Of a stretch of 34,938 nucleotides of DNA, positions 1 through 34,938 are shown one piece after another. Numbering within the stretch: the stretch's first letter is position 1; each line of letters starts with the position of its first letter. The translations under genes were made by a program, and so were the position numbers. The notes under the pieces were generated by a model. That model was not told the DNA's origin, did no database searches, and was given only the letters and a program-made list of their open reading frames with translations. Where the stretch lies: assembly GCA_903855135.1 (NCBI GenBank), contig CAINYB010000023.1, positions 1 through 34,938 of the forward strand, in the 5' to 3' direction. The stretch is from an uncultured bacterium (lineage in GTDB: Bacteria; Patescibacteriota; Patescibacteriia; UBA1558; GWA2-36-10).

Positions 1-270
1 CTTAGCTTCATCAACTTTATCGGAAGAGCCTTGAGAAGTCATCCATTTAAAACCACCTAATAAGATGATTAAAACGGCTAAAGTACCCAAGAAGCCTAAA
101 ATCACATTGATAATGCCAGCGATGCTCTTTTTTAAATCTTGCTTACCTAAACCTAAGCCGTTGTCCGCTAAACTATTGATGCCAAAAGCAGCGTCTGCGT
201 TTTCAGCTGTAGGTTCTGCCAAAACCAATGAAGGTATTAACAATAATAAACCTGTTAACAATTTTTTCAT
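1..270 (-). CDS. T4SS-type pilin (VirB2/TrbC-like), 3' end outside window
   Basis: This gene is missing from the ORF track because it runs off the left edge; I translated 90 residues from ATG at 270. It has a signal peptide (MKKLLTGLLLLIPSLVLA, cleavage after residue 18), a short polar stretch, then a hydrophobic segment ending in LGGFKWMTSQG. That GG-x-x-W-M-T-S-x-G motif is shared with the next two genes upstream and is typical of the small two-TM T4SS pilin family (PF18895-like) common in Patescibacteria. A strong Shine-Dalgarno (AAAGGGGGTGA on the minus strand) lies just before the ATG, unlike most genes here, and fits an abundant structural protein. It is the last visible member of a galU-led minus-strand cluster. 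The second TM and the stop lie beyond base 1. Family call is confident; whether the product forms a pilus, a pore or something else is unknown. Confidence 0.85.
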   Translation of the reverse strand, partial: MKKLLTGLLLLIPSLVLAEPTAENADAAFGINSLADNGLGLGKQDLKKSIAGIINVILGFLGTLAVLIILLGGFKWMTSQGSSDKVDEAK

Positions 271-347
271 TCTTTCACCCCCTTTCAAAAATTTATATTT
301 TAATAATTAACTCTTTAATTATAAAGCAAAGAAGCAAAACTGACAAT

Positions 348-686
348 TTAAGTCGCTGCCACACCTAGGCCAGTAAATACAAATCTAATAATGGCATAGC
401 TTAAAAATATTACCACCAAACCTAAAATTGCCCAGAGCAAAGTATCACGACCACGACGGACGCGATCAGCGTTACCCGCTGAAGTCATCCAAGTGATACC
501 ACCGATTACTATCATCACTAAGGATATTGCGCCAACTACTCCCAAAATACCAGTAATAACATTTTGTACTAACTCTGGAAAAGTATCTACGCCCCCTAAA
601 GGGTTGTATAAGGTTACTGCTAAACTAATATTTGGTAAAAATAAAGCTAAACTTATTAATAGGGTTGATATTTTTTTTATTTTCAT
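348..686 (-). CDS. T4SS-type pilin, small two-TM membrane protein
   Basis: 112 residues with a signal peptide (about 1-23, ending SLA), a first TM around 45-68 that runs into GGITWMTSAG, a basic loop (ADRVRRGRD), and a second TM around 83-107. This is the classic layout of the VirB2/TrbC-like pilin family seen in many CPR genomes. It is a clear paralogue of the partial gene at 1-270 and of the N-terminal half of the gene at 717-1427. Spacing of 30 bp to the gene before and 77 bp to the gene after suggests co-transcription. No T4SS ATPase or core complex is in the window, so a secretion role cannot be claimed; a surface filament or membrane channel subunit is equally possible. Confidence 0.87.
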   Translation of the reverse strand: MKIKKISTLLISLALFLPNISLAVTLYNPLGGVDTFPELVQNVITGILGVVGAISLVMIVIGGITWMTSAGNADRVRRGRDTLLWAILGLVVIFLSYAIIRFVFTGLGVAAT

Positions 687-716
687 AGGTATATATTTAA
701 AATATAATTTATACTA

Positions 717-1427
717 TTACGGTCTTGTTCTTCTTATACAAACATTAGTAGCGTCTCCTGGACAAAGAGAAGGCTCTGTTATGTCTCCGGGTAAAGCCGT
801 GCCACACGCCCAAACATACCCAGGGTCTTTTGAACTTTTTAATTCGCATTTAGTCATACATTGATTATTTTGCCCTCCACTACAAACATAATTAGCCTGA
901 CCAGTATTACAAGCCGTTCCTTCTGCTTTATTTGCACAGCTTGCAGAATTATTTGTAGAGTTCTCAGAGGAAGAGTCCAACTCTACCGCTGCTTTATACT
1001 GTGTGCACTGACCTGTAGCATTGTCAAATTGTATACATTGCTTACCCTGTAAAAGATCGTTAACAAAAAACTCTACTAAAATATAACTCATAAAAGCAAT
1101 GATCAAAGCAATCACTGTCTGCAACATAATATCTCTACCTTTTTGAATTTTTTGTTGATTTCCATAAGAAGTGAGCCACTGCATACCTCCCCAAATAAAA
1201 TAAACTAGAGCCAAAGCGCCAATAGCACCGATTAATAATTTTGTCAGCTCTACAAAACCCTCTTCGATATCAGTTAAAGTGCAATCGCCCTTCTCCATGC
1301 AAGCTGCGTTTGTAATTTTATCTAAAAAAGGTTCTGCAGAAGGTTCTGCAGCATGAACAAAATACGGTGCTAATAAAAAACTAAATAAGAAAACAAAGCT
1401 TAAAAATAATTTTTTATTTTTATTCAT
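717..1427 (-). CDS. T4SS-type pilin with long Cys-rich C-terminal extension
   Basis: 236 residues. Residues 1-26 form a signal peptide (ends FVHA). The pilin core spans about 55-122, with a first TM ending in IWGGMQWLTSYG and a second TM ending near EFFVNDLL. Unlike its two neighbours it carries about 110 further residues rich in Ser, Asn, Thr and Cys, with 10 cysteines after the second TM (12 in all), which suggests disulfide bonding outside the membrane. It overlaps the stop of the upstream solute-binding protein gene by 8 bp, so the two are translationally linked. The extension resembles no enzyme I recognise; it could be a tip, adhesin or capping version of the pilin. Family call is firm, role of the extension is inference. 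Confidence 0.82.
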   Translation of the reverse strand: MNKNKKLFLSFVFLFSFLLAPYFVHAAEPSAEPFLDKITNAACMEKGDCTLTDIEEGFVELTKLLIGAIGALALVYFIWGGMQWLTSYGNQQKIQKGRDIMLQTVIALIIAFMSYILVEFFVNDLLQGKQCIQFDNATGQCTQYKAAVELDSSSENSTNNSASCANKAEGTACNTGQANYVCSGGQNNQCMTKCELKSSKDPGYVWACGTALPGDITEPSLCPGDATNVCIRRTRP

Positions 1428-2790
1428 TTGGTTTACTATAAGTTTGATTTAAACGCTTTACTAAAAATTCTAAACCGTCATTATTTAATTGAATTTCTTT
1501 TTTAAAATAGCTCTTAATAAAATCTGCTAAATAAGTTTCAGCAAGGGCTGCATTATAGCCAGAGTACCAATTATCCGCCGTCAAAACTTGGGAAGCAAAA
1601 ACTCTAACCTGATCATTTTCTAGTTGTTTTTTCACTAAAGCTCGCAAAGCAGTTGGTTTATTATTTGGATCTAAATATTGATTTACTAGATTTGGATCAG
1701 TAGTTACGCTTTGGATAAAATTCCAAGCCGCGTCTTGATTTGGTGAATTTTTTGCCACGACATTGAGCCAATAATTACTATAATACTTAGTACCTTCAGC
1801 ACCTTTGGTTTGGGGAAAATTTTCTAAATCCCAGTTAAATTGTACCCCACGCTTGCGTAGCTCATCAGCGTGATAGCTATAGCCAAAAAAATAAGCGAGT
1901 TTTCCTTGAGCAAAGAGCTCAAAAGCATTTGGTAAATCAGCATTCCAGCTATAAACAGCCTTAGTTGGGTCCGCAAAGTAAGTGTAAAAAGTTAAGACAT
2001 CAGCAAATCTTTGGGCTGAAGTCTTATCTTGTAAAGGATTGAATTCACCGCCTTGTAACTTCACATCATTTTCCATCCATAAAGCTGACAAGATATCAAA
2101 AAAACGAGGAATATTATCAGCTCCACCCATGGCTACGCCAGCTTGATAAATTTGATTGCTTTGTCCTACTTTTACTAAGCCAGACTTTTCTACTTGCTCA
2201 ACTAACTCATCTAAGTCTTTCATTGGCTCTGGAATACCAGCTTTAGTCAATAAATCAGAATTATAAAATGTCACTAAAGTGTCTACTGAATATGGTAAAC
2301 CATAAATTTTATTGTCCACAACAACATCATCATTGACTACTTGGACAAATTTTTCTTTGACGTCTTGTAACGATAAGCTATTTACTGTCTGTAAAGTAGT
2401 GATGGCTTCTTTTTTTATAGTGCCTTGTAGCTGAGTGATAGGAATCTTAACTACTTTTGGCATGCTGGATAATTTGTCTTGATATTTTTTCAAGTCAGTA
2501 GAGGGAATCATAAAAATATCTGGTACACGATTATCCCAAGCAGCCGCTAGCAACTTAGCCTCGTATTCATCATAGCGAAAATTACGATAATTTACTCTGA
2601 TAGTCGGATGCGTAGCTCGATAAGCAGAAATGACTTTATTCATCTGCTCTGGCGTATCCCAGACACCCCAATACTCCAAAGTAATTGGCTTAAATTGTTC
2701 TTTATTTAAAACATTTTGTTTACAACCAAAACCAGCGCTAAAAACTAAGGTGCTCAATAAAACTAAAATAAATATTTTGTTAGGCTTCAT
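1420..2790 (-). CDS. ABC-type extracellular solute-binding protein, family 1 (sugar-type) lipoprotein
   Basis: 456 residues. The N-terminus has a lipoprotein-like signal with Cys at residue 23 (SAGFGC, an imperfect lipobox). The mature part has the family 1 binding-protein fold: an early LEYWGVW strand, the PDIFMIPS region, YGLPYSVDTLVTFYN, and a late SNYWLNVVAKNSPNQDAAWNFI segment. Such proteins capture sugars for ABC importers, but no permease or ATPase gene is in the window, so it may serve a distant transporter or act as a stand-alone binding protein. It sits 6 bp after galU and overlaps the Cys-rich pilin gene, so it is in the same operon. The ligand cannot be read from the sequence. Confidence 0.88.
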   Translation of the reverse strand: MKPNKIFILVLLSTLVFSAGFGCKQNVLNKEQFKPITLEYWGVWDTPEQMNKVISAYRATHPTIRVNYRNFRYDEYEAKLLAAAWDNRVPDIFMIPSTDLKKYQDKLSSMPKVVKIPITQLQGTIKKEAITTLQTVNSLSLQDVKEKFVQVVNDDVVVDNKIYGLPYSVDTLVTFYNSDLLTKAGIPEPMKDLDELVEQVEKSGLVKVGQSNQIYQAGVAMGGADNIPRFFDILSALWMENDVKLQGGEFNPLQDKTSAQRFADVLTFYTYFADPTKAVYSWNADLPNAFELFAQGKLAYFFGYSYHADELRKRGVQFNWDLENFPQTKGAEGTKYYSNYWLNVVAKNSPNQDAAWNFIQSVTTDPNLVNQYLDPNNKPTALRALVKKQLENDQVRVFASQVLTADNWYSGYNAALAETYLADFIKSYFKKEIQLNNDGLEFLVKRLNQTYSKPNE

Positions 2791-2796
2791 AAAAAG

Positions 2797-3657
2797 CTAT
2801 AAACTTTTTAAATATTTTTTGAGTTGATCTTTGATGTCTTTACGGTCTCTGGCATATTCTAAAGTGGCGCGCAAATAATTCCACGGATCACCAGTGGTGA
2901 GCCACTCGCCACCCTGTACTTCTTTGGCATAAAACTCTCCCCCGGCTTTGATATAGTCACGAATAGCATCTACTATCCATAATTCATTACCTTTACCTAA
3001 GGCGGTTTTTTGCAAGACATCAATGATGTCTTGGTTTAAAATCATACGACCAAAGTCAGCTAGCTGCGAAGGTGCTTCTTTGGTGCTCGGTTTTTCAACA
3101 ATGCCATCAAGCTGCATAGTTTTTTTGTCTTTCAAACTCACGATGCCATATCTATCCACTTGATCTTTTGGTACCTTTTGGACACCAATCATCAAGTGTC
3201 CGGTTTTATGATAATCGTCTAGCATTTGTTTAGCAAAAGGAATTTTTGACTTCACCAAATCATCGCCCCAGACATACATAAATGGCTCATCTTTCACTAA
3301 ACTTGCCGCTGATAAAACGGGAGTGCCATTGCCATAGGGACCTTTTTGACGAACATAAATAAAATTCGCCATTTCGGAAATTTTCACAATTTCAGCTAGT
3401 TTTTCTTTTTTGCCAGCTTTATCTAAATCAGATTCTAAAGCCCAAGAGTGATCGAAATGATCTTCGAGTGGTTTTTTATCCCACTTGGTAACTAAAATGA
3501 TGTCTTCAATGCCACCAGCCACCAGCTCTTCAACCACTAATTGAATAATTGGTTTATCAACGATGGGTAACATTTCTTTAGGCATAGCTTTGGTGACTGG
3601 TAAAAGTCTGGTGCCAGAACCAGCCACAGCGATAATAGCTTTACGCACTTTTTGCAT
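2797..3657 (-). CDS. galU: UTP-glucose-1-phosphate uridylyltransferase
   Basis: 286 residues, normal length for bacterial GalU. It makes UDP-glucose from UTP and glucose-1-phosphate, the activated sugar for surface glycans and glycolipids. The nucleotidyltransferase signature is at residues 9-34 (VAGSGTRLLPVTKAMPKEML followed by PIVDKPIIQ), with GNGTPVL, YVWGDDLV and GGEWLTTGDPWNYLRA further on. The usual AAGLGTR reads VAGSGTR here, a mild change in the glycine-rich loop. It is the first gene of a minus-strand cluster with the binding protein and pilins. A good promoter lies directly upstream, and its predicted start site falls on or next to the ATG, so the mRNA may be leaderless. It may feed the polysaccharide genes at 23-28 kb. 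Confidence 0.95.
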   Translation of the reverse strand: MQKVRKAIIAVAGSGTRLLPVTKAMPKEMLPIVDKPIIQLVVEELVAGGIEDIILVTKWDKKPLEDHFDHSWALESDLDKAGKKEKLAEIVKISEMANFIYVRQKGPYGNGTPVLSAASLVKDEPFMYVWGDDLVKSKIPFAKQMLDDYHKTGHLMIGVQKVPKDQVDRYGIVSLKDKKTMQLDGIVEKPSTKEAPSQLADFGRMILNQDIIDVLQKTALGKGNELWIVDAIRDYIKAGGEFYAKEVQGGEWLTTGDPWNYLRATLEYARDRKDIKDQLKKYLKSL

Positions 3658-3663
3658 GACTAT

Positions 3664-3692
3664 ATTATACTAAAATTTAGCCTTTAAGTAAA
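3664..3692 (-). promoter_or_regulatory. sigma70-type promoter of galU, possibly leaderless
   Basis: On the minus strand TTTACT (-35, 3687-3692) and a perfect TATAAT (-10, 3664-3669) are separated by 17 bp. Only six bases separate the -10 box from the galU ATG at 3657, so transcription would start at or within a base or two of the start codon. No Shine-Dalgarno is present, which agrees with leaderless translation. Confidence 0.7.
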
Positions 3693-3737
3693 ATGCAAAC
3701 TGCGTAAAATACTTTTAATTTATAAAATCACTTGGCT

Positions 3738-3888
3738 TTTCCCCACGTATGTGGGGGAAATACTAAATATTTAAATAATTTTAAAATAATCCACTAGATT
3801 TTCCCCGCGTATGTGGGGGAAATACCAAACATTTAAAACTCTTTGAGATAACCGGCTCGTTTTTCTCCCGCGTAGGCGGGAGAAAAAC
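3738..3888. repeat. array of three GC-rich hairpin repeats with ~60-bp period
   Basis: Three inverted repeats at 3738-3760, 3799-3822 and 3859-3888. Each has a CCCC-rich arm, a 4-nt loop (GTAT, GTAT, GTAG) and a complementary GGGG-rich arm; the third has perfect 13-bp arms. Starts are 61 and 60 bp apart. Units one and two share about 39 bp, including an AT-rich tail (TACYAAAYATTTAAA); the third keeps only the hairpin and a weaker tail. The region lies between the divergent galU and TolB-like genes and has no coding sequence. It resembles REP elements rather than a CRISPR, since the same hairpin type recurs singly across the window. Confidence 0.85.
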
Positions 3889-4114
3889 TAAAGCCTTAAA
3901 TTTTATTTGACAAATAAAAATAAAAGGTTAATAATAGAAATGAAGAAAAGGAAAAATGAGGCAAGATTATTTCGCTTTCTGCGAACCACCTTAAATATCA
4001 AAACAGGCTCAAATTTATATTTGGGTTTTTTTATTAAATTATCAAACATATATACTTGTGCAATCCCCGCGTCAGCGGGGATAATACAGGTAATAATATG
4101 ATAAACATAAATTT
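3889..4114. other. non-coding remainder of the divergent galU/TolB intergenic region
   Basis: AT-rich stretch between the hairpin array and the TolB-like start. The ORF listed at 3907-4101 reads through a hairpin and resembles no protein, so I treat it as a shadow. The sequence holds one further hairpin (listed separately) and a possible weak plus-strand -10 box (TATACT near 4051-4057). No tRNA, riboswitch or other RNA is recognisable. Confidence 0.5.
4063..4082. repeat. REP-like hairpin upstream of the TolB-like gene
   Basis: ATCCCCGC, loop GTCA, GCGGGGAT: perfect 8-bp arms, same design as the array 175 bp upstream. It lies 33 bp before the plus-strand TolB-like start, so it would fall in the promoter or 5' leader of that gene. 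Confidence 0.8.
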
Positions 4115-5122
4115 ATGAAATTAAAATTAATTTTAAGTCTTAGTCTACTAGTACTCCTTGGTTTTGGCTATATTGTCTTAAAAAAACCAGAGCAAGTGGC
4201 CGAGGCAGATAAACTATCAATTTTAAATGGTGAATTTCAATCTTTAAGTCAAGCCTTTGATAAAGAGACTATAACTAATGATCCTAATCTAAGATTCATC
4301 TTTGATTATGACTCAAATTATGCCTTGGTAGGCAAAGCCTGGGAAGGAGAAATAGCGGAAGACAGTGAAGGTCTCGGTGGCACTAACCTATATCTCATTA
4401 ATCTTAATGATAAAAGTGAGCAGAAAATATCAGATGATTTAGTGAGTCTAGCTATTTTTGATAAAAAAAATTACTTAGTCTATTTTACTGATATATCCCA
4501 AGACTTGTGGCGTTTTGATATCGCTAAAAATAGCAAAGAAAAAATCATGGACAAAGTATCAGAGCCAGATCTATCTCCAGATGGCACTATGTTAGTTTAT
4601 CAAAAACTAAATCCAAAATGGGTTAGGCCATACACTGACAATTCATTGGGTTTAACTATTTTAGATGTAAAAACTGGAGTCGAAAAAAGAATTACTAATC
4701 AATGGGAAGATTGGTTACCTTTTTGGACTTTAGATGGCAAAAAAATAATGTTTTTTTCTCTTAATGACGCCGCTCACGGTATGAGTGCACATTATATTAT
4801 AGATATTGATGGCCAAAATAAAATATTACTAACTAACTTTGGTTTATATGACAGCACACAAGCAGGTGCGGTACCTATGCCTTCAGAAAAGCCGGTTTGG
4901 TCACCAGATGGTAATATGTTAGTTTATGAATCTGATAGAGAAATTTGGATAAATAAATTTAATCCAGACAAAACTAAAATTATAGAAAGCAAATTCATCA
5001 CTCGTGGTAAAGAGCCAACTTGGATCCGTAATGGCACGGCTTTAAACATTGTCTTAGTCAGTGAAAATAAAAAATCAACTGAGAGTATCAATGTTGATTT
5101 GAACGGTAAAATTATTAAATAA
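4115..5122 (+). CDS. membrane-anchored TolB-like (PD40) beta-propeller protein
   Basis: 335 residues. An N-terminal hydrophobic segment (about 3-22, LILSLSLLVLLGFGYIVL) is followed by KK and no clear cleavage site, so it is likely a membrane anchor with the rest outside. The body has WD40-like/PD40 blades, seen best in PDLSPDGTMLVYQK and PVWSPDGNMLVYESD, plus a blade ending DWLPFWTLDGKKIMFF. These are the blade motifs of TolB-type propellers, which usually bind proteins rather than catalyse. No Tol-Pal partner is in the window, and CPR cells are not expected to have that system, so a TolB function should not be assumed. It lies 30 bp upstream of the M23 peptidase gene in the same direction and may form a two-gene unit. 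Confidence 0.82.
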   Translation: MKLKLILSLSLLVLLGFGYIVLKKPEQVAEADKLSILNGEFQSLSQAFDKETITNDPNLRFIFDYDSNYALVGKAWEGEIAEDSEGLGGTNLYLINLNDKSEQKISDDLVSLAIFDKKNYLVYFTDISQDLWRFDIAKNSKEKIMDKVSEPDLSPDGTMLVYQKLNPKWVRPYTDNSLGLTILDVKTGVEKRITNQWEDWLPFWTLDGKKIMFFSLNDAAHGMSAHYIIDIDGQNKILLTNFGLYDSTQAGAVPMPSEKPVWSPDGNMLVYESDREIWINKFNPDKTKIIESKFITRGKEPTWIRNGTALNIVLVSENKKSTESINVDLNGKIIK

Positions 5123-5124
5123 TC

Positions 5125-5142
5125 TCTCGACTACGCTCGAGA
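5125..5142. repeat. hairpin repeat between the TolB-like and M23 genes
   Basis: TCTCGA, loop CTACGC, TCGAGA. The inner CTCGACTACGCTCG core is shared with the rpoC terminator hairpin near 32.43 kb, so this is a second repeat family. It starts two bases after the TolB-like stop and ends 10 bases before the M23 start, where a ribosome-binding site would be; no Shine-Dalgarno is visible there. Confidence 0.75.
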
Positions 5143-5152
5143 CATAAACTTT

Positions 5153-5764
5153 ATGAAGAAAAGTTATTTTGTACTCAGTGCTTTAGCACTACTTTTAAGC
5201 TTACCACAAATCGTAAAAGCTGATCCAAGATTTCGTCGACCACTCTCAATCAGCACAACAACAATTACTGCTTTTTATGATCATCAAGCTGGTACTGGTT
5301 TTAAAAAATATTCTTGTAATACTGTCGATAATTATAACACCCACACTGGTACTGATTTTTCCGCCGCTATCGGCACTAATATCTATGCTGCTGCTCAAGG
5401 AGGATTATATTCTAGATATAATGACTGCGCAACTACCGGCTATAGAAATAATCCTTGTGGCGGACACTATGGTAATCATGTGCGTATAGATCATGAGGGA
5501 AATATGACAGATGGTGTGGGTTGGGTGACTATTTATGCCCACCTAAAACGCGACACTGCTGTTTGGCCGATGTCAGTTTTGTGTGGTACCTATATTGGTC
5601 AAAGTGGCTCATCTGGTGACTCTACTGGCCCACATTTACACTTTGAAGTCAGAAAATATACCGGCTTAAATAATGACCCATATAGTGGTTCATGTAGTCA
5701 CGCTGCTCCTCATTGGTGGACATCAGTCAATAACGCTGGCATGCCAAGTACACAATGTCAATAA
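5153..5764 (+). CDS. secreted M23 family (LytM-type) zinc metallopeptidase
   Basis: 203 residues. Signal peptide 1-23 (ends QIVKA). The M23 domain covers most of the rest: HTGTDFSA supplies the first His and the Asp zinc ligands (H-x3-D), YAHL carries the catalytic-type His, and PHLHFEVRK is the H-x-H motif. All key residues are present, so it should be active. Family members cut peptide cross-links in peptidoglycan. Six Cys in the mature part suggest up to three disulfides and an extracytoplasmic site. No SH3 or LysM targeting domain is present, so it is a minimal secreted enzyme. Likely roles are wall remodelling or attack on a neighbouring cell's wall; the sequence cannot decide between them. 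Confidence 0.92.
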   Translation: MKKSYFVLSALALLLSLPQIVKADPRFRRPLSISTTTITAFYDHQAGTGFKKYSCNTVDNYNTHTGTDFSAAIGTNIYAAAQGGLYSRYNDCATTGYRNNPCGGHYGNHVRIDHEGNMTDGVGWVTIYAHLKRDTAVWPMSVLCGTYIGQSGSSGDSTGPHLHFEVRKYTGLNNDPYSGSCSHAAPHWWTSVNNAGMPSTQCQ

Positions 5765-5782
5765 AAAAATATCACGAACAAA

Positions 5783-5810
5783 ATCCCGCCCGGCGAATGC
5801 CGGGCGGGAT
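5783..5810. terminator. hairpin between convergent genes, likely bidirectional terminator
   Basis: Perfect 12-bp arms (ATCCCGCCCGGC / GCCGGGCGGGAT) around a GAAT loop, placed 18 bp after the M23 stop and 9 bp before the end of the convergent cohesin gene. AT-rich sequence flanks both sides (TAAAATATTTTATATTTT on plus). The position and strong stem fit a shared terminator, although the T runs are not ideal. Confidence 0.7.
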
Positions 5811-5819
5811 TAAAATATT

Positions 5820-7562
5820 TTATATTTTCTCTATATCCCTAATTTCTTTTTCAACGCTTAACTCTGTCCTATTTAAAGCAGCTTGTAATTTCTTAATCAC
5901 TCTCTTTTCCGCTGCTGTCAAAGCACGACGATTTTTAGCTTTTTCTAGGGTCTCTATTTGTTCTCTGATATCATCACGCAAAGTATCAAAAGTTTTGTGT
6001 AGTTTATCTTCAGCTGATCTAGTTTCTTTCTTTAACTTACTCTTAAATAACAAGACTTTGCGCCAACCAAAGAGGCTCAACAAAGCTAAGGCAATAATCA
6101 AAGCCACTAAGATGATAACTATTGATAATAAATTAATAGCTTTTGTGCCAAAAGTAGTAGCGTCTGATTGTTTCACTACAACTGTGCTTTTAGCTGAAGT
6201 ACTAGATTGAGCACCATTCTCAGCTACTGCGCTTGCCCAGATGCTATAAACACCTTTTTTCAAACTATCTTTCAAGGTAAAAGAGAAGTCGCCATTAGCA
6301 TCAGTAGTAACTAGTTGACTGACAGCTTGATCACCGTCCCGCTCGACCCAAACTGTGACTTGTGAATTTGGTTTAGCCCGACCACGGATAATCAAATCGT
6401 CACCAACAAGCAAATTAGCTGGATAATCAGTAATAATCGGCGCCTCCAAAGGCTTTACTTCTAAACTAACAGAATCAGCTAAATAATTACCCGCCTGGTC
6501 AAAAGCTTTGATAAATAAAGTATGAGTACCGACGCTCAAAGCTGATGTGCTATAAGTTTCGCCGCTCTTGCCTGTCCAATTTTGTTCAGCGCCGTTGTCA
6601 GTCTTGATCACAAAATGATCAATGCCAGAAGAAGCATCAGTAGCGGTCAAAATAAATTTACCAATCGGATCAGTCAGATCGCGTTCGTTGGCTTGAATAT
6701 TAAAATCACTTGGCTTAGTAGTATCTATTTGGAAACGGAAATGTGATACTGGCCCCCAACCATTAGCATTTTTGAGTTGTAAATGAAAATACCACACACC
6801 ATCTTCGACTCCAGTCAAAGCCTTGCTACTAATCGCTGGTTGATAAACTACACTTGGTTGTGAATTTTGATTTTCTCCGTATAAAATCCTGACCGCTGTC
6901 GTGCCCGCCGGCAAAGACCAAGTAAACCTTGGGTCTGAATTGTTATACCATTTGCCTGGATCAGGGTGAGTATTAGAACTAATAGCTGAGCTGACCGTTT
7001 TATTTTGTGGCTCTTCTGCGGGTGGCTGATTTGGCTCCTCAGGAGCTTCTGTTTGCCCACCACTGATATCAAATTGAGCTTGGCCGGAACCAGTCAAAAT
7101 ATTAGTACCAAAACCATCGTTAGCACGAATAGAGGCTGAAGCAAAAGAAACAGAAGCAGTGCCAGATTTTTTAGCCCTAAAAACTATGCCTAACACTTTA
7201 CCAGCTGATCCTGTGAAGCCAGGAGTTGGCACGCCGCCATTAAAGCTAATCGAACCAGCACCATTAGAAAAAGATGGCTCTTCTACCCATAAAGAAAAAA
7301 TCGAACCAGACTTTGAGACTGACATAACCTCTAAAGTATCAGTAGGGAAATAAATAGTGCCGTCAACATTGTTAATCGCTTGTTCTTGCGTATTTACTTT
7401 GACACTGACGTTGATCAGATCGCCGGTTTTAAAACTGCCGGCCGCTGGTGAAAAATAAATAGTAGCGGCATGAGAGATTTTTGGTAAACAAAAAAGAGCC
7501 AATGCAAAAACAAAAGATAAGAAAATATTTACTTTCATTTGTTTTTGTTTTTGACCTATCAT
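5820..7562 (-). CDS. cohesin-domain surface protein with Ig-like domains and TM anchor (cohesin 1)
   Basis: 580 residues. Signal peptide 1-32 (ends KISHA); cohesin domain about 33-168, with TIYFSPAAGSFKTGDLINV, the NVDGTIYFP strand and GVPTPGFTGSAGKVL as family landmarks; a Pro/Glu linker; three beta-sandwich domains at about 193-285 (FN3-like), 290-372 (ends with IKAFDQAGNYLADS) and 375-465 (Ig-like, PNSQVTVWVERDG); TM about 474-498; and a charged helical tail predicted as coiled coil. Cohesins bind dockerins, and a dockerin protein is encoded 3.5 kb upstream in the same direction. The layout puts the cohesin outside the cell and the coiled coil in the cytoplasm. It is a close paralogue of the next gene (7673-9901) but lacks its C-terminal lysozyme-like domain. 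It has its own promoter upstream. ATG at 7562 is kept because its paralogue starts with the same GQKQK. Confidence 0.88.
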   Translation of the reverse strand: MIGQKQKQMKVNIFLSFVFALALFCLPKISHAATIYFSPAAGSFKTGDLINVSVKVNTQEQAINNVDGTIYFPTDTLEVMSVSKSGSIFSLWVEEPSFSNGAGSISFNGGVPTPGFTGSAGKVLGIVFRAKKSGTASVSFASASIRANDGFGTNILTGSGQAQFDISGGQTEAPEEPNQPPAEEPQNKTVSSAISSNTHPDPGKWYNNSDPRFTWSLPAGTTAVRILYGENQNSQPSVVYQPAISSKALTGVEDGVWYFHLQLKNANGWGPVSHFRFQIDTTKPSDFNIQANERDLTDPIGKFILTATDASSGIDHFVIKTDNGAEQNWTGKSGETYSTSALSVGTHTLFIKAFDQAGNYLADSVSLEVKPLEAPIITDYPANLLVGDDLIIRGRAKPNSQVTVWVERDGDQAVSQLVTTDANGDFSFTLKDSLKKGVYSIWASAVAENGAQSSTSAKSTVVVKQSDATTFGTKAINLLSIVIILVALIIALALLSLFGWRKVLLFKSKLKKETRSAEDKLHKTFDTLRDDIREQIETLEKAKNRRALTAAEKRVIKKLQAALNRTELSVEKEIRDIEKI

Positions 7563-7584
7563 TTTTTATTTTAGCGTCTTTCTC

Positions 7585-7617
7585 ATTATTTTTTCCCGCG
7601 TCGCGGGAAAAAATAAT
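7585..7617. repeat. perfect 33-bp palindrome in the leader of cohesin gene 1
   Basis: ATTATTTTTTCCCGCG, a single central T, then the exact reverse complement. It lies 22 bp before the cohesin 1 start and downstream of that gene's predicted promoter, so it would form a strong hairpin in the 5' leader on the minus strand. The centre (CCCGCGTCGCGGG) matches the REP-like hairpins elsewhere, here with an extended A/T stem. It could attenuate transcription or stabilise the mRNA. Confidence 0.8.
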
Positions 7618-7631
7618 TCTTCAATGCTTAT

Positions 7632-7660
7632 ATTATACAATATTTTTAAAAAATAAAGAA
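7632..7660 (-). promoter_or_regulatory. promoter of cohesin gene 1
   Basis: Minus-strand TATAAT (7632-7637), 17-bp spacer, TTCTTT as a weak -35 (7655-7660). The same arrangement with the same spacing occurs upstream of the paralogous gene (9981-10009), and this conservation is the main support. The expected start is near 7625, giving a leader of about 63 nt that contains the palindrome. Confidence 0.65.
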
Positions 7661-7672
7661 GCTTTTTTATTT

Positions 7673-9901
7673 TTAATTTGTTACTTTTGGACTAGTAGGT
7701 GCTATATTAGCTGTGGCTACTTTGTGACGACTAAGCCATTCAGCCACCGCCATCACACCCTCTTGCCAAGAAGCAAAATATTTAATTACTGTTCCTGTGT
7801 TGCCAATATTACCAGGATTCATGGTGCTGACTGCTAAGCCAACTGTACCGAAATTTGACTCTTCTTGCATCAAAGCTAAAATCAAACGATAGTCAGCCTT
7901 ATAAACATTAGCAGCTGCTAAAATCATCGCTGCTGTCACCGGACTATTGAAAGCTATTTTTTGAATATACTCATCTACTTCAGCCGCGGTAGTCAAAACC
8001 GGCATATTATTTAAAGTATGGCTAACTTTTTGCTCATGCAAAGGATCAGCTGAATAAGCAGTGATATCATAATCACCTAAAATAAATTTGAGCTGTAATT
8101 TATCTAAGCTAGGCTGAGCAACAACTGGCGCTGGAGCAACTACTACTTCTGGTACAGGTACTGGAGCTGGAGCAGCAATTGGTGCCACCGGCATCATCAC
8201 CGGCGCTGGAGCCGGGTTCACTGGAACACTAGTGATATCAGTCACGCTAGCAACTTGTTTGGCTTTGACTGTTTTGACAGTGTCTATTTGAGCACGAATA
8301 TCATCACGCAAAGCATCAATCATTTTATTTAATTTTTCTTCAGTTTGTTGATTTTCCTTCTTTGGTCTGTTGCTCTTAAATAATAAAATCTTACGCCAAG
8401 CAAATAAGACGAGTAATAATAATAAAATAACGAGTGCAACTAATACAATGGCTAAAGATAAAAAGTTTATTGCTTTCATACCTAAATTAAGCATGTCTAA
8501 TTTTTTCACTAGTATAGATAATTTACCAGAGTTGCCAGACTGAGCACCGCGGCTATCGGTAGCACTTGCCCAGATATTATAATTTCCATTTTTCAAACCT
8601 TTTTTCAAAGTGAAAGTAAAGTTTCCCTCGGCATCACTGCTGACTGTTTCCATCGTCGCCTTCTCGCCTTCTTTTTCTATCCAAATCAAAACTTCTGAAT
8701 TTGGTCTAGTCTTACCACTCAAAACTAAATCTTCGCCCGCGACTAATTCTTCTGGGTAGTCACTAAATATTGGTGCCTCTAAAGACTGCACCTCTAAGCT
8801 AACTGAATCCGCTAAATAATTACCCAGCTTATCAAGTGCTTTGACAAATAAAATATGTACACCTGAAGTCAAAACTGGTGTGCTATAAACTTCGCCACTC
8901 TTACCTGTCCAAGCTTGCTCTTCGCCGCTGTCAATCTTCACTACAAAATGATCGATGCCAGAGCCTTCGTCTGTAGCAGTAAAAACAAATTTGCCAATCG
9001 GATCAGTCAACTCACGCTCACCGTCTGGTTTGATACTAAAATCTTTTGGTTTTGAAGTATCGATTTGAAAACGGAAGTGAGTGATAGCTCCCCAGCCACT
9101 AGCATTTTTTAATTGTAAATGAAAATACCATGCGCCATCTTTGAGGTCAGACAAACTTTTACTACTGACTGCGGGCTTGTAGGAAACAGTGGGCTGTGAA
9201 TCTGATTTTTCGTCATAAGAAATTTTTACTTCTGTGACTCCAGATGGCAAGGACCAAGAAAAATTAGCATTTGCCAGATTATACCACTGATTTGGATCAG
9301 GGTGAGTATTGGAACTAATAGCCGAACTGACGGTTTTATTTTGTGGCTCTTTCGGAGTTTCTTTAGGTGTTTCTTTTGGCTTTTCTACTGGTTGCACCGC
9401 TGTGCCAGTGATGACAAACTGCGCTTGCCCAGAGCCGGTCAAAATATTGGTACCAAAACCATCGTTAGCCCGGATAGAAGCTGAAGAAAAAGAAACTGAA
9501 GCAGTACCAGCTTTTTTAGCCCGAAAAACTATACCTAATACTTTGCCAGCTGATCCTGTAAAACCAGGTGTTGGTACACCACCGTTGAAACTGATTGAGC
9601 CCGCGCTATTAGAAAAATTTGGGTCCTCCACCCACATCGAAAAGATCGAACCTGACTTTGAAAGAGAGATAACTTCTAAGGTGTCAGTAGGGAAATAAAT
9701 CGTACCATCGACATTGTTTATCGCCTTGTCTTGAGTGTTTACTTTGATGCTGACATTGATCAGGTCGCCGGTTTTAAAACTGCCGGCCGCTGGCGCAAAA
9801 TAAATAGTAGCGGCTTGCGATATTTTTGGTAAACAAAAAAGGACAAAAGTAAAAACAAAAAATAAAAAAATATTATTAATTCGTTTTTGTTTTTGCCCCA
9901 T
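7673..9901 (-). CDS. cohesin-domain surface protein with TM and C-terminal lysozyme-like domain (cohesin 2)
   Basis: 742 residues. The first ~500 match cohesin 1 closely: signal peptide 1-31 (ends ISQA), cohesin about 32-168, a Pro/Lys/Glu linker with PKET repeats, three beta-sandwich domains, and TM about 480-505 (LSLAIVLVALVILLLLLVLFAW). After a coiled coil comes a Pro/Ala/Val-rich linker (PAPAPV type) and a final ~130-residue domain with SPVTAAMILAA, LALMQEESNFG, NPGNIGNTG and SWQEGVMAVAEWLSRHK. I read this as a lysozyme-superfamily, glucosaminidase-like domain; the Glu before Ser-Asn-Phe sits where soluble lytic transglycosylases carry their catalytic Glu. By simple topology this domain would be on the cytoplasmic side of the TM, which is odd for a wall enzyme. 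The same domain occurs in the gene at 14044-14901. It has its own promoter. Confidence 0.87.
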   Translation of the reverse strand: MGQKQKRINNIFLFFVFTFVLFCLPKISQAATIYFAPAAGSFKTGDLINVSIKVNTQDKAINNVDGTIYFPTDTLEVISLSKSGSIFSMWVEDPNFSNSAGSISFNGGVPTPGFTGSAGKVLGIVFRAKKAGTASVSFSSASIRANDGFGTNILTGSGQAQFVITGTAVQPVEKPKETPKETPKEPQNKTVSSAISSNTHPDPNQWYNLANANFSWSLPSGVTEVKISYDEKSDSQPTVSYKPAVSSKSLSDLKDGAWYFHLQLKNASGWGAITHFRFQIDTSKPKDFSIKPDGERELTDPIGKFVFTATDEGSGIDHFVVKIDSGEEQAWTGKSGEVYSTPVLTSGVHILFVKALDKLGNYLADSVSLEVQSLEAPIFSDYPEELVAGEDLVLSGKTRPNSEVLIWIEKEGEKATMETVSSDAEGNFTFTLKKGLKNGNYNIWASATDSRGAQSGNSGKLSILVKKLDMLNLGMKAINFLSLAIVLVALVILLLLLVLFAWRKILLFKSNRPKKENQQTEEKLNKMIDALRDDIRAQIDTVKTVKAKQVASVTDITSVPVNPAPAPVMMPVAPIAAPAPVPVPEVVVAPAPVVAQPSLDKLQLKFILGDYDITAYSADPLHEQKVSHTLNNMPVLTTAAEVDEYIQKIAFNSPVTAAMILAAANVYKADYRLILALMQEESNFGTVGLAVSTMNPGNIGNTGTVIKYFASWQEGVMAVAEWLSRHKVATANIAPTSPKVTN

Positions 9902-9933
9902 CCTTTTTTATTTTTTTCTTTTGTATTTGCTAC

Positions 9934-9967
9934 AATAATTCCTCCAATGCGAAATGGAGAAATTATT
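9934..9967. repeat. inverted repeat in the leader of cohesin gene 2
   Basis: AATAATTCCTCCA and TGGAGAAATTATT pair over 13 bp with one mismatch around an 8-nt loop. It sits between the predicted promoter and start of cohesin 2, where cohesin 1 has its palindrome. The A/T outer stem is similar but the core differs, so the leader hairpin is conserved in position more than in sequence. Confidence 0.7.
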
Positions 9968-9980
9968 ATTTCACGCTTTT

Positions 9981-10009
9981 ATTATACAACATTTTAAAAA
10001 AATAAAGAA
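9981..10009 (-). promoter_or_regulatory. promoter of cohesin gene 2
   Basis: Minus-strand TATAAT (9981-9986), 17-bp spacer, TTCTTT (10004-10009). Boxes, spacer length and flanking AT-rich sequence are nearly the same as at 7632-7660, so the promoter was duplicated together with the gene. The predicted leader is about 73 nt. Confidence 0.65.
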
Positions 10010-10067
10010 GAGTTTTTTTATTTTTTTCTACTCAATAAAATCCCACCATCACTCTTAGCTCTTGCTA

Positions 10068-10097
10068 AAATATCCCCGGCGTAGGCCGGGGATATTT
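10068..10097. terminator. hairpin after cohesin gene 3, likely terminator
   Basis: Perfect 13-bp arms (AAATATCCCCGGC / GCCGGGGATATTT) with a GTAG loop, 21 bp beyond the stop of the 10119-11006 gene on the minus strand, followed by a short TTTT. It probably ends the long transcript from the Tat/dockerin block before the separately promoted cohesin 2 and 1 genes. It belongs to the same hairpin family as the 3738-3888 array. Confidence 0.65.
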
Positions 10098-10118
10098 GCT
10101 ATAAAAATTTGCTTTGCT

Positions 10119-11006
10119 TTAAGAATTTGTTTTTTTCTTTTTTTTCTTTTGCCAGATGAAATAAATCACAGCAATTAATACTAAACCGATAAACCATGGC
10201 TGTAAATAGAAGGCTTTAGTATTTTTAAACTCTACCGTTTTAGCATTACCAGCTTTATCGACGGCTTTGACAAAAATCTTACTCTTTAAGCTTTGGTCAG
10301 CTAAAATGTATGGACTAACCGTAGTCACAAAATCTTTATCACCCTCTTTGACTTCATAGTGATCGATGCCACTTTCTTTGTCTTCAGCAAAAAAGCTAAT
10401 AAAATATTTGCCGTCAAAAGTGTAAGGATCTTTGCCTAACTGAATAATCAAATTTTTTGGTGAGATTTTATCACTCGTTAAATTTTCTTGCCAAGTGTTT
10501 TGCGCTGGCACGCTGCCGTCAGATTCTAAAACTGTTAAGGCTACTTTTTGGTTTTGAGCTGAAGTCTTGGTACCTTTACCGTCATTTAAATATAAAATTG
10601 AATCGTCACTCAAATAAAAATTTGCCTGACCAGCTTTTTTGGCTAAAAAAGCGACTTTGACAATACTACCACCCATGGTGCCACTGGGCACACCACCAGT
10701 AAACATGATCTTGCCCTCAATGCTAGTAAAATCTGGGGTTCGTGGCCAAAGCTTAAACACTGAATCCCCAGTACTGACATCTTGAACTTGTAAAAAGGCT
10801 GGGTCAAAAATAACTAAGCCATCCATGGCATTAATTTTTTGATTTAAATCTTCTAGCTTCAGTTCAGCCACAAAAACATCACCGACTCTCACCTGACCAG
10901 TAGACAAAACAAATGAAGAAGTAGCTGCTTGAGCAAAGTTAGCGGCAAATATCAAAGCTAGCCCGAAAAAAGTAAAGCTAATAATTTTGAAATTTTTCTT
11001 AAACAT
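10119..11006 (-). CDS. short cohesin-domain membrane-anchored protein (cohesin 3)
   Basis: 295 residues. Signal peptide 1-27 (ends NFAQA); cohesin domain about 28-160 (GQVRVGDVFVAEL, NAMDGLVIFDPAFLQV, FTGGVPSGTMGGS); one Ig-like domain about 178-262 with the SGIDHYEV motif also seen in cohesins 1 and 2; TM about 268-286 (PWFIGLVLIAVIYFIW) followed by QKKKKKK. The basic tail right after the TM fixes the topology: cohesin outside, short tail inside. It is the simplest of the three cohesin proteins and lies 16 bp downstream of the dockerin gene, so receptor and ligand are probably co-expressed. Cohesin assignment is by pattern and by similarity among the three; binding specificity is unknown. 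Confidence 0.87.
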   Translation of the reverse strand: MFKKNFKIISFTFFGLALIFAANFAQAATSSFVLSTGQVRVGDVFVAELKLEDLNQKINAMDGLVIFDPAFLQVQDVSTGDSVFKLWPRTPDFTSIEGKIMFTGGVPSGTMGGSIVKVAFLAKKAGQANFYLSDDSILYLNDGKGTKTSAQNQKVALTVLESDGSVPAQNTWQENLTSDKISPKNLIIQLGKDPYTFDGKYFISFFAEDKESGIDHYEVKEGDKDFVTTVSPYILADQSLKSKIFVKAVDKAGNAKTVEFKNTKAFYLQPWFIGLVLIAVIYFIWQKKKKKKTNS

Positions 11007-11022
11007 CTTTTTTAGTTATTTT

Positions 11023-13899
11023 TTAATCGTAAACTTCACCATAGTAATAAAGTAAGATAGAAAAGTCAACAGAATCAACTTTAACATCTTTATTAATATC
11101 AACATAAGGATTGCTAAATGGTGAGGCTGTTCTCCAGAAATATAGCAAGATAGAGAAATCAATAGAATTCACTCTATTATCTTTGTTAAGATCAGCGATA
11201 TGAACCGGACCATTGTCTGGTGGTGGTGGATTGACTGGTGGTGGAGTTCCACCTCCGCCTCCTCCGCCGCCGCCACCATTGTTATTACATTGGCCACAGT
11301 CAGCCGAGCAACTATTACAGGTTTCTCCACCATTACAAGAGCCGTCACCACAAGACGGACCGACTACGCCAGACTCGGCTATGAACTGTTCAGCTGATGC
11401 TGCCCAATTCACTTCATTTAAAGCTCTGGCTTTTAATTTAAACCAATAAGTACCAGCCGTCGGAACATCTAAACTCAAGGAGCGACTTAAAGTCTCGCCC
11501 GGATTAATATATTCAGTCATAGACTTATAGTCAACGTCATCATTACCACCACACTGATTAGCTTCACTATCTACCACACAATAAACATAGTAGAAGTCGC
11601 TACCAGCTGTACCTTTGTTCATAAGCTTAACACTAGCAGTCACCACAGGTATGATACGATCAGCCATAGAAAGAATCAAAACGTCAGCTGGTGAGCTAGA
11701 AATTCTCCAATAATCATTAGTATTGATTGTTTTACCACTTTCAACTTCAGTAGCCACTTGTGTTTCCCAAGTACCACCAACAGCGTCAGTTGGTACCGTA
11801 TAGTTATAGTGATAGACACCAGCTGAATCTCTGATCATAGTAGTGCCACCTGGTAGTTTTTCTGAACCAGCTGAATCAGTGATAGTGATGATTGGCAATG
11901 AAGCAGAGTCAGTTGGAACAGATTCATAATTCAAGGTTGTCAATCTCACACGATAAGCTTGGCCAGTAGTAGTTTCACCGAAATCAGACATTGTCACTAC
12001 CCAGCCAGCTTGTTGGCTAGATAGAGTAGCTCTGGTTTCTATAGCTGAAGCCAATGATGAAGAAGCATTTTCTACTACACTATTTGTATTAGCATTTACC
12101 AAAGTAGTAATAGAAGACGAAGCGTTGCTAATAGTATTATTAATATTTGTATTTAAAGTTGAAGTAGCGGTATCGACATAAGATTCGGTAGCAAGTTCAC
12201 CGCCATCAGTCAAACTCTTGCCAGTCAATAATCTGGTGGTATAGCCCCAAACTGAAGAGGCAATGCCAGAAGTAATATTAGCAATGGTGTCTAAACTTCT
12301 ACCGCTATAGTTCCAAATTGAAAATGGAATAGTAGCTGCCAATGATGATGAAGCAGTGGCAATGGCGCTATTAGTGTTAGCATTTACCATGGTAGTAATG
12401 GAAGAGGAGGCGTTATTAACTATACTATTAGTGTTAGCGTTGACTAAAGTTGTGATCGACGATGAAGCATTATTAACTACACTATTAGTGTTAGCATTTA
12501 CCATGGTAGTAATAGAAGATGAAGCGTTGCTAATAGTATTATTAATATTTGTATTTAAAGTTGAAGTAGCGGTATCGACATAAGTTTCAGTAGCAAGTTG
12601 TCCTCCATCAGTTAGGCTCTTGCCGGTTAATAATCTGGTGGTGTAAGACCACACTCCGCTAGTAATATTAGTGATCGTATCTAAACTTCTGCCGCTATAA
12701 TTCCAAACTGATAGCGGGATAGTTAAAGCCAATGATGAAGAAGCCGTAGCAATAGCACTATTAGTATTAGCATTTACCAAGGTGGTAATAGAAGACGAAG
12801 CGTTGCTAATAGTATTATTAATATTTGTATTTAAAGTTGAAGTAGCGGTATCGACATAAGTTTCAGTAGCAAGTTGTCCGCCATCAGTCAAGACTTTGCC
12901 GGTCAATAGTCTAGTTGTGTAATTCCACACTGAATAGGCAATATTAGAAACTGCTCCATTTAAATTACTAACTAAATGCTCGCCCATACTGCCAACACTG
13001 AAGACAGTTGACGAAGCTATGTTCCAAACACCAGTGGTAATATTAGTGATCGCATCTAAGCTTCTACCGCTGTAGTTCCAAACTGAAAAGGGAATAGTAG
13101 CTGACAAAGAAGATGAGGCTGTCTGGATAGCACTATTAGTATTTGCATTCACCATCGTGGTGATCGATGATGAGGCGCTGTTGATATTGCTATTAATCAT
13201 GCTTGTGACTGAAGAAGAAGCATTGTTAATAGTATTATTAATATTTGTATTTAAAGTTGAAGTAGCGGTATCGACATAAGTTTCTGTAGCAAGCTCTGTA
13301 TTGTCAGTCGTCAAGTGTTTACCAGTCAATAGTCTAGTAGTATAAGACCAAACTCCAGAAGTAATATTAGCGATAGTGTCTAGACTTCTGCCGGTATAAT
13401 TCCAAATTGAAAAAGGCAGGGTAGCTGATAAAGAAGATGAAGCTGTCTGGATAGCACTATTAGTATTTGCATTCACCAAAGTTGCTACTGCGTCAGCTAC
13501 TTCAGAAGTAGAGCCAGTGGTCGTGGCGATGATAAAAGTCTTATCTCCCCTGACCAAATCTACACCCGCTGTACCACAAGACATCGTAGCTGGCCAAGTA
13601 CCTAAAGTCGCGGAACCAGCAAAATTATAATAATGCCAACCATTAGCATCTTCGGTCATCAAAACATTATTTACTATCAAAGAGCCACTAGGATCCCAAA
13701 CATTAATATTACAGTCAGCCGTTGATGGTGTATAATCATCTTCATAAATAAATTCACCAATAGTAAAAGAAGTGCTTGGTGGATAAACAGTAGCGGCGGA
13801 GGCTGTAAAAACGAATAAAAAAACAAAGACAAACACCATGAGAAAATATGTTTGTAGCTGTTTTAAATTATGATAAATTTTTCTTGTTTTTTGAGACAT
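11023..13899 (-). CDS. large secreted repeat protein with C-terminal type I dockerin
   Basis: About 958 residues from the ATG at 13899. The ORF track starts 14 codons earlier at 13941, but that would overlap the tatA-like gene by 74 bp, and the later ATG gives a better signal peptide (MSQKTRK, then FLMVFVFVFLFVFTASAA). The middle holds four copies of a VWNYSGRSLDTI...GVWSYTTRLLTG unit, alternating with Asn/Ser/Thr-rich segments (NASSSITTMVNANTNS, 19-residue period) that look like a coiled-coil stalk. Then come a beta-rich region, a Cys-rich CGDGSCNGGETC motif, a poly-Gly and Pro linker, and two calcium-loop repeats, DLNKDNRVNSIDFSILLYFW and DINKDVKVDSVDFSILLYYY, which form a type I dockerin. 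There is no catalytic domain. Best reading: a fibrous surface protein that docks onto the cohesins encoded just downstream. Confidence 0.87.
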   Translation of the reverse strand: MSQKTRKIYHNLKQLQTYFLMVFVFVFLFVFTASAATVYPPSTSFTIGEFIYEDDYTPSTADCNINVWDPSGSLIVNNVLMTEDANGWHYYNFAGSATLGTWPATMSCGTAGVDLVRGDKTFIIATTTGSTSEVADAVATLVNANTNSAIQTASSSLSATLPFSIWNYTGRSLDTIANITSGVWSYTTRLLTGKHLTTDNTELATETYVDTATSTLNTNINNTINNASSSVTSMINSNINSASSSITTMVNANTNSAIQTASSSLSATIPFSVWNYSGRSLDAITNITTGVWNIASSTVFSVGSMGEHLVSNLNGAVSNIAYSVWNYTTRLLTGKVLTDGGQLATETYVDTATSTLNTNINNTISNASSSITTLVNANTNSAIATASSSLALTIPLSVWNYSGRSLDTITNITSGVWSYTTRLLTGKSLTDGGQLATETYVDTATSTLNTNINNTISNASSSITTMVNANTNSVVNNASSSITTLVNANTNSIVNNASSSITTMVNANTNSAIATASSSLAATIPFSIWNYSGRSLDTIANITSGIASSVWGYTTRLLTGKSLTDGGELATESYVDTATSTLNTNINNTISNASSSITTLVNANTNSVVENASSSLASAIETRATLSSQQAGWVVTMSDFGETTTGQAYRVRLTTLNYESVPTDSASLPIITITDSAGSEKLPGGTTMIRDSAGVYHYNYTVPTDAVGGTWETQVATEVESGKTINTNDYWRISSSPADVLILSMADRIIPVVTASVKLMNKGTAGSDFYYVYCVVDSEANQCGGNDDVDYKSMTEYINPGETLSRSLSLDVPTAGTYWFKLKARALNEVNWAASAEQFIAESGVVGPSCGDGSCNGGETCNSCSADCGQCNNNGGGGGGGGGGTPPPVNPPPPDNGPVHIADLNKDNRVNSIDFSILLYFWRTASPFSNPYVDINKDVKVDSVDFSILLYYYGEVYD
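12050..13490. repeat. internal direct repeats in the dockerin protein gene
   Basis: A block of about 60 bp (plus strand GCGTTGCTAATAGTATTATT onward through the GTATCGACATAAG end) recurs nearly unchanged starting near 12122, 12524, 12800 and 13220. Further copies of a 57-bp unit encoding NASSSITTMVNANTNS lie between 12380 and 12520. Near-identity at silent positions points to recent duplication or gene conversion, and copy number may vary between strains. Confidence 0.8.
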
Positions 13900-14038
13900 T
13901 GTCTTTGTCTTTAAAAGCGTCTTGTAAATTATGAGTTGCATCTACTATCGCCTGACTAAATTGAGGGATCTTTTTACTACCAAAAAGTATCACCAAAACC
14001 ACCGCAATCACCAAAAGCTCTTTTGCACCAATGTCCAT
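13868..14038 (-). CDS. small TatA/E-like protein (second copy)
   Basis: Too short for the ORF track; I translated 56 residues from ATG at 14038 to TAA at 13868. It starts MDIGAKELLVIAVVLVILFG and continues SKKIPQFSQAIVD, matching the TatA family: short N-terminal TM, the FG hinge, a K-x-P start of the amphipathic helix, and a charged tail (DKDNVSKNKK). It is a clear paralogue of the gene at 20252-20425. It begins 5 bp after the lysozyme-like gene and overlaps the dockerin gene start by 32 bp, so it is embedded in the surface-protein operon rather than beside tatC. It may be a dedicated Tat component for this cluster, or take a TatB-like part, since no separate tatB is seen. Confidence 0.83.
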   Translation of the reverse strand: MDIGAKELLVIAVVLVILFGSKKIPQFSQAIVDATHNLQDAFKDKDNVSKNKKNLS

Positions 14039-14043
14039 ATAAA

Positions 14044-14901
14044 TTATTTTGTTTTACTTGTTTTTTCAAGGTCTGCTACCTTCTCAGTGCTAAGTAAATT
14101 ATCAGCTGGCACTGTAGTATTTTCTTCTATATTAACAATCTCTTGTGGTTTTGTTTCTGGTGTAATAATTTCTTCGGTGCTAGTAGCATTTTCTACTGGT
14201 GTCACTGTCTCTTCTTTGGCCTCTTCTTTATTTTGCTCCTGTTTTGTCTCTATTTCTTGATTCAAAATACGATGACGACTGAGCCATTCAGCGACTGCCG
14301 TCACACCTTCTTGCCAAGAAGCATAGTTACGAATCGCTGCACCAGTATTACCGACGTTGCCTGGATTCATCGTATCGACTGCTACGCCAGCAGTACCAAA
14401 ACGAGAATCAAGCTCCATGATAGCCATCAATAAACGAATATCTACCGGATAATCCTGCACAGCATTTAAAATCATCATCGCTGTCACTGGACTTGAGATA
14501 GCTTTAGAATCAATATACAAATCAATTTGCGAACTATCACTCATCGCTCCCATAGTTTGCAAAATATTAGCAATCTTTTGCTCGTGCAAAGGATCAGTAG
14601 CATATGTAGAAATATCATAAGCACTCATACAAGCTGTAGCACCTTCATAAATTACAGGTGTGTTCTTAACAGCTGTCATGCCAGCAGCAATCATGGTAGA
14701 AATGTCAGTATTAGTACCAGCAGCTACTTGAGTAGCACTAAGCAATAAACGTAATTTATATAAGGTATCATTGACCTGGGCTATTTCTATGTCTGTTGAA
14801 TTCATGGTGTTTAAATCACCAACCATAAAAGCTTGCGCTTTCGAATTTGTCAAAAAAATTAATTTATTTTCTAACAACTGAATTAAATATTCTAAATTCA
14901 T
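14044..14901 (-). CDS. lysozyme-like-domain protein without signal peptide
   Basis: 285 residues with no signal peptide or TM. Residues 1-55 (MNLEYLIQLLENKL...) are helical. Residues about 95-215 form the lysozyme-superfamily domain also found at the end of cohesin 2; both share YDI-x-x-Y-x-x-DPLHEQK, SPVTA-x-MIL, NPGN-x-GNTG and SWQEGV-x-AVAEWLSRH. At the active-site position cohesin 2 has MQEESNFG while this protein has MELDSRFG, so the presumed catalytic Glu is Asp here and activity may be reduced or lost. The tail (about 220-285) is Glu/Thr-rich and probably disordered. It lies between the GTGxGQ-repeat gene and the second tatA, so export as a passenger of a Tat substrate is possible. A similar domain architecture occurs in tail-associated proteins of some large phages, from memory. 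Confidence 0.72.
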   Translation of the reverse strand: MNLEYLIQLLENKLIFLTNSKAQAFMVGDLNTMNSTDIEIAQVNDTLYKLRLLLSATQVAAGTNTDISTMIAAGMTAVKNTPVIYEGATACMSAYDISTYATDPLHEQKIANILQTMGAMSDSSQIDLYIDSKAISSPVTAMMILNAVQDYPVDIRLLMAIMELDSRFGTAGVAVDTMNPGNVGNTGAAIRNYASWQEGVTAVAEWLSRHRILNQEIETKQEQNKEEAKEETVTPVENATSTEEIITPETKPQEIVNIEENTTVPADNLLSTEKVADLEKTSKTK

Positions 14902-14920
14902 ATGCGTCTAAAAATTTTTA

Positions 14921-17581
14921 TTAATACCACATGAGCTGCTTAAAGCACTCCACCGCACTAGCACGATTAATCCACAAATATTTCAAATGATCGGCCGTCT
15001 CGATGATTTCCATACGATTACCGATCACCGCTGTCGGTGCTAAATACGGATACTGACCAGCACCATGTACCCAACTGGTCACTAAATCAAAATAATAAAT
15101 TCTTTGCGTGTTATCTTTAGTAAAATAAATTCTATCATTTCCATCATAAGCATAATTAGAACCAGTGGTTAAAGTTTCTATTTGAGGGGTGATAGACAAC
15201 ATCTCCCAACGATTGGTAGAGATATTATAGCGATCCCAGCCAAAACTAGCACCACCACGAGGTGAGTACAAATATTTACCAGAAATAGTAGAATCAGATG
15301 TGCCAAAAATAGCCATTAAGCTAGTGCCTAAACCACGAACCGGTACATCCAAAATCGTATAAGAAGTAGAGTTGGCTACTGGTAAAGTACCAGCAACTGT
15401 AATAGTCAAAACTGTGGCTGTATTAGAACTCACGATACCCTCGATGTCAGCTTGACCAGCACCAGCTGTTTTTTTGACACGACGACCAGTGTGAATATTG
15501 ACAGCCCAAGTTTTACTAGAGTCAGCAATAGCAGTAGTTGTCTGGCCAGCGCCAGTAGCAATACCTGAATCAAGCGCACCATGAGCTGCTCGCTCTGCTA
15601 TCACATAACGACCAATACCATTGGCAGGTGTAAGGGAAGGAGCAGTTTTAAAGGTCAAGGTAGTAGCAGTATTAGAAGCGATTTCCATACCGACTGACAC
15701 CAAAGCACCTGTACCAGCTGGCGGGTTAGTAATAGCAAAGTAGCAGATATAGTTAGCCCAACCATTGACGGTCCAATTTTTTGAAGCATCAGTCAAGGTG
15801 GTCGCTGAGTGACCAGTGAAAGTAGCATTAGAGCCCGGCGTACCACCCATAGTATAAGTAAATACTGTCGCACTAGTGACCGACACTACTTGAGTAGTGA
15901 TATTATAGGTAGCTGCATCACCACCAGTCGCACCCATCACTTTGAAATAATCACCTACTTTAAGACGATGAGGGTTAACTGTCGTACAAGTAGCGGTCGT
16001 ACCTGATCTGGTCAAAGTATTGATAGCCTGTGGGCGACGAGCAGCCACACCAGATGAATTACAAAGTATCACCACGCCTTGTCTTGGGCTACCATAATCG
16101 ACGATATTAGAGTTAGCCGCCATGTCAGCATCAATACTATGGCCGATCATAGCTGATTGTCCGCCAAGTATTAAATAAATTTTATTGTGGTTATTAATAA
16201 TCATATAACCACTAGTAGTATCAGGTGTTGTGTCCCAATTATTATCTGGATACACTGTCAAAGTAGTAGCATTATTACTAAAAATCTTTCTTTCTTGTCC
16301 CATGCCCGTACCAGAGATGATGGCTACGCGATAATTTTTCCAACGATCGTTTGACCAAGACTGAGCAGAATCTACCAAAGTAGTAGAGGTAGCAGAAGTG
16401 ACAATGCCAGCATCGTAGCCTTCAATACGATATTTGGTAGTCGCATCGGGTGCAGTAGTGGTGGTCCCCACCCAGGTCAAAGTAGTACCTGTATTAGCAG
16501 TAATTTTACGTAATCTATCGGCCCCACCAGCTGGTATAGTACCAGAAACAAAACGCACCCACCTACCAACAAACTCATTGGTGGCCCAATTTTTTGTGCT
16601 ATCTACCAAAGTAGTGGTCGTACCACTAGTAGCTGTGCCTGCTTCCCACAAAGAAGCATTGCGCACCGTGCGCTCAATCACACCATCGGTACCGACAGCA
16701 GTCATCAAAGCAGAAGTGGCAGAGCGAATATACCAAGTATCAGAGGCAATGCTATAAAATTGTAAAGTAAAAAATGGTGCCGCTGCTGCAGAAGAAGCCA
16801 AGAAGATGCCACCGCATTCAACCACAAAATGAGACGAGCTATCTGGATTTGTATCCCAAGCACTGTTGACGGTGATAACTGAACTTTCTATTTGGTATAC
16901 AGAGCCGACACCAGCGCCTTCAGCCACAAAGGCTGGACTTGGTACGGCCGGATTGGTATCATAATCAATCTCATAACCTAAAATATCAGCATAAGTAAAG
17001 ACTGTGGTGGTATGGTGCAAAATACGCCTCACTTGGCCGATACCCGCACCAGCAATGATACGAAATTGATAGCCAGCATATTGATTAATAGCTGCGGTAA
17101 TACGCGTATCAGTAAAAGTCAAACCAGCAGAAATCGCCGTCATAATACCAGTGTAAGCTACCGTTGGCTCCGCCACGCTGACGATAGTGCGACGCTGACC
17201 AGCACCAGTACCAGACTCAATGCGGATATCAAATCCTTTGAGCACCTGCCCAAAATAAGCCGGCGCTGTAATAGTAGTAGCACCACCAGCCAAAGCTCGT
17301 GCCTCAAAACCATAAGCACCAGAAAATTTCATAGATGCCCAAGTAGCTGGAGCAATCGGCGGTGAACTAAGCTGCATATAAGTATCAGTCCAGGTATCGT
17401 AACGATAAAAACCAGTGGCTGATATCAAATAATAAATATAGCGCCCGTGAATCGGATTACCAATCGCACTATCAGAAGCAGTTGAAGTACTGATAGCAGT
17501 AGAAACAGCTGGCGCAGTACGACACCACTCCCAAATAGGGGTATCGACTTGTACACGTAAACTATTTGTTGTAAGACTCAT
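14921..17581 (-). CDS. large GTGxGQ-repeat beta-rich protein, phage tail/fibre-like, no signal peptide
   Basis: 886 residues, no signal peptide, no TM, very rich in Thr, Ala, Ser and Gly. It contains about seven degenerate copies of a ~60-residue module whose core reads SGTGxGQxRxIxSNTATTLT, often followed by W-x-T-x-PD-x-T-S-x-Y-x-I (clear in ISGTGMGQERKIFSNNATTLT). The same module occurs four times in the neighbouring Tat-signal protein. The N-terminal part (GRYIYYLISATGFYRYDTWTDTYMQL) and the C-terminal part (NRWEMLSI...DRIYFTKDNTQRIYYFD) look like Kelch-type or other propeller blades. Such modules are, from memory, common in phage tail fibre and virion proteins. It lies 17 bp after the Tat-signal gene. 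No enzyme motif is seen. Export is unexplained unless it travels with a Tat substrate. Confidence 0.6.
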   Translation of the reverse strand: MSLTTNSLRVQVDTPIWEWCRTAPAVSTAISTSTASDSAIGNPIHGRYIYYLISATGFYRYDTWTDTYMQLSSPPIAPATWASMKFSGAYGFEARALAGGATTITAPAYFGQVLKGFDIRIESGTGAGQRRTIVSVAEPTVAYTGIMTAISAGLTFTDTRITAAINQYAGYQFRIIAGAGIGQVRRILHHTTTVFTYADILGYEIDYDTNPAVPSPAFVAEGAGVGSVYQIESSVITVNSAWDTNPDSSSHFVVECGGIFLASSAAAAPFFTLQFYSIASDTWYIRSATSALMTAVGTDGVIERTVRNASLWEAGTATSGTTTTLVDSTKNWATNEFVGRWVRFVSGTIPAGGADRLRKITANTGTTLTWVGTTTTAPDATTKYRIEGYDAGIVTSATSTTLVDSAQSWSNDRWKNYRVAIISGTGMGQERKIFSNNATTLTVYPDNNWDTTPDTTSGYMIINNHNKIYLILGGQSAMIGHSIDADMAANSNIVDYGSPRQGVVILCNSSGVAARRPQAINTLTRSGTTATCTTVNPHRLKVGDYFKVMGATGGDAATYNITTQVVSVTSATVFTYTMGGTPGSNATFTGHSATTLTDASKNWTVNGWANYICYFAITNPPAGTGALVSVGMEIASNTATTLTFKTAPSLTPANGIGRYVIAERAAHGALDSGIATGAGQTTTAIADSSKTWAVNIHTGRRVKKTAGAGQADIEGIVSSNTATVLTITVAGTLPVANSTSYTILDVPVRGLGTSLMAIFGTSDSTISGKYLYSPRGGASFGWDRYNISTNRWEMLSITPQIETLTTGSNYAYDGNDRIYFTKDNTQRIYYFDLVTSWVHGAGQYPYLAPTAVIGNRMEIIETADHLKYLWINRASAVECFKQLMWY

Positions 17582-17598
17582 ATAATATTATTTTTATT

Positions 17599-19236
17599 TT
17601 AGCTAAAAGTTAATTGACTTCTGATAGAATCATTATAGACCTTGTGTGAAATATCACCAAATTTTTGTTGCGCTGCATAAGAGCCGATAGCAGCCATACT
17701 AGAAATAGAGGTGACGGTACCAACTGTGGAATCAGTACCTAAACCAAGACGTGGCATACCAGCTATTTTTCCTACATCAAGGTTAGCAGCGGGTAAAACA
17801 CATATTTCATAATACCTAGTTGGAAATAAGTAAATAGCATAAGTAGAGCTTAAATCTGGCCAAGTAGTCCAAGCAGTGGAAATCGTCAAAGTGGTAGCAG
17901 TGTTAGAACTAATATGTCTAACTTGTCCGTAACCGGTGCCACTAGTAATTTTGATTAAATAATTTGCCCAGCCATTGACGGTCCAGTTTTTTGTAGCATC
18001 TACTAACAAGACGTCAGTGGTAGATGGCGTAGAAGCGGTACCTGAATCATTAGCATCTATCGGCATGGTGCGAATAGCATAGGTGGAAGTAGAGTCTGGA
18101 ATAATTGACCAAAGACCATTGATAGTCAAAGTGTCTACGCTATTACTAGCAATTCTCAAAGCTTGGCCAACACCAGTACCGCTAGTTATTTCGACTAAAT
18201 AATTAGTCCAAATATTATCTGTCCAGACTTTAGAAGTGTCTTGTAGGACACCTAAGCCCTGCGTACCAGTTGCTGTACCGCTGTCTTGGATCATAGTTTC
18301 ACCCACTCTAGCTGTCCAAGGTGTAGATAGAGTCAAAACTGTAGCTGTATTGGAAGCTATCAAACGAACTTGCTCTTCTCCCAAAGAGCTGGTAATACGT
18401 ACGGCATAATTAGCCCAAGCATTTGTGGTCCAAGCTTTAGCGGTATCCGCAACTGTCAATAAACTTTGGTTACCTAAAGTATTAGCAAAAACAGAAACAG
18501 CTGTACGGATATCATAAATGCCATAAACAGAAGTAGCGTCTGGCAAAGTTGTCCAAGCATCCTGTAGAGTCAAGGCTTGCGAAGTGTTGTTAAGTATCAT
18601 ACGAACTTGACCAACTCCGGTACCACTGGTAATTTTTACTGCAAAATATGCAAATTTATCTACTAGCCAAGAAGCATATTTGGTAGTATCTACTAATTGG
18701 GTCAAGCTTTGGGTGCCAGTAGCTATGCCTGTATCAATAGCCCCATTAAGATTTTCTCCCCAAGCATCTATTGTTACTCTTCGTCTATTAGCTACATCCA
18801 CTGTTGCTCGTGACTCCAAAAGCTTCACCATACGTTGCAACATGATAATAGCATCTTCGCTAGACGGATTAATCCTTGTGTTATTAGCATCTTTTAATCC
18901 TGCAGCATCAGAATCACCAGCTTTTGCGACCATTAGATTGGAGCCAGAAAAAGTAAATTTATTTGAATTGGTGACTAAAGTGTCAGTATTGGTCTTAACA
19001 CTAGCTAAACTAGTCTCTGTTGCTGGGCTGATACGGACATTAGCATCATTTTTTAAGCCCACGACACTGGTAGCTGGCGTGCCACCCATCACCAAAGCGC
19101 TAGTTTTTTTAGGAAATAAAGTAGCACCAAAAACTCCAAGACCAAGGGCTCCTAAAGACTTCAAAAACAAGCGACGCTTATGGTCTGCCACTACATCATC
19201 TTTTATTTTAGTTTTAGAAGCAAGAGCTTGCTGCAT
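17599..19236 (-). CDS. Tat-signal secreted protein with four GTGxGQ repeats (long form)
   Basis: 545 residues. Residues about 19-48 form a twin-arginine signal (HKRRLFLKSLGALGLGVFG, cleavage near KKTSA), which fits the R-R-x-F-L-K consensus. Next comes a module shared with the following gene (TPATSVVGLKN, RISPATETSLASVKTNTDTL, NKFTFSGSNL, VDVANRRRVTIDAWG). Then four ~65-residue repeats with ITSGTGVGQVRMI-type cores, and a C-terminal segment (LGTDSTVGTVTSI, IGSYAAQQKFGDISHKVYN) also shared. In effect it is the short paralogue at 19262-19996 with a repeat block inserted. The N- and C-terminal modules look like those in phage tail-fibre proteins. No cofactor-binding motif is visible, so export through Tat may reflect folding or complex formation before export. 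Confidence 0.75.
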   Translation of the reverse strand: MQQALASKTKIKDDVVADHKRRLFLKSLGALGLGVFGATLFPKKTSALVMGGTPATSVVGLKNDANVRISPATETSLASVKTNTDTLVTNSNKFTFSGSNLMVAKAGDSDAAGLKDANNTRINPSSEDAIIMLQRMVKLLESRATVDVANRRRVTIDAWGENLNGAIDTGIATGTQSLTQLVDTTKYASWLVDKFAYFAVKITSGTGVGQVRMILNNTSQALTLQDAWTTLPDATSVYGIYDIRTAVSVFANTLGNQSLLTVADTAKAWTTNAWANYAVRITSSLGEEQVRLIASNTATVLTLSTPWTARVGETMIQDSGTATGTQGLGVLQDTSKVWTDNIWTNYLVEITSGTGVGQALRIASNSVDTLTINGLWSIIPDSTSTYAIRTMPIDANDSGTASTPSTTDVLLVDATKNWTVNGWANYLIKITSGTGYGQVRHISSNTATTLTISTAWTTWPDLSSTYAIYLFPTRYYEICVLPAANLDVGKIAGMPRLGLGTDSTVGTVTSISSMAAIGSYAAQQKFGDISHKVYNDSIRSQLTFS

Positions 19237-19261
19237 TGCTTAAAATTTTTATTTTTATTTA

Positions 19262-19996
19262 TTAGGAAAAAGTAAGATTGCGACGAATAGCATTGGCATA
19301 AACATCATGGGCCACATCACCATACATTTGCTGAGCCGCATAAGAACCTATCGTCACCACATTGGTCACCGAAGTCACAGTACCAACAGTCGAGTCAGTA
19401 CCCAAGGCCACACGCGGACAACCAGCGCTCGTACCAGTACCGACGTTGACGTTTGTGCCCCAAGCATCTACGGTCATTCTTTGCCTGTTAGCCACATCAA
19501 CTGTAGCAGCCGATTCTAGTAATTTCACCATACGACGCAAAAGAATCACCGCGTCTTCACTAACTGGATTAATTCTTTCATCATCAATGTCCTTGAGGCC
19601 AACTACATCTGAGCCACCAGAGCTTTGCACTAAAAGGTTTGAGCCAGAAAAAGTAAATTTATTTGAATTGGTGACCAAAGTATCAGTATTGGTCTTCACG
19701 CTAGCTAAACTAGTCTCTGTTGCTGGGCTGATACGGACATTTGAGGCGTCTTTAATACCGACTACACTAGTAGCTGGTGTCCCACCCATTACTAAAGCAT
19801 GCGTCTTTTTCGGAAACATGGTGGCACCGAGCGCACCAAGTCCAATCACACCTAAAGATTTCAAAAACAAACGACGTTTGTGGTCGTCCACTTTAGCTAA
19901 ACTGTTTTGTGGAGAAATTTTAAAAGTCGAAACACTATTTGGTGTCGACTTTTTTGCTTTATTGCTAAAAAAATTTTTGAGAGAAAATACGGGCAT
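19262..19996 (-). CDS. Tat-signal secreted protein, short form
   Basis: 244 residues. A long basic n-region (about 38 residues, many Lys/Ser) precedes the twin-arginine motif HKRRLFLKSLG and a hydrophobic stretch, with likely cleavage after KKTHA. The mature part has the same N-terminal module as the long form (TPATSVVGIKD, RISPATETSLASVKTNTDTL, NKFTFSGSNL) and the same C-terminal segment (LGTDSTVGTVTSV, IGSYAAQQMYGDVAHDVYA), but no GTGxGQ repeats between them. It lies 25 bp upstream of the long form and 75 bp downstream of the small membrane protein that follows tatA. The match between signal type and neighbouring Tat genes is strong evidence of a functional link. The biochemical role is unknown. 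Confidence 0.77.
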   Translation of the reverse strand: MPVFSLKNFFSNKAKKSTPNSVSTFKISPQNSLAKVDDHKRRLFLKSLGVIGLGALGATMFPKKTHALVMGGTPATSVVGIKDASNVRISPATETSLASVKTNTDTLVTNSNKFTFSGSNLLVQSSGGSDVVGLKDIDDERINPVSEDAVILLRRMVKLLESAATVDVANRQRMTVDAWGTNVNVGTGTSAGCPRVALGTDSTVGTVTSVTNVVTIGSYAAQQMYGDVAHDVYANAIRRNLTFS

Positions 19997-20071
19997 TCAA
20001 AATTAATAAATTATAATTTAGTTAAAAAAATCTTTAACTAAATTATAACATATAATCTTCAATTTTCAAAA

Positions 20072-20248
20072 TTATTCTTTCTTTGCTTTCCAAAAAGCTA
20101 GCCACAAATAAACAACGATTGGTAAAAATAAAATATTACTTAAAATAGTACTAAAATTTCCTTTAGCTGAGTACCAACCGCCGACAAACATCAGGGTAGA
20201 TAAAAGCAAAGAATAATAAAGTAAAATTTTAGATAAATTGAATTTCAT
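20072..20248 (-). CDS. small two-TM membrane protein of unknown function
   Basis: Too short for the ORF track; 58 residues from ATG at 20248 to TAA at 20072. Two hydrophobic segments (KILLYYSLLLSTLMFVGGWY and ILSNILFLPIVVYLWLAFW) are joined by a short polar turn, and the tail is basic (KAKKE). It starts 3 bp after the tatA stop, so it is very probably translated with tatA. I recognise no family. Its size, position and topology suggest an accessory to the Tat complex or its substrates, but that is inference. Confidence 0.6.
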   Translation of the reverse strand: MKFNLSKILLYYSLLLSTLMFVGGWYSAKGNFSTILSNILFLPIVVYLWLAFWKAKKE

Positions 20249-20251
20249 AGC

Positions 20252-20425
20252 TTATTTCTTTTTATTCTCTTGATCTTTGTCGTCGACACTACCACCAAAG
20301 CCACGACGTAAATTTTTGATACCCTCACCAATACCATTGGCTAGTTCTGGGATCTTTTTAGCGCCAAATAGTAAAACTAAAATGACGGCAATGATAATAA
20401 GTTCTTTTGTACCTAGTCCAAACAT
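20252..20425 (-). CDS. tatA: Sec-independent translocase subunit TatA
   Basis: Too short for the ORF track; 57 residues from ATG at 20425 to TAA at 20252. The sequence begins [21 protein letters not shown], then [23 protein letters not shown] and a Lys/Asp/Glu tail. These are the TatA hallmarks: N-terminal TM, FG hinge, K-x-P and an amphipathic helix. TatA subunits gather around TatC to pass folded proteins with twin-arginine signals. The gene lies 31 bp downstream of tatC in the same direction, and two twin-arginine proteins are encoded just downstream. Confidence 0.92.
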
Positions 20426-20456
20426 AGTTTTTAAAATTATTTATTAAAATTATTTA

Positions 20457-21206
20457 TTATTTTTTCTCTTCCTCGACTAGGAAGACTCGGTGTCTATTTG
20501 TCAGGCGATCATAGAGAATGGTTAGCTCATATAAAGCCACTAAAGGCACCGACATTATGATTAATGATACCCCATCTGTGGGCGGAAGTAAAGAAACAAT
20601 CACTACGATAAAGGCATAAGCGACTCGCCTTTTTTGTACTAAAAACTGTCGGGTAACAATATTAAATTTTAAAAAAATAGACATGATCAGAGGAAACTGA
20701 AAGAGCACACCGAGTAAAGCCGCGGTGATGGCTAACTGTGATAAAAACAAACCAATGTCCCAAATGTTTTGTAGACCAAAAGAAACATTGAGGCTAGCTA
20801 GCATTTGTAAACCCCAATAAAGAGTGAAAAAGCCGTAGGCAAAACCTAAAGCAAACAAAAAGAAAGATAAAGGCAAGGTCCAAAATAAAGCCTTAAACTC
20901 TCTGTGAGAAACTGCCGGCTTCAAAAAAGCATAAAACTGATAAAGTGCAAAAGGCGTAGTCGCAAAAATAGCGAGAAACAAAGCAATGTCCACCGAGACA
21001 TCTAAAAACTGAAGCGGTGAAGTGACAGCAATCACCACGTCTTTTAAATTAAAAGCATTGATAAAAAGCTTAATCACATGACCAGCGCCAAAAAAACCAG
21101 TGATAAATATCACAATAAAAAAAATAGCAATATGATAAACACGGCGCCAAATATCATTGAGATAGGGCCCATAGTCTTTAATGATTTTGTCTATTTTTCC
21201 GGCCAT
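20457..21206 (-). CDS. tatC: Sec-independent translocase core subunit TatC
   Basis: 249 residues with about six TM helices, normal for TatC. TatC binds the twin-arginine signal and starts export of folded proteins. Landmarks are the N-terminal HIAIFFIVIFITGFFGAG helix, the conserved ITSPLQF-type segment (AVTSPLQFLDV), FALYQFYAFLKPAVSHRE leading into the cytoplasmic loop, and QFPLIMSIFLKFNIVT with VIVSLLPPTDG near the C-terminus. It heads a minus-strand block that includes tatA and two Tat-signal proteins. Many CPR genomes have few Tat substrates, so local clustering suggests this translocase serves mainly these proteins. Confidence 0.94.
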   Translation of the reverse strand: MAGKIDKIIKDYGPYLNDIWRRVYHIAIFFIVIFITGFFGAGHVIKLFINAFNLKDVVIAVTSPLQFLDVSVDIALFLAIFATTPFALYQFYAFLKPAVSHREFKALFWTLPLSFFLFALGFAYGFFTLYWGLQMLASLNVSFGLQNIWDIGLFLSQLAITAALLGVLFQFPLIMSIFLKFNIVTRQFLVQKRRVAYAFIVVIVSLLPPTDGVSLIIMSVPLVALYELTILYDRLTNRHRVFLVEEEKK

Positions 21207-21226
21207 GTTAATTACAATCTTTTCTT

Positions 21227-21255
21227 AGCAACTCCCCGCTTCGTGGGGAGTTGCT
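21227..21255. repeat. REP-like hairpin between the DUF2177 gene and tatC
   Basis: AGCAACTCCCCGC and GTGGGGAGTTGCT pair over 13 bp with one G-T position around a TTC loop. It lies 18 bp beyond the DUF2177 stop and 20 bp before tatC on the minus strand, so it may end the upstream transcript or sit in the tatC leader. Confidence 0.72.
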
Positions 21256-21273
21256 GTATTTATATAATATATT

Positions 21274-21669
21274 TTAAAAAAACTTTAAAGCCACTAAACA
21301 AGTCAGCAAGGAAACTAAACTAGAGACCATCGTGCCCCAAAGCATATCAACTAGAGTGACCATAAAAGGCCAGTTTTTTAAAGTAGCGAGATTACTAAAA
21401 TCATAGGCTGAATAAGTAGCTAAGCCAAATAAAGCACCGTACATAATCACATCAGTCACTGACTCTTTGGCTACGCCTGGAGCGATCACAAAAACTACTA
21501 AAGCATAAATAAAAATAAAATAAAAAATTAAAGCCGCAAACAAATTAGCCTTAGCTTTCATCAAAAAACCAAGCTGTTGTTGGTAAAAATTTTTAGCTAT
21601 TAAGCCCAGCCAAAACATATCAATCACCATAAAGATCACTAAGGCTGTCAAATATAATTTTAAAAACAT
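21274..21669 (-). CDS. DUF2177 family membrane protein
   Basis: 131 residues, four predicted TM helices. It matches the DUF2177 pattern: a first helix with DMFWLGLIAKNFYQQQLG, a middle YGALFGLATYSAYDFSNLATLKNWP and a last helix with DMLWGTMVSSLVS. Function of the family is unknown to me. An extended -10 promoter lies 39 bp upstream of the ATG. It may be read through into tatC, with 67 bp and a hairpin between them. Nothing unusual in length or composition. Confidence 0.85.
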   Translation of the reverse strand: MFLKLYLTALVIFMVIDMFWLGLIAKNFYQQQLGFLMKAKANLFAALIFYFIFIYALVVFVIAPGVAKESVTDVIMYGALFGLATYSAYDFSNLATLKNWPFMVTLVDMLWGTMVSSLVSLLTCLVALKFF

Positions 21670-21707
21670 AGACTAAATAAAAATAAGGATAAATTTAATA
21701 TACCTAA

Positions 21708-21716
21708 ATTATACCA
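21708..21716 (-). promoter_or_regulatory. extended -10 promoter upstream of the DUF2177 gene
   Basis: Minus strand TGGTATAAT: a perfect TATAAT at 21708-21713 with the TG-N extension. No good -35 is seen at 17 bp. The expected start is about 30 nt before the DUF2177 ATG. It could also drive the Tat block. Confidence 0.55.
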
Positions 21717-21727
21717 TATTTGTCTCA

Positions 21728-21750
21728 ACCTCGCAGGTGACCTGCGAGGT
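21728..21750. repeat. 23-bp palindrome after the AAA_28 gene
   Basis: ACCTCGCAGGT, central G, ACCTGCGAGGT: perfect 11-bp arms. It lies 4 bp beyond the stop of the minus-strand AAA_28 gene. A T-run follows on the plus strand only, so it may protect the 3' end rather than be a classic minus-strand terminator. Confidence 0.7.
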
Positions 21751-21754
21751 GTTT

Positions 21755-22348
21755 TTATGCTGAAGCTAAAAATTCTCGCACCAATTCAATGGCTTGCTTG
21801 GTCTTTTTTGACCAATCAGCCTCATTGATGACAATACGATTATGATGTTTCGCCCAGGCATCCTGACAACGATACTCTAATTGTGCGGCACGTTCTAAAG
21901 TTTCAAAACGATGTTCATTGCCAATTTTACCATAATTTTCTGGGTCAGCTATCGCTAAGGACACCAAATGAATAACCAAATCGTAACGATCAAGAGCATT
22001 TTGGTGAGTCATACTATAACGAGTCAAAACTTCGGTGCTACACCCAGGTGCATAAGCATCAATATCTAATAAACCTCGGTCGCAAATCATTAGCTTTATT
22101 TCTGGACTAGCCAGCATCTCGTGCGCATCTTCCAAAGCAATTTGCACTGGTAAAATAGCCTGCTCAAAGTATGTTTGCCATTTTTCAAAATCATGGTAAT
22201 CAGCTGATGGCACCGGAAAGTCACCCTTTAATAAAGTAGTGGCCACCTCTTTGACAACAATCACCTCGCCAGGAAAAGCTTGCTCTAATAAATAAGCAAT
22301 GGAAGTTTTTCCGCTACAAGAACCACCAGTTAGAACTATTTTTTTCAT
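21755..22348 (-). CDS. AAA_28-type P-loop NTPase
   Basis: 197 residues. The Walker A loop is at the very start (LTGGSCSGKTSI, residues 6-17). ICDRGLLDIDAY around residue 90-101 holds the DR-G motif of kinase-like P-loop enzymes, and HRFETLERAAQLE contains the arginines of the lid region. This pattern fits AAA_28 (NadR-kinase or Ttd14-like ATPases), which often act on nucleotides or small molecules. The substrate is unknown. It follows the cupin gene after 42 bp with a hairpin between. No DNA-binding domain is attached, unlike NadR. Confidence 0.8.
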   Translation of the reverse strand: MKKIVLTGGSCSGKTSIAYLLEQAFPGEVIVVKEVATTLLKGDFPVPSADYHDFEKWQTYFEQAILPVQIALEDAHEMLASPEIKLMICDRGLLDIDAYAPGCSTEVLTRYSMTHQNALDRYDLVIHLVSLAIADPENYGKIGNEHRFETLERAAQLEYRCQDAWAKHHNRIVINEADWSKKTKQAIELVREFLASA

Positions 22349-22363
22349 AAATATTAAAAAATA

Positions 22364-22383
22364 AAACCTCGCATACGCGAGGT
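22364..22383. repeat. hairpin between the cupin and AAA_28 genes
   Basis: AACCTCGC, loop ATAC, GCGAGGTT: perfect 8-bp arms, located 15 bp upstream of the AAA_28 start on the minus strand. Same 4-nt-loop design as the other REP-like hairpins. Confidence 0.7.
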
Positions 22384-22390
22384 TAGAAAT

Positions 22391-22792
22391 TTAAACTTCT
22401 GTAGTTTGGCCATCAAAATCTTCTTCATTATCCATCGCTTCTTGGCGAGTGACACGGACGATCTGATCTTTGTGGTGAGCTGGAGAATAAATCGTGTAGA
22501 GCTTCAGATATTCAGTAGCTGAAGTATTGATGATGTTGTGCTCGGCACCAGCTGGAACTATAACCGCCACACCATCTTTCAGCTCATACTCATTGCCATC
22601 GATAATACATTTACCCTCTCCTGCTTCAAAACGGAAAAACTGGTCATTGTCTTCATGCACCTCCATGCCTATTTCTTCGCTTGGCTTTAAAGACATTAAA
22701 ACTAATTGGCTATGTTTGCCGGAATACAAAACTTTACGAAAATTATTATTTTCTAAAGTTTCTTTTTCGATATTTTGACAAAAGCCTTTCAT
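22391..22792 (-). CDS. cupin-domain protein
   Basis: 133 residues forming a single cupin. Motif 1 is seen as GMEVHEDNDQFFRFEAGEG and motif 2 as VPAGAEHNIIN. In motif 1 the usual H-x-H is H-x-D (HEDND), while the later Glu and the motif 2 His are kept, so metal binding may use an altered ligand set. Cupins include isomerases, dioxygenases and sensors, and the substrate cannot be told here. A near-consensus promoter lies 22 bp upstream. It is probably co-transcribed with the AAA_28 gene. Confidence 0.87.
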   Translation of the reverse strand: MKGFCQNIEKETLENNNFRKVLYSGKHSQLVLMSLKPSEEIGMEVHEDNDQFFRFEAGEGKCIIDGNEYELKDGVAVIVPAGAEHNIINTSATEYLKLYTIYSPAHHKDQIVRVTRQEAMDNEEDFDGQTTEV

Positions 22793-22814
22793 ATATTTTT
22801 CTTTAATTAAGTTT

Positions 22815-22843
22815 AATATAGTCTATTTATTCAGCTTTGTAAA
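22815..22843 (-). promoter_or_regulatory. sigma70-type promoter of the cupin gene
   Basis: Minus-strand TTTACA (22838-22843) and TATATT (22815-22820) with a 17-bp spacer; each box has one mismatch to consensus. The expected start is about 15 nt before the cupin ATG at 22792. Confidence 0.7.
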
Positions 22844-22859
22844 TTGGCGGAAGTGTCAG

Positions 22860-22877
22860 CCCCGCAAGTCTGCGGGG
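22860..22877. repeat. REP-like hairpin downstream of tRNA-Ser
   Basis: CCCCGCA, loop AGTC, TGCGGGG: perfect 7-bp arms, 26 bp beyond the 3' end of the minus-strand tRNA. It has no T-run, so a terminator role is uncertain. Confidence 0.7.
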
Positions 22878-22903
22878 TGAAGATTCTCACCTAATTTTTA
22901 CAC

Positions 22904-22995
22904 TGGAGGTGGGAGAGGGATTTGAACCCTCGAGTCGCTTTAATACGACTACCGGTTTTCGAGACCAGCGCCTTCAACCACTCAGCCATCCCACC
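22904..22995 (-). tRNA. tRNA-Ser(CGA)
   Basis: Minus-strand tRNA of 92 nt. The 7-bp acceptor stem is GGTGGGA/TCCCACC, with a D-arm GCTGAGTGGTTGAAGGC typical of serine tRNAs. The anticodon stem CTGGT/ACCGG holds the loop CTCGAAA, giving anticodon CGA for codon UCG. A long variable arm (AGTCG/CGACT) confirms the class II type, and the T-arm is GAGGGTTCAAATCCCTC. The 3' CCA is encoded. The discriminator base reads as U, where bacterial tRNA-Ser normally has G. Confidence 0.95.
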
Positions 22996-23020
22996 TTAAA
23001 TTTATTTAAATATGCTTATG

Positions 23021-23029
23021 TGCTAAAAT
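23021..23029 (+). promoter_or_regulatory. possible extended -10 promoter of the O-antigen ligase-like gene
   Basis: Plus strand TGCTAAAAT (TG-N-TAAAAT) ends 12 bases before the ATG at 23042, which would give a leader of only about 5 nt. No Shine-Dalgarno is visible. A short palindrome (ATAAGCTTAAGCTTAT, 23028-23043) covers the start region. The call is tentative. Confidence 0.4.
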
Positions 23030-23041
23030 AAGCTTAAGCTT

Positions 23042-24511
23042 ATGTTATCACTTTCTCCAATAAAAGCCAAGATAAATTGGCGCCAGATTTTATGGCTAAG
23101 TATTGCTTTTTTTGCTCTAAGATTAGCCTCTTTTTTGCTAAGAGACAGTAGTTTACTACAGGCTTTATTTGTTTTACTTAATATTTCCGTATTGGCTGCT
23201 TTATTTTTCAAAAATAAACCTTTAGCTTGGTATTACTTATTATTAGAATTTGTCTTAGGTGGAGCTGGTTTATTTTTTCAAGCTTTTAGCTTGTCACTAA
23301 GAACTATCTTAATTTTAGAATTTTTACTACTTTATTTCACTAGTATTCCCGCCTTCGCGGGAATAACTAGAGGAAATAAGACAGCGACCGCAAATGAACT
23401 AGCTAAATTCCCGCGACTGCGGGAATTAATTCGCGAGCATAAAAATATTTTATTGGTATTTTTAATAGCAATATTATTTTTAGGCCTGGCTTTTTATCTG
23501 GGTCTTAAAAATCAACATAATTTATTTTTTATTCTCCAAGATCTATTGCCTTTTAGTTTTTTCCTTCTTGTCTTTCCGGCTAGAGAATTTTTAAAAGATA
23601 AAAATAGTGACAAAAATTTATTAAATTTACTTTTTATTTTTATTTTAGGCTCAAGCTTGTGGTCAGTTTTTAATTTAATCTTATTTCAGCAAGGTATCGC
23701 TATCTTGCACTCACCGTATTATAACTGGTTGAGAGATTTTGCTGCTGCTAAAATAACTTATTTAGATGCTGGCTTTTGGCGAATAGTTTTTCCTGAGCAA
23801 ATACTACTAGTCGCTAGTATTTTATTTTTATCTTGGCTGTATTTAAAAACTAAAGATAAAATATACTTATTATTTTTAGTATTTGCCAATATTATTTTGG
23901 CCTTAAATATTTCTCGTGCTTACTTTTTGGCCTTAATTATTTGTTTTTTATTTTTAAAATACCAAAACAAAATAAAGGATTGGTTTTTACTTGGTGCTTT
24001 TATTTTAATAAGTTTTCTTGCTGTATTTTTTATTATTAATCTAAGCATAAGCAGTGCTAAAAACTTAGGTTTAAATATTTTAGGCTTAAGATTGCCTGGG
24101 ATAGAGAATATCAAAGTCGATGAAAGCGCTAATGCTAGGCTTGAGCTTTTGTCAGAGATCACAAAACAAATAAAAAATTCTCCGCTCATTGGTCAGGGCT
24201 TGGGTTTAAACATTTCTTTTATAAACAAGGCAAATTTGCAAGTTAACACTCGTCATTTTGATTGGGGCTATTTAGAAATTTTAGCAAAATTCGGTGTTTT
24301 GGGATTTTTATTTTACTATTATTTTTGGCTAAAATTGGCTAAAAATCTCTTTATAAACAAAAAACAAAGCATTAACTTTGTTTTGCTTGCTAGTTTAGTG
24401 AGTATTTTACTAGCCAATATCTGGGCACAAACTACTCTGCATATTTTAGGTGTTATTTTCTTTGTCTTTATTTTGGCTTTTAGTCAAAATCAAAGAGCAA
24501 AGTCTTGCTAG
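23042..24511 (+). CDS. O-antigen ligase/polymerase-like (Wzy/WaaL type) membrane protein
   Basis: 489 residues, about 11-12 TM helices. The large loop near the C-terminus holds the family signature region: ELLSEITKQIKNSPLIGQGLGLN followed by HFDWGYLEILAKFGVLGFL. Such proteins join or polymerise glycan chains on the outer face of the cytoplasmic membrane. Residues about 100-129 (TSIPAFAGITRGN...KFPRLRELIREH) are encoded by two REP-like hairpins inserted in frame, forming an unusual hydrophilic loop between TM segments. It is the only plus-strand gene in this half of the window, and its 3' end overlaps the convergent CapA-like gene by 32 bp. It fits with the neighbouring polysaccharide genes. 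Confidence 0.8.
   Translation: MLSLSPIKAKINWRQILWLSIAFFALRLASFLLRDSSLLQALFVLLNISVLAALFFKNKPLAWYYLLLEFVLGGAGLFFQAFSLSLRTILILEFLLLYFTSIPAFAGITRGNKTATANELAKFPRLRELIREHKNILLVFLIAILFLGLAFYLGLKNQHNLFFILQDLLPFSFFLLVFPAREFLKDKNSDKNLLNLLFIFILGSSLWSVFNLILFQQGIAILHSPYYNWLRDFAAAKITYLDAGFWRIVFPEQILLVASILFLSWLYLKTKDKIYLLFLVFANIILALNISRAYFLALIICFLFLKYQNKIKDWFLLGAFILISFLAVFFIINLSISSAKNLGLNILGLRLPGIENIKVDESANARLELLSEITKQIKNSPLIGQGLGLNISFINKANLQVNTRHFDWGYLEILAKFGVLGFLFYYYFWLKLAKNLFINKKQSINFVLLASLVSILLANIWAQTTLHILGVIFFVFILAFSQNQRAKSC
23344..23427. repeat. pair of REP-like hairpins inside a coding gene
   Basis: TATTCCCGC-CTTC-GCGGGAATA (23344-23365) and AATTCCCGC-GACT-GCGGGAATT (23406-23427) each have perfect 9-bp arms, and their starts are 62 bp apart. 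They lie in frame within the O-antigen ligase-like gene and encode the IPAFAGI and FPRLRELI peptides. The spacing matches the 60-61 bp period of the intergenic array. Confidence 0.85.
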
Positions 24512-25511
24512 TTTTATCTGTGCTTTCTTTTTTTATTAGCTCAGGCTGGGCTAATTTTATTTTGACTGGATATAATTCTATTTTGTTTTGTTTTTCATCT
24601 AAAACTAATTTTAACACCAAACCTTGTTGCACTTCAGCGGAAAAATACTGATCAAAAACAAAATTTCCTAAAGAATAAAAAATATACTTATCTTTATATT
24701 GCTCAAAATCTTGCACTACATGTGGATGATGACCAATGATCATGTCTACGCCAGCGTCTATCAGTGCGTGGGCTAGTTTTTCTTGGGACTTATTATGTTT
24801 TGTTTTATATTCTGCTCCCCAGTGTACAAAAACGATATCCAAAACTCCAGCTTCTGTTTGCTCACTGATGTTTTTTAAAGCTTTGCCTTCATTAAAATCT
24901 ACACCAAAAGTATAAAGACCAAATAAATTTATTTTTTGTCCGTTTTTTTCTATTCTAGTAGCCTTGTCTTGACCGGAATTACGGTTTTGACCAAAACCAA
25001 TGATATTGTTTTGTGTTAAATAAGTTCTAGTTTCTAATTCTGAATTAAAACTAGCGTCGTTAGTATGATTATTGGCTTGCGATAAATAGTCAAAACCAAC
25101 TTGCGCTAAAACTTCAGCTTTATTGGGCGTGAAAGAAAAACGTGTGCTATTATTTGGCACAATAAAATAATTTTTTACTATTGGACCCTCTAAATTTCCA
25201 ATAGTCAAATCAGCTGACGCTAAAAAATCTTTTATTTTTAAAAAAGGGTAAGCTTCGTCTTTACTTTTTTTACTCAACCAATCTACGTGCCGAGCCAGCA
25301 TGATATCACCAGTAAAAATAAGACTTAGTGGTTTTGACTCTTCTACTTTGGGCTCGACAATCTCTGGTGTAGAGGTCACTATTTTTTCTACTACTATAGC
25401 TTGCTTTTGTTCACTTAATAAATCTGCACTATTTTTAGCTAAAACCAAAGCACCTATCAAACAGGTCGCTCCTAAAATAAATAAAATAATCGCTAATTTA
25501 ATTCTGTCCAT
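24480..25511 (-). CDS. CapA-like (PGA_cap) metallophosphatase-fold protein
   Basis: 343 residues. An N-terminal TM (about 6-27) anchors an outer domain at about 63-335. PGA_cap/CapA landmarks are FTGDIMLARHVDW, IGNLEGPIV, SQANNHTND, IVFVHWGAEY and IIGHHPHVVQDFE, then YIFYSLGNFVFDQ. These carry the Asp, Asn and His residues of the calcineurin-like metal site. CapA proteins take part in poly-gamma-glutamate capsule synthesis, but many family members work with other glycans, and no capB or capC is here. It overlaps the upstream O-antigen ligase-like gene by 14 bp and converges with the 23042-24511 gene with a 32-bp overlap. Confidence 0.9.
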   Translation of the reverse strand: MDRIKLAIILFILGATCLIGALVLAKNSADLLSEQKQAIVVEKIVTSTPEIVEPKVEESKPLSLIFTGDIMLARHVDWLSKKSKDEAYPFLKIKDFLASADLTIGNLEGPIVKNYFIVPNNSTRFSFTPNKAEVLAQVGFDYLSQANNHTNDASFNSELETRTYLTQNNIIGFGQNRNSGQDKATRIEKNGQKINLFGLYTFGVDFNEGKALKNISEQTEAGVLDIVFVHWGAEYKTKHNKSQEKLAHALIDAGVDMIIGHHPHVVQDFEQYKDKYIFYSLGNFVFDQYFSAEVQQGLVLKLVLDEKQNKIELYPVKIKLAQPELIKKESTDKTSKTLLFDFD

Positions 25512-26787
25512 CTTGAATGCTGGCGATAGTCAAACTTAAAAGCAAGAAAAATAATAAACTTAAATCATTTTTAAAATATGGCACATCTACTAGCCCGTGC
25601 ACGAAGATAACCAGCCAAGCTAAAGTCAATGGCCAAGCTAAATAATGTTTGGTCAAAAATAATTGCTTCAAATTTTTAACTAGTAAATAAATAAAAACTA
25701 AAAATAATAATAAACCTAAAATCCCTAGCTCCACCCAAAAGTTTAAAAAGATGTTGTGTGGGTATAAAAATATCTCTAACCACTTGATCTGGTGGTATTG
25801 AGCAAATAATGCTTGATAACCATTTAAGCCGGCGCCAAAAAACCAATGCTCTTTAAGCATTAACAAGGTCTCTTGCCACTGTAGGCCACGGATAGCCAAG
25901 GAGCTGGTGAAGTGACTAGCGACCGGGTGGAATAAATCATTAAAAATTGCAATAAAATAATTTTTTAAATTAGAAAAAATCGCTAAGTAAAAAACAAAGC
26001 CTAATAAAACACCTTGCTTGAATTTATCTTTTAATTTAAATAAGAAAAAAATAAATAGAGCAAAAACTAAGGCTAAAATCGCCCCTTCACTTTTGGTCAT
26101 CCAGATTAACCATGCACCTGCCAAGATACTCATCAGAAGAAGTACCCCCTCTTTTTCTCCCCCTAATTTAGGGGGAGATGTCCGCCAGGACAAAAGGGGT
26201 ATAGAGTAGGCAAATAAAAAGGCGAGGAGTGGTGTGACTAGCAAAGTAACAGCATTGGGATAAGAAAAAACTGAAGTTAGTCTTTTGATATTTGGATAAT
26301 TATAAGCAGCCGGTAAGCGCCAGTCAGTAAAATACTGATAAAATGCAACTGCACTTAAAAACAAAATCAAAATGGCAAAACTATTAAAAATAATGTCTTG
26401 ATTTTTTTTGTTTTTAGCTAAATCTAAGATAATAAAACTAAATAAAATTGGCTCAAGAAAATAAGCCCGCCACAAACCTAAAGAATTAAAAGTAAAATGA
26501 TAAATTAAAGCTAAGATAGAAACCGCAAACCAGGCCATGATCCAAAGACGCCAATACTTGGGCAAGGCGAGAACCCCGCGGAGCGGGGTCTCCCTACGGT
26601 CGAAAAACCAGATAGCAAATAAGATCAAAAACATTAGCTCCAGTAAAGAACTCGGCAAGCCAAAAATACTAAAGCGCCAGCCATAACTAGGCAATAAAAC
26701 AATCAACACACTCAAAGCCAAAATACGACTGCGCCAAGCAAGCACAAAAAATAAAAGGCCAAAAGTAATCAGCAAAAAATTTATCAT
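25498..26787 (-). CDS. O-antigen ligase/polymerase family membrane protein
   Basis: 429 residues with about 11 TM helices. The family-type loop near the C-terminus reads LKEHWFFGAGLNGYQ, then YPHNIFLNFWVELGILGLLLFL, the pattern of Wzy/WaaL proteins with PHN-x-FL. Two segments look like repeats translated in frame: RRETPLRGVLALP (about residues 64-77) and WRTSPPKLGGEKEG (about 196-212), both in loops between TM helices. The start overlaps the stop of the flippase gene (TAATG), showing translational coupling. With the flippase and CapA-like protein it forms a surface-polysaccharide set. Confidence 0.85.
   Translation of the reverse strand: MINFLLITFGLLFFVLAWRSRILALSVLIVLLPSYGWRFSIFGLPSSLLELMFLILFAIWFFDRRETPLRGVLALPKYWRLWIMAWFAVSILALIYHFTFNSLGLWRAYFLEPILFSFIILDLAKNKKNQDIIFNSFAILILFLSAVAFYQYFTDWRLPAAYNYPNIKRLTSVFSYPNAVTLLVTPLLAFLFAYSIPLLSWRTSPPKLGGEKEGVLLLMSILAGAWLIWMTKSEGAILALVFALFIFFLFKLKDKFKQGVLLGFVFYLAIFSNLKNYFIAIFNDLFHPVASHFTSSLAIRGLQWQETLLMLKEHWFFGAGLNGYQALFAQYHQIKWLEIFLYPHNIFLNFWVELGILGLLLFLVFIYLLVKNLKQLFLTKHYLAWPLTLAWLVIFVHGLVDVPYFKNDLSLLFFLLLSLTIASIQDGQN
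26142..26200. repeat. composite three-stem repeat element inside a coding gene
   Basis: An outer stem (ACCCCCTCTTTT against AAAAGGGGT, imperfect) encloses two hairpins: TCTCCCCCTAA-T-TTAGGGGGAGA and TGTCC-GCCA-GGACA. The whole ~59-bp unit is read in frame on the minus strand by the O-antigen ligase-like gene. The nested shape suggests a mobile, non-coding repeat of larger type than the simple hairpins. Confidence 0.75.
26570..26595. repeat. REP-like hairpin inside the O-antigen ligase-like gene
   Basis: ACCCCGC, loop GGA, GCGGGGT (26573-26589) with partly matching GAGA/TCTC flanks. It is in frame and encodes the RRETPLRG part of a predicted loop. Confidence 0.7.
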
Positions 26788-28214
26788 TACTCAGTTTTGG
26801 TTAATATTTTTTTTAGCAATTCTTTACTAATACCACGAGTAAAATACAAAACTATCGCGTAAACAAAAGTAGCTACGATAATAGACAAAATAAAAGAATA
26901 GTTAAAAATAAATTTACCTAAAATAAAAGCTAAAATGCTAGCTAAAACAGTTTTGAAAAAAACTGGAGAGAAAAATTTTAAAGGTAAATGTTTTTTAATC
27001 ACCAAATAAGCAAAAAACCACAATAAAAACTCTACAAAAACCGTGAGCCAAGCAGCTGCTGGGGCTCCGTATTTAGGAATAAAGATAAAATAAGTGCTTA
27101 AGCCAATGACAGCAGCGATAAAAAAATATTTTACCATTTCTTTTTGCTTATTGATAGCCACTACTAGATAGCTAAAGAAAGTACCAAAATAAATAGCAAT
27201 AGTAGCAATGATCAAAATGTTTAGTAATGGTCCAGAGCCAGCGTAGTCACTACCAGCCAACAAGATCATCAAGGGCTTACTGACTAGCCAGACATTGACC
27301 AAAATCAGACCACTTAAAATCACAAAAAAATCAAAAACATGCTGACTTAAAACTTGAAGTTGCTCCCAATTTTTTTGTATATAATGGGCTGTAAACAAAG
27401 GCACGATCAAGCTCATAAACATGTGCGGAAAAGTAGCTAAAACTTCTAGCACTCTGTATGGTGCACCGTATAAGCCAACTACTTCTGCTGGTGCATAAGC
27501 TGATAGTACTAAAGTGTCAGCTTTAAAATAAACTAAATTTAAAATAGTAGTCAAAGCTAGAGGCCAAGTAATGATAAAAACTTTTTTCCAATAAGAAAAA
27601 TCAAAAGCAAAATGTAATTTTACAAATTTGCGTAAAAATATGATCAACAAAATCACTCCTAAAAATTGAGTGAAAGAATGCCAAGCTAAAACACTGCGTA
27701 AACTACCGGTGTTAAAAAATAAATAAAACAAAATAAAACAATAAACACTTTTATTTAATAAATCAGCAATAGCAACTAAAGGCATGGCTAATTTTTTTGC
27801 AAAAACAGCCGCTAAGGTAGAAACTAAACTTTGGAAAAAGAAAGTCAAAATAAAATAAATCAAATTAGTTTTTACTTCTGGAGCATAAGGAAAAAAGATG
27901 ATAGCAATCGGCGCTAAAATCAAAACTATCAATGAAGCAAAAAAACGAATCGTAAAAATATTGTTTACTATTTTTGTTTCTTGCTCGGATTTTTCAGCGG
28001 TAGAAATTTCTCGTAGTAAAGTCAAATATAACCCTAGGTCAGCCAAGATCATAAAGGTCTGAGCAAAGGCAAAAATAGTAGTATAAAAACCGAACTGGGT
28101 AGTACCCAAAATACGGGTAATTAAAGACAGGTTTAAAACACCAATCAAAATACTAATGGCTCGTAAAATTACTTGCCATAAAGTGTTAGAAAATATCTTA
28201 TTTGCGGTAGACAT
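26787..28214 (-). CDS. oligosaccharide flippase (MATE/MOP superfamily, Wzx-like)
   Basis: 475 residues from ATG at 28214, with about 12-14 TM helices. The ORF track begins at 28256, but its first 14 residues (MRGRGRYRGGY...) are repeat-element sequence, while MSTANKIFSNTLWQVILRAIS is a normal flippase N-terminus. Family landmarks are LITRILGTTQFGFYTTIFAFAQ, YFKADTLVLSAYAPAEVVGLYGAPYRVLE and the closing basic tail. Wzx-type proteins move lipid-linked sugars across the cytoplasmic membrane, feeding polymerases such as the next gene. It overlaps that gene by one base (TAATG). Transcription may come through from recA or from within the repeat. Confidence 0.88.
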   Translation of the reverse strand: MSTANKIFSNTLWQVILRAISILIGVLNLSLITRILGTTQFGFYTTIFAFAQTFMILADLGLYLTLLREISTAEKSEQETKIVNNIFTIRFFASLIVLILAPIAIIFFPYAPEVKTNLIYFILTFFFQSLVSTLAAVFAKKLAMPLVAIADLLNKSVYCFILFYLFFNTGSLRSVLAWHSFTQFLGVILLIIFLRKFVKLHFAFDFSYWKKVFIITWPLALTTILNLVYFKADTLVLSAYAPAEVVGLYGAPYRVLEVLATFPHMFMSLIVPLFTAHYIQKNWEQLQVLSQHVFDFFVILSGLILVNVWLVSKPLMILLAGSDYAGSGPLLNILIIATIAIYFGTFFSYLVVAINKQKEMVKYFFIAAVIGLSTYFIFIPKYGAPAAAWLTVFVEFLLWFFAYLVIKKHLPLKFFSPVFFKTVLASILAFILGKFIFNYSFILSIIVATFVYAIVLYFTRGISKELLKKILTKTE

Positions 28215-28221
28215 GTGGCTT

Positions 28222-28333
28222 TTATAACCCCCTCTGTATCTCCCCCTTCCCCGCATACGCGGGGATCTGGGGGAGAAAATAATAAAAAGTTTTAATGCTC
28301 CTCCCCTTACGAAAGGGAGGTTGGGTGGGGTTT
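28222..28333. repeat. composite GC-rich repeat element between recA and the flippase gene
   Basis: Nested inverted repeats: TCTCCCCC/GGGGGAGA enclosing CCCCGC-ATAC-GCGGGG, then CCTCCCCTT-ACG-AAAGGGAGG (one mismatch), with outer AACCCC/GGGGTT ends. The design is like the element inside the neighbouring gene at 26142-26200. It fills the whole space between recA and the flippase start and may end or slow recA transcription. Confidence 0.8.
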
Positions 28334-29362
28334 TTACTCGATCTCTCGAGATTTATACTCACTCCAAACTTTTTTCTTAATATCGGCTAATAATTGTTTA
28401 TTTTCTTTCAAATAAGCCTTGGCGTTTTCCCGACCAACACCTAACTTAATATCACCATAACTATAAGAGTTACCAGACTTGGTGATAACATCAAAGCTCA
28501 AACCAACGTCCAAGACATCACCAGCGACAGAAATGCCCTCGTTGTACATGATATCAAAAGTGGTGCCTTTGAATGGCGCGGCTACTTTATTTTTCACTAC
28601 TTTAGCGTTGACTTGGTTGCCAATGATTTTTTCTGCTTGTTTGATTTGGGCTGAACGTCTAACCTCGATACGTACTGAAGAATAAAACTTCAAAGCATTG
28701 CCACCAGTGGTAGTTTCTGGATTACCAAAAAATACACCGATCTTCATACGAATCTGATTGATAAACACGATGATAGTATGACTCTTACCGACGATGCCGG
28801 CTAGTTTTCTCAATGCTTGAGACATCAATCTGGCTTGTAAGCCCATGTGTGAATCGCCCATTTCGCCTTCGATTTCTGCTTTTGGCACTAAGGCTGCCAC
28901 TGAATCAACAACAATGACATCGATACCACCTGAACGCACTAGGGTCTCTACTATTTCTAAAGCTTGCTCACCGGTATCTGGCTGAGAAATAAATAGATCG
29001 TCAATGTTGACACCGATTCTTTTGGCATAATCAGGATCTAGGGCGTGCTCTGCATCCACAAAAGCGGCGACACCACCTTGCTTTTGGACCTCAGCGACAA
29101 TGTGCTGAGCCAGTGTAGTTTTTCCTGAAGCTTCTGGCCCATAGATTTCAATGATTCTACCTTTTGGAATACCACCGACACCCAAAGCAATGTCTAGCGA
29201 GAGACAGCCGGTCGAAACCACATCGACGTTCATTGCTTTTGCTTCTCCCAGCTTCATGATCGAGCCTTCGCCAAAGCGACTACGGATTTGATTGATCGCA
29301 TTTTCCGTGGCCGTGTTTAATTTTGTTGTTTGTTTTTTCGCTTCTTTGTTTTCGTTTGCCAT
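28334..29362 (-). CDS. recA: recombinase RecA
   Basis: 342 residues, close to the usual ~350. RecA coats single-stranded DNA and performs strand exchange in homologous recombination, and it also triggers LexA cleavage in bacteria that have an SOS response. Visible motifs are Walker [10 protein letters not shown] (about residue 70), the Walker B-like [10 protein letters not shown], loop L1 [22 protein letters not shown] (seen in part) and loop L2 [22 protein letters not shown]. The last residues are short and less acidic than in E. coli. All active residues seem present. It follows the RodZ-like gene after 49 bp; a small inverted repeat (AGCAAAA/TTTTGCT, 29381-29401) lies in the gap. No LexA-type box was recognised. 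Confidence 0.98.
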
Positions 29363-29411
29363 AAAATTCTTTCTTTCTTTAGCAAAAGGCCTGATTTTGC
29401 TGAATATATAA

Positions 29412-30098
29412 TTAATTAGCTTGTATAAATCCCGCTACTTCTTCGCGTAAAATATTTAAATAAATCGTTCTAGTTTTACTATGTTTCTTTTTAGCATTTA
29501 TTTCTAAATTGTTCAAGCCGATACTCAGAGCCACATTAGTTTTGAAATTTCCCTGCTCATCTAATAAGACTAATTCATTGTTAATAAACAATTGCACCTC
29601 TGGTTCACTCTTGCCCTCAACATCTACTGAACTAGCGCCAGTTTTTAAATCGGTGACTGGAGAAATAATCTCTACTTTTGGTGGAGAAATAATATTATTT
29701 ATTTCCCAGACCAAGTAGCTTAAAGCCAATAAAACAACTAAAGCCAAAAGTATTTTTCTTAAAAAATGTGGGCCTAAATATTTTACAAATTTATTTTCTT
29801 TTTTTGCCTCTTCGTCTTTAAACTGGTCACCTACTAATTTTTCTTTTTTATAATCACTTAATATTTCTCGACTTGGTAAAGATAAAAAATCAGCATACAA
29901 TTTTATCCAATTACGTACATAAATCTCCCCTGGTAATTGATGATAATCGCCTGCTTCTAAATATTCTAAATATTTTATTTGTATTTTTGTTTCTTTACTT
30001 ACCTGCGCTAAACTAAAACCTCGTTCTTCACGGTTAGTTTTCAAACGATTGTTAACTGTTTGTCCTTGACTAATTGTTTTCTTCTGAAAATTTACCAT
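29412..30098 (-). CDS. RodZ-like HTH membrane protein with Ig-like outer domain
   Basis: 228 residues. A cytoplasmic HTH_25 domain (about 17-85, [21 protein letters not shown], then [27 protein letters not shown]) is followed by a TM (about 113-132, [16 protein letters not shown]) and an outer Ig-like domain (about 140-222, [18 protein letters not shown]). This is the RodZ layout; RodZ links MreB to the wall synthesis machinery and helps set cell shape. The outer domain is shorter than in E. coli RodZ. It lies 7 bp after ftsK and so is in the same operon. Confidence 0.85.
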
Positions 30099-30105
30099 GG
30101 TTTAA

Positions 30106-32361
30106 CTAAAAATTTTTGGCTTGAACTTCTTCTTCTAAATCATCTTCTTCATCAACCAACTCCGCCACCTCATCAGCCTCTCCCAAATCAGTTTCGTCTA
30201 ATTCAGTGGAAAAATTTTCTTCTAGCTCATCTTGAGAGACCAAAACTTCTCTTGGTTTAGCACCGTCACCAGGACCAACTACACCCATCTCTTCTAAAAT
30301 ATCCAGTAGTCTGGCGGCTCGCGCATAGCCGACACGTAAACGTCTCTGCAAAAGAGTGGCTGAAGCTTTGCCGGCTTTGATCACCGCTTCTTTGGCTTCT
30401 AATGTCAAATCATCTTCGTAATCATTGCCACCAGAACTTGCGCCCATCACACCAGATGAGTGGCCAATTTTTTCCACAATCTTTGGATCATATTCTGGTT
30501 CACCACCTTGAGATTTCACATAGTCAACTACTGCATTTATTTCTTCGTCCGAAACATAAGCGCCCTGAATACGTCCTGGGTGAGTCAGCTCGGCAGTCAT
30601 AAACAACATATCACCTTTACCTAATAATTTTTCCGCACCAGCAGCATCCAAAATAGTACGCGAGTCAATATTTGAAGCTACCGAAAAAGCAATGCGTGAA
30701 GTAATATTGGCCTTGATCAAACCAGTGATGACATTGGTCGATGGTCTTTGGGTGGCTAAAACTAAATGAATACCAACAGCACGAGCCATCTGTGCTAAAC
30801 GAATGATGGCACCTTCTACTTCTTTAGCCGCCACTTGCATTAAGTCAGCCAACTCGTCGATAACGATCACGATATATGGTAGTTTATTTACTATTACCGC
30901 GTTGTTATAGCTTTCTAAATTTCTTTTATTAGCCGCTTGTAAAAGTTTATAGCGTTGCTCCATTTCTGACACTGCCCAGCGCAAAGCATTAATAGTTTTA
31001 TCTGCTTCGTTAATCACTGGTGTCAATAAATATGGCAAGTCATTATAGACCGAAAGTTCGACGCGCTTTGGATCAACTAAAATAAATTTTAATTCGTCTG
31101 GCGAGTTTTCATAGATTAAACTTAAAATAATATTATTCACACAAACAGATTTACCACTACCTGTAGCACCAGCGATCAATAAGTGAGGCATGTTGCCTAG
31201 ATTTGCTAGCTTCGGTGTGCCAGCCACATCTTTACCAAGAGAAATAAATAAATTATTTTTACGTTTACGATAATCATCGCTTTCTAAAATCTCTCTTAAC
31301 TTCACTATCGAGACAGTTTGATTTGGTACTTCGATACCAACCAAAGATTTACCTGGAATAGGTGCTTCGATTCTCAAAGGGTGAGCAGCTAGTGCAAGTG
31401 CTAAATCATTTTGCAAAGTTAAAATATGAGCAAGCTTTACACCTTCAGCTGGACGTAAAGTATATTGGGTGACAGTAGGACCGACATTGACGTCAGCCAT
31501 TTCTACTTCGATACCAAAATTCTCCAAAGTCTTTTTGATCTTGGCCATATTGGCATCAATATCACCAGACATTGGTTTAGAGTTTGAGTAAGTCAAAAGC
31601 TCTAAAGGCACGATAATCTTGCGTGGTTTTTTTACGACTGGTTGTTCAACTACTTCTTCTTGTTCTTGGCCAGCCTCTGCTTTATGGACAGGGATAGCGA
31701 CTTCTTCTTGGTTATTATCTTCGATGCTAAACTCTTCTTCTTCGCTAATCTCTTCGGTCAGTTCCTCTTCATCGCCACCACTAGGTAAAAGTTTTTCTTT
31801 TAAAATACCTAAAGCCTTGGCTCTGTCTACCATGGCTCTAAATGAGGTATTAAAGCCTAATAAAATACCAATGGTCAATAAAGCCAAGAAAGCTACTAAA
31901 GCTCCCCAGAAGCCTAAAAATTGCTGCATAAGCTTACCTAGGCCGTATCCTAAGGCGCCGCCGCCCTTTCCTAGAGAAACCACGTCTTGATATTCAGCAG
32001 CGCCAACAAAAAAATCAAACAAAGCACAAAAAGAAGACAAAACTAAGGCTAAGCCAAAATAATTACTGAGCTTAATCAAGTATTTTTCGCTATTTAATAA
32101 AGCGTAGCCTAAAAATAAAAGTAAAATTAAAAAAAGCCAGTCGGCCCAACCAAATAAATAAGCAAGTCCTAAGGAAAAGTAGTGTCCAAAAGCACCAGCG
32201 GCTTCAAACATCGATAAAAGCCCTAAAAAAGAGACTAAAAATATAAAGACAATTACAATGCCGCGCTTGGTTTCTGGAGCTAAAGTCCAGTGACCAACAT
32301 AATTCTCGTCTTCGACAATTTCGCGTCTATTTCTGCTCAATTTTTCTCTTTTTTTTGCCAT
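30106..32361 (-). CDS. ftsK: DNA translocase FtsK/SpoIIIE
   Basis: 751 residues, typical for the shorter FtsK/SpoIIIE proteins. The N-terminal ~180 residues hold about four TM helices that place it at the septum. An acidic linker (EEELTEEISEEEEF) follows, then the motor from about residue 270: the alpha part, Walker A GATGSGKSVCVNN near 400, Walker B IVIVIDELADLM, and ATQRPSTNVITG. The C-terminal gamma domain (DDLTLEAKEAV, RRLRVGYARAARLLDILEEMGVVGP) is the winged helix that reads orientation sequences. It ends in an acidic tail. The protein pumps DNA to clear the septum and help resolve chromosome dimers. It lies 99 bp downstream of rpoC, with a terminator between. Confidence 0.97.
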   Translation of the reverse strand: MAKKREKLSRNRREIVEDENYVGHWTLAPETKRGIVIVFIFLVSFLGLLSMFEAAGAFGHYFSLGLAYLFGWADWLFLILLLFLGYALLNSEKYLIKLSNYFGLALVLSSFCALFDFFVGAAEYQDVVSLGKGGGALGYGLGKLMQQFLGFWGALVAFLALLTIGILLGFNTSFRAMVDRAKALGILKEKLLPSGGDEEELTEEISEEEEFSIEDNNQEEVAIPVHKAEAGQEQEEVVEQPVVKKPRKIIVPLELLTYSNSKPMSGDIDANMAKIKKTLENFGIEVEMADVNVGPTVTQYTLRPAEGVKLAHILTLQNDLALALAAHPLRIEAPIPGKSLVGIEVPNQTVSIVKLREILESDDYRKRKNNLFISLGKDVAGTPKLANLGNMPHLLIAGATGSGKSVCVNNIILSLIYENSPDELKFILVDPKRVELSVYNDLPYLLTPVINEADKTINALRWAVSEMEQRYKLLQAANKRNLESYNNAVIVNKLPYIVIVIDELADLMQVAAKEVEGAIIRLAQMARAVGIHLVLATQRPSTNVITGLIKANITSRIAFSVASNIDSRTILDAAGAEKLLGKGDMLFMTAELTHPGRIQGAYVSDEEINAVVDYVKSQGGEPEYDPKIVEKIGHSSGVMGASSGGNDYEDDLTLEAKEAVIKAGKASATLLQRRLRVGYARAARLLDILEEMGVVGPGDGAKPREVLVSQDELEENFSTELDETDLGEADEVAELVDEEDDLEEEVQAKNF

Positions 32362-32420
32362 ATTTAGAGTTTTATTTTGCTTTAAACATAGTATATTTTA
32401 GCATATTTAAAGAAAAAACA

Positions 32421-32452
32421 AAAACACCCCTCGACTACGCTCGGGGTGTTTT
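32421..32452 (-). terminator. Rho-independent terminator of rpoC
   Basis: On the minus strand, just after the rpoC stop, AAAACACCCC...GGGGTGTTTT forms a strong stem (one small bulge) followed by TTTTTGTTTTTT. The loop region GAGCGTAGTCGA is the same core as in the repeat at 5125-5142, so a repeat seems to serve as the terminator. Confidence 0.88.
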
Positions 32453-32460
32453 TATAAATT

Positions 32461-34938
32461 TTATTTTTCTAAACTTTCTGCATAACCAGTACCAGCTGGA
32501 ATCTTGCGACCGATGATAACGTTTTCTTTCAAACCTCTCAAGTGATCGATGCGACCGGTGATAGCAGCGTCAATCAATACTCTAGCAGTTTCTTGGAAAG
32601 AGGCGGCGGATAAGAATGAATCAGAGGTCAAAGAAGCTTTGGTAATACCCATCAACAAAGTGTCGCTAGTAGCTTGTTTACCTTTGTTGTTTAAGTTTGC
32701 TTCTTTAAACTGTGTTTGAGTAATGGTTTCGCCTGGTAATAATTCTGTGTCGCCAACATCGCGAACAAAGACACGAGAAAACATTTGTTTGACGATTAAT
32801 TCTACGTGTTTGTCATCTAAGTTTTGTCCTTGGGAAGAATAAATATGTTTGATTTCAGCGATCACATATTTTTGGACAGCTAGCTGACCTTGATGATCAT
32901 ATAGCTCTTGCAAGTCAACACTACCCTCGGTTAAGGCTTGACCTTCTTCGACTAGCTCACCATTTTTTACCCAAAGATTATAGCCACCAGGGATAATCAC
33001 TTCTACTTCTTCACCAGATTTGACGGAGACACTTAATTTATCATCTTTGATTTTTACTATTCCACCTAAGTTAGTTTTTTCTTCTTTCTGGTTGATGACA
33101 AATAGTGTTTGTCCTGGTTTTACTTCTTGGCCATCGCTTACTTTTACTTGCGCTGATTCTTCGATTTCAAAATTTTCAGTTCTGGCTGCTTGAGTCTTGA
33201 TTTTCAAAATACGATTATCTTTACTGACTAATTGCTCGGTGCCGTTGAGTAAGATTTGACCCATGACTGGAGCTAAAATTGACTTCTTCTTTGGCGGACG
33301 AGCTTCAAATAATTCTTCTACACGAGGCAAACCTTGGGTCACATCAGCTTCAGAAGCCACACCACCAGTATGGAAAGTACGCATGGTCAACTGCGTGCCA
33401 GGTTCACCAATACTTTGAGCAGCAATCACACCGACAGCAGTGCCGAGTTTAACTAAATCATTATAGCCTAAATCATAGCCATAACATTTTTGACAAACAC
33501 CACGCAAAGCGCGACAAGTCAAAACAGAACGGATCTTAATACTTTCAGGATCAATTTTTTCTATCTTGTCAGCAATTTCTTGATTAACTAAAGTACCTTT
33601 TTTAAATAAAACCTGTTTACTTTCTGCGTCTACTATGCCCTCGGCTAAGACACGACCAACCACACGACTAGACAGGGTCTCATTAAGTTCTTTGCTTTCA
33701 GCTTTGGTAATGACTAAGCCTTCGGTGTCTTTACAATCATTTTCTAAAACTACGACGTCTTGTGAAACATCGACTAAACGACGAGTTAAGTAGCCGGCGT
33801 TAGCGGTACGCAAAGCAGTGTCGGACAAACCTTTACGAGTACCGTGAGTAGAAATAAAATATTCCAAAACATCTAAACCTTCTTGGAAGTTGGCCTTGAT
33901 AGGCAACTCGATGATGTCGCCAGCTGGATTGATCACCAAACCCTTGATACCCATGATCTGAATCATCTGCGACCAAGAACCACGAGCACCAGAATTAATA
34001 ATAGTGGTGATAGAGTTGTCAGCTTTGAAAACATCTTTACTTTGATCAGTGATTTGATTTTTGATATCTGACCAAACTTCAATTACTTTAATATATCTTT
34101 CTTTGTTGGTAAGTAAACCTTGGTTGTATTGTTCACGGATGACTTCTACTTTTTTCTCACCTTGCACTATCAAATCGTGTTTATTGTGTAATTTTGGAAT
34201 ATCTCCCATACCCCAAGAAAAACCAGAAGCAGTAATATATTTAAAAGCAATGTCTTTGATACGATCTAAAGCGTCAACAGTTTCGTCACCAGAAAAAGTT
34301 CTAAAAATTTCTGCCACGATTTTGCCTAAACCTTTTTTATCTAAAGTCTTGTTAACAAAAGCTAAACCAACTGGCAATTCTTTATTAAAAATCACGCGAC
34401 CAACTGAAGTGGTGATAATTTCATTATTAGCTCTAGCCACTCTTACTTTGATCAAATCTTGCAAACCGATTAAACCTAAGGCATAAGCTTTTTCTGCTTC
34501 ATTTTCGTCAGCAAAAATCTTTTTTACTTCTGTGCCTTCAGGAACAAAGGTTAAATAATAAGATCCCCAAACAATGTCTTGGTTCGGTACTACTACTGGA
34601 TCACCAGTAGCTGGTTTTAACAAGTTTTTAGAAGACAACATGATGTTAGCTGCTTCGTCTTTAGCTTCTTCAGTCAAAGGTACGTGCACGGCCATTTGGT
34701 CACCGTCAAAGTCAGCATTAAAAGCAGTACAAACCAAAGGATGTAATTGGATAGCTTTACCTTCGATCAAAATTGGTTTAAAAGCTTGGATACCTAAACG
34801 GTGCAAAGTTGGAGCACGGTTGAGTAAGACGTGAGCGCCGATAATAATCTCTTCCAAAATATCCCAAACCTCTGAATGACCAGCTTCGATATAGCGATTA
34901 GCAGAACGGACATTGTGCACCAATTCTCTTTCGATCAA
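32461..34938 (-). CDS. rpoC: DNA-directed RNA polymerase subunit beta' (3' part; 5' end outside window)
   Basis: The frame is open to the right edge, so the listed first residue (a TTG read as Met) is internal; 825 C-terminal residues are seen. The catalytic [12 protein letters not shown] loop is near residue 72 of the fragment, preceded by [14 protein letters not shown]. The second zinc site is present (CKDTEG, and later [13 protein letters not shown]), as is the trigger-loop/bridge region with [23 protein letters not shown] and [25 protein letters not shown]. The C-terminus carries the usual [24 protein letters not shown] segment. No intein or large insertion is visible. An essential subunit of the transcription enzyme; normal in every visible feature. 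Confidence 0.98.

Follow-up and report, generated by a model that had tools for sequence, protein, structure and literature searches.

The window analyzed here, a stretch of 34,938 nt from an uncultured bacterium, encodes four genes on its minus strand in the order dockerin protein, then cohesin proteins of 295, 742 and 580 aa (Table 1), and the list of open reading frames in the window agreed with the places which a first-pass annotation, made from the sequence alone, had given them. The dockerin gene ends 16 nt before the 295-aa cohesin gene and a gap of 217 bases separates this short cohesin gene from the first long one, which makes it uncertain whether the four genes are all transcribed together. 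The strong hairpin found directly after the last cohesin gene is probably the end of the transcription unit, and stems between or inside the four genes were all weak. TatC and Tat-signal proteins are encoded beside the unit. The source genome (810 kb, 96.6% complete) is placed among the Patescibacteria, which fits the small, probably host-dependent cell that had been proposed.

Table 1. Positions of the cohesin-dockerin genes, their domains and associated features in the window.
Feature	Position	Strand	Basis
Terminator-like hairpin, strong, 13 bp with 10 G-C, directly 3' of the 580-aa cohesin gene	5782..5811	-	
Long cohesin anchor 2, 580 aa	5820..7562	-	ORF, Pfam, TM prediction
Cohesin domain of 580-aa protein, modelled	7062..7466	-	AF2 and Foldseek
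Long cohesin anchor 1, 742 aa	7673..9901	-	ORF, Pfam, TM prediction
Cohesin domain of 742-aa protein	9410..9811	-	Alignment, family profile; shares 90% identity with the modelled domain of the 580-aa protein
Short cohesin anchor, 295 aa	10119..11006	-	ORF, Pfam, TM prediction
TM helix and KKKKKK tail of short anchor, tail cytoplasmic by prediction	10122..10211	-	Sequence, TM prediction
Cohesin domain of short anchor	10530..10916	-	PF00963 (2e-6) and family profile
Cargo protein, secreted, with dockerin; 972 aa, or 958 aa when counted from the ATG at 13899	11023..13941	-	ORF, Pfam, domain reading
Type I dockerin, extreme C-terminus	11038..11202	-	PF00404, family profile and PDB relatives
Calcium loop 2, DINKDVKVDSVD, D1 N3 D5 D9 D12 present	11065..11100	-	Coordinates from residue numbers
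Calcium loop 1, DLNKDNRVNSID, D1 N3 D5 N9 D12 present	11158..11193	-	Coordinates from residue numbers

The length of 972 aa for the dockerin-bearing protein is counted from an upstream ATG, while the 958 aa of the first-pass annotation start at the ATG at 13899. The protein consists of a signal peptide, an N-terminal beta domain, T/S/N-rich repeats, an MG2-like domain, a Cys-rich and Gly-rich linker and the C-terminal dockerin. Its repeats are 19 residues long with a modest to weak periodicity of 3.7-3.85 residues, a pattern which would be compatible with a helical stalk and leaves the coiled coil of the first-pass annotation as a candidate form. A PHROGs search with the protein returned weak unknowns only. 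PF00404 (Dockerin_1) matched the C-terminus at 2.6e-8 (34.4 bits against a cut-off of 22.9), identifying the domain as a type I dockerin. It was scored at 8.7e-29 by a family dockerin profile of which the window sequence is itself a part, and a profile made from the window dockerin and four relatives picked up type I dockerins of known structure in the PDB (best 5.4e-7), with 2y3n, 1daq and 5nrm among the relatives.

The two calcium loops which had been read at the end of this protein were borne out, with all ten ligand positions intact, none lost in the alignment, and both loops following D-x-N-x-D-x(3)-[N/D]-x-x-D. Across 43 dockerins these positions were nearly invariant, and both loops were complete in 33 of them (five positions each D, N or S, with D or E at position 12). 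After each loop comes a helix which in nearly all 43 has the sequence DFSI, of the DFSI(L/M) type in both repeats, and a conserved W is found near the end of the helix after the second loop. Repeats 1 and 2 share a median of 12 of 20 residues (13 of 20 in the window), a similarity which may be of the kind seen in dual-binding-mode dockerins, and the residues with which the dockerin would recognise its partner (S-I / S-V, then FSI) are not those of characterised cellulosomal dockerins. The domain sits at the extreme C-terminus, with at most four residues after it in 42 of the 43 proteins. When the genome was scanned for other dockerins, as had been proposed, one more was found (C6:1842), a marginal match of a different kind, whose carrier protein has a type IX secretion tail.

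The product of the next gene was confirmed as the TM-anchored cohesin with a tail of lysines that the first reading had described. PF00963 matched the 295-aa protein at 2e-6 (28.5 bits against a cut-off of 24.1), and the chain runs from a signal peptide through the cohesin and an Ig-like (OmpL47-type) domain with the motif SGIDHYEVKEG to a TM helix at about residue 266 and the terminal sequence WQKKKKKKTNS. AF2 modelling of this protein from its single sequence gave a pLDDT of 38.7. Its nearest named relatives are from Paceibacterota and Liptonbacteria, from which the phylum of the genome was taken to be Patescibacteria. A locus of a Diapherotrites archaeon (L033) was rejected as a relative; its similarity to the 295-aa protein was confined to the Ig-like domain, and it carried neither cohesin nor dockerin.

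The 742-aa and 580-aa proteins gave no PF00963 match above cut-off. They are nonetheless cohesins, as had been claimed, since the first domain of each can be aligned to the 295-aa cohesin and to eight cohesins from four relatives, and since the 580-aa domain, when modelled by AF2 on the cohesin alignment (pLDDT 96.7), has the jelly-roll cohesin fold; the best 50 Foldseek matches in the PDB were all cohesins (TM up to 0.79), cohesin-dockerin complexes among them. Both proteins begin with a signal peptide, the cohesin and Ig-like domains including Big_13. In the 742-aa protein a TM helix near residue 483 is followed by the start of a coiled-coil tail, a Pro-rich linker and a glucosaminidase-like domain, and in the 580-aa protein a TM helix near residue 478 leads into a conserved helical cytoplasmic tail of about 75 aa. 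The pattern E...E..F..L...I...L...KEI, over approximately 75 residues, was present in most of 31 long-anchor tails. From the signal peptide and the positive-inside rule the cohesins would face outward.

Short and long cohesins, 84 in all, share N, S, W, P and NDGxGT. Because these invariant residues are common to both types and each unit has one dockerin, their sequences suggest that both kinds of cohesin receive the same dockerin partner. Some of the invariant residues may serve the fold rather than binding.

To place the unit in the phylum, 333 Patescibacteria genomes were surveyed by profile matches and mechanically called ORFs. With the Pfam models, 129 of these genomes had a dockerin and 99 a cohesin; 67 had both, where 38 would be expected (p = 2.5e-12, uncorrected for relatedness of the genomes). 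With a profile made from the window family, 49 strong family-type dockerins (at least 50 bits) were found. A family cohesin lay within 5 kb of 42 of these 49, spread over 39 genomes and 28 families, where the mean chance for each was 0.023 and about one was expected, so that the adjacency noted in the window is well beyond chance. The other seven had no cohesin within 5 kb, some of them lying at contig ends. Forty-three loci were then read gene by gene; these were partly picked for a nearby cohesin, and the unbiased linkage figure is therefore 42 of 49. A downstream cohesin on the same strand was found in 40 of the 43, with a median gap of 25 nt (60 nt or less in 30 of the 40) and two or more cohesins in 32 of the 40. 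One of the three exceptions is at a contig end and two have their cohesins upstream. Typically the dockerin gene comes first, then the short and then the long cohesin gene, and a scan of named genomes added four further loci ordered as dockerin, short cohesin (with a TM in three of four) and long cohesin with a TM. A TM past residue 60 was predicted in 74 of 84 cohesin proteins, and the short ones mostly end in a K/R tail. One locus (L052) has a cohesin and a dockerin on one chain.

Gene order and spacing thus support the pairing as a conserved operon, and the unit is a phylum-wide module in which one dockerin faces two or more cohesins, which goes beyond the view of the first-pass annotation. 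We found no description of a dockerin/cohesin unit in Patescibacteria in the open-access literature searched, so the conserved three-gene form appears undescribed in searchable open-access papers; subscription papers may hold one. Apart from a mention of a dockerin protein in Southlakia epibionticum, the papers found there dealt with unrelated matters of rumen, biogas or Omnitrophota.

The proteins which carry the dockerin vary. Among the 42 operon dockerin proteins Ig-like domains dominate (Big_6 in 24, Big_13 in 15), MG2 and fn3 each occur in four, and a GH or CBM domain occurs in none. The subtype with long T/S/N-rich repeats found in the window is common to loci L038, L066 and L071 at 36-42% identity, and most other cargo proteins are approximately 20% identical to the window cargo. 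L038 and L066 also have neighbors in common with the window, namely TatC and members of its Tat-signal/repeat cluster.

We consider it likely that this unit forms a non-cellulosomal, calcium-dependent cohesin-dockerin tether by which a secreted protein of the cell surface is kept on the membrane. Under this proposal the 958/972-aa protein would be exported through Sec and fold outside the cell, where its C-terminal dockerin would bind two calcium ions and dock non-covalently onto the cohesins of the membrane-anchored products of the next genes downstream. Cargo on the short anchor would sit close to the membrane, while the long anchors would supply Ig-like spacers as well as a helical tail in the cytoplasm. 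Because the cargo differs between genomes while dockerin and cohesin stay constant, the pair may work as an exchangeable surface mount on which Ig-like, fibronectin-like or long T/S/N-rich repeat proteins are swapped. The Ig-like and fibrous cargo, and the WxLIP-type neighbors in many relatives, make adhesion or surface-layer proteins in contact with other cells the most likely use, we infer. Surface display rather than cellulose breakdown, as the first-pass annotation had suggested, is therefore the reading which the sequences support, from the conserved operon, the membrane-anchored cohesins, the C-terminal dockerin and the non-enzymatic cargo. Points against the tether are the recognition residues unlike those of cellulosomal dockerins, the seven strong dockerins with no cohesin nearby and the gap of 217 bases in the window.

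Whether dockerin and cohesin meet on one cell or between cells cannot be read from the adjacency of their genes, and a released dockerin protein could dock in trans on cohesins of sibling or other cells as a cell-cell glue. For ANME archaea, dockerin-cohesin systems have been listed as features that might serve syntrophy (PMC9012536), and the single chain of L052 would allow chaining. One dockerin gene placed directly ahead of two membrane-anchored cohesins favors assembly on the same cell, however, and we regard docking in trans as rather improbable. It is very unlikely that the domains no longer bind one another, the dockerin then serving as an end cap stabilised by calcium, with the cohesins as Ig-like spacers bound to something else; such a loss would agree with the 62 genomes in which PF00404 but not PF00963 gave a match, but it is opposed by the strong, repeated linkage of the family-type pair (42 of 49) and by the invariant residues beyond the calcium ligands in both dockerins and cohesins.

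The absence of plant-polymer hydrolases noted for the window extended to the whole genome for GH5 and GH9, for which controls worked; GH48 was also not found, but here the control was silent as well, so this absence is weak. Cohesin and dockerin therefore occur in one genome lacking GH5 and GH9 cellulolytic enzymes. No multi-cohesin scaffoldin with a CBM was found, the three cohesin proteins of the genome each carrying one cohesin and no CBM, and none of the 42 operon dockerin proteins bore a glycoside hydrolase or CBM. A minimal cellulosome or glycan-capture device, which might be considered because cohesin-dockerin pairs are best known from cellulosomes and because host glycans were the guessed target of a dockerin protein essential in S. 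epibionticum (PMC10633639), is thus hardly credible given a genome without GH5 or GH9, single cohesins with no multi-cohesin scaffoldin in the window, and operon cargo free of GH and CBM domains, and with no enzyme found we rejected the cellulosome reading.

If the membrane tether is correct, calcium chelation should strip the cargo from the cell. A conserved, calcium-switchable mount, encoded as a two-part device in at least 39 of the 333 sampled genomes, is a testable candidate for the way in which Patescibacteria keep their surface proteins and attach to hosts. More speculatively, and with a low likelihood, the unit could be a phylum-wide contact device in which a swappable adhesive fibre is docked by calcium on the short and the long anchor and the conserved helical tail of the long anchor reports docking or pulling inward, so that contact with the host is both held and sensed.

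Several known systems invite comparison. The gene before the dockerin gene (position -1) falls in one cluster at 16 loci, and one tested member of this cluster matched WxLIP_PGBD (PF06030) while a second (L029) did not. In having a WxLIP-type gene ahead of the dockerin gene, many relatives resemble the WxL / WxLIP complexes of Firmicutes; in the window, unlike in those relatives, no such gene lies beside the unit and the TatC and Tat-signal genes stand there instead. SEML1_0315 of S. epibionticum is, like the window cargo, an envelope-associated dockerin protein of a Patescibacterium and is essential, and its authors proposed host glycan targeting (PMC10633639). Unlike that proposal, our reading offers that it may be a cohesin-bound surface protein and not a glycan binder. 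The dockerin/cohesin proteins of ANME archaea are likewise non-cellulosomal and extracellular, and are discussed for syntrophic contact (PMC9012536), but they include scaffoldin-like proteins with up to 5 cohesins and a dockerin, whereas the window unit has one cohesin per anchor and the Patescibacterial unit usually one dockerin client.

With the clostridial cellulosome the unit shares the calcium loops of type I dockerins, and type I cohesins provide the nearest cohesin fold, including the OlpA and OlpC complexes 3ul4 and 4dh2; surface anchoring through a cohesin protein is also a property of OlpA and OlpC. The Patescibacterial unit differs in having no enzymes, no scaffoldin and no CBM, and the anchor in the window is a TM helix with a K/R tail in place of an SLH domain or sortase attachment.

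Non-cellulosomal cohesin-dockerin pairs are already known in other organisms. That of Archaeoglobus fulgidus, AF2375/AF2376 with the cohesin structure 2xdh, also combines cohesin and dockerin without plant-polymer enzymes, and its cohesin matches the fold of the 580-aa domain with a TM of 0.78. Binding has been established for the A. fulgidus pair, which has served as a tool for artificial surface display (PMC9705933). In contrast to this pair, the Patescibacterial cargo usually has no cohesin of its own and belongs to a three-gene unit with two kinds of membrane-anchored single cohesins, recurring in 28 families, which adds the Patescibacteria as a phylum in which cohesin-dockerin pairs outside cellulose degradation are common.

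Two proteins of the window with a twin-arginine signal are encoded next to TatC. In two relatives (loci L038 and L066) whose dockerin-cohesin units belong to the same subtype, in which the cargo carries long T/S/N-rich repeats, TatC was likewise found near the unit. Since this placement is shared with the window, the subtype may also display Tat-exported repeat proteins. The 886-aa repeat protein gave a short match to the phage tail fibre family phrog_529 (PHROGs, 1.9e-7).

Features of the window and of a second contig of the same genome (G000)
Feature	Position	Strand	Remark
Helical cytoplasmic tail (~75 residues), conserved, of the 580-aa long cohesin anchor	5820-6044
Glucosaminidase-like domain, C-terminus of the 742-aa cohesin anchor	7724-7924
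285-aa protein with the same glucosaminidase-like domain	14044-14901		no signal peptide
886-aa repeat protein	14921-17581	minus	no signal peptide; within the cluster of Tat-signal proteins
Two twin-arginine signal proteins	17599-19996 and 20457-21206	minus	clear signal RRLFLKSLG
Second dockerin-like match	G000 contig C6:1842-1961 (L002:796-2094)	minus	profile match in a 432-aa protein

Alignment of 31 tails showed that the helical cytoplasmic tail is kept on the long cohesin anchors of relatives, and it is possible that this element has a cytoplasmic partner or serves in signalling. The glucosaminidase-like domain of the 742-aa anchor comes after the transmembrane segment and is predicted from topology to face the cytoplasm. 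A wall hydrolase would be odd at such a position, as it would be in the signal-less 285-aa protein.

The architecture of the unit varied among relatives. At L052 (G323:C2) a single chain bears both cohesin and dockerin, while at L072 (G274:C3) one contig holds two complete units, one of them with four cohesins.

The 432-aa protein carries a C-terminal sorting domain of type IX secretion (Por_Secre_tail, 1.6e-13; NYPNPFNPTTTIDF), and its gene is flanked by a glycosyltransferase gene and a lysyl-tRNA synthetase gene. The gene looks to have been acquired from an FCB-group bacterium, and this origin may hint at the host.

At three loci (L029, L030 and L059) small secreted beta proteins with ADTITY.C..N at their C-terminus are encoded upstream of the dockerin gene, where they adjoin a WxLIP-like membrane protein ahead of the unit. 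A Pfam search with one of them returned no family match; these proteins look WxL-like.
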